Shown here: positions 1-43,533 of the stretch, one piece after another | How positions within the stretch are numbered: the stretch's first letter is position 1 | Layout: each line of letters starts with the position of its first letter | Source of the DNA: an uncultured bacterium | Lineage (GTDB): Bacteria; Patescibacteriota; Minisyncoccia; Phycocordibacterales; UBA2100 | Assembly (NCBI GenBank): GCA_903854215.1 | Contig: CAINVT010000051.1 | Location: 1 to 43,533, forward strand | DNA length: 43,533 nucleotides | Reading direction: 5' to 3' | Notes under the pieces: model-generated | Database searches by the model: none | What the model saw: only the letters and a program-made list of their open reading frames with translations | Told to the model about the DNA's origin: nothing | Position numbers and translations under genes: made by a program

Positions 1-2
1 AG

Positions 3-104
3 TCGCTCAAGAAGACGATGATGGAGAAAAATCACCTCAAAGCAGCACAAGAGATGCAGTCCGCCAAGAAGAAATTATTCGCAACAATCCGGCAAAAATG
101 CTAA
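3..104 (+). CDS. C-terminal fragment of an unknown gene cut by the window edge
   Basis: The frame starting at base 3 is open from the window edge to a TAA at 102-104 and encodes about 33 residues ending in FATIRQKC. The piece is rich in Lys, Gln, Ala and Met (KKTMMEKNHLKAAQEMQSAKKK) and would form an amphipathic helix, which looks like the end of a real protein rather than random sequence. It converges on rnhB, and the space between holds paired palindromes (163-217). No family can be assigned from so little. A second frame is open across the same bases but is out of character and runs antisense through rnhB, so it was not chosen. Confidence 0.4.
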   Translation, partial: SLKKTMMEKNHLKAAQEMQSAKKKLFATIRQKC

Positions 105-162
105 ATTCATTTCGGTTCCATTCTGGTAGTGGAAAATACTTGATGATGTGCAAAAAGGTGTT

Positions 163-217
163 ACCAAGCTCAGGGCTTGGTAATTTCTGTGGAAAACTAC
201 AAAGCTCTGAGCTTGGT
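163..217. repeat. Pair of short palindromes at the 3' end of rnhB
   Basis: ACCAAGCTCAGGGCTTGGT (163-181; stem ACCAAGC/GCTTGGT) is followed 20 bases later by AAGCTCTGAGCTTGGT (202-217; AAGCTC/GAGCTT around one base). The second copy encodes the last codons and stop of rnhB. Similar paired palindromes with another arm sequence lie after gyrB and after the gene at 29381. A terminator-like or REP-like role is inferred; there is no clear T-tract. Confidence 0.5.
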
Positions 218-802
218 GAAATTTTTGCAAAAGGTCGCGCGATGCAGTTCGCACAATCCATTCTGTTCGATCATACGACGATGCGCCAGGGTCCCATACC
301 CTTTATGTATGTCGAATCCGTACGCAGGATATTTCTCCGACAGATGCACCATCAATCGGTCACGTGTGACCTTGGCCGCAATCGAGGCGAGCGAGATGAC
401 CGGTTCAGAAAGATCGCCTCGTATGATCGTCTGTTGGTGCTCGAATTGTTCAGGAGCATGCAGACCGCCATCGAGCAAGACTTCGATATCTTGCAACGCC
501 ACATCCTTCACGACGCTTGTGATCGCACGGTCGAGTGCCGAACGCACTGCAGGCACGATGCCATAGGTATCGATCATGTGCGAAGACGAAAACGCGACGG
601 CAAAATCCAACTTCCCCGCTGTCTGCAATGTATTCATTATAGAAAAAATCCGTTCGCGATTCTTCTCGGTCATCTTCTTGCTGTCCGTCGCACCCGCGAC
701 TGACGACCAATCAAAATCCACCGGCACGATGACCGCCCCGGCCGCGACCGGTCCCGCCAAAGGTCCGCGCCCCGCTTCGTCGATGCCGATGAAGTATTTC
801 AT
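197..802 (-). CDS. rnhB: Ribonuclease HII
   Basis: RNase HII cleaves the RNA strand of RNA-DNA hybrids, removing primers and single misincorporated ribonucleotides. The 201-residue product opens with MKYFIGIDEAGRGPLAG, the family signature with Asp8 and Glu9; further acidic ligands lie in LLDGG (about residue 106) and SLASIAAKVTRDR (about 143), followed by the family block GYGT. The length is normal. The start at 802 is preferred over longer frames to 811 or 871 because a TGTTATTAT -10 element ends 7 bases upstream, predicting a leaderless mRNA. The last codons lie inside a short palindromic repeat. Confidence 0.93.
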   Translation of the reverse strand: MKYFIGIDEAGRGPLAGPVAAGAVIVPVDFDWSSVAGATDSKKMTEKNRERIFSIMNTLQTAGKLDFAVAFSSSHMIDTYGIVPAVRSALDRAITSVVKDVALQDIEVLLDGGLHAPEQFEHQQTIIRGDLSEPVISLASIAAKVTRDRLMVHLSEKYPAYGFDIHKGYGTLAHRRMIEQNGLCELHRATFCKNFTKLRAL

Positions 803-809
803 TGACTGC

Positions 810-818
810 ATAATAACA
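810..818 (-). promoter_or_regulatory. Extended -10 of rnhB
   Basis: TGTTATTAT reads toward rnhB with 7 bases between the hexamer and the ATG at 802. Transcription would begin at or next to the start codon. Confidence 0.55.
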
Positions 819-883
819 AACAGAAAGGGCCGGTTGTTAAGCGGCTCTTTCGATTTCTTTCGTTCGGTCACTTACCTGATCTC

Positions 884-1210
884 TTATCGAGGGGCGAGTG
901 CTCGGGTCATCAGCAGTCCCCATCTGCTTCGTGTACGCAAGACGAGCGCGAGCAGCGGGTCGTAATACTCGCGGGGCCATGCGAGTAACAATGGCGGCAT
1001 CGAGCTTCCATGCAGTGTTCGCCAAATCATTCGTTCGCTCGCCATCATAAATTCTGCTGTGTCGCGAGGGTCGAAACCCTCCGCTTCTTCTTCCCGCACG
1101 AATTCAGGATAGCGACGTCTATGCATACAGACGGTTCTGATCCGCACAAACTCCCATCTCGCAACATAAACCATTGCAGTCACGAGCAGTACGATCGCGA
1201 TACTTGCCAT
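884..1210 (-). CDS. Small membrane-anchored ORFan
   Basis: The 108-residue product begins MASIAIVLLVTAMVYVA, a single N-terminal membrane segment, followed by a basic, Arg- and Trp-rich soluble part with WPREYYDP near the end. I recognise no family. The start at 1210 is set by the ribosome-binding site GAGGAGG located 8 bases upstream; an in-frame start at 1246 would lie upstream of this site. It is one of several small membrane or exported ORFans in the window with a strong Shine-Dalgarno sequence, unlike the housekeeping genes. It is divergent from dnaE and upstream of rnhB on the same strand. Function unknown. Confidence 0.65.
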   Translation of the reverse strand: MASIAIVLLVTAMVYVARWEFVRIRTVCMHRRRYPEFVREEEAEGFDPRDTAEFMMASERMIWRTLHGSSMPPLLLAWPREYYDPLLALVLRTRSRWGLLMTRALAPR

Positions 1211-1356
1211 GATGCATTCCTCCTCTGCCGAAGCGTATACCCGCACAAACCGTACGCAAGCAAGTGATGGTACTAACTTAAACTGGCCATTCTCTGAAAA
1301 ATATTCAGCCGGAATTTAGGCATATATTCGTAGCAAAAACAATCAAAAATGGATTT

Positions 1357-1364
1357 GGTATACT
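1357..1364 (+). promoter_or_regulatory. -10 of dnaE, leaderless spacing
   Basis: GGTATACT, part of TTTGGTATACT (extended -10 TGGTATACT, 1356-1364 counting the preceding T), lies 6 bases before the ATG at 1371. No ribosome-binding site fits between, so the transcript should begin at the start codon. Confidence 0.6.
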
Positions 1365-1370
1365 CACCCC

Positions 1371-4300
1371 ATGAGCGCGCGCGAATTCGTCCACCTACAT
1401 GTGCATTCGCACTATTCGCTCCTCGAAGCATTGCCGCAGATTCCTGATCTCGTCGCCGCGGCCAAGGCCGACGGACAGACGGCGCTCGCACTGACCGACA
1501 ACGGCAACATGTATGCCGCGATCGAATTTTACAAAGAGTGCAAAAAGAAAGAACTGAAACCGATCATCGGCGTTGATTTCTTCGTCGCACCACGCACACG
1601 ATTCGATAAGGAACATCGTATCGATGACCGCACCAGCCGCCTCGTACTCTTAGCGAAGAATGAGAACGGCTATCGCAATCTCATGCAGCTCGTATCGAAG
1701 GGATACATCGAGGGCTTCTATTACCGTCCGCGTGTCGATCGTGAGCTTCTCGAACAATTCCATGAAGATCTTATTGCGATCCTGCCGAGCTTTGGCGGCG
1801 AACATGCCCACGCGATCAAAGACGGCGCAGTCGACCGAGCCCGTGAGAGTATCGCGTGGTACAAAAAGTTATATGGCGACGATTGCTACGCAGAGATCAC
1901 GCACCATCCCGAGATCGAAGGCCATGAAGCGCGGATGGAACAGATCATTTCGCTCGCACGTGAGAATCAGATCGAACTCGTAGCAGCGCATGACACGTAC
2001 TATCTCAAACCCGAAGATAGTATCGCCCGTGAGCTCGTGAGCAAGATCCGGACGGGAGGCACACTGAGTCGTGATTTCGAGACCGGCGCGAATGATTTCT
2101 CGTTCATATCACAAGCGGCAGCAATCAAATCTTTTAAAGACCACCCCGAGATGATCGACACTACGAAAAAGATCGCCGATCAGTGCAACATCGAACTCAA
2201 TCTGGGTACCTGGCTTTTCCCCGACTTCCCCATTCCAGCCGGCACGACGCATGATTCAGAACTTCGTGACCTCGTCCAGAGCGGCTTCGAGCGCCGCCAT
2301 ATCGAACAGACACCGGAGATCGTCGTGCGCGTCGATTATGAACTTTCTGTTATCTCAAAAAAGGGTTACTCACCATATTTCCTCGTCGTTTCTGATTTAC
2401 TCAACTATGCAAAGCGCGCGGGTATCTTCACCAACACACGCGGTAGCGCGGCCGGTTCTCTCGTGTCGTACCTTTCAGGAATCACGACGGTGAACCCGCT
2501 CGAATATCAACTTCCATTCGAACGCTTCCTCAACCCGGAACGTCCGAGTCCACCGGATATCGACATGGACATCGCCGATAACAAGCGCGACGCCATGATC
2601 GAGTATGCGCGAGAAAAATACGGCACCGATCACGTCGCACAGGTCGGCACGTTCGGTACGATGATGGCACGCGCTGCCGTGCGCGATGTCTCGCGTGCGC
2701 TGGGATTTTCGTACGGCATCGGCGACAAGATCGCCAAGCTCATTCCATTCGGCAAGCAAGGCTTCCCCGTGACAATCGCAAGCTCGATCGAAAACGTCCC
2801 CGAGCTTATGGAGGTATACAAGACCGATGCCGACGCGCGTGAAGTCTTGGACATGGCACAGAAGATCGAAGGCAACGCACGCCATGTGGGCGTGCACGCC
2901 GCCGGTGTCGTCATCGCACCGACATCGGTCACCGAATTTGTCCCGATCCAACTCGACCCAAAGGGCGGCAAGATGATCACCCAATACGACGGGCATGCGG
3001 TCGAAGAGGCCGGTCTTCTTAAGTTTGACTTTCTCGGTCTTACCAACCTTTCGGTACTTGCCGATGCAGTCGAGCGCGTGAAGATACGTCTCGGTGTCGA
3101 GATCAATATGGATCACCTGCCGCAACAGGATACGAAAACGTTCGAGATGCTCGCGCGCGGCGAAACGCTCGGCGTATTCCAAATGGCGAGCGACGGCATG
3201 ACGAGCTACCTTATGCAGCTCAAACCGACCCGCATCGACGACTTGAACGTGATGGTCGCGCTCTATCGCCCGGGTCCGATGAACAACATTGATGAATACA
3301 TCGCGCGCAAGAACGGCACCGCACGCACCACCTATCTTCATCCGAAGATGGAAAGCTTCCTCTCGAAGACCTTCGGGGTGCTCGTGTATCAGGATGATCT
3401 TCTCATGACCGCGATCGAGCTTGCCGGATATTCATGGGGCGAGGTCGACAAATTTCGTAAAGCAGTCGGCAAAAAGATCCCCGAGGAAATGGCCAAGCAG
3501 CATGTGATCTTCGTCAACGGATGCCAAAAACATACCGGCTTGAGCGCCGCTAACGCGGAAAAATTATGGGATCTTTTCGAACCATTCCAGGGATACGGTT
3601 TCAACAAAGCGCATGCCGCAAGCTACGGCAACCTCGCGTATCAAACGGCCTACATGAAGGCCAACTTCCCCGTCGATTACATGGCGGCCATTTTGACGGG
3701 TGCCAACGGCGATGTCGAGGAAATAGCTGGCATCGTCGCCGAATGCAAACGCATGGGCATCGATATTCTTCCACCTTCAGTGAACGAAAGCCGCGGGAAC
3801 TTTACCGTCATAGACGACAAGACGATCCGCTTCGGTCTGTATTCGATAAAGAACTTCGGAACCGGCGTCGGCGATTCGATCATAGCCGCTCGCGATACCT
3901 CCTCGACTGCGCTCGGAGCAAGCGGTGAGCCATTCAAAGATCTCGCTGATTTTCTCACGCGCGTCCCCGACAAAAACCTCAACAAGAAATCGCTCGAATC
4001 TTTGATCCAAAGTGGTGCCATGGATGAACTCGGCGAACGCGGCAACCTCCTCGCGAATATCGAACTCCTCCTCGGATATCATCGGGAACACATGAGCGCC
4101 CCCACCGATCAAGGCTCACTCTTTGGATCGATACATACGGGACCGGCAAAACTCAGATTGCAGCCGTCGCCACCTGCGGCTATGGATACAAAATTAATAT
4201 GGGAAAAGGAGTTGCTCGGTCTCTACATCTCGGGACATCCGCTCGATAAGCATCGACCGATCCTTTCGAAGCAGAAGATGGATATCAAGACCGCAAAAGC

Positions 4301-4559
4301 GAATTTCCCGCGCGGCGCGGAGACGGTCATTGCCGGCTTCCTTGCCGAAGCACGTGTCATCCTCACCAAGAACGGGGACAAGATGATGTTCGCAAAGCTC
4401 ACCGACTTTTCTGACGGCATCGAAGTCGTTGTCTTCCCGCGTACGTATAAAGAAGCCGAGAGCCTGCTCATCGTCGGCACGTGCATCGCGATCAAGGGGC
4501 GATTCTCCGAGCGCAACGGCGAGACCAGCTTCATGGCCGAGAAAGTGAAGGGGCTGTAG
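1371..4559 (+). CDS. dnaE: DNA polymerase III alpha subunit
   Basis: This is the catalytic subunit of the replicative polymerase. The 1062-residue product starts with a PHP domain (HLHVHSHYSLLEAL, metal-type histidines near residues 9-15), then the C-family polymerase palm with PDIDMDIAD near 394-402 (two catalytic Asp) and LKFDFLGL near 548 (third Asp), then fingers, a helix-hairpin-helix region (GYGFNKAHAASYG) and a C-terminal OB-fold (about 940-1060, ending FMAEKVKGL). It is about 100 residues shorter than the Escherichia coli protein, and the tau-binding C-terminal domain seems reduced or missing. The ATG at 1371 is fixed by the TATACT element 6 bases upstream. It stands alone, followed by an ORFan on the same strand. 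Confidence 0.97.
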   Translation: MSAREFVHLHVHSHYSLLEALPQIPDLVAAAKADGQTALALTDNGNMYAAIEFYKECKKKELKPIIGVDFFVAPRTRFDKEHRIDDRTSRLVLLAKNENGYRNLMQLVSKGYIEGFYYRPRVDRELLEQFHEDLIAILPSFGGEHAHAIKDGAVDRARESIAWYKKLYGDDCYAEITHHPEIEGHEARMEQIISLARENQIELVAAHDTYYLKPEDSIARELVSKIRTGGTLSRDFETGANDFSFISQAAAIKSFKDHPEMIDTTKKIADQCNIELNLGTWLFPDFPIPAGTTHDSELRDLVQSGFERRHIEQTPEIVVRVDYELSVISKKGYSPYFLVVSDLLNYAKRAGIFTNTRGSAAGSLVSYLSGITTVNPLEYQLPFERFLNPERPSPPDIDMDIADNKRDAMIEYAREKYGTDHVAQVGTFGTMMARAAVRDVSRALGFSYGIGDKIAKLIPFGKQGFPVTIASSIENVPELMEVYKTDADAREVLDMAQKIEGNARHVGVHAAGVVIAPTSVTEFVPIQLDPKGGKMITQYDGHAVEEAGLLKFDFLGLTNLSVLADAVERVKIRLGVEINMDHLPQQDTKTFEMLARGETLGVFQMASDGMTSYLMQLKPTRIDDLNVMVALYRPGPMNNIDEYIARKNGTARTTYLHPKMESFLSKTFGVLVYQDDLLMTAIELAGYSWGEVDKFRKAVGKKIPEEMAKQHVIFVNGCQKHTGLSAANAEKLWDLFEPFQGYGFNKAHAASYGNLAYQTAYMKANFPVDYMAAILTGANGDVEEIAGIVAECKRMGIDILPPSVNESRGNFTVIDDKTIRFGLYSIKNFGTGVGDSIIAARDTSSTALGASGEPFKDLADFLTRVPDKNLNKKSLESLIQSGAMDELGERGNLLANIELLLGYHREHMSAPTDQGSLFGSIHTGPAKLRLQPSPPAAMDTKLIWEKELLGLYISGHPLDKHRPILSKQKMDIKTAKANFPRGAETVIAGFLAEARVILTKNGDKMMFAKLTDFSDGIEVVVFPRTYKEAESLLIVGTCIAIKGRFSERNGETSFMAEKVKGL

Positions 4560-4632
4560 ACAAGCGTCTTCTCTAATGATATAGAATAGATAGGATTCGA
4601 TAGAATTCGCAGCACGATATGAGGTTGTTCAA

Positions 4633-5088
4633 ATGCGCAGCAAAAAAGACGACATCTTAACGCTTACTGAGGCAGCGAGGTTGCTAAGTGCAACAATTCG
4701 AGCACACAGCGTGAACGGACTAATTCGGTGCATTACTCCTGAACTTCAGATTGTATTTCAAAAGGTTGCGAAGACGCTTGCCCGAGAGACGATCAGTCTG
4801 AAAAAACGGGGCGTTCTTTTCGAACAACAACCAGGTGACCGACTTTCGGCGACACCTGCGCAGCTTCTGCAAGCTGATCTTTTTCCTGGAGAGCAACGCA
4901 GAATAGCGGGACGAAATATTAACAACTCCGCAAATATATACCGCCTTGCAATTAACAGGCGATGCAGATTTTTGAAAAGACTGGAGTTGGGTTTACCCGC
5001 TGACTCAGAGAAACTCTGCAGTGTCTTTACTCTCTTGGTGATTCTGTTCACAATTGTGGACAGTACGAAAAATGAAATCGTCGTCTGA
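4633..5088 (+). CDS. Hypothetical protein
   Basis: The 151-residue product is basic, with a hydrophobic stretch near the C terminus (FTLLVILFTIVDS) that could be a membrane helix or a buried strand. No family is recognised. Support for a real gene comes from GAGG 8 bases before the ATG at 4633 and from a strong intrinsic terminator just after the stop. The residue make-up is not strongly diagnostic (it includes an EAARLL helix and an RRCRFLKRLEL stretch), so it may be a rapidly evolving or recently acquired gene. The opposite strand also has an open frame over part of it, but without start signals. Confidence 0.5.
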   Translation: MRSKKDDILTLTEAARLLSATIRAHSVNGLIRCITPELQIVFQKVAKTLARETISLKKRGVLFEQQPGDRLSATPAQLLQADLFPGEQRRIAGRNINNSANIYRLAINRRCRFLKRLELGLPADSEKLCSVFTLLVILFTIVDSTKNEIVV

Positions 5089-5100
5089 AAGTCGAACAGT

Positions 5101-5129
5101 GGCCGCGCGTGAAGCGCGGCCCATTTTTT
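5101..5129 (+). terminator. Intrinsic terminator
   Basis: Perfect 8-bp stem GGCCGCGC/GCGCGGCC with a 5-base loop, followed closely by six T. It ends the ORFan at 4633. Its T-run overlaps the -35 region proposed for thrS. Confidence 0.85.
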
Positions 5130-5155
5130 GCCAGAACAGTTAAAAGGTGTAGTAT
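5128..5155 (+). promoter_or_regulatory. Promoter of thrS
   Basis: TTGCCA (5128-5133), 16-base spacer, TAGTAT (5150-5155), then 7 bases to the ATG at 5163. This implies a leaderless or almost leaderless mRNA. Confidence 0.6.
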
Positions 5156-5162
5156 TTCACCT

Positions 5163-6935
5163 ATGTCTGCGACTTTAACTGAACAGCGTCACACCCTCGC
5201 CCACCTCTTGGCAGCCGCGATCCGTGAACTGTATCCGCATGCCAAGGCTACGATCGGCCCCGCGATCGACAACGGTTTTTATTACGATTTTGACTTTTCC
5301 GGCGGAGCGATTCCCGGGGCCGACAACCTCCCCGCGATCCAAGCGAAGATGGTTGAGCTTTTGCCAACCTGGAAAGAATTCCTATGTGAAGAAGTCTCGC
5401 CCGCAGACGCCAGATCGTACTTTGCGAAGAATGAATTCAAGACAGAACTCATTGACAATCTTGAGGCTGCAAAAGAAAAAATTACGTTCTACACGATCCC
5501 TGCTATCAACTATCAACTATCAACTAACAACTCCTTCACCGACCTGTGCCGCGGCGGTCATGCGGAACATCCGTCGGCAGACATCGCAGCAGATTCTTTC
5601 AAGCTCGATAAGACCGCCGGAGCATATTGGCGAGGAGACGAGAAGAATCCGATGCTCACCCGCATCTATGGCCTCGCCTTCGAGACCAAAGCTGAGCTCG
5701 ATGCGTTCATCACACAGCGTGAAGAAGCGATCAAACGAGACCATCGCAAGATCGGTGCCGAAATGAAACTCTTCACGCTTTCGCCGCTCATCGGTGCAGG
5801 GCTTCCACTCATGCAGCCGCGCGGCATGATCATCCGCAAGGAGATCGAAGACTACCTCTGGCTACTTCACAAAGGCAAAGGATACGGACGTGTCTGGACA
5901 CCGCATCTCGCCAAAGAAGAGCTGTATATCACATCCGGCCACGCGGCGAAATTCGGCGATGAGCTGTTCCGTGTCTCCGGCAAGGAAGAGAAATTCTTTA
6001 TGAAGCCGATGAACTGCCCGCACCACATGCAACTCTTTGCAGACAACCAGTTCTCCTATCGTGACATGCCCGTGCGCTATTTCGAACCGGCGACCGTCTA
6101 TCGTGACGAGAAGACGGGGCAACTTTCGGGATTGACGCGTGTACGTGCGATCACACAAGACGACGGCCATCTCTTCTGTCGTGTGAGTCAGATTAATCAA
6201 GAAGTCTCGACGATCGTCGGTATCATCAAGGAATTCTATACGACAATGCGGATGATCGACGGCTACTGGGTACGTCTCTCAGTGCGTGGACCCGAAGGCA
6301 ACTATCTCGGTACCGACGAAGTATGGGCGACTGCTGAAGCGGCGCTCGAATCCGCCGCCAAGTCGAACGATCTCCCCTATCGGCGCGTCGAAGGTGAGGC
6401 CGCATTCTACGGACCGAAACTTGATTTCATGTTCAAAGATGCGATCGGACGTGAATGGCAACTGGCGACCATCCAATGTGATTTCAATCTTCCCGAGCGA
6501 TTCGACCTTTCATTCATCAATGAAAAGGGTGAGAAAGAACGCCCCGTCGTGATACATCGTGCGATTTCCGGATCGCTCGAGCGATTCATGGGTGTCATGA
6601 TCGAACACTTCGCCGGTGCATTCCCACTCTGGCTCGCCCCGGTACAGATCAAAGTTCTGCCGGTCTCTGACAAACATACCGAGTATGCGCAGACGCTTGT
6701 CGACTCGCTCTCCGCTGCGGACATCCGTGCAGAACTCAGTGATGGAGATTCGCTCGGCAAACGCATTCGTGCGGCAAAAGTTGAAAAAGTCCCCTACTTG
6801 CTCGTCGTTGGTGAACAAGAGATTACCGACAAAACCGCGACCTTGGAAAGCCGCGATGCGGGCAAAATAGGTGTGCTACCCCTTGCTGAAATTATTACCA
6901 AGCTGCAAGAAGAAATTCGGGTACGTGCCGTGTGA
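5163..6935 (+). CDS. thrS: Threonyl-tRNA synthetase without TGS domain
   Basis: Charges tRNA-Thr with threonine. The 590-residue product starts directly in the editing domain (RHTLAHLLA gives the HxxxH motif; DLCRGGH supplies the partner Cys and His), then the class II catalytic core with zinc ligands in MNCPHHM, QDDGHLFC and VIHRAI, motif 2 RDEKTGQLSGLTRVRAITQDD, and a C-terminal anticodon-binding domain (LPVSDKHTEYA onward). The N-terminal TGS domain of about 60 residues found in Escherichia coli is absent. The start at 5163 is fixed by the TAGTAT element 7 bases upstream. An in-frame insert of about 11 residues (PAINYQLSTNN), encoded by tandem TATCAAC repeats, interrupts the editing domain just before DLCRGGH. 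Confidence 0.96.
   Translation: MSATLTEQRHTLAHLLAAAIRELYPHAKATIGPAIDNGFYYDFDFSGGAIPGADNLPAIQAKMVELLPTWKEFLCEEVSPADARSYFAKNEFKTELIDNLEAAKEKITFYTIPAINYQLSTNNSFTDLCRGGHAEHPSADIAADSFKLDKTAGAYWRGDEKNPMLTRIYGLAFETKAELDAFITQREEAIKRDHRKIGAEMKLFTLSPLIGAGLPLMQPRGMIIRKEIEDYLWLLHKGKGYGRVWTPHLAKEELYITSGHAAKFGDELFRVSGKEEKFFMKPMNCPHHMQLFADNQFSYRDMPVRYFEPATVYRDEKTGQLSGLTRVRAITQDDGHLFCRVSQINQEVSTIVGIIKEFYTTMRMIDGYWVRLSVRGPEGNYLGTDEVWATAEAALESAAKSNDLPYRRVEGEAAFYGPKLDFMFKDAIGREWQLATIQCDFNLPERFDLSFINEKGEKERPVVIHRAISGSLERFMGVMIEHFAGAFPLWLAPVQIKVLPVSDKHTEYAQTLVDSLSAADIRAELSDGDSLGKRIRAAKVEKVPYLLVVGEQEITDKTATLESRDAGKIGVLPLAEIITKLQEEIRVRAV
5513..5532 (+). repeat. In-frame tandem repeat inside thrS
   Basis: Three tandem TATCAAC units followed by a partial one encode INYQLSTNN between the conserved strands of the editing domain. 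Related short tandem repeats occur in pheT (23888-23925) and in the tsf leader (30362-30391). Confidence 0.7.
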
Positions 6936-6949
6936 TACGATAGACGAAT

Positions 6950-7246
6950 ATGGACGAAAACATGCAGAGCTTGATCAAGAGCGTCAATTTTATCATCGAT
7001 AGAATGGCGACAAAAGATGACTTACTTGGCATGGCTACCAAGGAGGATTTGTTGGGGATGGCGACGAAAGAAGATCTGTTTGAGTTGCGACAAGAGATGG
7101 CAACAAAAAATGAGCTGGAAAAAGTGCGACTCGACATACTTGAGGCCATCCGTCCGACCGAAAAGGCCGTCGACAAAGACGCAGTGACGATTCTCGATCA
7201 CGGTAAACGTATTTCACGTATCGAACGCCATCTTGCGCTCAAGTAG
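6950..7246 (+). CDS. Small coiled-coil protein with MATKEDL repeats
   Basis: The 98-residue product contains four near-identical units (MATKDDLLG, MATKEDLLG, MATKEDLFELRQE, MATKNELEKV) at about residues 22-58, followed by a heptad-like helix ending in GKRISRIERHLALK. This is a predicted soluble coiled coil of unknown role; MATKxDL-repeat proteins are, from general knowledge, common in small-genome and gut bacteria and in phage-related contexts. A TGATACGAT -10 overlaps the thrS stop codon, with 8 bases to the ATG, so it may be transcribed separately as a leaderless mRNA. It ends at a bidirectional terminator. Confidence 0.75.
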   Translation: MDENMQSLIKSVNFIIDRMATKDDLLGMATKEDLLGMATKEDLFELRQEMATKNELEKVRLDILEAIRPTEKAVDKDAVTILDHGKRISRIERHLALK

Positions 7247-7251
7247 CACTG

Positions 7252-7290
7252 AAAAAAGTAGGCGGGGCGTCAGCCCCGCCTACTTTTTTG
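7252..7290. terminator. Bidirectional intrinsic terminator
   Basis: Perfect 11-bp stem (GTAGGCGGGGC / GCCCCGCCTAC) with a GTCA loop, an A-run before and a T-run after. It can stop both the plus-strand gene at 6950 and the converging minus-strand gene at 7306. Confidence 0.9.
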
Positions 7291-7305
7291 TTCTCGCTAT
7301 CTTTT

Positions 7306-8400
7306 TTACCCGATCATTGTTCCGCGCATCTGGTCGATCTTGAACGTTATCTTGCGGAAGGAGTCCGCCGCGAAGGCGTAGGTACCACCCTGGTAGTACA
7401 TGAGGAGATACGCAGCTGAGACAGCAACAGCGATAATCGATAGCCAGTAGATCGTGTCGCCCGCTGCCCCGAAGTCGAAGCCTGTGTACGGAATCTGCGT
7501 CAACGAGACTGCCGGATATGTCGTCGGATAGTTCATAGGATATGAATAATTATTATTTTGATAAGCATAGGAAGGTGTGTAATAGGTCGACGGATAGGTA
7601 TAGGTCGGCGCAACGTAGTTGTAACCGTAATTCTGATACTGATATCCCGAACGATTCGCATCGTAGCGATATGAAGAGTTGTACTCCGGTGTCTGATAGC
7701 CGCTATTGTAGACAACTGGGTACTGGTTCGAACTGCTGTTCACCGTCTGTGTGACGGGTGCAGAATTGGTGTTCGTGTTGGTATTCGTGTTCGTATTGGT
7801 ATTGTTGATTACGATACCGCTGGCAGTCGTCTGATAGACACAATTCGGATAGATACCGGTCGTACCGGAAGGGCACGAAAATGTCGGAGCGACACAACTC
7901 GGATAGGTGCCCGTATAACCGGTCGGACACGAATAGGTCGGTGCGACACAATTAGGATAGGTACCAGTGTAGCCCGTCGGGCAGCTATAGGATGGAGGAG
8001 TGCAATTCGGGTACGTACCGGTATAACCCATCGGACACGAATAGGTCGGTGGCGTGCAGTTCGGATACGTACCGGTATAACCCATCGGACACGAGTAGCT
8101 TGGCGGCGTACAATTCGGATACGTACCGGTGTATCCGATCGGACATTGATATGTAATCGGCGTGCAATTTGGGTACGTCCCTGTAGTACCGGTCGGACAG
8201 GAATATGACATTGCGTAACCTACGCCGCCTCCTGACGATCCGCCACCGCTTGCGGAACCGGAGCTACCCGAACCGCAACAGCCGCTACCAGAATCATCGG
8301 CGTGAACGGAGACAATAGGCATCAGGACTGCCGCCGAAACGGCAATAACGCCGATTACAATGAGAAATCCCCACGTACGCCCTAAAGTGATTTTTTTCAT
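7306..8400 (-). CDS. Exported Cys-repeat surface protein with IPYTG membrane module
   Basis: The 364-residue product has an N-terminal signal peptide or anchor (ITLGRTWGFLIVIGVIAVSAAVL), a short Cys/Gly/Ser-rich piece, then seven tandem 18-residue repeats (residues about 68-193) of the type CPxGYTGTYPNCTPPTYS with two Cys each. Next come an INNTNTNTNTNTNTN linker, APVTQ, a Tyr/Asn/Ser-rich stretch, and the C-terminal module SLTQIPYTGFDFG plus one membrane helix and a basic tail. The same linker and module occur in the protein at 9165, so they are paralogous surface proteins. IPYTG resembles a sortase sorting motif, and a sortase gene lies 7 kb away; actual processing is inference. Disulfide-stapled repeats are plausible. 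Confidence 0.85.
   Translation of the reverse strand: MKKITLGRTWGFLIVIGVIAVSAAVLMPIVSVHADDSGSGCCGSGSSGSASGGGSSGGGVGYAMSYSCPTGTTGTYPNCTPITYQCPIGYTGTYPNCTPPSYSCPMGYTGTYPNCTPPTYSCPMGYTGTYPNCTPPSYSCPTGYTGTYPNCVAPTYSCPTGYTGTYPSCVAPTFSCPSGTTGIYPNCVYQTTASGIVINNTNTNTNTNTNTNSAPVTQTVNSSSNQYPVVYNSGYQTPEYNSSYRYDANRSGYQYQNYGYNYVAPTYTYPSTYYTPSYAYQNNNYSYPMNYPTTYPAVSLTQIPYTGFDFGAAGDTIYWLSIIAVAVSAAYLLMYYQGGTYAFAADSFRKITFKIDQMRGTMIG
7822..8199 (-). repeat. Seven 54-bp tandem coding repeats
   Basis: Each unit encodes an 18-residue CPxGYTGTYPNC module. The units are very similar at DNA level, so copy number could change by recombination or slippage. Confidence 0.85.
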
Positions 8401-8460
8401 AAAATTTATTCTGATAGTCTAATTAATAAGTCTTAGTACTGGTGTCCGCCGATATATTAT

Positions 8461-8480
8461 CTATATTGGTCTATATTGGT
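8461..8480. repeat. Tandem 10-bp duplication upstream of the gene at 7306
   Basis: CTATATTGGT occurs twice in direct tandem in the AT-rich 213-base gap before the minus-strand surface gene. On the minus strand it gives repeated ATATAG boxes that could act as alternative -10 elements. No gene is seen in this gap. Confidence 0.4.
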
Positions 8481-8613
8481 GTGTTGTAACTCCATCGAGA
8501 CCATATCACAAAACACACGAATGTCCAGTTACATTCATATAGGGTCCCGGAGCTTGCGCACCGAGACCCCGAGGCAAGACTTCAACAAAAGTCTCGTGGA
8601 TCTTGCGATGTCA

Positions 8614-8964
8614 TCAGTGCCAATCCACGTCACCGTGGAGCACGCCTGCCGCATCCATTTCGGCGTTGTCGATCCGAAACGCCGATCCGACATGGATTTG
8701 ACTCCAATTCCAGCGATGATTCGCATCATGCCAAAGCCGTCCGTTGGTCGCGACAATATACGGATGGCCGTCGGTTGGACACGGTACGATCTCTCGCACG
8801 TAGTACCACACAACGGGCACGCGCCGTGTCTGTGGACTGTTCGCACATGGATCCACCGTGTGGACTTTGATGACGCACGACTCTCCTGCCATTGCGTTGA
8901 CCGGTGCGATCATGAGACCACATGCGATCGCAATTGCAGCAAGCGCCAGAACACGCTTCAGCAT
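8614..8964 (-). CDS. Small secreted ORFan
   Basis: The 116-residue product starts with a clear signal peptide (MLKRVLALAAIAIACGLMIAPVNAMAG, probable cleavage after AMA) and continues as a short secreted domain with two Cys near the start (ESCVIKVHTVDPCANS), a third Cys (IVPCPTDG) and several Trp and His residues. No family is recognised. AAGGAG lies about 8 bases before the ATG, a strong ribosome-binding site. A TTGACA lies about 90 bases upstream, but no good -10 at standard spacing was found. It sits between two repeat surface proteins and is probably part of the cell-surface region. Confidence 0.7.
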   Translation of the reverse strand: MLKRVLALAAIAIACGLMIAPVNAMAGESCVIKVHTVDPCANSPQTRRVPVVWYYVREIVPCPTDGHPYIVATNGRLWHDANHRWNWSQIHVGSAFRIDNAEMDAAGVLHGDVDWH

Positions 8965-9073
8965 GATTTTTTCTCCTTCTCGACGATTTGAATCTGCTCA
9001 GCAGCAAACTCAGTTACTGTTAGTATGTTGCACTACATAATTCATTTTGTCAAGCTCAATCATAAATTCAATC

Positions 9074-9103
9074 ACAAACACAAAACGCCCCATCCGGAGC
9101 GTT
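9074..9103 (-). terminator. Terminator of the gene at 9165
   Basis: On the minus strand AACGCTCC, a 4-base loop, then GGGGCGTT (one G-T pair), followed by TTTGTGTTTGTG. It lies about 60 bases after the stop codon. Confidence 0.6.
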
Positions 9104-9164
9104 GTGTGGACTTTCATTTTGGAGCTTACCTGTCCATCGGACAGATCGCGAGGACGGCGGCACT

Positions 9165-10538
9165 TTATTCGCGGGTGATGACGATGCGCGGCATTTCACC
9201 ATTCTGCGAATGAGAAACGATCATCGCATCAGACGTCACGTGGCGTGTTTCTGCGATCGGAAGATTTGAGATGACCGAAGCGATACGCGTATTGGTGACG
9301 ATAGGCTTGTGTTCGACAATCGGAGCTTCAGTCGCCGTTTCAGTTTCAACTTCTGCCTCGGCGAATTGTACCGGACGGATGGTCGAGCGACCGCCCATGA
9401 GCGCTGCCGCGAGTGTGAACGCACCACCGCGATAGTAGACCAAGAGATATGCGGCTGCTACAGCGAAGGCCAAAAGTGCGCCCCAGTAGATCGCATCACC
9501 GACCGGTCCGAAGTCGAATCCGGTGTACGGGATCTGTGTGAGTGAGACGCCACGCGCTGCACTTGCTACGACGATCGGCGCACGATACGTCGGTTGATAG
9601 GTCGGGGTCGTATAGGTCGTCGGGTACACGTAGTCAACAATCTGCTGTGCCGGTGTCGTAGCGATCTGCGTTACCGGTGCGGTATTGTTGTTGGTATTCG
9701 TGTTGGTATTGGTATTCGTATTGTTGATGACGATCGGCTGGCCAGCGGCAGTAGTCTGTTGCTGCTGAGCAGGCTGATTATTGTTGTTGATTACAACCGG
9801 CGTTTGCGATTGCGTTTGAGTCGGTGTCGAATAACCGGTGCCAGGAGTCGTGTAGACGCTGGAAGAATAGCCGCTTCCAGCACCCGGAGTCGAGCGGATC
9901 GAAGAGCTATAAGAAGGATTGCTGGAGTAGTAGGTCGGAGTCGAGTAGCCATAGCCGCTCGAAGAGTAAATCGGGGTCGAGTAGCCGTAGCCACCACCAT
10001 TGGTATAATCATAACCGCTAGTACCGAGGTACCCGTCCGTTATTGTGCCATTTCCAAGATAACCATCAGTAATAGTTCCGTTTCCGTTATAGCCATCAGT
10101 AATAGTTCCGCTGCCAAGATAGCCATCAGAAACTGTGCCATTTCCATAATAACCGTCGGAAACTGATCCATTACCATAGTAGCCGTCCGATACTGTCCCT
10201 CCTCCGTAGTAACCATCACTGGTACTACCACTCCCGTTGTAACCATCTGAGACAGATCCGCTTCCATAATATCCGTCCGAGGTTGCTCCGGTACCGTAGT
10301 AGCCATCGGAGACAGACCCTCCCCCATTGTAACCATCCGACACTGACCCTCCACCGTAATAACCATCACTGGTACTACCGCCGCCGAGATAGCCATCCGA
10401 TACAGATCCATCACCGAAGTAACCGTCGCTCTGGGCATATGTAATACCCGTGCCAAACATAAACATGCTCACAAAGAGCACCGCAGAACCAAGAGCTATT
10501 GTACTGTTTTTCTTTCCAAGAATGTTCATATTTGTCAT
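9165..10538 (-). CDS. Exported Gly/Tyr-repeat surface protein with IPYTG membrane module
   Basis: The 457-residue product has a signal peptide (IALGSAVLFVSMFMFGTGITYAQ), then fourteen tandem 10-residue units of the type SDGYYGNGSV (residues about 37-176), a Ser/Tyr-rich stretch, a Gln-rich stretch, an INNTNTNTNTNTN linker with APVTQ, and the SLTQIPYTGFDFG module with one membrane helix. Linker and module match the protein at 7306. Unlike a classical sorting signal, about 110 residues follow the membrane helix, partly acidic, which speaks against simple sortase cleavage or implies a cytoplasmic tail. The gene has a consensus promoter and no clear ribosome-binding site. The start could also be the fourth codon (10529). 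Confidence 0.85.
   Translation of the reverse strand: MTNMNILGKKNSTIALGSAVLFVSMFMFGTGITYAQSDGYFGDGSVSDGYLGGGSTSDGYYGGGSVSDGYNGGGSVSDGYYGTGATSDGYYGSGSVSDGYNGSGSTSDGYYGGGTVSDGYYGNGSVSDGYYGNGTVSDGYLGSGTITDGYNGNGTITDGYLGNGTITDGYLGTSGYDYTNGGGYGYSTPIYSSSGYGYSTPTYYSSNPSYSSSIRSTPGAGSGYSSSVYTTPGTGYSTPTQTQSQTPVVINNNNQPAQQQQTTAAGQPIVINNTNTNTNTNTNNNTAPVTQIATTPAQQIVDYVYPTTYTTPTYQPTYRAPIVVASAARGVSLTQIPYTGFDFGPVGDAIYWGALLAFAVAAAYLLVYYRGGAFTLAAALMGGRSTIRPVQFAEAEVETETATEAPIVEHKPIVTNTRIASVISNLPIAETRHVTSDAMIVSHSQNGEMPRIVITRE
10011..10430 (-). repeat. Fourteen 30-bp tandem coding repeats
   Basis: Degenerate 30-bp units encode the (S/T)DGYxGxGx(V/T/I) decapeptide. Units differ at several positions and the frame is open throughout. 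Not a CRISPR: there are no unique spacers. Confidence 0.9.
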
Positions 10539-10584
10539 AAATTAAGAATAAGATTGATGTTGATAATACTGTTTACTTCTTCCA

Positions 10585-10612
10585 ATTATACTACTAATAA
10601 TAGAAATGTCAA
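10585..10612 (-). promoter_or_regulatory. Consensus promoter of the gene at 9165
   Basis: TTGACA (10607-10612), 16-base spacer, TATAAT (10585-10590) on the minus strand, giving an untranslated leader of about 40 bases, unlike the leaderless housekeeping genes. Confidence 0.8.
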
Positions 10613-10620
10613 TTAAGGTG

Positions 10621-10646
10621 GCAGGGGCAGCGATTGTAGCCGCCCC
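10621..10646. terminator. Hairpin after the gene at 10667
   Basis: AGGGGCaGC and GCcGCCCCT pair around the loop GATTGTA. It lies just below the stop of the minus-strand gene at 10667 but has no T-tract, so its terminator role is tentative. Confidence 0.4.
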
Positions 10647-10666
10647 TAGCCGTGAAGAAGAGGACT

Positions 10667-11179
10667 TCAGTCCTTGTAGGTGCCCGTGATTTTTGCCGAG
10701 CCAGTGGTTGCGCCAACCTTCAACGTCACCCACTTATCGAACGATTCGAAGGTGCCGGTGACGCAGCCCCCGCCCTTGCTGCACGATTTGATCACCGTGC
10801 CGACGGCGATACCCTCCGGCAACATGATTTCGGTCATGTCGTAGGCGTCGTCCGTGGCGGCTTTCATCTTGTAACCGGTCTGATTCCCGCAGTCCCAGAC
10901 TTCGAGAATCTTAAACCCATCACCGACGTCTACACGAGCGAGCGACGGAACCTCCATCACTTGCACATTCATGTCGGTAACACGTTGATCACCGACCAAC
11001 ACTTTCGGGCGGCGGATACCGACCGACTTGTAGGCTCCGTCAACGGGCTTGACGTCGGTCATCAACGTGCATTTCAGCACGCTTTCCTGGTTTCCCTGCG
11101 CCATCGTCGGCAAAGTGCCGAGCGAGACGAAACCGATGAACGAGGTCGCGAGAGTGGTCAAAACGAAACGAGTGGTCAT
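10667..11179 (-). CDS. Secreted ORFan
   Basis: The 170-residue product has a signal peptide (MTTRFVLTTLATSFIGFVSLGTLPTMAQG) and a mature domain of alternating short strands with four Cys (KCTLM, WDCGNQ, SCSKGGGC) that could form two disulfides. No family is recognised. GAGG 9 bases before the ATG at 11179 sets the start; an in-frame codon at 11209 lies upstream of that site and would spoil the signal peptide. A 12-bp perfect palindrome ACTCACGTGAGT sits in the region upstream. It belongs with the neighbouring small exported or membrane genes on the minus strand. Confidence 0.7.
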   Translation of the reverse strand: MTTRFVLTTLATSFIGFVSLGTLPTMAQGNQESVLKCTLMTDVKPVDGAYKSVGIRRPKVLVGDQRVTDMNVQVMEVPSLARVDVGDGFKILEVWDCGNQTGYKMKAATDDAYDMTEIMLPEGIAVGTVIKSCSKGGGCVTGTFESFDKWVTLKVGATTGSAKITGTYKD

Positions 11180-11210
11180 GGCGTAGTCCTCTTCTATTGT
11201 TTGTCTCAAC

Positions 11211-11222
11211 TCACGTGAGTAT
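11211..11222. promoter_or_regulatory. 12-bp perfect palindrome upstream of the gene at 10667
   Basis: ACTCACGTGAGT lies about 35 bases upstream of the start codon, close to a possible -10 (CATACT). It could be an operator or a leader hairpin. Evidence is limited to symmetry and place. Confidence 0.3.
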
Positions 11223-11360
11223 GATAGAGACGGTTGAAAAGATCGATGTTCCCTTTCGAGAACGCAGCGCGATTTGATGAATCAAGTTGCTTTGCGTGAT
11301 CAAAAGTTTTTTTGGAAACGGCCGGCCGCGAGGCGAGCCGTTTCCATGAAGGCTCCATTG

Positions 11361-11723
11361 TCAGTCGAGCCACGCGAGTCTTCCGCTGTGGTAGATAATC
11401 CTTGACTGGGCCGAACGCGGTTGTGGCAGGCACCAGTTGGAAACACCACGCCAGCGAAATTGGTAATCGCCTTGACGGCAAGCCCCTGTCGGCACGATCT
11501 GCACAGCGCCGATGTCGTTAGTGGTAGCAGGACGCATCGCCACGGAGGCCGGATCTGCTGCAATCTGTTGTCTTTGAGGCGAAACAACAGAACTCGTAGA
11601 TCTTTCGATCTGCATCTGCCACTGCGCCCGACAAAGGTCACCTTGGCAAAAGAGTCCGTCGTGCCAGAGAAGGAATATGACCAGTCCAGCGAGGAACACA
11701 ATCGCGACACCAAACTTATCCAT
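11361..11723 (-). CDS. Small membrane-anchored or secreted ORFan
   Basis: The 120-residue product starts MDKFGVAIVFLAGLVIFLLWHDGLFC, one N-terminal membrane segment or uncleaved signal, followed by an outer part with four Cys (FCQGDLC, GACRQGD, NWCLP) and several Trp residues. No family is recognised. GGAGG 5 bases before the ATG at 11723 sets the start; longer in-frame starts lie upstream of this site. A consensus promoter lies about 75 bases upstream. It is expressed on its own, between the hairpin that follows the gene at 11894 and the secreted ORFan at 10667. Confidence 0.65.
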   Translation of the reverse strand: MDKFGVAIVFLAGLVIFLLWHDGLFCQGDLCRAQWQMQIERSTSSVVSPQRQQIAADPASVAMRPATTNDIGAVQIVPTGACRQGDYQFRWRGVSNWCLPQPRSAQSRIIYHSGRLAWLD

Positions 11724-11794
11724 CGAATCCTCCATCCCTCTAACGCTCGGGACCGCGCCGCGACTTACCGCGGAATAACATTTAATCTGGTACA

Positions 11795-11822
11795 ATTATA
11801 GCAATAGTTATGAAAATGTCAA
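11795..11822 (-). promoter_or_regulatory. Consensus promoter of the gene at 11361
   Basis: TTGACA (11817-11822), 16-base spacer, TGC-TATAAT (11795-11800). The predicted leader is about 65 bases and carries GGAGG. Confidence 0.8.
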
Positions 11823-11852
11823 GGGGCAGGTTGCTTTCGCTTCCCGCCCCTT
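11821..11852 (-). terminator. Hairpin after the gene at 11894
   Basis: AAGGGGCGGG and CCTGCCCCTT pair (with one mismatch) around a short AAGCGAAAGC loop on the minus strand. It is immediately followed by the -35 box of the next gene. A second small hairpin (GGACGAAAAAGTCC) lies nearer the stop codon. Confidence 0.5.
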
Positions 11853-11893
11853 ATTTGTCCTCATTATAGGACTTTTTCGTCCAATGGCCGGTC

Positions 11894-12388
11894 CTACGGG
11901 CTCGGCGAGAATCGCTGCACGGTCTTGGCGATTTCAAGCATGACCAAGAGCAGAAGCAGATCGACGAGCGAGGCTGGAAGGCTGGTGACCCAGATCTTCC
12001 AGATGTAGAAGCCCGGCGAGTAATGTCCAACGAAGTACATCGATGTGACGTAAATCGCCGGGACGACGAGCCATATAATACCCGCGTCGATAACCGAGGA
12101 GACTACGTCAGTGATCTCCTTCCGTTCTTCGAGAGGCATGCTCGCAACTAGTGGTGGAAGCTGAAGCAGCACAACAATGCCCTCCACCAACCCCCACCAA
12201 TCACTTACCCAGCCCATGAAGACAGGTCCGAGCTTCGCTGAACATGTTGTCAGCACAAGCACAGCAATCCCGTTCAGAACCGACACGGCTCCTGTTATCA
12301 CGCTAAGATGATGCATGAGCTTGCGCCGCGGACGCAGCGGGCTCAGATCCGCCGGCGCTGACGCCGGAACAGATGGTGTCATTGCCAT
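11894..12388 (-). CDS. Membrane protein of unknown function
   Basis: The 164-residue product has a Pro/Ala/Ser-rich N terminus, then four predicted membrane helices (about VLNGIAVLVLTTC; WWGLVEGIVVLLQL; GIIWLVVPAIYVTSMYF; SLVDLLLLLVMLEIA). No family is recognised. Its start at 12388 lies 4 bases after the stop of the membrane protein at 12393, so the two genes form a tight pair; AGAGGAT upstream of the ATG, inside the end of the previous gene, can serve as ribosome-binding site. The pair may form a small membrane complex (inference only). Confidence 0.7.
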   Translation of the reverse strand: MAMTPSVPASAPADLSPLRPRRKLMHHLSVITGAVSVLNGIAVLVLTTCSAKLGPVFMGWVSDWWGLVEGIVVLLQLPPLVASMPLEERKEITDVVSSVIDAGIIWLVVPAIYVTSMYFVGHYSPGFYIWKIWVTSLPASLVDLLLLLVMLEIAKTVQRFSPSP

Positions 12389-12392
12389 AGTT

Positions 12393-12692
12393 TTAGATCC
12401 TCTGATTCTTGCGAAAGGGACGGCCGAGGGCAAGCATAATAAGCTTGACCAGGGCCACCACCTCAGTGAAAAGGAAAGCTTTGTCTGCTCCGAAGAGCCT
12501 CAAAGCGGCTTCGGTCTTGCTTCCATACCCCGAAGGGAGGAGGCCTGCTGCCCACTTGATGAGCGCAAGATTGAGATCTTCACCCCTCACCAGCAAATCA
12601 GCATCATAGGTCCATATCGCAGCAACAAGTGCTACGGATAGGAGAAACGCGAAGCCCCGAAAGGCCCCCGCGCCTAAGATTCGAGTGAGCAT
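12393..12692 (-). CDS. Small membrane protein, first gene of a pair
   Basis: The 99-residue product has an N-terminal helix (FRGFAFLLSVALVAAIWTY), a soluble part (DADLLVRGEDLNLALIKWAAGLLPSGYGSK) and a second hydrophobic segment (FLFTEVVALVKLIMLALG) with a basic tail. No family is recognised. GAGAGG 5 bases before the ATG gives a good ribosome-binding site. It has a near-consensus promoter with a leader of about 65 bases holding a perfect hairpin, and is followed 4 bases after its stop by the gene at 11894. Confidence 0.68.
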   Translation of the reverse strand: MLTRILGAGAFRGFAFLLSVALVAAIWTYDADLLVRGEDLNLALIKWAAGLLPSGYGSKTEAALRLFGADKAFLFTEVVALVKLIMLALGRPFRKNQRI

Positions 12693-12733
12693 TTGAGCCT
12701 CTCTTTTTCCGTACGACTATACTATTACTATAC

Positions 12734-12751
12734 CGAACCACGCTTGGTTCG
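12734..12751. promoter_or_regulatory. Leader hairpin of the 12393-11894 pair
   Basis: CGAACCA-CGCT-TGGTTCG, a perfect 7-bp stem with a 4-base loop, lies in the predicted 5' leader between promoter and ribosome-binding site. It could protect the mRNA or bind a regulator. Confidence 0.45.
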
Positions 12752-12763
12752 TTTGCTCGTTAA

Positions 12764-12791
12764 ACTATACACTAAATATAATTGTTGTCAA
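12764..12791 (-). promoter_or_regulatory. Promoter of the 12393-11894 pair
   Basis: TTGACA (12786-12791), 16-base spacer, TATAGT (12764-12769) on the minus strand. Confidence 0.75.
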
Positions 12792-12866
12792 GTTACGTAA
12801 ATTGTAAATTCCCTAGCAAAATACAATCGTCCTTGCGAAAAGTCCCCACCTCTGTCCACACATGTC

Positions 12867-12896
12867 TTGTGACTGATAGTATGTACGTGGTAGTAT
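12867..12896 (+). promoter_or_regulatory. Promoter of the gene at 12911
   Basis: TTGTGA (12867-12872), 18-base spacer, TGG-TAGTAT (12891-12896). The ATG at 12911 is 14 bases downstream, so the leader would be under 10 bases. Confidence 0.45.
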
Positions 12897-12910
12897 CAAC
12901 GTCATATCCT

Positions 12911-14056
12911 ATGAGCATGGAATCGAGTTTCTTACGCAAACATGCGAATCGCGTCGAAGATGCCGCGAAGGCTAAAAATGCCGGTACAACACCGGAGAAA
13001 GAGACGGACGACCAGCCAACGATTGGTCAAATCATACGGTCTGATAGCAAGGCCTTCGGTCAGATGCTGGAGTCACAGGGAAATCCCGAACTCATCGCGA
13101 CGATGACACGTTATCAAAAGGGTGAACCGACAGAAGCAGACATCAAAAATCTGACCGCAAATGTCAATCTTTTTCTCGAGACGAAGGAGCGTATCGAGAA
13201 GCTCGATTCATTTCTTTCGAACTCGACGGACCACTTACGTGAGAGATCAGAAAAGTTCAAGGAATTCAGCAAAATATTTGGAGTAGAGGGTATTGACGGT
13301 GTTTTGAAACAGGGACTCGCAGAGATGGCCTATGCCGACCCTGCGCGATTCAAAAAAATAGAGACATACTTCAGCAAGCTCGAGAAATCTGAAAAAACAC
13401 TCGATGATCCAGAGAGCCCGGTCAATAAGACCCTCACCGATTTTTGTAAGAAACACAATCTGAATGAAGATACTCTGCTCGCTATAATGGACGAGCAGAA
13501 TGACGCATTGCGAGATTCTAAGATCGCATCACTCCTGCACGGCCAACTCACAACATTCCAAAAGTTTTTCTCGTGGAAACGGTCTCGGGAAAATGCAAGC
13601 GAAGCGGCGGCTATATCAGGTTTGAAAACGCAGATGGACCAAATGCTCGGCCAAGATGAGCTTCTGGCGAAACAATCCGGAGATTACCTCGTAGCACTGA
13701 TATCGAAGAACGACACATGGCGAAGTGCATTGGTACGAACGCAGTCAGACAAACAGCCTACTTTCAAGCAAGGTATTGATACGAAGACTGGCTTCGATGA
13801 GATTCGTGATGACATGAATCCTGATCTGAAAAAAATTGGAAAATGGTGGCCCCAATATTTGCATAATCAAGGGATTAACAACTTTGCAGGTGCAAGCCCC
13901 GTAGCTCAAAGCGCTTTGCGAGATCGATTCAAGCGAGATTACACCAATAATATGATGAAGGAAGCAGCAAAAAAAGGCGGCTTCTGGGCGACTGTATGGA
14001 AATTCCTCTTCGCTCAAAAAATGAACAGCTCTGAAATCGATGCGTTATTGAAATAA
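12911..14056 (+). CDS. Long helical protein of unknown function
   Basis: The product from 12911 has 381 residues, is highly charged and helical with no Cys, no signal peptide and no membrane segment (LFLETKERIEKLDSFLSNSTDHLRERSEKFKEFSK; KKIETYFSKLEKSEKTLDD). No family is recognised. In-frame starts at 12911 and 12917 are both possible; an upstream extension to 12782 would cover the promoter and reads unlike the rest. The small acidic helical protein at 14066 starts 9 bases after its stop, suggesting joint expression. It may be a cytoplasmic structural or filament-like protein, but nothing in the sequence proves that. Confidence 0.75.
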   Translation: MSMESSFLRKHANRVEDAAKAKNAGTTPEKETDDQPTIGQIIRSDSKAFGQMLESQGNPELIATMTRYQKGEPTEADIKNLTANVNLFLETKERIEKLDSFLSNSTDHLRERSEKFKEFSKIFGVEGIDGVLKQGLAEMAYADPARFKKIETYFSKLEKSEKTLDDPESPVNKTLTDFCKKHNLNEDTLLAIMDEQNDALRDSKIASLLHGQLTTFQKFFSWKRSRENASEAAAISGLKTQMDQMLGQDELLAKQSGDYLVALISKNDTWRSALVRTQSDKQPTFKQGIDTKTGFDEIRDDMNPDLKKIGKWWPQYLHNQGINNFAGASPVAQSALRDRFKRDYTNNMMKEAAKKGGFWATVWKFLFAQKMNSSEIDALLK

Positions 14057-14065
14057 TTATTTACT

Positions 14066-14323
14066 ATGAGCGACCAAACTGCATACACTGAAATTGCCAA
14101 CGAACTTTCCAAAGTCGTTGAGAATGGTACCGAGGCGGAAGCGCGCCAGTTCATCATGAATCACTTCAAAGAACTTCCTGATGAGATTCAGCGCAGTCTC
14201 GCACTCGATGTATTTCAAGAAGCGCTCGAAGAGGAGGTCGCCAAACAAGATATGCTCGTCGAATTGCGGAAAGAGGCGGCCGATGTAATCAATGGACTCG
14301 CAGATAATGAAGTGAGTGAGTGA
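14066..14323 (+). CDS. Small acidic helical protein
   Basis: The 85-residue product is acidic and fully helical in appearance (YTEIANELSKVVENGTEAEARQFIMNHFKELPDEIQRSLALDVFQEALEEEVAKQ). No family is recognised. It starts 9 bases after the helical protein at 12911 and ends directly next to the stop of the converging gene at 14324, so the two stop codons are adjacent with no terminator between. It is probably co-transcribed with the upstream gene. Confidence 0.7.
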   Translation: MSDQTAYTEIANELSKVVENGTEAEARQFIMNHFKELPDEIQRSLALDVFQEALEEEVAKQDMLVELRKEAADVINGLADNEVSE

Positions 14324-14920
14324 CTACTCGTCTCCTCCATAACCGGGTGGAAATTCGTCCATAGGCGGTTCCCCATCGTGTGCTGGCGATATAGAATCGA
14401 ATGAATTTTCGTACTGTACTTTATATTTTTGCTCCAGAATCTTGAATTCAGTCGAAATGGCAGCGATTTGCGACGGTCGCTGTGCGCTCAGTATTCGCAG
14501 TTGCTGAACTTCCTCCCATTCCGCCCCAAGATGGGCCGCGTCCGATATTACGTAAACACGTTTTAGAAGTTGCATCCATGCTTTTTCGAGTGCTTTGCCA
14601 TAATATTCATCTTTTTTGGAATCCCACCAATCATCCTCCACCGCCTCGGAGGCAGATGGAAGGGGCTGATTATGTTGAGATTCTCTTAGCGCAGCGAACA
14701 CACTCTCGATACTCTGAGACGCTTCTTTTGCGCTGACACAATCCTGACGAAGTGACTTCAATTTTGCCAATGCGCGATACTGAACATCTTTTTCATCGCG
14801 AACTGCTTCATCATCCCAAAGGTCCCTATTTTCCAATTCTTTGTTTGTTCTGTGAGTGACGGTCGATTGATCGGCTTTACTTCGCCGCTTCTTTTTTCTT
14901 TTTTCCATTGACTCGCCCAT
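14324..14920 (-). CDS. Charged helical protein of unknown function
   Basis: The 198-residue product has a very basic N terminus (MEKRKKKRRSKADQS), a long charged helical middle, a DDWWDSKKDEYYG motif, and an acidic Pro/Gly-rich tail (AHDGEPPMDEFPPGYGGDE). No family is recognised. The start at 14920 is favoured by a TAGTAT element 8 bases upstream; the codon at 14908 is the alternative. It converges stop-to-stop with the gene at 14066. With those two genes it forms a small island of unrecognised helical proteins between the surface-protein genes and the sortase. Confidence 0.65.
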   Translation of the reverse strand: MGESMEKRKKKRRSKADQSTVTHRTNKELENRDLWDDEAVRDEKDVQYRALAKLKSLRQDCVSAKEASQSIESVFAALRESQHNQPLPSASEAVEDDWWDSKKDEYYGKALEKAWMQLLKRVYVISDAAHLGAEWEEVQQLRILSAQRPSQIAAISTEFKILEQKYKVQYENSFDSISPAHDGEPPMDEFPPGYGGDE

Positions 14921-14979
14921 ACAACACAATACTACTATGACAGCGACGCGGGAGGAAGTTGGACCGCATAGCTAAAGGT

Positions 14980-15717
14980 CTATTTACCTACTACCACACT
15001 AGAAACCCCGACAAACGTCGCGGTGAGGACGAAACGGGCGGAGACGCCGGTCAAGGTGTCGCAGGTGACGAGGGTGAGGTTGGTGCCGTGCGTAGGTGAG
15101 GTGTCGATGGTCGTACCGTCGTTGGTATCGGCCTTCACGACGGAGACGACACTGTAGAGATAATTCTTTCCATCGGAACCGACGACGGTGATCGAGTCGC
15201 CCGCATTGAGATCAGGAATTTTGTTGAACGCTTGGAACATCTTGTTGATGACGATCGGCAGGTGCGAGCTGTGCGCGAAGATAATGAGATTCCCGGCTTG
15301 GCCGAGGTCGGCAGAATTGATGTAATGTGCCGGGCCGTTCTTCAAGAGATTGTCGAGTGTGTCGACGTTGGTCGTCGATGGATTTTGTACCGGTAGATCA
15401 AGGTTGATGGATGAAATGATGAGACGCGTCGGCTCGATACCGGTCGGGAGTGTTGTTGGTGTTGCACTCGTATTTGTCTCACCAAGTTGCGGTAATGATG
15501 AAAGCGCGACGCTATCGTTCGCGGCTGACGTCGCCGTAGTCGCGGTCGTCGGTGTTGTACCGCTTGTGGTGACCGGAGTGGAACCATCAATGTAGTCCGG
15601 CACGAAGCCGATCGAATCGGCAACGGAGAGCGAACAGAAGAAAAGCAAGATGACTGCCGACAAAAAGACCGGCGCCGGTGGTTTTTTGCTTGTTTTATGG
15701 GGTGATGCGGTAGTCAT
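14980..15717 (-). CDS. Sortase (transpeptidase)
   Basis: Sortases cut a C-terminal sorting motif of exported proteins and join them to the cell surface or to each other. The 245-residue product has an N-terminal membrane anchor (APVFLSAVILLFFCSLSVA), a Thr/Ser-rich linker and the sortase beta-barrel from about residue 95 (RLIISSINLDLPV). The catalytic triad is visible: His149 in FAHSSH, Cys219 in LVTCDT and Arg228 in SARFVL. The start at 15717 is required by the promoter: a codon at 15741 would lie upstream of the -10. Likely substrates are the IPYTG proteins at 7306 and 9165 (inference). It is divergent from the membrane protein at 15803. Confidence 0.9.
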   Translation of the reverse strand: MTTASPHKTSKKPPAPVFLSAVILLFFCSLSVADSIGFVPDYIDGSTPVTTSGTTPTTATTATSAANDSVALSSLPQLGETNTSATPTTLPTGIEPTRLIISSINLDLPVQNPSTTNVDTLDNLLKNGPAHYINSADLGQAGNLIIFAHSSHLPIVINKMFQAFNKIPDLNAGDSITVVGSDGKNYLYSVVSVVKADTNDGTTIDTSPTHGTNLTLVTCDTLTGVSARFVLTATFVGVSSVVVGK

Positions 15718-15729
15718 ATACGTGACAGA

Positions 15730-15758
15730 ATAATAACGCATTATTGCTCTCTTGTCAA
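15730..15758 (-). promoter_or_regulatory. Promoter of the sortase gene
   Basis: TTGACA (15753-15758), 17-base spacer, TATTAT (15730-15735), 12 bases to the ATG at 15717. The leader would be about 5 bases. Confidence 0.8.
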
Positions 15759-15775
15759 CATGTGATACTTGACAA
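15752..15775. promoter_or_regulatory. Dyad joining the two divergent -35 boxes
   Basis: TTGTCAA and TTGACAA form a perfect inverted repeat around 10 bases. Each arm holds the -35 box of one divergent gene, so polymerase or a regulator bound here could affect both. Confidence 0.5.
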
Positions 15776-15796
15776 TGCGTTTATATATGAGACAAT
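15769..15796 (+). promoter_or_regulatory. Promoter of the gene at 15803
   Basis: TTGACA (15769-15774), 16-base spacer, GACAAT (15791-15796), 6 bases to the ATG. This predicts a leaderless mRNA. Confidence 0.6.
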
Positions 15797-15802
15797 ACCG
15801 CC

Positions 15803-16822
15803 ATGTCAGATCACGCAACATCATCCGGGGAAAAAGCGAGCTTGCTCTCGAATATCCTCGCCATTATCGGACTTATCATTCTCGTTATCATAATTGTGTG
15901 GGGTTTGGTTCATGTGGCAGAGTTGAGCAGCGGCTGGTTCACTTCCATCTTCCCTGCAAGTGGTCCTTCGATCAAAGTTTCAGCGCCGAGCGACGCTGCA
16001 TCGGGCGCGCCGGTCACACTATCGTGGAATTACTCGACGACGGCTGCCGGTAGCTACGCGTTCCTCTATCAATGCCAATCCGATTTTCAATTCGCAGTCA
16101 TCAATACGACGAACAACACCGCGAGCGGTATCCCCTGTGGTGCGGCATTCCAGATCACACCGACTAATCAGAGTATCCAAGTGTTGCCGCTTCTCTCCGG
16201 CACATCATCGGTCAGTGTTCCATTCTCGATCCTCTTCGTCCCGACATCCGGTACGCAAGTGGAAGGCAGTGCGACGATGACGATCCATCCCGGCTCAGGT
16301 ATTGCGACGACACAATCCACATCCGCCGTTAAAACAACGGTACAAACGCCAGCTGTCACCGCTACAGCTACTCACGTTGCAACAGCGCGCACTTATAGCA
16401 GTCCTGCCGATCTCGCGGTACACGTCATCTCCGCGAACATCGATCAGTACGGCAACGCGGTCGTTACTTTCAGTGTCAGCAACATCGGCGGTACGCGAAG
16501 CGGCTCATACAGCTTCACCGCGCAACTTCCGACTTCCGGCTATAGCGCAATGGCGCCATACGCTTCGAGTATTCAGGCACCGTTGCCCGTCGGCGGTTAT
16601 ATCGTCAATACGCTTCGATTCTCACAAGCGACCGGCGGTGTCTTCAGTGTCGCGCTCACAGCGAACGATGCAAATCAGAGCAACAACTATGCATCGCAAC
16701 TTATGAGTGGATTACAGACACCGAACTACGGATACGGATATAATTACAACTACAATTACAACGCATACAACAATTACAATCCATACAACGTGCAGTACCA
16801 GACAGGTACGTATACGTACTAA
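15803..16822 (+). CDS. Membrane-anchored protein with Ig-like and CARDB-like domains
   Basis: The 339-residue product has one N-terminal membrane helix (ILAIIGLIILVIIIVWGLVHVAEL, about residues 18-41), an Ig-like beta domain (about 55-165, with two Cys), a Thr/Ala linker, a second beta domain resembling CARDB adhesion modules (ADLAVHVISANIDQYGNAVVTFSVSNIGG, ending NDANQSNNYA; about 205-305), and a Tyr/Asn-rich tail (about 310-339). It is therefore a surface-exposed protein. The Tyr/Asn tail is like those of the repeat proteins at 7306 and 9165, but no IPYTG motif is present. It is divergent from the sortase with back-to-back -35 boxes and is followed by a strong terminator. Confidence 0.8.
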   Translation: MSDHATSSGEKASLLSNILAIIGLIILVIIIVWGLVHVAELSSGWFTSIFPASGPSIKVSAPSDAASGAPVTLSWNYSTTAAGSYAFLYQCQSDFQFAVINTTNNTASGIPCGAAFQITPTNQSIQVLPLLSGTSSVSVPFSILFVPTSGTQVEGSATMTIHPGSGIATTQSTSAVKTTVQTPAVTATATHVATARTYSSPADLAVHVISANIDQYGNAVVTFSVSNIGGTRSGSYSFTAQLPTSGYSAMAPYASSIQAPLPVGGYIVNTLRFSQATGGVFSVALTANDANQSNNYASQLMSGLQTPNYGYGYNYNYNYNAYNNYNPYNVQYQTGTYTY

Positions 16823-17123
16823 TCGGTAGCGATACAAGAAAAGCGGGCGGCGCCACAGGTGCCGCCCGCTTTTTATCGAGCAACGTATCACGTCTTAAGG
16901 CGGTACTAAAGGCGGTGCTAAGCACGTCAAAAACAATGATGGAAACGGGAATTCCTTCGGTGATGAAGATACCCTGCGGACGGCGACCTTTCTCGACACT
17001 TTCTGCCACTGCGAATTTCTTGAATGCGGGTGTGAACGAGACACTGTGGTCGGTCACTTTCGCAACGTGCTTGTTCTGGAGGAGTATGACGCGCTCCTCT
17101 TGGGTGAATATGTGTTCCTTCAT
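16701..17123 (-). CDS. Possible helix-turn-helix protein, transposase-orfA-like
   Basis: The first 75 or so residues of the 140-residue frame look coding (FTQEERVILLQNKHVAKV; SVSFTPAFKKFAVAESVEKG; PQGIFITEGIPVSII). The pattern resembles helix-turn-helix proteins related to IS3-type transposase first frames (a T.eFK..A stretch, then a charged turn, then IF...G). The rest runs through the terminator of the gene at 15803 and antisense over its last 122 bases and reads poorly (CMDCNCCMRCNCSC), so the true 3' end may be lost. No ribosome-binding site or convincing -10 was found. It may be a decayed mobile-element gene. Confidence 0.4.
   Translation of the reverse strand: MKEHIFTQEERVILLQNKHVAKVTDHSVSFTPAFKKFAVAESVEKGRRPQGIFITEGIPVSIIVFDVLSTAFSTALRRDTLLDKKRAAPVAPPAFLVSLPISTYTYLSGTARCMDCNCCMRCNCSCNYIRIRSSVSVIHS
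16841..16875 (+). terminator. Intrinsic terminator of the gene at 15803
   Basis: Perfect 11-bp stem AAGCGGGCGGC / GCCGCCCGCTT with a 9-base loop and a T-run, just after the stop codon. Confidence 0.9.
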
Positions 17124-17188
17124 AGATACTGATTGCGGGTAATGCTGCTAATCGTACAACAATCCCCATTATTATCTGTGTCTATGTT

Positions 17189-17216
17189 TAGGGGGTACGG
17201 TTCACTGTCCCCCTTA
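17189..17216. repeat. Palindromic hairpin at the 3' end of the methyltransferase-ATPase module
   Basis: TAGGGGG and CCCCCTTA flank an inner ACGGTTCACTGT. It lies just below the stop of the ATPase gene at 17219 and may act as terminator or be a REP-like unit. It also marks one edge of the AT-rich module. Confidence 0.5.
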
Positions 17217-17218
17217 TT

Positions 17219-18898
17219 TTATGTAGTAAGTTTCTTTATAGTAGCTACGATATTATCGAATACCGAAGTTAGTCGTGTTTTTGCCTCTTCTGTAAGCAAC
17301 GCTGTATGCATAACTGAATTCCTGAGGGACTTAAACATTTTATCTTCATTTTTTAAAATATTATGATCAAGGATATTTGCCAGATCAACATAATCTAGAT
17401 ATAAAAGAATGTTATCTTCGTCACTTCTGATTTGTATAGATACCTTGGCATCAGATTTTTGAGTCTGTAAACTTGCTTTTCCTCTTTCCCCTTTACAAAA
17501 CTCACAAAGAGCGGTTACTCCCACTTTCGGATTAAAACGATCTAAACAGGTACTTTTGTCAGTAGGAAGAATTTTTGAGCAAGTAGTCGGAGCAACATGT
17601 GTGAGTTCAATTTGCCTACGTAGCAAATTTTCTGAGATGAAGCATTGCGCATAGCTACTGCTATTGTATGCAGCATCATTTGCAATTTCTCTTAAAAAAG
17701 GATCATTTTTGCCATCGCTAGAATATTCCTTCGACACTTCACGTACAAGAGATTTCGCCTTTTTAAACTTATCCGCTCCCTCAAGGTCACCATCTTCATC
17801 GTATTTATCGCGGAGTGCGTCCCATTGATCAATGATTCTTAATACGACCATCCTGAGTTCATCGAGAAAGCTCTTATAAGCGGGATCATCCGCCAAAACA
17901 CCCTCGCGACTGCTAGTGAATCGATCGATACCATCACCGTCTAGCGCGTTAAAGTGTATTTGACCATAAAGATAGCTTTCAGGAACTCGCGATGATGGAA
18001 TATGTTTTAGAATATCTGACTCTCGCAAACGACCATTCACAAAAAGATCTACGCCGACTTTTTCATTTGTTGCGTGGATATTTCTGTCTTTAGGCTTCTT
18101 AACTGATGCAATAAAACCACTAATATTCTCGGCCATTGTGACTGAAATGGTTTCTTTTATATTAGTACAGAGAGAGTCAAGATAGGGGTCAAGGAATGCA
18201 TTAATGTTCCAGACGAATTGTGTTTTGTCTGCAAGCTCGCTTAGAGAGTCCAAAGTCACAGGGTCGCCATCCAAAAAAATATTAAAATTTGGATCAATCA
18301 ACGAAAATCTAAAATAAAGAGCAATTATTTTTCTTAGGAAATCATCCGTGTTATGGATACCATCTTTTATCCCTTCAAAACAAATAATTGTTCCATGTTC
18401 GAGCCCCTCGCGATACCGGCCAAACAAGGCGTCGTTGTAATTATCAAGCTCGTAGTCAAAAGCTGATACATCATCTAAAATCGCATTCTCCAATTCAGTA
18501 TTATCAATGGAACCTCCTACCCAACCACCACCTGCTACCTTCGAAGTTATGCTGATCTTTTGAGCGCACGATAAGAGAGCAAGCTTGCCTATCCCCTTTC
18601 TTCCGATGTATGGGCGATTTTCTGGAGCTGCCGACCGATGTTCTCCCGATCGTCTTTTTGAGTAACCTATTTTAAGAAACTTATTCTGAAAATCCTCGAC
18701 TGTCATTCCTACACCGTCATCCTTAATACAAAATTGATCGTTATCCCTATCTATTTCAATCCAAACATTATGCGCATTTGCGTCCCACGCATTTGATATA
18801 GCCTCGCCCAATACAGTGGCGAAACTCCTATATAGATTCCTTCCGAGGTGATTAAGGACACTTAGCGAAATATTGAATTTAAATGGGTCATTTGCCAT
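17219..18898 (-). CDS. GHKL-family ATPase paired with a DNA methyltransferase
   Basis: The 559-residue product has the Bergerat ATP-binding fold of the GHKL superfamily (Hsp90, MutL, MORC, gyrase B): N-box LGEAISNAWDANA (Glu32, Asn36), G1 box DDGVGM (60-65), and G2 box GRKGIGKLAL (99-108). A middle domain and a long C-terminal part with scattered Cys (TTCSKI, STCLDRF, LCEFCKG) follow; CEFC could bind zinc. No nuclease motif is recognised. Its start lies 11 bases inside the end of the methyltransferase gene, so the two are translationally coupled. Both are visibly more AT-rich than their neighbours, suggesting transfer. MORC/Hsp90-like ATPases next to methyltransferases are known from bacterial defence loci; a role here is inferred. 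Confidence 0.85.
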   Translation of the reverse strand: MANDPFKFNISLSVLNHLGRNLYRSFATVLGEAISNAWDANAHNVWIEIDRDNDQFCIKDDGVGMTVEDFQNKFLKIGYSKRRSGEHRSAAPENRPYIGRKGIGKLALLSCAQKISITSKVAGGGWVGGSIDNTELENAILDDVSAFDYELDNYNDALFGRYREGLEHGTIICFEGIKDGIHNTDDFLRKIIALYFRFSLIDPNFNIFLDGDPVTLDSLSELADKTQFVWNINAFLDPYLDSLCTNIKETISVTMAENISGFIASVKKPKDRNIHATNEKVGVDLFVNGRLRESDILKHIPSSRVPESYLYGQIHFNALDGDGIDRFTSSREGVLADDPAYKSFLDELRMVVLRIIDQWDALRDKYDEDGDLEGADKFKKAKSLVREVSKEYSSDGKNDPFLREIANDAAYNSSSYAQCFISENLLRRQIELTHVAPTTCSKILPTDKSTCLDRFNPKVGVTALCEFCKGERGKASLQTQKSDAKVSIQIRSDEDNILLYLDYVDLANILDHNILKNEDKMFKSLRNSVMHTALLTEEAKTRLTSVFDNIVATIKKLTT

Positions 18899-19937
18899 AT
18901 TCTTGCAGATGCTTTTTTATAGCACCCCCAACGACAATTCCGAGCTGTGGTGGTACCGCATTACCAATATGCCTAGAAATTTGCCCAATCGGCAAGTTCC
19001 CGAACTCATAGTCTCTCGGGAAGGTTTGTAGAAGTGCACCCTCTCGTAAGGAAAGTGCTCGGTCTTGTTCAGGGTGACCAAACCGACCCGAACCATAACT
19101 CCCAAACTGGGTAGTAATTGTCGGCGAGACATCGTCCCAACTCATGCGTCCGTATACAGACATGTACGTTTTACCACTTTCTTTCTTGTAACAGTTCGGC
19201 AACAACTTTTTATCCCAATCTCGCCAAGACCCTCCTTGTTTCGATTGCTTGATACGGCTTATATTGATCGGCTCAAGTTTCTTCGACTGATGTAATGGAT
19301 CAGATTCGCTCTTCTCCCCAGCAGCTATTTTCGGAAGTGCCATTATTATGTCTCGCACAGTGACGTAATTTCCTTTCGAATGAGTCTCCTTTGGCACTTT
19401 TATTTCCCCTAAACGCGAAGCCAACAAAATTAAACGCCGTCTGTTTTGAGGCACACCATAATTCGGTGCATATACTACTTTATAGTCGACTTTGTATTTC
19501 AACTCCTCGAGTTTTGCGACGAAGTTCTTGAAAACGTCCGTTTCCATAACACCCGGCACATTTTCCATAGAAACAATATCTGGCTGGATAGTTTCGATCC
19601 CGCGCACGAAGTGATCAAGGAGATTCCAACGCTTATCTCTTCCCTTACTTCGCTGTTTGAATGCATGAGAAGAAAAGGGTTGGCAAGGCGCGCACCCCAC
19701 AAGGACTTTTACACTATTGGCAGAATATAGTTTTTTTGCCTCGCCGAAGTCATATTTTGAAATATCAGCCCAAATAAATCTAGCACCGTTATTTTTTTCA
19801 AATGCATATTTACACGTAGCATCGTTATCAATGCCGGCAATAACTTTTGCACCCGCCTTATTAAGGCCGTACGTAAGACCACCTATACCACTAAATAGAT
19901 CAATGACTTCAATTGGCCTACTTTCTTTTTTATTCAT
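18888..19937 (-). CDS. dcm: DNA (cytosine-5) methyltransferase
   Basis: Transfers a methyl group to C5 of cytosine in a specific DNA site. The 349-residue product has the family motifs in order: I DLFSGIGG (13-20), IV CAPCQPFS with catalytic Cys85, VI ENVPGV (126-131), VIII QNRRR (164-168), a target-recognition region of about 115 residues, IX RALSLREGALLQTFP (293-307) and X GNAVPP (325-330). It is full length and looks active. The ATG at 19937 is chosen over 19958 because of a TGCTAGTAC element 7 bases upstream and because residues before it do not fit the family. It overlaps the GHKL ATPase gene by 11 bases. No separate restriction enzyme gene is seen beside it. Base composition is AT-rich. 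Confidence 0.93.
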   Translation of the reverse strand: MNKKESRPIEVIDLFSGIGGLTYGLNKAGAKVIAGIDNDATCKYAFEKNNGARFIWADISKYDFGEAKKLYSANSVKVLVGCAPCQPFSSHAFKQRSKGRDKRWNLLDHFVRGIETIQPDIVSMENVPGVMETDVFKNFVAKLEELKYKVDYKVVYAPNYGVPQNRRRLILLASRLGEIKVPKETHSKGNYVTVRDIIMALPKIAAGEKSESDPLHQSKKLEPINISRIKQSKQGGSWRDWDKKLLPNCYKKESGKTYMSVYGRMSWDDVSPTITTQFGSYGSGRFGHPEQDRALSLREGALLQTFPRDYEFGNLPIGQISRHIGNAVPPQLGIVVGGAIKKHLQEYGK

Positions 19938-20011
19938 ACGATGAGTACTAGCACACACTAATCATCGCATACCTCTCTTCATAATTCTAGGTTAATCCAC
20001 ATTGTAAGTGA

Positions 20012-20055
20012 ACCAAGGACGGACATTGATTGCTACCAAGGACCGACCTTGGTCC
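20012..20055. repeat. Palindromic repeat pair at the 3' end of gyrB
   Basis: CCAAGGACGGACATTG (20012-20027, degenerate) and ACCAAGGACCGACCTTGGTCC core (20035-20054; arms CCAAGG/CCTTGG) occur just below the gyrB stop. Arms resemble AAGGTCNGACCTT of the element at 29318-29353. Confidence 0.5.
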
Positions 20056-20066
20056 AATCTGATTGA

Positions 20067-22115
20067 TTAGATATCCAGCGTTGCTTCCTTCGCGTGTGAC
20101 TGAATGAACGACTTGCGGGCTGGGACGTCGGTGCCCATGAGCATGTCGAAGACGAAGTCGGCGTCTTGGGCGTCGAGTACGCTCACCTGCAAAAGGATGC
20201 GGCGATTCGGGTCCATCGTGGTCTCCCACAATTCTTCCGAGTTCATTTCTCCCAAGCCCTTGTATCGTTGGACGGAGATTTTTGGACCTTTGGCTTTGAG
20301 CTTCGCATCATCACCTGATTCTTCCGTTATCTCGTCTTCCGGTGAATTGTCCTCAGATTCGATCGGTGTATCTGCACCGACGAATGCGATGCGCTCGGCA
20401 TCCGTGTAGGCGTATTTGACCTCCTTACCTTTGCGAATTTTGAACAAGGGCGGCTGCGCGATGTAGAGATAGCCGCCTTCGATGATCGGTCGGAAATGCC
20501 GATAAAAGAGCGTGAGCAAGAGTGTGCGGATGTGTGCACCGTCGACATCGGCATCCGTCGCGATGATGATCTTGTGATAGCGAAGTTTGTTGATGTCGAA
20601 AATATCCCCGATCGCGGTACCCATCGCGACGACAAGATTCTTGATCTGCTCGCTTGCGAGCATCTTGTCGAGACGAGCACGTTCGATATTGAGGATCTTA
20701 CCGCGCAGTGGGAGGACCGCTTGAATGCGACGATCACGACCGGTCTTGGCGGTGCCGCCGGCAGAATCTCCCTCCACGATGAAGATCTCGGACTCGGATG
20801 CATCTTTGGTCTGACAGTCGGCGAGCTTGCCCGGCAACGTCATACTATCGAGCGCGCCTTTGCGCATGATGCTGTCCTTGGCGGCCTTCGCTGCCTTGCG
20901 CGCCTTCATGGCGAGCGTCGCCTTGCCCAAGATATTGCGTGCTTCTTCCGGATGCTCTTCGAGGAAGGATGCGAATGCAACGCTAAAGACCGCATCGGTC
21001 GCGCCACGTGCTTCCACCGAGCCGAGCTTGCCCTTGGTTTGGCCTTCGAATTGAATCTCGCGAAGCTTTACGGAAACGACTGCAGTGAGTCCTTCGAGGA
21101 CGTCGTCGCCGGTGAAGCTGTCGGTGTCTTTGCTCGCCTTAGCACTCGCATTCAAGGTGCGCGTGAGCGCCGCCTTGAAGCCGGTCACATGCGTACCGTG
21201 CTCGGGGTTATAGATGTTGTTAGCGAATGCGGAGAGACGAGCGGTGATGTCGTCGACATATTGCAGGGCGACTTCCACCTGGACACCGTCTTGTTCCTTG
21301 TCGACGTAGAAGATCGTCTTGTGGACGGGGGTCTGGTGACGGTTCTGGAATGCGACGAGCGAACGGAGTCCGCCTTCGAAATAAAACGTGACTGATGGGG
21401 CATCGATCTTGAGATCGCGGAGGTAGTACGTCTCATCTATCTTGCCGCCTGGCTTGAGCTCCGTCGAAAGAGCATTGCGGAGATCGAGGATCGTGATGCG
21501 AAGTCCCTTCACGAGGTACGCCTGCTGGCGCATGTGCGAGACGATCTCTTCCCAATCGAGTGCCAATTCCGGAAAGATCGAACCATCGGCCTCGTACGTG
21601 ATGATCGTCCCGTGGAGCTTGGATGTGCCCATCTTCTTGACCTTGGCAACAGGCTTGCCGATCTTGTATTCCTGAACATGATAGGCACCATCGCGGTGGA
21701 CTTCGGCGCGCATATGGACGGAGAGCGCATTGACGACTGCAGCGCCGACGCCGTGCAAGCCGCCAGAAACCTTGTATCCCTCGCCACCGAACTTGCCGCC
21801 CGCGTGGAGGATCGTGAGCACCGTCTCGAGCGTAGAGACTTTTGTCTTCGGGTGTATCTCTACCGGGATGCCGCGGCCGTTGTCGGCTACGCGGACGCGA
21901 TTGCCCGGCAAGAGCGCGACCTCGATATCATCGCAGAACCCGCCCATCGCCTCGTCGCGCGAGTTGTCGAAAATTTCCCAGATGAGGTGGTGAAGTCCGT
22001 CGGGACCCGTTGTCCCGATGTACATGCCCGGTCGGCGGCGGACTGCCTCCAATCCTTCGAGGACCGTAATATCGGATGCGTCGTAGTGACCTTTTTTAAG
22101 TTCTTTTTCTGCCAT
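20067..22115 (-). CDS. gyrB: DNA gyrase subunit B (type IIA topoisomerase ATPase)
   Basis: ATPase subunit of gyrase, which adds negative supercoils with GyrA. The 682-residue product has the GHKL ATPase site (EIFDNSRDEAMGG, ADNGRGIPVEIHP, VSGGLHGVGAAVVNALS), the transducer domain with QTKGKLGS, and the TOPRIM domain (IVEGDSAGG, PLRGKILNIERA, IIATDADVDGAHIRTLLLTLFYRH), ending in RYKGLGEMN and TTMDPNRR. An acidic loop (about residues 600-625, rich in Glu/Asp/Ser) interrupts the TOPRIM-tail region. Assignment to gyrB rather than parE rests on general resemblance. A TATACT ends 7 bases before the ATG, predicting a leaderless mRNA; gyrB stands alone. Confidence 0.95.
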   Translation of the reverse strand: MAEKELKKGHYDASDITVLEGLEAVRRRPGMYIGTTGPDGLHHLIWEIFDNSRDEAMGGFCDDIEVALLPGNRVRVADNGRGIPVEIHPKTKVSTLETVLTILHAGGKFGGEGYKVSGGLHGVGAAVVNALSVHMRAEVHRDGAYHVQEYKIGKPVAKVKKMGTSKLHGTIITYEADGSIFPELALDWEEIVSHMRQQAYLVKGLRITILDLRNALSTELKPGGKIDETYYLRDLKIDAPSVTFYFEGGLRSLVAFQNRHQTPVHKTIFYVDKEQDGVQVEVALQYVDDITARLSAFANNIYNPEHGTHVTGFKAALTRTLNASAKASKDTDSFTGDDVLEGLTAVVSVKLREIQFEGQTKGKLGSVEARGATDAVFSVAFASFLEEHPEEARNILGKATLAMKARKAAKAAKDSIMRKGALDSMTLPGKLADCQTKDASESEIFIVEGDSAGGTAKTGRDRRIQAVLPLRGKILNIERARLDKMLASEQIKNLVVAMGTAIGDIFDINKLRYHKIIIATDADVDGAHIRTLLLTLFYRHFRPIIEGGYLYIAQPPLFKIRKGKEVKYAYTDAERIAFVGADTPIESEDNSPEDEITEESGDDAKLKAKGPKISVQRYKGLGEMNSEELWETTMDPNRRILLQVSVLDAQDADFVFDMLMGTDVPARKSFIQSHAKEATLDI

Positions 22116-22122
22116 ATGTTTG

Positions 22123-22128
22123 AGTATA
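22123..22128 (-). promoter_or_regulatory. -10 of gyrB, leaderless spacing
   Basis: TATACT lies 7 bases before the ATG at 22115, preceded by an A/T-rich stretch and no clear -35. Confidence 0.6.
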
Positions 22129-22213
22129 CAAAATAAAAAACCTCACTCGGTTTTATCGCTCTATTGTAGCAGATTTCATGTCGTAATGAAAGCGAGAATC
22201 CACACTGAAAATG

Positions 22214-22242
22214 TTGCTAAAAGGGCGATTCTGTTGCATACT
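22214..22242 (+). promoter_or_regulatory. Promoter of the gene at 22293
   Basis: TTGCTA (22214-22219), 17-base spacer, CATACT (22237-22242), giving a leader of about 45 bases with GGAGG before the ATG. Confidence 0.45.
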
Positions 22243-22292
22243 TGCCGCCAGTGGTCAGCAATAAAGACTGGTCGCAGTATGGAGGATCCCAC

Positions 22293-22517
22293 ATGACGAG
22301 TTGTGAACGACGGGCATATTGGGTGTTTATCCCGATTGCCGTTTTCCTGTTGTACGTGATGTTCGTGAACAGCGGTCCAGCCACATCGAACAAGCACGGT
22401 CCGAGAATCCATGCTGACTTCGCGACGATGTCCGACTTCGCTTTTGAGGCCGCTTGTCTCGAAGACAGGCCGCCATGTGCTGGCACCGTCAACCCCACGA
22501 ACGTAAGCGCCCGATGA
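22293..22517 (+). CDS. Small single-pass membrane ORFan
   Basis: The 74-residue product has one membrane helix near the N terminus (YWVFIPIAVFLLYVMFV) and a short outer part with two Cys (EAACLEDRPPCAG). No family is recognised. GGAGG 7 bases before the ATG at 22293 sets the start, and a terminator follows about 30 bases after the stop. It is a complete single-gene unit between gyrB and pheT, another small membrane ORFan with a strong ribosome-binding site. Confidence 0.65.
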   Translation: MTSCERRAYWVFIPIAVFLLYVMFVNSGPATSNKHGPRIHADFATMSDFAFEAACLEDRPPCAGTVNPTNVSAR

Positions 22518-22548
22518 TCCAGTTCTGTCTTGAATTTTCTTGCCGCCC

Positions 22549-22585
22549 AAGGCCGCCCATGCGTGAAGTGAGCGGCCTTTTGTTT
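22549..22585 (+). terminator. Intrinsic terminator of the gene at 22293
   Basis: AAGGCCGC (22549-22556) pairs with GCGGCCTT (22572-22579), followed by TTGTTTTT. It also lies directly at the 3' end of the converging pheT. Confidence 0.8.
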
Positions 22586-24430
22586 TTATCGGATTTCAAA
22601 ATTCTCTGCTTTCAATGCAGCTGATACTTTTCCCATGATCATATTCACTTCGACATCCGTCAGCGTCCGCTCGAACGATTGGAAGATGAGACGGAATGCG
22701 AGCGAAACTTTTTCACCTTTTTCAAATCGATCGAAGAGGTCATATTTCAAGAGCAGTTCCCCGCCATTTTCCCGAATGGTTTTCAATACGTTAGCTGGTT
22801 CAGTGCCCGCGGGGACCCAGAGGGCGATGTCGCGCACGACGAACGGATAGCGTGAGAACGTCTGGTAACGCATCGTCGTCGATACTGCAAGGCCATCATA
22901 GTGAGACGAGACCGCATCTGATACCAACGGCTTTTGTACGGGGTTTCCCTTTTCACTCACGGTCGCATAGACGATCTCTTCGCTATCTTTGTGCCAGATA
23001 GTACCGATCTCGAATAATTTGATCTCCTTGAGTCCGAGCAACTCTTTATTCGGAATATTTTTCTTGACCGCGTCCGCGAGACCATTGGTAAGATTGTTGC
23101 GTAAGTATGGTCGCACCCCATCGACTTTGTTAGCGACGACTCGTTCACCTTTGTCAGTGAACACGCTCGTGAATACTTCCGAATATCCTTGTGCCATCAG
23201 TTCCTCGCGCATCTTCTCCGCTGCGTAGAAATGTTCGTTGACTGTGGGGAGATCCGCAGCGGGAAGTTCGGTGTTCGGGATCTTGTCGTAGCCGATGATC
23301 CGTCCCACTTCTTCAATGAGGTCTTCTGGTATCACGAGGTCGAGCCGTTCGAACGGCGGCGTGACGGCAAATGTCTCTCCTTCTTGTGCGAACGGCAGGC
23401 CAAGGCGATTAAATACATCGGTGACATCAGCTGCCGCGAATTTGGTACCCAATACACCGTTGATGCGCGAAAGAGTGACACTCACTGTCCGCGTCTTTTG
23501 TGGCGACGGATATTCATCGACAAAGCCAGCGACCTCCCCGCCTGCCATTTTTGTGACGAGCTCGGTGATCGCGCGAATTCCGAACGGCGCGAGATCAGGA
23601 GAAATGATCTGCTCGAATCGGGATGACGCATCGGTGCGAAGCTTCAACACCTGCGACGTCTTGCGGATCGTCGGACCGTCCCAGTTGGCAGCTTCGAGGA
23701 TCACGTCGGTCGTTGATTCGTCGATGCCCGTCGGTTTGCCGCCCTTGATACCGGCGACGCTCACCGGTACATCACCGGCATTACTGTCAGTAATCGTGAG
23801 CATCGCCGGAGTGAGTGCATATTCCTTATCATCAAGCCCGAGCATCTTTTCTCCATCGCGTGCATTGCGAACATTAAGTTTGTACCCTGTACTAGAAGCT
23901 AGAAGCTTGTCACTAGAAGCTAATTTCTTTGCATCGAACGCATGCATCGGCTGGCCGATGTTGAACATGACAAAATTGGTCGCGTCGACGACATTGTTGA
24001 TGCTGCGCTGTCCCATTGATTCGAGTCGTTCTACGAGCCACGCAGGTGACGGACCGACTTTCACCCCCCTGATATACACGGCACAGAATCGCGGACACAT
24101 TTCAGGATTTTCGATTGTCACTGAAAGCGCGTCGGTTTTCTTCTGCAATTCATCCATCGATATGGTGTGCGGATATTTCTTGAGCGGAATATTCAAAATC
24201 GCGGAAATTTCTCGCGCAATTCCTAAATAACAGAGGCAGTCATGCCCGCGATTCGCGGTCACCTTCACATCCAAAATGTCATCAATGTAGGACATCGGAT
24301 GTCCTACATCTTCGATATGCTCGATACCGTCGATTTCAAACGCATGAAAAGTCAGTGCGTCGCCGAGTGCAGTTGCGTCGGGCAGCGGTGCATCAAAAAA
24401 AGTCTGGAGCCAGTTACGAGAGATTTTCAT
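22586..24430 (-). CDS. pheT: Phenylalanyl-tRNA synthetase beta subunit, compact form
   Basis: Forms the alpha2-beta2 enzyme with PheS; the beta subunit binds tRNA and edits mischarged Tyr-tRNA. The 614-residue product starts MKISRNWLQTFF, lacks the N-terminal EMAP-type tRNA-binding domain of the 795-residue Escherichia coli subunit, and contains the B3/B4 editing region (NNVVDATNFVMFNIGQPMHAFDAKKL), B5, the catalytic-like core (RPYLRNNLTNGLADAVKKN, KLFEIGTIW) and the C-terminal ferredoxin-like anticodon-binding domain (SRYPFVVRDIALWV). An insert, SSDKLLASSTGYKL, encoded by AGCTTCTAGT-type repeats, follows GQPMHAFDAKKLA. It is the last gene of pheS-ORFan-pheT, starting 3 bases after the ORFan stop. 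Confidence 0.95.
   Translation of the reverse strand: MKISRNWLQTFFDAPLPDATALGDALTFHAFEIDGIEHIEDVGHPMSYIDDILDVKVTANRGHDCLCYLGIAREISAILNIPLKKYPHTISMDELQKKTDALSVTIENPEMCPRFCAVYIRGVKVGPSPAWLVERLESMGQRSINNVVDATNFVMFNIGQPMHAFDAKKLASSDKLLASSTGYKLNVRNARDGEKMLGLDDKEYALTPAMLTITDSNAGDVPVSVAGIKGGKPTGIDESTTDVILEAANWDGPTIRKTSQVLKLRTDASSRFEQIISPDLAPFGIRAITELVTKMAGGEVAGFVDEYPSPQKTRTVSVTLSRINGVLGTKFAAADVTDVFNRLGLPFAQEGETFAVTPPFERLDLVIPEDLIEEVGRIIGYDKIPNTELPAADLPTVNEHFYAAEKMREELMAQGYSEVFTSVFTDKGERVVANKVDGVRPYLRNNLTNGLADAVKKNIPNKELLGLKEIKLFEIGTIWHKDSEEIVYATVSEKGNPVQKPLVSDAVSSHYDGLAVSTTMRYQTFSRYPFVVRDIALWVPAGTEPANVLKTIRENGGELLLKYDLFDRFEKGEKVSLAFRLIFQSFERTLTDVEVNMIMGKVSAALKAENFEIR
23888..23925 (-). repeat. In-frame tandem repeat inside pheT
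   Basis: On the minus strand the unit TTAGCTTCTAGT recurs about three times and encodes KLLASS-type peptide in a loop of the editing region. It resembles the repeat in the tsf leader (YKLLAISYKL if translated). Confidence 0.7.
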
Positions 24431-24433
24431 ATA

Positions 24434-24868
24434 TTATGCAGCTTTTTCAAACGGTTCGATAATGGGCTCCAATAATGCAACCATCTCCGTTGTGTTTCCA
24501 TGCACCCGTATGTATGCCTCCCGCGCAAGATCGTACAGCTGTTTTTCCAAGCCACCTGAGGAATCTCCTCTCCCATGCAGACGGACGAACTCCTGCGGCG
24601 TCACTCCGGTCACCTCCATGAATTTTTTACACGTCTTTGCAAGTGCTTGTTCGCACATTACTCGATCCGACTCCAGCAGCTTGAGATATTCCTCCTGCAA
24701 TGTCGACAGTTCAGCTGACTGTTCGGGACCGAATTCACCTTCTTGCGATTCCGCAAAACTCGCACCGAGATTGTTTTCGATAGTTTGCAATCGTAATTCA
24801 AGAGATTCGGTCGATTCGTTCTTCGGGGTTGGAATCTGTTCTTTTCTCGGTCGAAGTCCCTCGTTCAT
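24434..24868 (-). CDS. ORFan between pheS and pheT
   Basis: The 144-residue product is acidic and mostly helical (LELRLQTIENNLGA; SAELSTLQEEYLKLLESDRVMCEQALAKTCKKFMEVTG), ending in IRVHGNTTEMVALLEPIIEPFEKAA. No family is recognised. Its ATG at 24868 lies 2 bases after the pheS stop, and pheT starts 3 bases after its own stop, so it is surely co-transcribed and probably coupled. No ribosome-binding site is seen. An unrelated gene inside the pheST operon is unusual; whether it acts with the synthetase is unknown. Confidence 0.78.
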   Translation of the reverse strand: MNEGLRPRKEQIPTPKNESTESLELRLQTIENNLGASFAESQEGEFGPEQSAELSTLQEEYLKLLESDRVMCEQALAKTCKKFMEVTGVTPQEFVRLHGRGDSSGGLEKQLYDLAREAYIRVHGNTTEMVALLEPIIEPFEKAA

Positions 24869-24870
24869 AT

Positions 24871-25602
24871 TCAAAATTGATTAACGAATCGTAAATCTGC
24901 CGAATGCATAAGGCGGACGTCATCGATCGACCAGCGCAAGAGCGCAAGCCGATCAAGCCCCATCCCAAAGGCGAAGCCTTGGTACTTCGTCGGATCGACA
25001 CCCGCATTCTTGAGTACTTGCGGATGGATCATGCCGGCACCCATCATCTCGATCCATTTGTCGCGCAATTTTTCCGGCACCTGCTCGCCCACCAAACGCA
25101 TATCGACTTCGACAGACGGCTCCGTGAACGGAAAGAAGCTCGGACGAAAACGTATCTCGACCGACGCACCTTTGAAAAGTTCAGCAAAGAATTTTGCGAG
25201 TGTACCTTTGAGATGTGCCAGCGTGATGTCGGCACCGACCATCAATCCTTCCATCTGGAAAAACTCCGCTTCGTGCGTCATGTCGGTCGCTTCGTTGCGG
25301 AAGACCTTTCCCGGCACGATGATGCGATATGGCGGCTCGATGCCTTTTTTCATCTGACTTTCCATGTAGCGGATCTGCACGTTCGATGTATGGGTGCGTA
25401 AGACCATCCCTGGTTCATCCTTGATGAAAAAAGTATCTTGCATGTCGCGCGCCGGATGATCCTTCGGGACATTGAGCGCGTCGAAATTGTGCCATTCGTC
25501 TTCAAGAAGCGGCCCCTCGGCAAAAGTGAAGCCCATGTCGTAAAAAATCCGGTTCGCTTCGCGTATGAGAGAAGAGATGGGGTGCAGGTGTCCGTGTGGC
25601 AT
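24871..25602 (-). CDS. pheS: Phenylalanyl-tRNA synthetase alpha subunit, minimal form
   Basis: Catalytic subunit of the enzyme that charges tRNA-Phe. The 243-residue product contains only the class II core, starting HGHLHPISSLIREANRIFYDMGF, with motif 1 GFTFAEGPLLEDEWHNFDALN, motif 2 GKVFRNEATDMTHEAEFFQMEG and motif 3 GFAFGMGLDRLALLRW. The N-terminal coiled-coil arm (about 80-90 residues) of the Escherichia coli protein is absent. The short form agrees with the promoter: TGGTATACT ends 6 bases before the ATG, so no longer start is possible on that transcript. First gene of pheS-ORFan-pheT. Confidence 0.96.
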   Translation of the reverse strand: MPHGHLHPISSLIREANRIFYDMGFTFAEGPLLEDEWHNFDALNVPKDHPARDMQDTFFIKDEPGMVLRTHTSNVQIRYMESQMKKGIEPPYRIIVPGKVFRNEATDMTHEAEFFQMEGLMVGADITLAHLKGTLAKFFAELFKGASVEIRFRPSFFPFTEPSVEVDMRLVGEQVPEKLRDKWIEMMGAGMIHPQVLKNAGVDPTKYQGFAFGMGLDRLALLRWSIDDVRLMHSADLRFVNQF

Positions 25603-25608
25603 CGCTCT

Positions 25609-25617
25609 AGTATACCA
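25609..25617 (-). promoter_or_regulatory. Extended -10 of pheS
   Basis: TGGTATACT with 6 bases to the ATG at 25602; leaderless. Confidence 0.65.
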
Positions 25618-25650
25618 ATTCTGCTAAATGCTTACAAATCAACGGTTTTC

Positions 25651-25659
25651 TGGTATAAT
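25651..25659 (+). promoter_or_regulatory. Extended -10 of the glycosyltransferase gene
   Basis: TGGTATAAT with 8 bases to the ATG at 25668. It is back-to-back with the pheS promoter, the two start codons being 66 bases apart. Confidence 0.65.
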
Positions 25660-25667
25660 CGTGAGCT

Positions 25668-26894
25668 ATGGCTGACGGCATCGTCATGTACATTTTTCTC
25701 TTTATTTCCCTCTATTTCGAGGTCTTCATGCTGGTGTCATTTCTCCGACGCCGTCCCACTACAGCTCTTACCTCATCTGATCAAGCGACCGCGCACGACC
25801 CGAAAGTTGCGATCGTCGTACCCTGTTTCAATGAAAGTACGACGCTCGCAGCCACCATCGATTCCCTTCTTGCGCTCGACTATCCGCACGACAAACTTGA
25901 GATCATTGTCGTCGACGACGGATCAAAAGATGATACGCTCGCCGTTGCGCGGACATATGAGACCGATTCGCGCGTACGTGTATTTCACAAGGAGAACGGC
26001 GGCAAGCACACCGCGATGAACTACGCGCTCGCGCGTACCGATGCCGACCTCATCGGCTGTCTCGACGCCGACTCGATCGTCACATCGGGTGCCCTTCGCA
26101 CGGTCACACCGATATTCGAGAATCCAAAAGTCGCCGCTGTGACACCCGGCATCCACATCAAGCGACCCGAAAATCTACTTCAACATATGCAAGATGCCGA
26201 ATACCGCCTCGGTCTCTTCGTTCGCTTTACACTCGCGTCACTGGGATCGGCCTATATCACACCGGGTCCGTTTTCGATCTTTCGCACGAACATCGTCCGG
26301 CAAACAGGCGGATGGCGACACGGCCATTCCACCGAAGATCTCGAGATGGCGCTCCGCATGCAAGAAGCGGGATATATGATCGCGAACGCGCCGAACGCGA
26401 TCGTATACACGGGCACACCCCGCACCCTACGTGCCCTCTTCCGCCAACGAGTCCGTTGGTCATACGGTTTTTTGCGCAATGGTGCCGATTATCGCCACAT
26501 GTTCGCGAATAAGAAATACGGAAATCTCGGGCTTATCATCTTGCCGACCGCACTTCTCTCCATCGGCATTGCGGTGTATTTCTTCGTACATTTAGTTGTC
26601 TCACTCCTGCAAACAGGTATGCATCAAATCACACGGTTCGAGATCCTTGGTTTCGAATTCCACCCGTCATTCAATACCTTCTATATCAATACCAGCGCGC
26701 TGTGGTTCATCGTCATCGCTTCCGTCTCGATCGTCGTCGGTCTCATCTCGGTCGGCACCTACATCGGCACCGGCAAGCGTCGACCACCGATGGGCACCGT
26801 GCTTTTCATCCTTTTCTACAGTATGATAGCCCCGCTCTGGCTCGGTACTGCGGCAGTGCGGGCGGTATTCAAGACGGGTGTACGATGGCGATAA
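25668..26894 (+). CDS. Membrane family 2 glycosyltransferase
   Basis: Processive-type sugar transferase of the cellulose/poly-GlcNAc/hyaluronan synthase group. The 408-residue product has one N-terminal membrane helix (MYIFLFISLYFEVFMLVSF), the GT-A domain with VVDDGS (about 81-86), LDADS (132-136), TEDLEMALR (222-230) and QRVRW (260-264), then three C-terminal membrane helices (about 285-310, 345-370, 375-400). DDG, DAD, TED and QxxRW are the complete signature for a processive synthase, so it probably builds and exports a surface polysaccharide; the sugar cannot be told. The following thioredoxin-like gene starts 13 bases after its stop. Confidence 0.92.
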   Translation: MADGIVMYIFLFISLYFEVFMLVSFLRRRPTTALTSSDQATAHDPKVAIVVPCFNESTTLAATIDSLLALDYPHDKLEIIVVDDGSKDDTLAVARTYETDSRVRVFHKENGGKHTAMNYALARTDADLIGCLDADSIVTSGALRTVTPIFENPKVAAVTPGIHIKRPENLLQHMQDAEYRLGLFVRFTLASLGSAYITPGPFSIFRTNIVRQTGGWRHGHSTEDLEMALRMQEAGYMIANAPNAIVYTGTPRTLRALFRQRVRWSYGFLRNGADYRHMFANKKYGNLGLIILPTALLSIGIAVYFFVHLVVSLLQTGMHQITRFEILGFEFHPSFNTFYINTSALWFIVIASVSIVVGLISVGTYIGTGKRRPPMGTVLFILFYSMIAPLWLGTAAVRAVFKTGVRWR

Positions 26895-26907
26895 CATAAA
26901 TACAACT

Positions 26908-27615
26908 ATGAATCCAATTTCCGGCGGCAGAACTGCACGATGGACGACCTATATCATTGCCTTTCTCATCACGGCGCTTATATTCGCGACGGCGTTCTAT
27001 GCAAGCAACTATTTCAACAATCAACGTATCGCCGACATCCGCGCGACCCAAGATGACATCTCGACCGACATCATTTCTCTCGAAACACAATTCGATCTCC
27101 TGCAGGAACATTCATGCGCCGACGTCGCCGAGAACACGATCCTTCCGAGTGAGATGACGTCGCTCGGCGATCAGCTCTCATACATGGAAGCGCAAGGCTC
27201 ATCTAGTCAAGACGAAGTCACCCGCCTCAAGCGTCTGTATTCTATCCTCGAGATCAAGGACTACCTCTTGATGCAACAGCTCGCGGCCAAGTGCAACCTG
27301 AAGCCGGTCTTCATACTGTATTTCTATTCCAACAAGGGAGACTGTACGAACTGTGAGAAGCAGGGGTATGCACTCACCTCACTCTCCCAAACCTATCCGG
27401 AACTGCGCGTCTATTCGTTCGACTACAATCTCGACGTCGGCGCCTTACAGACATTGGTCTCGATCGATGCCGTGGGCAATAAGCTGCCAGCAGTCGTCAT
27501 CAACGGCAAAGTCTACTACGGATACCAAACCGTCCAGGATATCGAAAAGATCCTGCCGCAACTTTCGACATTGAAGATCGCGACGAGTACTGCGGCAACG
27601 AGCACGAAGAAATAA
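26908..27615 (+). CDS. Membrane-tethered thioredoxin-like protein
   Basis: The 235-residue product has one N-terminal membrane helix (WTTYIIAFLITALIFATAFYA), a helical or coiled-coil stretch (about 38-125), and a thioredoxin-like domain (about 132-220) with FILYFYSNKGDCTNCEKQ, where Cys146-Thr-Asn-Cys149 forms a CxxC redox site, and a LPAVVINGKVYYGYQ strand containing the cis-Pro typical of the fold. The domain should face outside. It starts 13 bases after the glycosyltransferase stop and is probably co-transcribed. It could form or reduce disulfides in exported Cys-rich proteins such as the repeat protein at 7306 (inference). The start at 26908 avoids an overlap that a longer frame would create. 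Confidence 0.78.
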   Translation: MNPISGGRTARWTTYIIAFLITALIFATAFYASNYFNNQRIADIRATQDDISTDIISLETQFDLLQEHSCADVAENTILPSEMTSLGDQLSYMEAQGSSSQDEVTRLKRLYSILEIKDYLLMQQLAAKCNLKPVFILYFYSNKGDCTNCEKQGYALTSLSQTYPELRVYSFDYNLDVGALQTLVSIDAVGNKLPAVVINGKVYYGYQTVQDIEKILPQLSTLKIATSTAATSTKK

Positions 27616-27650
27616 GACTAGGTACAAAACAACTTCGGTTCGAAAATTTG

Positions 27651-28181
27651 TTATGCAATATCGATCCAAAACCGTAACTTATCGATTCCTGTTTCCGGAT
27701 TAGGCACCTGATTTTCGAGGAAACCACCGTTTCTTTCAATAATCTTGCGGGAAGCGATATTCGTCTCATCACAGGTAAGAAGCACACGATCTATGCCAAG
27801 TTCTTTTGCCTTCGGAAGTGCGAGTTCCAAAATTTTATTGCCGTACCCCTTTCCGCGTTTCCCGGGTCGAATGCTATAGCCGATGTGCCCGCCAATCGAT
27901 ATCAGATGTTCGTTGAGTTCGTGACGGATGCCGGCATGTCCGATATATTTATTACCATCAACAAGCCAGAAATCCGATTGCGGTACATAACCGACCGGCA
28001 GATTCTTACCCTCCGCATGGCCGCGCTCTTTTTCGACAAACAAATCAAAGTCGGCTTCAAGATCAGGTATCGAGAGGTTCCCATAGTTACGAGTCGTCGA
28101 CGTCATAGCAGCATCCTTAAGCTCCCTTATTCCTTCAATGAAGGAGTCTCTATATACGGTTGATGGCAAGACGAGTTCCAT
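27651..28181 (-). CDS. GNAT-family acetyltransferase
   Basis: Transfers an acetyl group from acetyl-CoA to an amine, possibly on protein, antibiotic or metabolite. The 176-residue product has the GNAT fold with the acetyl-CoA loop IGYSIRPGKRGKGYGNKILELAL (R/Q-x-x-G-x-G/A as RGKGYG), the following VLLTCDETNIASRKIIERNGG stretch and a family N terminus (MELVLPSTVYRDSFIEGI). The start at 28181 falls 14 bases after the stop of the upstream phosphoesterase gene and matches the family; a longer frame to 28241 would overlap that gene. Last gene of a minus-strand run. Substrate unknown. Confidence 0.85.
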   Translation of the reverse strand: MELVLPSTVYRDSFIEGIRELKDAAMTSTTRNYGNLSIPDLEADFDLFVEKERGHAEGKNLPVGYVPQSDFWLVDGNKYIGHAGIRHELNEHLISIGGHIGYSIRPGKRGKGYGNKILELALPKAKELGIDRVLLTCDETNIASRKIIERNGGFLENQVPNPETGIDKLRFWIDIA

Positions 28182-28194
28182 ATAAGAAGCTATA

Positions 28195-29160
28195 TCAGAT
28201 TTTTCGGAGGACAGGACTCGAAAGCGTTTCTTGTATTTCAAGCTTCGACTTTATAAGCGGTGTGATTTGCTTCCTCATGATAAGTCCGTCGCGATGTGCG
28301 ATATTGTCATGAAAAGTGATTCCAAATATATCCGTGATGAGCACCTGCGTGGCGGCAGCGTCTGTTACAAACAAGTTAAAATCATCTTGAAGCTCAATGA
28401 TTGAAAGGAAGATAAAGTCAGCAGCGAATGCTTCTTTAAGGCGCGCGAGTGTTGTAAGTATTTCCTCCTTATGGTCGTCAACTAGCTTTTCCGCTCCGAT
28501 CATTTCAATTTGGGCTATACCGATTTTCTTGCCGCAAAATTCAAAATGTGCAAAATCACCTTCGAGAGCATGCACGAGTTTACCACCCGAAAAATCAGAT
28601 TTCGCGAGAAAAAGTTCTTGAGCAAAGGTCGGAGAAAGCATCGCCGTCTTGTTCAACCACAAGGCCGCATCTCGGTCGCGCGATGTCGTATGTGTAGCCT
28701 TGAAGTTAAGAGAGTTTGAGATAATTGCCGCAGAGAGCAGGATCGCAGACCGTTTGGAGATATCCATGTCCGTCTGCATGAACTTCTCCGCAACAAGCGT
28801 TGCAACAGCCCCCACTAATTCGATCTGGGTCTTTGCGTGAGGAAACTTGTCCGCTTCGTGCACTTTGTGATGGTCGATTAATTCGACTACTTTTTCCGGA
28901 TTGACTTTGCCCTCCAAACCGTTCAGATCGCTCACGTCGACCAATATTACTTCGTCAAAAGATTCGGTATTATCTATGGTCTCTGGATACTCGAGCTGAA
29001 ATCGGTCCATAACATATCGTGCTTCTTCATGTGGTACTCCCATAATCATGACTGACACGTCCCGTCCATGATGGTTCAGAAACTCCCCATAAGCAGTCGC
29101 GCCGGCGAGTCCATCGATATCGGGGTTCACGTAGCAGGTGACCAATGTCCTTCTGTTCAT
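28195..29160 (-). CDS. DHH-family phosphoesterase resembling family II inorganic pyrophosphatase
   Basis: The 321-residue product has the DHH fold: NPDIDG (motif I), LVDVSD (motif II), LIDHHKVHE (motif III, DHH) and a C-terminal DHHA2-like domain ending GLIMRKQITPLIK, which matches the R-K-K-Q-V-V-P motif of manganese-dependent pyrophosphatases. The likely role is hydrolysis of pyrophosphate to phosphate. The first metal-ligand His of the family (GHxNPDTD) is replaced: here CYVNPDID. So it may be a divergent pyrophosphatase or another small-molecule phosphatase. The ATG lies one base after the 3' end of a tRNA-Thr gene, so its mRNA start may be made by tRNA processing. Confidence 0.85.
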   Translation of the reverse strand: MNRRTLVTCYVNPDIDGLAGATAYGEFLNHHGRDVSVMIMGVPHEEARYVMDRFQLEYPETIDNTESFDEVILVDVSDLNGLEGKVNPEKVVELIDHHKVHEADKFPHAKTQIELVGAVATLVAEKFMQTDMDISKRSAILLSAAIISNSLNFKATHTTSRDRDAALWLNKTAMLSPTFAQELFLAKSDFSGGKLVHALEGDFAHFEFCGKKIGIAQIEMIGAEKLVDDHKEEILTTLARLKEAFAADFIFLSIIELQDDFNLFVTDAAATQVLITDIFGITFHDNIAHRDGLIMRKQITPLIKSKLEIQETLSSPVLRKI

Positions 29161-29161
29161 G

Positions 29162-29234
29162 AGCCGCCTCCCAGACTTGAACTGGGGACCTTCGCTTTAC
29201 AAAAGCGTTGCTCTACCAACTGAGCTAAGGCGGC
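29162..29234 (-). tRNA. tRNA-Thr (anticodon TGT)
   Basis: A complete 73-base cloverleaf on the minus strand: acceptor GCCGCCT/AGGCGGC, D-arm GCTC-AGTTGGTA-GAGC, anticodon loop TTTGTAA with anticodon TGT, T-arm CCCAG-TTCAAGT-CTGGG, discriminator T. The 3' CCA is not encoded. The outermost pair of the anticodon stem is A-A. The next base but one downstream is the A of the ATG of the phosphoesterase gene. Confidence 0.95.
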
Positions 29235-29283
29235 TGTTATTCGTATGTCCGCGTATTGTGCCTTTTTTTCGGTCTTACTTCAA

Positions 29284-29389
29284 GAGCGCTAAACATAGCA
29301 TAGGAAATAAATTCGCAAAGGTCCGACCTTGGGCTCCCTTAAGGTCAGACCTTAAAATCCCGCAAATTTATTTCCTATGCTTAGCGCTC
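29284..29389. repeat. Composite inverted-repeat element
   Basis: Outer arms 29284-29316 and 29362-29389 are nearly perfect inverted repeats (GAGCGCTAA and GCATAGGAAATAAATT shared; the left arm has an extra ACATA). Inside are two palindromes AAGGTCCGACCTT (29318-29330) and AAGGTCAGACCTT (29341-29353). The right arm contains the last codons and TAA of the gene at 29381. The RNA would fold into a long hairpin just before tRNA-Thr. Likely a MITE or REP-like element or processing signal. Confidence 0.8.
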
Positions 29390-29767
29390 GATTCCCCCAT
29401 TCTTATGTTCACTCACCTGTTTCAAGAATTCGGATCGGGTCTCGCGTGGGGCGAACGTATGCTTGTGCGATACAAGATCGGCCAGGTGATGTGCCTGGTG
29501 CTCCGACATACGCGCGAACGCCGCAAAGCCTAAAGCACCCTCATGCACCAGATAGCGAGCGTAGAGGACGGTAATTGGCGGAATACGTGCGAGATCTTCG
29601 CGCAGATGAAGCAATCGGTCTTTGAACGCGAGTGCACGACGATCAGCATCCTCACGCACTGTCGGGACGAGTACGCGACCGGCACCCACTTCCCAGTGCT
29701 TCAAGACAAAAAGCGCACCGATGGCGACGAGCGATATTCCGAAGATGATTATCGCAAAGATTGCCAT
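29381..29767 (-). CDS. Small single-pass membrane ORFan
   Basis: The 128-residue product starts with a membrane helix (MAIFAIIIFGISLVAIGALFVLKHW), followed by a basic, helical, His-rich cytoplasmic part (RRALAFKDRLLHLREDLARIPP; SEHQAHHLADLVSHKHTFAPRE). No family is recognised. Its start lies 6 bases after the tsf stop, so it is co-transcribed with rpsB-tsf. The last residues (IER and stop) are encoded inside the arm of the inverted-repeat element at 29284-29389, so the original C terminus may have been altered by the insertion of that element. Confidence 0.7.
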   Translation of the reverse strand: MAIFAIIIFGISLVAIGALFVLKHWEVGAGRVLVPTVREDADRRALAFKDRLLHLREDLARIPPITVLYARYLVHEGALGFAAFARMSEHQAHHLADLVSHKHTFAPRETRSEFLKQVSEHKNGGIER

Positions 29768-29773
29768 ACGTAA

Positions 29774-30355
29774 TTATTTAACTGAGAGGCGTTCGAAACG
29801 AACCAGCTCTATCTTCTCACCGAACTTCTGAACGGCAGACTCGATGAGCTGACGGATGGTGACGGAAGGATCCTTCACGAACGGTTGTTCGAGCAGTACG
29901 CGATCGCGGAGATATGAATCGATCTTTCCTTCAATCGCTTTCGCACGATTGGCTTCAACGACATTCGCGGCTTCTTCTTCGAAGACCGCACGCGCAGCGA
30001 CGAGGTCGGATTCCTTCACATCGTCACGGCTCTTGAACTGCGGATTCATCGCGGCGACCTGCATGGCGATGTTGTGCGCAAGCTGTGAGAATTCCTCATT
30101 CTTCGAAACGAAGTCAGTCTCACACGCGAGCACAACGGCGCCGAGTACGGTGCCGCCCGCATGTACGTATGCCGTCGCAACCCCCGCACCGAGCTCACGG
30201 TCGGCCTTTTTCGCCGCTGAAATGGCACTTGCTTTGCGGAGCATGACCTTAGCCTTCTCCATATCGCCCGCAGCCTCTTCGAGTGCCTTCTTGCACTGCA
30301 TAATCGAAACGCCAGTAATGTCGCGTAACGCTTTTATATCCTCTGTGGTTATCAT
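29774..30355 (-). CDS. tsf: Elongation factor Ts
   Basis: Nucleotide exchange factor for EF-Tu. The 193-residue product starts MITTEDIKALRDITGVSIMQCKKALEEA (UBA-like domain with the tsf signature), then the core with ETDFVSKNEEF, and ends with EKIELVRFERLSV. It is shorter than the 283-residue Escherichia coli protein and is the one-subdomain form common in many bacteria. The start at 30355 fits the family; the open frame continues upstream to 30406 only because the leader is filled by an AGCTATAAGCTA-type repeat that would encode YKLLAISYKL. It follows rpsB, the usual partner. Confidence 0.95.
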   Translation of the reverse strand: MITTEDIKALRDITGVSIMQCKKALEEAAGDMEKAKVMLRKASAISAAKKADRELGAGVATAYVHAGGTVLGAVVLACETDFVSKNEEFSQLAHNIAMQVAAMNPQFKSRDDVKESDLVAARAVFEEEAANVVEANRAKAIEGKIDSYLRDRVLLEQPFVKDPSVTIRQLIESAVQKFGEKIELVRFERLSVK

Positions 30356-30361
30356 AATGAA

Positions 30362-30391
30362 TAGCTTATAGCTGATAGCGAGTAGCTTGTA
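30362..30391 (-). repeat. Short tandem repeat in the tsf leader
   Basis: On the minus strand, imperfect units (CAAGCTACT, CGCTATCAG, CTATAAGCTATT) lie directly before the tsf start. They are of the same style as the repeats inside pheT and thrS. Confidence 0.55.
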
Positions 30392-30448
30392 GAAACTGCG
30401 ATACAAAAATACCCCTCTGCTGAGTATACACTTTTTTGTAACGAAACG

Positions 30449-31183
30449 TTACACCTTCGATGCTACGTGAGCTATCGCGGGGGCGCCTGCCTGAGCAGGG
30501 GTGCGTTTGCCAGTATCGTAGGCACGCGCAATAATATCAGCGATGAGGCCGACACTCTTGATCGAGGTATCATTCGCCGGGATCGGATACTTGATGAGTG
30601 AGAAATCACAGTCAGAGCTCGCGAGTCCGATGATCGGGATGTTGAGCTGATTGGCTTCCTTCACCGCAGTATCTTCGTGACGCGTGTCGATGACGAAGAG
30701 CGCTGCAGGGAGATCGGTCATCTTCACGAGACCGCCGAAGCGGGCGAGCAATTCATCGATCTGGCGATCAATGAGCAAGCGCTCCTTCTTGGTGTACTTC
30801 TCAAGCTCGCCACTCTCACGCTCGGCCATGAGCTTCTCGAGGAGGTTGATGCGGCCGCGTATATTCTTGAAATTAGTGAGCGTACCGCCGATCCAGCGAC
30901 CCGCCACGTACGGCTGGCCTGCATGATCTGCATTGGAATGGACGATGGCAGATACCTCGTGCTTGCCGCCAACGAACAGCAACTGACGCCCGGATGCGGC
31001 GAGTGATGCCGCATAGGCAGCTGCTGCGTCGAGGCAGGGGACCGTCTCATCGAGGTTGAAGATATCGGTGCGGTCTTTGGTACCATAGAGGAACTTGGTG
31101 GCAGTCGGATGGCGGCGTGCACGGCCATAGCCGAAATGCGCACCGACGCCGAAAAGGGATTCTATTGTTGTTTCTGAAGCCAT
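30449..31183 (-). CDS. rpsB: 30S ribosomal protein S2
   Basis: Small-subunit protein needed for S1 binding and translation start. The 244-residue product starts MASETTIESLFGVGAHFGYGRARRHPTATKFLYG, the S2 signature in divergent form, and contains LLFVGGKHEVSAIV, YVAGRWIGGTLTNFKNIRGRI, LPAALFVIDTRHEDTAVKEANQLNIPIIGLASSDCDFSLIKYPIPAND. The length is normal. The start at 31183 matches the family; the frame is open farther upstream without similarity. A TGCTAGTAT -10 lies about 40 bases upstream, so, unlike many neighbours, rpsB probably has a leader. First gene of rpsB-tsf-ORFan. Confidence 0.96.
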   Translation of the reverse strand: MASETTIESLFGVGAHFGYGRARRHPTATKFLYGTKDRTDIFNLDETVPCLDAAAAYAASLAASGRQLLFVGGKHEVSAIVHSNADHAGQPYVAGRWIGGTLTNFKNIRGRINLLEKLMAERESGELEKYTKKERLLIDRQIDELLARFGGLVKMTDLPAALFVIDTRHEDTAVKEANQLNIPIIGLASSDCDFSLIKYPIPANDTSIKSVGLIADIIARAYDTGKRTPAQAGAPAIAHVASKV

Positions 31184-31290
31184 GTTTAAAAATTGAGCCC
31201 GCAATGCGAGCCCGTGAATACTAGCAAAATCAACCGGTTTGTGCAACTTTTTGGCGATCTATAGCATTTCGTTGTCTCCACACGTCAATA

Positions 31291-31299
31291 TGCTATATT
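31291..31299 (+). promoter_or_regulatory. Extended -10 of the hicBA operon
   Basis: TGCTATATT (31291-31299) with 7 bases to the ATG at 31307; TTGTCT lies upstream (near 31272). Leaderless. Confidence 0.6.
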
Positions 31300-31306
31300 A
31301 TTTCTT

Positions 31307-31555
31307 ATGAAGCCTGAATCATACACATTCAGCGTCGTACTTACGCCCGCAGAAGAAGGCGGTTTTACCGTTACGGTGCCATCGCTCCCGGGATGTATTA
31401 CCGAAGGTAACACTTTTGAAGAAGCGGTTGCAAACGCCCGCGAGGCGATCGAACTCACCATTGACTGTCTCAAGGAGGCTGGGGATTCTGTTCCGCAAGA
31501 AATTTCACCATCACTCATGAACATCATTACGGTCTCGAGTCCGCAATATGCGTAA
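31307..31555 (+). CDS. hicB: HicB-family antitoxin
   Basis: Antitoxin of a type II system. The 82-residue product has the partially degraded RNase H-like HicB fold: YTFSVVLTPAEEGGFTVTVPSLPGCITEGNTFEEAVANAREAIELTIDCLKEAG. It lacks the C-terminal DNA-binding domain of longer HicB proteins, so autoregulation may be weak or indirect. It is followed by the toxin gene with an 8-base overlap, antitoxin first, and by a metallopeptidase-like gene 19 bases after the toxin. Confidence 0.93.
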   Translation: MKPESYTFSVVLTPAEEGGFTVTVPSLPGCITEGNTFEEAVANAREAIELTIDCLKEAGDSVPQEISPSLMNIITVSSPQYA

Positions 31556-31751
31556 GGTGATCCGACCGAAACAACTCGTCAGCATTTTGGAAAAACACGG
31601 TTTTGTTTTCATACGCCAGACAGGCAGCCATGCGCACTACCGACATACCGACGGCAGGTGGACGACTGTTCCCATGCATAACGTCGAACTCAAACGCTCT
31701 ACATGGCATTCAATTCTCAAAGAGACCGGGCTTACGCTTGAGGATTTGTAA
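31548..31751 (+). CDS. hicA: HicA-family mRNA interferase toxin
   Basis: Small RNA-binding toxin of the double-stranded RNA-binding-like fold that blocks translation by cutting mRNA. The 67-residue product has the family pattern IRPKQLVSILEKHGFVFIRQTGSHAHYRHTDGRWTTVPMHNVELKRSTWHSILKETGL, including the catalytic His in GSHAHY. Full length and apparently intact. It overlaps hicB by 8 bases, which couples the two. Confidence 0.93.
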   Translation: MRKVIRPKQLVSILEKHGFVFIRQTGSHAHYRHTDGRWTTVPMHNVELKRSTWHSILKETGLTLEDL

Positions 31752-31770
31752 AATCTTCACACTTTTATCT

Positions 31771-32514
31771 ATGGATCGAATAAAACCCATAAATTCTGAA
31801 AAGTACTTAGAAAAAATATCTAAAACGGATCTCTCAATTCGGGAGGAAGAGTTAATGCGTTCAGTAGCGAGATTGGAACGACCATTTGAAGGACTTACCT
31901 CCTTGGGAGATGAAATCGATATAAAAGCTGAGAAATACTCAATTCATATTACCTTCTTCCCCAATAATCAGCGTACCGTTTACAGTGCGGGCCCATATCG
32001 AAGATATCACAGGGTTGAGCATTTAATGCTGCAACATAGTGAAAAAATATTCGACCTGACTGAAATTGTTCCCGATGGTTGCAAGATATTGGTTAACCGC
32101 AAATCTATAGCTGAACGTGGATCTGTCGTTTCGGATGGCAACATTGTCATAGATGGCGATATTACAACACCGAAAATGCTGCTTATTTTACTCCATGAAA
32201 TTGGACATGTTGTGGACAAAATGCAATTAGCTGGCGAAGATCCTGTTTCAGAGCATCCTATGTCTTTTACTGCGCGCAAAATTCGGAGTGAACGGATTGC
32301 AACCGCTTTCACACTCAAATTTATACGACCTTTCGTTCTTGATTCTAAACAACGAAAAGATGTCATTAATTTCCTCAAGCATGATGCGCTACGCAGCTAT
32401 TATCTTAATGCCCAAAAAGCAATGGAGGAACAGGGCCATCCCGATGCGAGTCTAGATCGATATGCTCAAGATATTTCTGAAGAATTAGAGCTTGAAAAAG
32501 ACGCGGAGTGGTAA
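31771..32514 (+). CDS. HEXXH metallopeptidase-like protein next to HicBA
   Basis: The 247-residue product has a zinc-peptidase motif LLHEIGHVVDK (His142, Glu143, His146), with a possible third ligand Glu174 in RSERIATAF, an arrangement like that of ImmA/IrrE-type peptidases (HEIGH followed by an E..A motif). The N-terminal 130 residues are unrecognised. The start at 31771 is the first sensible Met; the frame is also open upstream, but there it lies antisense-free inside hicA and reads as out-of-frame toxin sequence. It is more AT-rich than the flanking genes, follows hicA by 19 bases and converges on prfA. It may belong to the toxin-antitoxin unit or be a passenger. Confidence 0.7.
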   Translation: MDRIKPINSEKYLEKISKTDLSIREEELMRSVARLERPFEGLTSLGDEIDIKAEKYSIHITFFPNNQRTVYSAGPYRRYHRVEHLMLQHSEKIFDLTEIVPDGCKILVNRKSIAERGSVVSDGNIVIDGDITTPKMLLILLHEIGHVVDKMQLAGEDPVSEHPMSFTARKIRSERIATAFTLKFIRPFVLDSKQRKDVINFLKHDALRSYYLNAQKAMEEQGHPDASLDRYAQDISEELELEKDAEW

Positions 32515-32515
32515 C

Positions 32516-33523
32516 TCACACAGCATCTTCGTCAGTGTCGCTGGCCTCGATATTCCCTTCCGTATCGGCCTTTTCGAGGGCTTCGAGGATGGGACCGATG
32601 CGACCGGACATGATGCCTTCGATATTGGACCAGGATTGGCGAATGCGGTGGTCGGTGACGCGATCCTGCGGAAAGTTGTAGGTTCGAATCTTTTCGCTAC
32701 GATCGGCGGTGCCTACCTGTGCCTTACGGTCGGCACTGCGCTCGCGATCCTCTTCTTCATTTTTCATCTGTTGCAAGCGCGACACCAAGAGCTGCATCGC
32801 CTTCTCGCGGTTTTGCTGCTGGCTGCGCTCCGACGTGCAGCGCACATCGATCCCCGTCGGCTTATGGATGAGACGGACGGCCGTTTCGACTTTATTCACA
32901 TTTTGCCCACCGGCGCCTCCCGAGCGTGAGAATTCAATATCGATATCGCCGGGATTGATGATGATTTTGGAGCGTTTGTAGATCGGCAAAATAGCGACCG
33001 ACGCGGTCGATGTATGAATACGGCCGGCCTTTTCGGTCGCAGGGACGCGCTGTACGCGATGAACGCCCGTCTCGAAGCGAAGTGTGCGATAACAATCTTC
33101 ACCCTTGATCTCGAACTGCGCTTCCTTGTATCCGCCCTGAGACGAGCGAGATTCATCGAGTGACTTCGGCTTCCAACCGCGACTTTCGGCATAGCGCAGG
33201 TACATACCGGCGAGCTCTTCGGCAAAGAGCGACGCCTCGTCGCCACCGACACCGGCACGAACTTCGAGCACGACCTCATTCGGCCATTCGCGTTCAGCTT
33301 CGCCTGAGCCGATGATAGTTTCCATCTGCTTGATGAGATCTTCCTTCTGAGTATTAATATCGGCAATTTCCTTTTCGGCAAGCTCAGCCATTGCCGGATC
33401 TACTTCAAGCAATTCCTGTGCATCGAGCTCTGCCTGCGTGAGGCGTTTCCATTCGACGACCAAATACGAAACGCGCCGATCGTCGGCGAAGTCTTCGGGG
33501 TTTATTTTGGTGAGTTCGGACAT
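32516..33523 (-). CDS. prfA: Peptide chain release factor 1
   Basis: Ends translation at UAA and UAG. The 335-residue product has the GGQ peptidyl-tRNA hydrolysis motif ([10 protein letters not shown], residues 202-211) and the PAT tripeptide (161-163, [10 protein letters not shown]), which is the stop-codon recognition motif of RF1; the SPF motif of RF2 is absent. The C-terminal tail is acidic ([14 protein letters not shown]). The order rpmE-prfA is found in many bacteria. The start at 33523 gives a slightly shortened N terminus relative to typical 360-residue RF1. Between rpmE and prfA lies a perfect 26-bp inverted repeat. Confidence 0.96.
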
Positions 33524-33550
33524 ACCTTGATTTTACATCAAACAAGAGGA

Positions 33551-33656
33551 AGGCGGCGGCAAGCGTATGTGCCGTCTTCGCAGGGCCGACGGGTCCGAGA
33601 CTGAGCGCTGGCGCAGCAGCACCAGACAGCGACGGCACATACGCTTGCCGCCGCCT
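33551..33656. repeat. Perfect 26-bp inverted repeat between rpmE and prfA
   Basis: Arms 33551-33576 and 33631-33656 are exact reverse complements (GGCGGCGGCAAGCGTATGTG in the left arm) with 54 bases between. Each arm is itself an imperfect hairpin (GGCGGCA/TGCCGTC around AGCGTATG), so two REP-like units face each other, as in BIME elements. Confidence 0.85.
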
Positions 33657-33667
33657 TTCTCGCAAAG

Positions 33668-33937
33668 TTACTTCTTAGACTTCGGAGCAGACTTCGCTGC
33701 GGCGCGGTTCTTGAACTTCTCAACGCGACCTGCAGTGTCGATAGTCTTCGACTGGCCGGTATAGAACGGGTGCGAGGCACTGGATATTTCTACCTGAAAA
33801 ACCGGGTATTCTTTGCCGTCCTCCCATTTGTCGGTCTTGGTAGTCTCAACGGTCGAACCGATCAAAAAGCGCTTGCCCGACGTGGAATCGTCGAAGATAA
33901 CCTGGCGATATTCTTCTGGATGAAGGTCTTTTTTCAT
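33668..33937 (-). CDS. rpmE: 50S ribosomal protein L31, type B
   Basis: Large-subunit protein bridging to the small subunit. The 89-residue product starts MKKDLHPEEYRQVIFDDSTSGKRFLIGST and contains the L31 stretch YPVFQVEISSASHPFYTGQ, ending in a basic tail (KSAPKSKK). It lacks the CxxC zinc motif, so it is the zinc-free type B form. TATACT 9 bases before the ATG at 33937 marks the start; the longer open frame to 33982 is not supported. Confidence 0.93.
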   Translation of the reverse strand: MKKDLHPEEYRQVIFDDSTSGKRFLIGSTVETTKTDKWEDGKEYPVFQVEISSASHPFYTGQSKTIDTAGRVEKFKNRAAAKSAPKSKK

Positions 33938-33946
33938 GTGAGCGAC

Positions 33947-33952
33947 AGTATA
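33947..33952 (-). promoter_or_regulatory. -10 of rpmE
   Basis: TATACT on the minus strand, 9 bases before the ATG at 33937; the leader would be 0-3 bases. Confidence 0.55.
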
Positions 33953-33997
33953 CGATACAGAAACCGATTCTGCAACAAACAAGCCATACTTACTCTC

Positions 33998-35290
33998 TTA
34001 CGATCCATTGACTTGGTCGATCTGTGTTTGATATTTTGCGGCGAGCGACATCACGTCGTTGCCATAGAACGCGTATGCGGGATTGTTGGCATGTGCCCAT
34101 CCAGCAAGATAGCGCAGAGCGGCGAGGCGTTCTGCAGCGGGTGTTTTCGCATCAGCACCGTTGTCCATCATGAGAAGCGCGGTCGCAAATGCTGCGGTGC
34201 GCGGATCCCACGGATTGGGCGGTGTCTGGCCGGTAATATTCGAAATGCGACTCGCATATTGATTCCACGTTGACGGAATGAACTGCGCAGGGCCCATGGC
34301 TCCCCCCCAGCCATACCACGGGCGTGCAGAAACTTTCTGAGTATTGGGATCAAGTCCGAGTCCCTGACAAAGTGTTTGGAAAAGAGGCTGATTGGCCGGA
34401 CTCATATCGGTCTTCCAATTCCCCGTACCGACATTCTGTCCGAGACCGGACTCTTCGGCGAGTATGCCGAGAATGAGTGCGGGGCGGACGTTGGTCGCCG
34501 CACCTGCTTCCTTGGCATCCGCATAGATATCACCGAACGAGACAGACTTGTTGGTGTCGGCAAGGCTGAAAAGCGCCTGCTCAATCTGTGTGACGCTCTT
34601 TTGCCGATCGGCAATGACTTGCTGATATGCGGACTCTTGACCTTTCGTCTGCGCGAGCAGGCTTTGCTTCTGTTGTTCTATGCTTTGCAAAGAATTCTGT
34701 TGAACGACTTGCAGCTGCAAGAGATCGCTTTGTTCTTGCTGTTGATTCTCCAAGGCTGACTCATGCGTCGAAAGATCAGAACGCTGTGTCGCAATATGTG
34801 AAAACGAATACGCCATTGCCTTTTTGATCGCCATAAAATCATCGGCATCTTGAAAGAGATCCGTCAGAGTCCCGCCGAGTGCAAGTTCTACGAATGACAT
34901 GTCATCCATCTGTTGTGTATCACGCATGATTTGCGCAAGCGATGTTTGGCTCGCCACGACACTCGTATCGAGTGCGCTGATACCTTGATTGTCCTCTGAA
35001 ATACCGTCTTTCAACTCTTGGATCGTAAGGTTGCGTTGCTTGATCTCGAGCTGCGCCTCGGTGATTTGCGAATCAAGGACCGAAAGTGTCGTGTCGAGAG
35101 ACGCCTCTTGTGACTGTTCCTCAGCGAGCTTCTGCTGGTTTTGTGTAATCTGCGCCTGCACCTGCACAAGCTGTGCTTCTAGTGCTGCACGTTCTTGCAC
35201 GGTCACATCGGCATATACCGTATGAAATGAGAATAGCGAAAGGATGCACAAAAAAAGAACGAGATGGTTGCCGACGCGGGTATGGCGCAT
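33998..35290 (-). CDS. Exported lytic transglycosylase-like protein with coiled-coil domain
   Basis: The 430-residue product has a signal peptide (NHLVLFLCILSLFSFHTVYADV), a long coiled-coil region (about 30-245; ERAALEAQLVQVQAQITQNQQKLAEEQSQE) of the EnvC/CwlO kind, and a C-terminal soluble transglycosylase-like domain (about 265-425) with GILAEESGLGQN (candidate catalytic Glu) and GWGGAMGPAQFIPSTWNQYA, as in MltB/SLT2 enzymes. It probably cuts or remodels peptidoglycan at the surface. TGGTATACT lies 16 bases before the ATG at 35290, leaving a leader of about 9 bases. It is a single gene between rplY and rpmE. Confidence 0.85.
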   Translation of the reverse strand: MRHTRVGNHLVLFLCILSLFSFHTVYADVTVQERAALEAQLVQVQAQITQNQQKLAEEQSQEASLDTTLSVLDSQITEAQLEIKQRNLTIQELKDGISEDNQGISALDTSVVASQTSLAQIMRDTQQMDDMSFVELALGGTLTDLFQDADDFMAIKKAMAYSFSHIATQRSDLSTHESALENQQQEQSDLLQLQVVQQNSLQSIEQQKQSLLAQTKGQESAYQQVIADRQKSVTQIEQALFSLADTNKSVSFGDIYADAKEAGAATNVRPALILGILAEESGLGQNVGTGNWKTDMSPANQPLFQTLCQGLGLDPNTQKVSARPWYGWGGAMGPAQFIPSTWNQYASRISNITGQTPPNPWDPRTAAFATALLMMDNGADAKTPAAERLAALRYLAGWAHANNPAYAFYGNDVMSLAAKYQTQIDQVNGS

Positions 35291-35306
35291 ACGAATCAAT
35301 CGGTAC

Positions 35307-35315
35307 AGTATACCA
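35307..35315 (-). promoter_or_regulatory. Extended -10 of the transglycosylase gene
   Basis: TGGTATACT, 16 bases before the ATG at 35290. Confidence 0.55.
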
Positions 35316-35362
35316 GGAGATGCCGACCGGCCGCTCTCCGTCATTCCACACATGGGGAATTA

Positions 35363-35986
35363 TTATTTTTTCTCTTCGTCCGCTGCCGGCGCAGTCGCCT
35401 CTACCGGAGTAGGTTCTGCAGTTGCGGGCTCTTCAACCTTCTCTTCTTGAACTTCGGTGACGGACGCGATGATCTCTTCAGGGTCGGTCTTCAATGTCGC
35501 GCTCGGCGGTAGTTTGATATCGGCAGCGGTGATGTGATCCTCAAGCCCGACAAGGACAGAAAGATCGACGTCGAGACTACGCGGCAGCTCAGCTGGTGCG
35601 ACTTCGATCTCGATCTCATGGAGCGCTTTGATGATGACGTGTCCGAGCTTCTCGGCGGGAGCTTCACCGATGAATTCAAGCGGTACCGCGATCTCGATCT
35701 TCTTACCCTTCTCGAGGACATAAAAATCGACATGCACGAGTTTGCCGGTGACGGGATGGATCTGGGCATCGTGAATGAGCGTGTCTTTTTCGACACCGGC
35801 ACCTTTGAGGGTAATGACGGTCGTCTCGCCTGCTTCGTGCCAGACACTCTCAAGTTCTCGCGCATTGACACTGATCGATGCGGCTGTCTCTTTCGGGCCG
35901 TATAAGACTGCGGGAATAGATCCTGCTGCACGCAAGGCCTCCGACGATTCTTTCTCGCCACGCGGTTTTACTTCAAGGACTAACAT
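35363..35986 (-). CDS. rplY: 50S ribosomal protein L25 (TL5/CTC type)
   Basis: Binds 5S rRNA. The 207-residue product has the L25 domain (LEVKPRGEKESSEALRAAGSIPAVLYGPKETAASISVNARELES) followed by the C-terminal TL5 domain (LEFIGEAPAEKLGHVIIKALHEIEIEVAPAELPRSLDVDLS) and an acidic Glu/Pro/Ala tail. The start at 35986 is supported by TATACT 7 bases upstream, a leaderless arrangement with TTGCAA 16 bases before it; the frame to 36043 is open but would lie upstream of the transcript start. Confidence 0.94.
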   Translation of the reverse strand: MLVLEVKPRGEKESSEALRAAGSIPAVLYGPKETAASISVNARELESVWHEAGETTVITLKGAGVEKDTLIHDAQIHPVTGKLVHVDFYVLEKGKKIEIAVPLEFIGEAPAEKLGHVIIKALHEIEIEVAPAELPRSLDVDLSVLVGLEDHITAADIKLPPSATLKTDPEEIIASVTEVQEEKVEEPATAEPTPVEATAPAADEEKK

Positions 35987-35993
35987 GACGGCC

Positions 35994-36021
35994 AGTATAC
36001 TGATGTATTGCCCGATTGCAA
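35994..36021 (-). promoter_or_regulatory. Promoter of rplY
   Basis: TTGCAA, 16-base spacer and TATACT (35994-35999), with 7 bases to the ATG at 35986. Confidence 0.6.
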
Positions 36022-36152
36022 GCAGAATGGCCTTTATTCCCACGGACGCATGGCCTCAGCGGCTGCCATTCATCAGCTCCTTTACTTTGTGTTCAGTAAA
36101 TGCACAATGCGAATGACTGATCTTTTACAGCCTCACTGAAGGGAAGCGCACG

Positions 36153-36719
36153 ATGCTCACTCATGAGATCGATCCATTTTTGCGGGAACTCACAAGCCGT
36201 TTCGGACCCGTCCGGCGGCTATCCGACACAACGAACACTACGATACGGTCAACCAAAAAAGATCTAGACAGCATCGTACAAGCGGTGCTCGGGGAATTCG
36301 AGATCACATCTACCCATGTCGTGGCTCGGGTAGGAAATTCTTGCAGAGGAACCGAGAGCGTCGCTAGAATTACCTGGCGAGAACAATCACAGCTGGTTGT
36401 TGCAGGGAAGTTTGAATTCAGGCGGATAGTGGTTGAGTTTCATGCTGGGTTTTTGAAGGCTGTCGGCTCCGAACACATCGCGGTGGCTACGGCAAAACTT
36501 GTCAGTCGCATGCTGTTACGCGCGACGAGCGATCCACTCCGCGAAGAACTCATCGCAGCAGATATTCTTGCGATGACACGTGGTTTCGGTGCGATGTATG
36601 CCACTGGCCATTCATATACAGACGGGCCGTGGTTTCAACGAAAAAGAATGAGTACCAGCGATCTACCGCCGGATGAAATCGGCATGATTATCGCGAAGCT
36701 CGCCCAAGATGCAAAATGA
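36153..36719 (+). CDS. Hypothetical protein
   Basis: The 188-residue product seems soluble with mixed strands and helices (LTHEIDPFLRELTSRFGPVRRLSD; ARITWREQSQLVVAGKFEFRRIVVEFHAGFLKAVGSEHI; VATAKLVSRMLLRATSDPLREELIAADILAMTRGFG). No family is recognised. AGGGAAG about 8 bases before the ATG is a ribosome-binding site, in contrast to the leaderless rplY that diverges from it. The stop codon lies inside a strong 13-bp hairpin. Probably a species-specific gene. Confidence 0.65.
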   Translation: MLTHEIDPFLRELTSRFGPVRRLSDTTNTTIRSTKKDLDSIVQAVLGEFEITSTHVVARVGNSCRGTESVARITWREQSQLVVAGKFEFRRIVVEFHAGFLKAVGSEHIAVATAKLVSRMLLRATSDPLREELIAADILAMTRGFGAMYATGHSYTDGPWFQRKRMSTSDLPPDEIGMIIAKLAQDAK

Positions 36720-36746
36720 GCGCGCGGACCGAAGGTCCGCGCGCTC
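36718..36746 (+). terminator. Perfect 13-bp hairpin at the stop of the gene at 36153
   Basis: GAGCGCGCGGACC-GAA-GGTCCGCGCGCTC, a 13-bp stem with a 3-base loop that starts inside the stop codon. Only TAACTTT follows, so the U-tract is poor. Confidence 0.7.
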
Positions 36747-36805
36747 TAACTTTAAAAACAAAAACGAAGCTTTGATTTTTTCCAAACTTCACAAGTGAAT
36801 CAGGC

Positions 36806-37051
36806 CTACGGCTTTCTATTCTTCCACCGCGGTGCGAAGCGAATCAAAAACGTATACAAACGCGCAAGCAGCGGATTGGTACCCTTGCTAACCATCGATT
36901 CATACGCACGCCGCTGGAACTCTTTGAGATCATTGCCCAAGTAACATAATTTCCCATCTTTATAACAATAACTGCAATATCTATCGGACTCTCGGACCCC
37001 GGGGTCCTTCGAAAACGGCATCATGCAACTTTCACACATTTGATTTGCCAT
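36806..37051 (-). CDS. Small zinc-ribbon protein
   Basis: The 81-residue product starts MANQMCESCMMPFSKDPGVRESDRYCSYCYKDGKLCYLGN. Two CxxC pairs (Cys6/Cys9 and Cys26/Cys29) form a zinc ribbon as in the Zn_ribbon_2 family of putative zinc-binding proteins; the C-terminal half is a basic helix (RRAYESMVSKGTNPLLARLYTFLIRFAPRWKNRK). Function unknown; a protein-protein or nucleic-acid adaptor role is possible. TATAAT 8 bases before the ATG predicts a leaderless mRNA. Confidence 0.82.
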   Translation of the reverse strand: MANQMCESCMMPFSKDPGVRESDRYCSYCYKDGKLCYLGNDLKEFQRRAYESMVSKGTNPLLARLYTFLIRFAPRWKNRKP

Positions 37052-37059
37052 ATGCGGTA

Positions 37060-37065
37060 ATTATA
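37060..37065 (-). promoter_or_regulatory. -10 of the zinc-ribbon gene
   Basis: TATAAT, 8 bases before the ATG at 37051. Confidence 0.6.
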
Positions 37066-37100
37066 TACCTCTGATTATGGGCGGCTATGCAAGCGGTGGA

Positions 37101-37637
37101 TTATGAAAAGTGCTCAGGATTCTCGATATGCATGAGCGCCATGACGACCGCCGCCTTGTTATATTCCGTTCGATTGGTTCGACCCTTGGTGAAAATACCG
37201 ACAAAACCTTCGTGTTCTCCGAGCTTTTCGTGCTGTGTCAGACCCGCTGCTTTCATCGCCTGGCTGCCATCCATTCCTTCGTTCAGGATCTTATCAAGGA
37301 CTTTTTTCGGCCACTCATACGCTTGCGAAAGTCCCATATGAATTTGTTTGCCATCGAAGACGGCACATACCGCGACTTCCATATATCCGGATTTTGTTTG
37401 CGGAACCTTCATCAATCCACTCTCTATACCGAATCCATATTCATGACCAACATACGCTTGTTTGGCCCGATCGACGGCACCCGCGACGGTTTCATCAATA
37501 TCTTTTGGATGACCGAATTGGTCAACATTGACTGCAACCCCCTCAACCTCTGCACCAGCGAACATCGGGTAATCACGGAGTAATTCCGTGATCGCATCAA
37601 CCTTCGTCTTATTCTTCGATCCGACACCGATTTTCAT
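37101..37637 (-). CDS. YjjX/DUF84-like inosine/xanthosine triphosphatase
   Basis: Removes damaged purine nucleotides such as ITP and XTP before they enter DNA or RNA. The 178-residue product starts MKIGVGSKNKTKVDAI, the nucleotide-binding start shared by ITPase-fold enzymes, and contains VDQFGHPKDIDETVAGAVDRAKQA, YGFGIESGLM (the GxExG-type catalytic loop) and GRTNRTEYNKAAVVMAL at the C terminus, as in the YjjX group. The length is normal. TGTTATACT 6 bases before the ATG at 37637 fixes the start, leaderless. Confidence 0.88.
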   Translation of the reverse strand: MKIGVGSKNKTKVDAITELLRDYPMFAGAEVEGVAVNVDQFGHPKDIDETVAGAVDRAKQAYVGHEYGFGIESGLMKVPQTKSGYMEVAVCAVFDGKQIHMGLSQAYEWPKKVLDKILNEGMDGSQAMKAAGLTQHEKLGEHEGFVGIFTKGRTNRTEYNKAAVVMALMHIENPEHFS

Positions 37638-37643
37638 ACGGAG

Positions 37644-37652
37644 AGTATAACA
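37644..37652 (-). promoter_or_regulatory. Extended -10 of the YjjX-like gene
   Basis: TGTTATACT with 6 bases to the ATG at 37637. Confidence 0.6.
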
Positions 37653-37694
37653 AAAAATCCGCGTTCCATAATCGAGATTATACAATCTAACGAT

Positions 37695-37726
37695 CCAACG
37701 CGACGTGCCAGGCACGTCAATGTTGG
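37695..37726. repeat. REP-type palindrome, left of the RAYT gene
   Basis: GACGTGCCAGGCACGTC (37702-37718) is a perfect palindrome around one base, extended by CCAAC and GTTGG on the outside. The core GTGCC-T/A-GGCAC recurs on the other side of the transposase gene. Confidence 0.8.
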
Positions 37727-37731
37727 AAATT

Positions 37732-38361
37732 CTATGGTGTAATATTTTCTTCGTCTTTCGGAATCATTACGTCTCCAAAGATACAGCTTTTCGATACCGC
37801 GTGGCGCACCTTTTCCAGTTCCTCTGCTGGTTCCTTCTGATGAATCCATTCGACATATCTTCGCGGCAAATCGACTGGTGGATTTCCGATTAATGATCGT
37901 TCTTTTGTAGTCCCATCAATGCGTCTATAGGCGCTTCCCCAACGCCAATCTTCCGGTTTTTCAACGAGATGTGCTCGTACCGGATTACGTTCAATATATT
38001 TTAGTACGGTGAGTAGGTGGGCATCCTCTTCAATCAAAAAAGATTTATAACGCCCTTGATACAGGTGACCATCTCCGATGGTTTGCTTGCGTGTGTGATG
38101 TCGCAACGCATGAGACGTGCCGAGCCAGTGCATTGATTGCGAAAGATCACCGTCACGCCGTGGATAGAGTAGTAGATGCCAATGGTTAGGCATAACAACA
38201 TACGCAAGAATGCGCATATCGTATTCTTCCTTGAGTTCTAGGAGCAAATACTCAAAGTCCCTGTAATCATCAGGCGATTTGAAAATCGGAACACGCCCGT
38301 TCGCACGATTGATTACGTGATAGACCAAGCCGCCAATATCGACGCGTTGACCCCGCCCCAT
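37732..38361 (-). CDS. REP-associated tyrosine transposase (RAYT, IS200-like Y1)
   Basis: Single-strand DNA transposase that acts on REP palindromes. The 209-residue product has the Y1/HUH fold: GLVYHVINRANGRVPIF at the start, the HUH motif MPNHWHLLLYP, GHLYQGRYKSFLIEEDAHLLTVLKYIERNPVRAHLVEKPEDWRWGSA with the candidate catalytic Tyr in KYIERNP. REP palindromes with core GTGCC-GGCAC flank it in inverted orientation. The start at 38361 fits the family and has TGCAATAAT 7 bases upstream; the longer open frame to 38505 runs across the right REP. The gene seems intact and may still be active. Confidence 0.92.
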   Translation of the reverse strand: MGRGQRVDIGGLVYHVINRANGRVPIFKSPDDYRDFEYLLLELKEEYDMRILAYVVMPNHWHLLLYPRRDGDLSQSMHWLGTSHALRHHTRKQTIGDGHLYQGRYKSFLIEEDAHLLTVLKYIERNPVRAHLVEKPEDWRWGSAYRRIDGTTKERSLIGNPPVDLPRRYVEWIHQKEPAEELEKVRHAVSKSCIFGDVMIPKDEENITP

Positions 38362-38368
38362 GGAGATG

Positions 38369-38377
38369 ATTATTGCA
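38369..38377 (-). promoter_or_regulatory. Extended -10 of the RAYT gene
   Basis: TGCAATAAT with 7 bases to the ATG at 38361. Confidence 0.5.
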
Positions 38378-38433
38378 TAACTCTTATACATGCAACAACA
38401 TGTGTCTATCACTACGACACATATTTTCCGAAG

Positions 38434-38453
38434 TTGACGTGCCTGGCACCGCC
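38434..38453. repeat. REP-type palindrome, right of the RAYT gene
   Basis: TTGACGTGCCTGGCACCGCC, core GTGCCTGGCAC (38439-38449). Its first 16 bases match the reverse complement of the left REP exactly (TTGACGTGCCTGGCAC). Confidence 0.8.
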
Positions 38454-38461
38454 TGCTTACA

Positions 38462-39088
38462 TCAAACATTGAGCGCACCGGTCGTAGCATCAAGAAACGA
38501 ATCATACGAGAGCATCTTCGTCTTCCATGACTCGACGAAGGCCAAAAGCTCCGTTCGCGCGATTATATCCTGCATTTTTTCTATCTTTTCTGCGAGCTTC
38601 GGGGCGATCATCTCAATATCCTTCTTTTCGAGCATGCCATTGAAGAATTTGTAGTGTGTCACCTCGAGGTAATCAGCAACCTTCGAGATATGGGCTTCAT
38701 CAGAAGCCGATTCGAGAATCTCCTTGGTAAGCGCGAGTACCTCATCCTTGTTGCTGAAATAGCCGGATAAGAATTTCTGATTCTCTTCTTCAAACTGCTT
38801 CGCATAGGTGCGAGCCTGGGGATTGGCCTTCGCGTAATACATGCTGATATCTCCGCCGAACAATTCACCGACGTCGTGCAACAGACTGAATTTCACGACC
38901 TTATAGGTATCGATCTTCGCACCTTTGCTATTCACGAGCTCGCATAACTGCCACGCGAGCATGGTCACGAGATAATGATGTTCAGCGAGATTGCCAAGCC
39001 GCGCATTGCCGCCGGCAATCGCGTAACCGTACTGCGGCTGGACGCGCGTCATCTGGAGGAGATTGATAAGTTCAACGACTGTTTCCAT
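38462..39088 (-). CDS. HD-domain phosphohydrolase, YfbR/HDDC2-like
   Basis: Probably a 5'-nucleotidase acting on deoxynucleoside monophosphates. The 208-residue product has the metal-binding HD pattern: first His in NLAEHHYLVTMLAWQLCE, then LLHDVGELFGGDIS, and a later Asp in VADYLEVTHYKF. The N terminus METVVELINLLQMTRVQPQYGY fits the family, which sets the start at 39088. TACCAT lies 7 bases upstream. The gene ends next to the right REP of the transposase, and its last codons are only 9 bases from it. Confidence 0.85.
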   Translation of the reverse strand: METVVELINLLQMTRVQPQYGYAIAGGNARLGNLAEHHYLVTMLAWQLCELVNSKGAKIDTYKVVKFSLLHDVGELFGGDISMYYAKANPQARTYAKQFEEENQKFLSGYFSNKDEVLALTKEILESASDEAHISKVADYLEVTHYKFFNGMLEKKDIEMIAPKLAEKIEKMQDIIARTELLAFVESWKTKMLSYDSFLDATTGALNV

Positions 39089-39177
39089 ACGTTCAATGGT
39101 AGCGGATAAAAGCGCTTGGTGCCAGTTTTTTCTGACATCTGTCTGTCCCTTTCGTTTTTTTGGAGTACTCTTCCGAG

Positions 39178-39720
39178 ATGGCGCAAGCATTCGTCTACCA
39201 CCGCGTCGTAGAAAATATGCGTGGGACTATCCTCTATCCGCTCAACCAACTCAAGACAATATTCCCCGACGTCTACGCTGAGCACGTTAAAAAATACGAA
39301 GGCCGCGAACATGTGCTTGAAACAAGAATCCCCGCTCCACTTGATTGCCTATGGAATGATGCATTGCACTTCACTGCGGTACACCCGATGGTTTTATTTC
39401 GAAATCTTGAGTCAGCTGGGTTTGATGCGAAAGAACTCGCTTGGAAACGCTGGTTCAAAATTCCGATTACATTTTTTGATCCAGCACATACGATCGTTTG
39501 CTTGTATCGTAGAGATATTCGAATCGTCCCCGACGCGAGAGATTTCCAACCATATATATCAGGGAAAATCGGGGAATATGCAACCGTTCCGCCGGATACG
39601 ATCGAATATTACAAAGAGCAGTTCAAGCTTGGTAAGCGTCCACTCTTTTTTCACCACGTGCCGCACATACTGTTCAAAGGGACTATCGAAACGAGGGGAC
39701 TCGAAACTGTTGAACTCTGA
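39178..39720 (+). CDS. Conserved-looking hypothetical protein
   Basis: The 180-residue product starts MAQAFVYHRVVENMRGTILYPLNQLKTIFPDVYAEHVKKYEGREHVLETRIPAPLDCLWNDALHFTAVHP and has a regular mixed fold with FFDPAHTIVCLYRRDIRIVPDARDF and a GTIETRGLE end. I cannot name the family; it looks like a DarT- or phage-type accessory only by general impression, so no function is given. It diverges from the HD gene with a gap of 89 bases. The start at 39160 is an alternative. It converges with the acetyltransferase at 39722, with one base between the stops. Confidence 0.72.
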   Translation: MAQAFVYHRVVENMRGTILYPLNQLKTIFPDVYAEHVKKYEGREHVLETRIPAPLDCLWNDALHFTAVHPMVLFRNLESAGFDAKELAWKRWFKIPITFFDPAHTIVCLYRRDIRIVPDARDFQPYISGKIGEYATVPPDTIEYYKEQFKLGKRPLFFHHVPHILFKGTIETRGLETVEL

Positions 39721-39721
39721 C

Positions 39722-40165
39722 CTATCGACTCAACACGAGCAGTAATCGTGGCTCACCTTCTCCCCAATAGTTTTCGTGTCGAGACTCGACTACGAAGCCG
39801 AAACTCTCGTAGAGTTTGAGTGCCGCGACATTGTCAGGATGTGTGACCAACTCAATCCGCTTCGCATCGTTCATGTCATCGAGAAGTTTCTGTAAAACGA
39901 TTCGCCCGATCCCCTTTCCTTGGAATTTCGGCACAACCATGAGACCGCTGATATAAAAAGTATCCGCTCCCCGCGGTTCATAACTCGCGTTTCCAATGAC
40001 TTCCCCATCCATTTCGCTCAAAAGAACCGTCCCGTTTTTCAAATCTTCGATCCAGTCATTGGCATCCAATTCTGCGGAATACGTAGAATTCCCTGAAACG
40101 GTCTGTTCGAGAGAAATCAAGAGGGGGATGTCGTCTTGGGTTGCAATTTTATATTCAAGTTTCAT
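39722..40165 (-). CDS. GNAT-family acetyltransferase, second
   Basis: The 147-residue product has the GNAT fold: ISGLMVVPKFQGKGIGRIVLQKLLDDM with the acetyl-CoA loop QGKGIG, then RIELVTHPDNVAALKLYESFGFVVE, as in RimI-like enzymes. The start at 40165 lies 2 bases after the aldolase stop, so it is the second gene of an fba-acetyltransferase pair and is likely translated by coupling. Substrate unknown. Confidence 0.88.
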   Translation of the reverse strand: MKLEYKIATQDDIPLLISLEQTVSGNSTYSAELDANDWIEDLKNGTVLLSEMDGEVIGNASYEPRGADTFYISGLMVVPKFQGKGIGRIVLQKLLDDMNDAKRIELVTHPDNVAALKLYESFGFVVESRHENYWGEGEPRLLLVLSR

Positions 40166-40167
40166 TT

Positions 40168-41022
40168 CTACATTCCTGCAAACAGCCGTATATATTTCTC
40201 TGTCATCTTTTCAACTTCCGTCACACCTTCCGCGAGGAATTTGTAGGGTGCAATTTCTTTGGCATCGGCCGCGAGTGAGGCTTCGATACCTTTGCGATAG
40301 GCGATACGGATATCGGTGTTGATGTGGACGATCGAGCAGCCTAATTTCCCTACTGTTGCCAAATCCGCATCAGATGATCCCGAACCACCATGCAATACGA
40401 GGGGGATGCCGACGGCGCTGCGGATCGCTTCGATGCGCACGAGGTCGATCTTGGGCTCGCCGCCACCAATGAGACGTCCGTGCATCGTGCCGACTGCGGG
40501 GGCGAGCATATCGACGCCGGACTCGCGGACGAACAGCGCCGCTTCTTCAACGGTCGTGAGATCTTTGTCCATATCTTCCGGCGGAACTTCAAGCAATTTG
40601 CTGGATGTGCCGATGCGTCCGATCTCACCTTCGACGAGCGTTCCTTTTCCGCTTGCGCGCGCGTATTCGACGACATTGCGTGCTGTCGCGATGTTTTCTT
40701 CCATCGGGAGATGGCTGCCGTCGAAGATGACCGAGTCGAATCCGGCATCGATGACTTCTTTGCAACCGTCGAGCGAATAGGTGTGGTCGGCATTGAGATA
40801 TACCTGGACCCCCGCTTCGCGCGCCGCGCGCACGAGTGCCGCTATATTGCGCATACCGAAGAATTTTCGTTCACCTTCTGAAACTCCGACGAGCACCGGC
40901 ATGCCGGCCGCCGCCGCGGCGGCCAGGACCGCATTGAACTGGTTCGAATCCGAAACGTTAAAATGCCCGAGTGCGATCTTACCCTCCCACGCGGCTTCCA
41001 CCGCTTCTTTAAGTGTTTGCAT
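40168..41022 (-). CDS. fba: Class II fructose-bisphosphate aldolase
   Basis: Zinc enzyme of glycolysis that splits fructose 1,6-bisphosphate into glyceraldehyde 3-phosphate and dihydroxyacetone phosphate. The 284-residue product has VYLNADHTYSLDGC (Asp79, His80), LVEGEIGRIG, AVGTMHGRL (His181) and VLHGGSGSSD (His211), the zinc and catalytic pattern of class II enzymes (KbaY/GatY/FbaA group; substrate could also be a related sugar bisphosphate). The TGCTATAAT promoter lies 7 bases upstream of the ATG. A decayed copy of its 5' end lies at 42295-42350. The PfkB kinase gene nearby is probably its ancient divergent neighbour. Confidence 0.94.
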   Translation of the reverse strand: MQTLKEAVEAAWEGKIALGHFNVSDSNQFNAVLAAAAAAGMPVLVGVSEGERKFFGMRNIAALVRAAREAGVQVYLNADHTYSLDGCKEVIDAGFDSVIFDGSHLPMEENIATARNVVEYARASGKGTLVEGEIGRIGTSSKLLEVPPEDMDKDLTTVEEAALFVRESGVDMLAPAVGTMHGRLIGGGEPKIDLVRIEAIRSAVGIPLVLHGGSGSSDADLATVGKLGCSIVHINTDIRIAYRKGIEASLAADAKEIAPYKFLAEGVTEVEKMTEKYIRLFAGM

Positions 41023-41029
41023 GGCTGAA

Positions 41030-41038
41030 ATTATAGCA
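41030..41038 (-). promoter_or_regulatory. Extended -10 of fba
   Basis: TGCTATAAT, 7 bases before the ATG at 41022; leaderless. Confidence 0.7.
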
Positions 41039-41078
41039 TGATGCTAATAATGAAGCGTTTCAGACGCAGTCGAGCAGG

Positions 41079-42257
41079 CTAGTTAACGACCTGCCCTGAT
41101 TCATATTTATGACTCTTATCATACGCTTCGTATAAGTCTCCCTTGCTGTAGTTATTCTCAACCACTCCAAATGTGACCGGGTCGGCACCCTGAATAATTT
41201 GTCCATTATAATAAACTGCATTTTTATCGGCTGCATATTCTTCACCTGGAGAGGCACTTTCGTCTCCACCTGAAATCTCATCTTGCCAATAGTTCCGCGT
41301 AAAGATCCTGAACGTGGCAGGGTCGGCAACAATTGAGCTTACGGTGACAGTAGGAGCATTTATTGATTCAAAAAAGACTTTGCGCGAATCAGTGAAATAC
41401 AGCTCATTCAAAGCGGAAAAAGTCTTGAGATCCGCGTTTGGAACCATGATAAGCGAGGCAGGATCCCCATCAGTCACCCACACATGATTCTTATCGCGCG
41501 CGACGCCCGTATCGCCATCAAATGTGAACGTAGCAGGATCGGCACCTTTCAAAAGAGATCCCGAATCAAATACATGGACAGCATCTTTCGCAAATACATA
41601 CCCAAACTCAGCTGCATACGGGGAATCCATAGTAGATGCAATTATTGAAAACGTCTGCGGATCCGCTCCAACAACAATGTTTTGTTCGAAGAAAATATGG
41701 CGTGCATCCTCCGCGTATGGATAGATGTCGCCGTTTGCAGTGAAGGTCGAGAGGTCTACATTCGGAATATCTCCAGAGATTCTCGGGTACCCATAGCCCC
41801 CGTAGTATGCTGCGTATTGATCTTTGCCATAACAATGCCAAAGGGAGGTGCCTTCCGAAGACGTCCCGACCGGAACGAATGTATCTGGATCGGCACCGAT
41901 AGCATCACCGCTCCCGACGTAAACATCGTTTTTGTCTTTAGTAAAACAAGCGTTCGTTGTAAAGCTTTGATATGTCGCAGCATCAATCCCCGACGGAACA
42001 TAGTCGTAGGGGCCGACGACAATAGGTACCCAGTGTCCTGCGTCATTCTGTGCTCCAGTGACAGGTGACTGACCCAGGTGAACAGTGCCGGCCGTTGTCG
42101 AGCTCAATAGCATCAACTGATCACGTTGCTGATCGGACGGAAATTGTCCAGTCGGCTGGCTCAATCGACTCAAAAACCACCAAGCGGACATGGCAGTGAG
42201 CAGGATCATTAGAATGCCCAAGAGAACAATACTTTCGAGTCCCCTTTGATCTTTCAT
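41079..42257 (-). CDS. Membrane-anchored DKNYY-repeat protein
   Basis: The 392-residue product has one N-terminal membrane helix (IVLLGILMILLTAMSAWWFLS) and an outer part with repeated DKNYY-family units, each giving a D/AKD/DKN.V followed by a Tyr/hydrophobic strand and a GADPxTF turn: KDKNDVYVGSGDAIGADPDTF, DARHIFFEQNIVVGADPQTF, AKDAVHVFDSGSLLKGADPATF, and AADKNAVYYNGQIIQGADPVTF. The family is known from surface or exported proteins and its function is unclear. The ATG at 42257 overlaps the stop of a 23-codon leader frame by ATGA. That leader and its promoter derive from the 5' end of an aldolase gene. Confidence 0.82.
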   Translation of the reverse strand: MKDQRGLESIVLLGILMILLTAMSAWWFLSRLSQPTGQFPSDQQRDQLMLLSSTTAGTVHLGQSPVTGAQNDAGHWVPIVVGPYDYVPSGIDAATYQSFTTNACFTKDKNDVYVGSGDAIGADPDTFVPVGTSSEGTSLWHCYGKDQYAAYYGGYGYPRISGDIPNVDLSTFTANGDIYPYAEDARHIFFEQNIVVGADPQTFSIIASTMDSPYAAEFGYVFAKDAVHVFDSGSLLKGADPATFTFDGDTGVARDKNHVWVTDGDPASLIMVPNADLKTFSALNELYFTDSRKVFFESINAPTVTVSSIVADPATFRIFTRNYWQDEISGGDESASPGEEYAADKNAVYYNGQIIQGADPVTFGVVENNYSKGDLYEAYDKSHKYESGQVVN

Positions 42258-42325
42258 ATGTTCTTTAAAGTGCTTGCTGTGTGAATATCAGCAGGCAGCC
42301 TCCACCGCTTCTTTGGTGTTTGCAT
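42254..42325 (-). pseudogene. Fossil 5' end of fba acting as leader frame
   Basis: Starting with ATG CAA ACA, this 23-codon frame matches the first 10 or so codons of fba with a one-base deletion after codon 3, then continues into unrelated sequence and stops with TGA overlapping the ATG of the DKNYY gene (ATGA). At base level 42295-42350 aligns with about 40993-41043 of fba, start codon and -10 included. It reads as a duplicated promoter and start region that now serves as a coupled leader frame. Confidence 0.75.
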
Positions 42326-42332
42326 GCAAAAG

Positions 42333-42341
42333 ATTATAGCA
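42333..42341 (-). promoter_or_regulatory. Duplicated fba promoter for the DKNYY gene
   Basis: TGCTATAAT with 7 bases to the fossil ATG at 42325, identical in element and spacing to the fba promoter at 41030. Confidence 0.65.
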
Positions 42342-42370
42342 TCCGGATGCCTCCTTTACACACAACATTG

Positions 42371-42379
42371 TGATAGTAT
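42371..42379 (+). promoter_or_regulatory. Extended -10 of the PfkB-family gene
   Basis: TGATAGTAT with 6 bases to the ATG at 42386; leaderless. Confidence 0.6.
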
Positions 42380-42385
42380 TGGAAA

Positions 42386-43372
42386 ATGACATACGATTTT
42401 GTCGCTATCGGCGATATTACTACTGATGCCTTTATCAAGCTCAAGGATGCGGAAGAATTGATGGATCATGGCGTGCGCGAACTCTGCGTGCGCTTCGGAG
42501 ACAAAGTTCCGTACGAAGATGTGACCGAGATTCGTGCTGTCGGCAATGCTGCCAATGCCGCGGTCGCCGCACATCGTGTGGGACTCAACTCGGCACTGGT
42601 CGCCTGGGTCGGCGATGACGAACACGGCAAGGAGACACTCGAGACGTTGCGTGCGCAAGGCGTTGCCGACGAATTCATGACGACTGACGCAGGTAAGCAC
42701 ACCAACTACCACTATGTCTTGATGTACGGACCAGAGCGCACGATCCTCATCAAGCACGAGCATTTCGACTGTCATTTGCCAAACTTCGCCGAAGCGCCGA
42801 AGTATCTCTACTTCTCTTCGATCGCAGAAAATTCAGAACCGTTTCATCACGAAGTCGCCGCATATTGTGCGACGCATCCGGAAACCAAACTCGTCTTTCA
42901 GCCGGGAACATTCCAGATCAAGCTCGGCGCCGAGGAGCTTAAGGATATATATGCCGTGACTCACATTTTCTTCTGCAACAAAGAAGAAGCGCAGACCATC
43001 CTCAAAACGACCGAGACTGATGTGAAAAAACTGATGGAAAGCCTCCGCGCACTCGGACCGAAGATCGTCGTCGTCACCGATGGCCCAAAAGGTTCTAACA
43101 TCCTCGACGACACTGGTGCATGGCACATCCCTATGTATCCCGATCCGGCACCGCCGGTTTCTCGCACAGGAGCAGGGGACGCGACCGCCTCGACGACCGT
43201 CTCATACATCATCAAAGGTATGCCCGCAAAAGACGCACTGCTGCGCGGCATCATCAACGCCGCGTCCGTCGTCCAAAAAGTCGGTGCACAGACCGGATTG
43301 CTTACCGATACGGAAATCGAAGCATGGTATGCGAAGCGCCCGGCAGATTTCGATGCGACTCCGCTCGTGTAA
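42386..43372 (+). CDS. PfkB/ribokinase-family sugar or nucleoside kinase
   Basis: Phosphorylates a sugar or nucleoside with ATP. The 328-residue product starts YDFVAIGDITTDAFI, has the N-terminal family region with GNAANAAVAAHRVGLNSALVAWVGDDEHG, and the C-terminal signature RTGAGDATASTTVSYIIKGM, with catalytic Asp265 and the anion-hole GAGD. KIVVVTDGPKGSNI precedes it. The family includes ribokinase, adenosine kinase and 1-phosphofructokinase; the exact substrate is not evident, but proximity to a class II aldolase supports a sugar-phosphate role. It is leaderless and divergent from the fossil aldolase start. Confidence 0.9.
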   Translation: MTYDFVAIGDITTDAFIKLKDAEELMDHGVRELCVRFGDKVPYEDVTEIRAVGNAANAAVAAHRVGLNSALVAWVGDDEHGKETLETLRAQGVADEFMTTDAGKHTNYHYVLMYGPERTILIKHEHFDCHLPNFAEAPKYLYFSSIAENSEPFHHEVAAYCATHPETKLVFQPGTFQIKLGAEELKDIYAVTHIFFCNKEEAQTILKTTETDVKKLMESLRALGPKIVVVTDGPKGSNILDDTGAWHIPMYPDPAPPVSRTGAGDATASTTVSYIIKGMPAKDALLRGIINAASVVQKVGAQTGLLTDTEIEAWYAKRPADFDATPLV

Positions 43373-43533
43373 AAAAGAAGCGCGAGAGAAATAGCGCAAC
43401 GTTCGTCCTTTGGAATATCCAAGGGGAATTTCTACATCCAAATTTTAATACCATCCCTAAATAACCACTGAACATTGTTTCAATATCCATTCATACCCCA
43501 ATAGCAGCTTCATTCCTTCGACATCGTCAGCCC
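43373..43533. other. No gene seen at the right edge
   Basis: The last 161 bases are AT-rich. An imperfect CCTTTGGA/TCCAAGGG hairpin after the kinase gene may end its transcript, but there is no T-run. No convincing coding frame was found. Confidence 0.5.

Follow-up and report, generated by a model that had tools for sequence, protein, structure and literature searches.

An Aldolase 5′-End Stub with a Putative Leaderless Promoter beside an Inserted DKNYY Gene in a Candidate-Phylum Bacterium

Introduction

Insertion of SXT/R391 leaves prfC with an intact 5′ end, restored by the element's own copy. The integration site of this element is the 5′ end of prfC itself (PMC4489591). Genes can also be acquired by homology-facilitated illegitimate recombination, which has been described for transformable bacteria and in the displacement of Vibrio T6SS effectors (PMC5361080; PMC3240628). 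As to expression, 5′-terminal AUG frames of Escherichia coli can influence the downstream gene (PMC4965119). In Corynebacterium glutamicum, a synthetic leaderless bicistronic design works with a TAATG overlap and needs a Shine–Dalgarno (SD) motif inside its fore-cistron (PMC10367133).

Here, we compare with these systems a locus from a candidate-phylum bacterium with a reduced genome, in which leaderless starts are widespread and whose nearest relatives having named records are Candidatus Kaiserbacteria. The window, that is, the whole stretch of 43,533 nucleotides analyzed, is one entire contig of a 1.1-Mb draft genome in 73 contigs. It contains the remnant of the 5′ end of a class II fructose-bisphosphate aldolase gene (fba), hereafter the stub, upstream of a gene of the DKNYY family. 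The stub is a genuine but modest gene scar, and its promoter probably serves the new neighbor.

Results and Discussion

A Lineage-Specific Gene between fba and Its Divergent Kinase

On the minus strand, the stub is followed by the DKNYY gene, the intact fba gene, and a GNAT gene, and a PfkB-family kinase gene is divergent from them (table 1). The intact fba is the sole full-length copy in the genome. The kinase start carries a leaderless-type −10, TGATAGTAT. The DKNYY gene is an intact frame of 392 codons, whose product has an apparent N-terminal membrane anchor; no solved structure was found for this protein.

In the nearest species compared (G033; fba 89–90% and kinase 84% identical), the kinase and fba genes are directly divergent, with 108 bp and no DKNYY gene between them. 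The two genes are likewise adjacent and divergent in most fba-holding relatives across the order. We detected the DKNYY gene in none of the other 51 genomes among the 52 of the genus that were searched. The class and order samples gave only weak, partial matches, and neither a donor nor another DKNYY gene beside fba was found in them. The GC3 of the DKNYY gene is 0.455, versus 0.62 for each neighbor. Given the divergent G033 layout, the absence from the other genus genomes, and the low GC3, we consider the DKNYY gene as inserted. A reading of this DNA from the sequence alone, hereafter the sequence-only reading, had proposed that fba faces the kinase directly where the DKNYY gene is missing, and had explained in this way the position of that gene between the two. 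Both proposals are borne out by the ancestral order of the pair and by the lineage-specific distribution of the DKNYY gene.

Table 1. Coordinates of the Features at the Kinase–fba Locus
Feature	Position	Strand	Evidence or remark
fba, intact class II fructose-bisphosphate aldolase gene	40168..41022	−	PF01116, E 8.5e-75
ATG of intact fba	41022-41020	−	
Gap between −10 and ATG of intact fba	41029-41023	−	7 nt
Extended −10 promoter TGCTATAAT of intact fba	41030..41038	−	Sequence; survey of relatives
Inserted gene, DKNYY family	41079..42257	−	PF13644, Pfam E 3.5e-30
23-codon frame MQTPKKRWRLPADIHTASTLKNI, ending TGA within ATGA	42254..42325	−	Sequence; overlap not beyond chance
TGA of the 23-codon frame	42256-42254	−	Overlaps the DKNYY ATG
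ATG of the DKNYY gene	42257-42255	−	ATGA at 42257-42254
Aldolase 5′ stub (promoter and first 12 codons, codon 4 minus one base)	42292..42342	−	Homology to 40988-41039
ATG of the stub	42325-42323	−	
Gap between −10 and ATG of the stub	42332-42326	−	7 nt
Extended −10 TGCTATAAT of the stub	42333..42341	−	Identical to fba promoter; 7 nt before ATG
PfkB-family kinase gene, divergent partner of fba in relatives	42386..43372	+	PF00294, E 6e-38

The 5′ End of fba Recurs Upstream of the DKNYY Gene

A genome-wide search with positions 42240-42420 returned exactly one further match, the 5′ end of fba (81% identity, E 2.1e-6). The local alignment score of the stub is 56, and the best of 3,000 dinucleotide-preserving shuffles reached 28. 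The stub is also 82.7% identical to the fba of G033. These results confirm that the 5′ end of fba recurs at this place and that the stub derives from it, as the sequence-only reading had put forward. The homology had been traced over 42295-42350; it is real, and its extent has to be revised, because it ends at about 42342. From roughly 13–17 bases upstream of the start, it runs through codon 12 (to about 42292) and then stops. The proposal that promoter, 7-base spacing, and start are the same in both copies holds for the extended −10 TGCTATAAT, the length of the gap, and ATGCAAACA, all common to the stub and fba; the bases of the spacer itself differ at five of seven positions.

Codon 4 of the stub has lost one base (CTT/CTC to CC). 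The deletion and the resulting shifted frame of 23 codons, with its TGA overlapping the DKNYY start as ATGA, were both correctly reported. Without this deletion, the stub frame would stop at codon 13. The draft is fragmented and the missing base could be a sequencing error, which would favor an assembly artefact or a chance resemblance. However, the alignment score is twice that of the best shuffle and the E value is genome-wide. Furthermore, a single sequence duplicated by the assembler would not show the 10 differences found between the two copies in 52 columns. We regard an origin of this kind as extremely improbable.

The Stub Has Diverged as a Working Aldolase Gene Would

Over the 52 columns, the stub differs from the G033 fba at 9 positions, and the two fba genes differ from each other at 7. 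Between the stub and the intact fba, 8 of 16 free sites (spacer and third codon positions) are changed versus none of 29 constrained sites, defined as the −10 and the first and second codon positions of the aldolase 5′ end (P = 6e-5). Polarization by G033 assigns to the stub's own branch changes at 5 of the 16 free and 0 of the 29 constrained sites (P = 0.004). Within codons 5–11, read in the aldolase frame, three of seven third positions have changed versus 0 of 14 first and second positions (P = 0.026), and these untouched positions are out of frame with the leader start. As the aligned columns number only 52, this test rests on few changes. The confinement of the changes to aldolase-neutral sites argues for divergence inside a working aldolase gene that was cut recently. 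Constraint exerted by a new promoter could account for the preservation of the −10, not for that of the out-of-frame aldolase codon positions.

The sequence-only reading had described the stub as a decayed duplicate. According to such a scenario, the arrival of the DKNYY gene went along with an in-place duplication of the fba 5′ end; the duplicate later degenerated, apart from its promoter and start, which were retained for the new gene. The direct orientation of the two copies on either side of the DKNYY gene and the identity of their −10 and ATG are in its favor. However, the stub is no nearer to the fba of its own genome than to that of G033 (10 vs. 9 differences), and neutral decay would not have spared the first and second codon positions. 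We consider in-place duplication unlikely, and the description as a decayed copy is not sustained. An exchange between diverged alleles would explain the origin of the stub better than duplication and decay.

With moderate confidence, we propose that a diverged aldolase allele was cut by the insertion of the DKNYY gene and that the stub is the 5′ end that stayed behind, with a promoter that is probably live for this gene. The ancestral allele would have been directly divergent from the kinase gene. A recombination event would have fused codon 12 of this allele to the DKNYY gene, on the far side of which it would have left a complete aldolase 5′ end of slightly different sequence. This insertion of DNA from a relative was probably one-sided, anchored by homology in fba and illegitimate at the other end. 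A nonhomologous join at one end is consistent with the arrest of the fba homology at codon 12 and with the absence of the DKNYY gene from the other genus genomes. The displacement of T6SS effectors in Vibrio is similar in that incoming DNA is anchored by homology at one end and joined without homology at the other, a remnant of the resident gene persisting beside the new one (PMC5361080; PMC3240628). In contrast, the remnant in Vibrio is a whole immunity gene, whereas here it is a 5′ end with its promoter, and the homologous junction was not located. A mosaic scan of fba gave no signal, its third-position divergence from G033 being flat (0.37–0.63). An old working paralog is a less likely source of the stub because no genus relative was found to have a second full fba. 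One genome (G020) has a second short fba match on its contig C9, which we rejected as a stub: since it is located at the edge of a contig and has the same first residues as the fba of another contig, it represents a split gene.

Two versions of the 5′ end of one gene flanking an insert, with the intact version on the far side, are also the footprint expected of an element that integrates at the 5′ end of fba, makes this end whole again with a copy that it carries, and is later reduced to a single gene. As with SXT/R391, a conserved gene has received the insertion at its 5′ end (PMC4489591). In both cases, this end is intact afterwards. Unlike SXT/R391, the 1.25-kb insert (41040-42291) carries no integrase and consists of the DKNYY frame only. 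As no similar insertion at fba was seen in relatives, we judge such an element very unlikely.

In a sister species (G035), a 5′ stub of the PfkB-family kinase gene, 13 codons long, adjoins fba on contig C10 (JACROD010000012.1, L056:4780-4830). It is about 89% identical over 45 bp to the kinase gene, the working copy of which lies elsewhere, on contig C3. No recognizable −10 was found at this kinase stub. It is the mirror image of the aldolase stub of the window and suggests that truncated gene starts arise repeatedly as a by-product at the kinase–fba locus. Since G035 keeps this stub, such ends have been left more than once, and they need not be functional. We found no fba stub upstream of the relocated kinase gene in G023, G026, or G035.

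A Leaderless-Type Promoter Likely Serves the DKNYY Gene

Leaderless starts appear to be widespread in this genome. Among the 100 sites listed of 191 TATAAT–ATG matches, the gap is 6–8 nt in 31, where about 10 would be expected (P = 1e-8). Of 92 gene starts in the window and in selected relatives, 29 are preceded by a −10 at the leaderless distance, versus 141 of 3,635 ATGs overall. SD-like motifs precede 16 of the 92 long-gene starts in this set, compared with the 29 preceded by a leaderless-type −10. In relatives, most fba and kinase starts have a TA...T hexamer 5–9 nt upstream (mostly 6–7), often with TG ahead of it. The spacing in relatives and the genomic peak at 6–8 nt give strong comparative support for leaderless transcription of fba, in line with the leaderless-type aldolase promoter and start previously proposed. 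With TATAAT placed 7 nt before ATG, the stub has the leaderless-type spacing (~6–8 nt) and preserves what we predict to be the leaderless promoter/start unit of fba.

Of the promoter candidates upstream of the DKNYY gene, the −10 of the stub is the strongest, and it matches perfectly. The DKNYY start has neither an SD motif nor a good −10 of its own; an SD motif is likewise missing from 14 of the 15 genes that occupy operon positions in the set of loci considered above. A two-hexamer scan of the region detected no sigma-70-type promoter with both hexamers, terminator matches are at background level only, and an Rfam scan of 40900-42500 gave no matches. It is quite likely that the stub promoter serves the DKNYY gene. 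As the stub kept its own promoter, the DKNYY transcript most likely comes from it and would start at, or within 1–2 bases of, the stub ATG. The 23-codon frame would then be the first start met by ribosomes, and the overlapping DKNYY start may be reached.

The overlap between this frame and the DKNYY start had been interpreted as a leader peptide coupled to the DKNYY gene. The ATGA overlap exists; it is not beyond chance. We counted 257 ATG frames located 26–110 nt upstream of long genes in the window and related loci, and 28 of them (11%, about one in nine) likewise end on the next start; among those counted are some true upstream genes and a few loci that occur more than once. The kinase start is overlapped in the same manner, as ATGA, by a frame of the opposite strand (MQKIIASGCLLYTQHCDSIGK, 42324-42389) that begins in the palindrome GCATGC, probably by chance. 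The predicted fold of the leader RNA is unremarkable (z −1.07).

These frequencies, like the promoterless kinase stub of G035 that serves nothing evident, would fit a passive scar without a role for the DKNYY gene. In that case, this gene would be silent or weakly transcribed from another site, and the 23-codon frame would be accidental. We consider this possible and rather doubtful. Against it stand the perfect −10 of the stub, the lack of a two-hexamer promoter in the region, and the intact state of the DKNYY frame.

A more elaborate role is conceivable: the stub may be a gene fossil that has become a leaderless bicistronic device of natural origin, in which the frame opened by the deletion would load ribosomes at a 5′-terminal AUG and pass them on, through ATGA, to an SD-less gene. 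This proposal is tentative and, in our opinion, somewhat improbable; translation of the 23-codon frame and its coupling to the DKNYY gene are weakly suggested by the arrangement. As in the E. coli cases of 5′-terminal upstream AUGs and leaderless upstream ORFs, an AUG is predicted at the mRNA 5′ end and a short frame precedes the main gene. The main gene has an SD motif in E. coli, whereas none is seen at the DKNYY gene (PMC4965119). The C. glutamicum design similarly combines a leaderless promoter with a short fore-cistron whose stop overlaps the next start. In contrast to its TAATG and internal SD motif, the stub frame has ATGA and contains no SD motif for the DKNYY gene (PMC10367133).

Together, promoter and start codon occupy about 20 bp, and a broken gene end of this kind would hold all that is needed to express what lands behind it. 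Such a compact unit may offer newly acquired genes a simple route to expression.

Two further observations concern other parts of the window. The fba–L25 interval (36100-40165) forms a second insertion zone, with GNAT, HD-domain, and IS200-like (Y1) transposase genes; its G033 counterpart contains response-regulator-like and cupin-like genes, named from their sequence. Finally, seven imperfect repeats with a spacing of 54 bases lie at 7783-8214.
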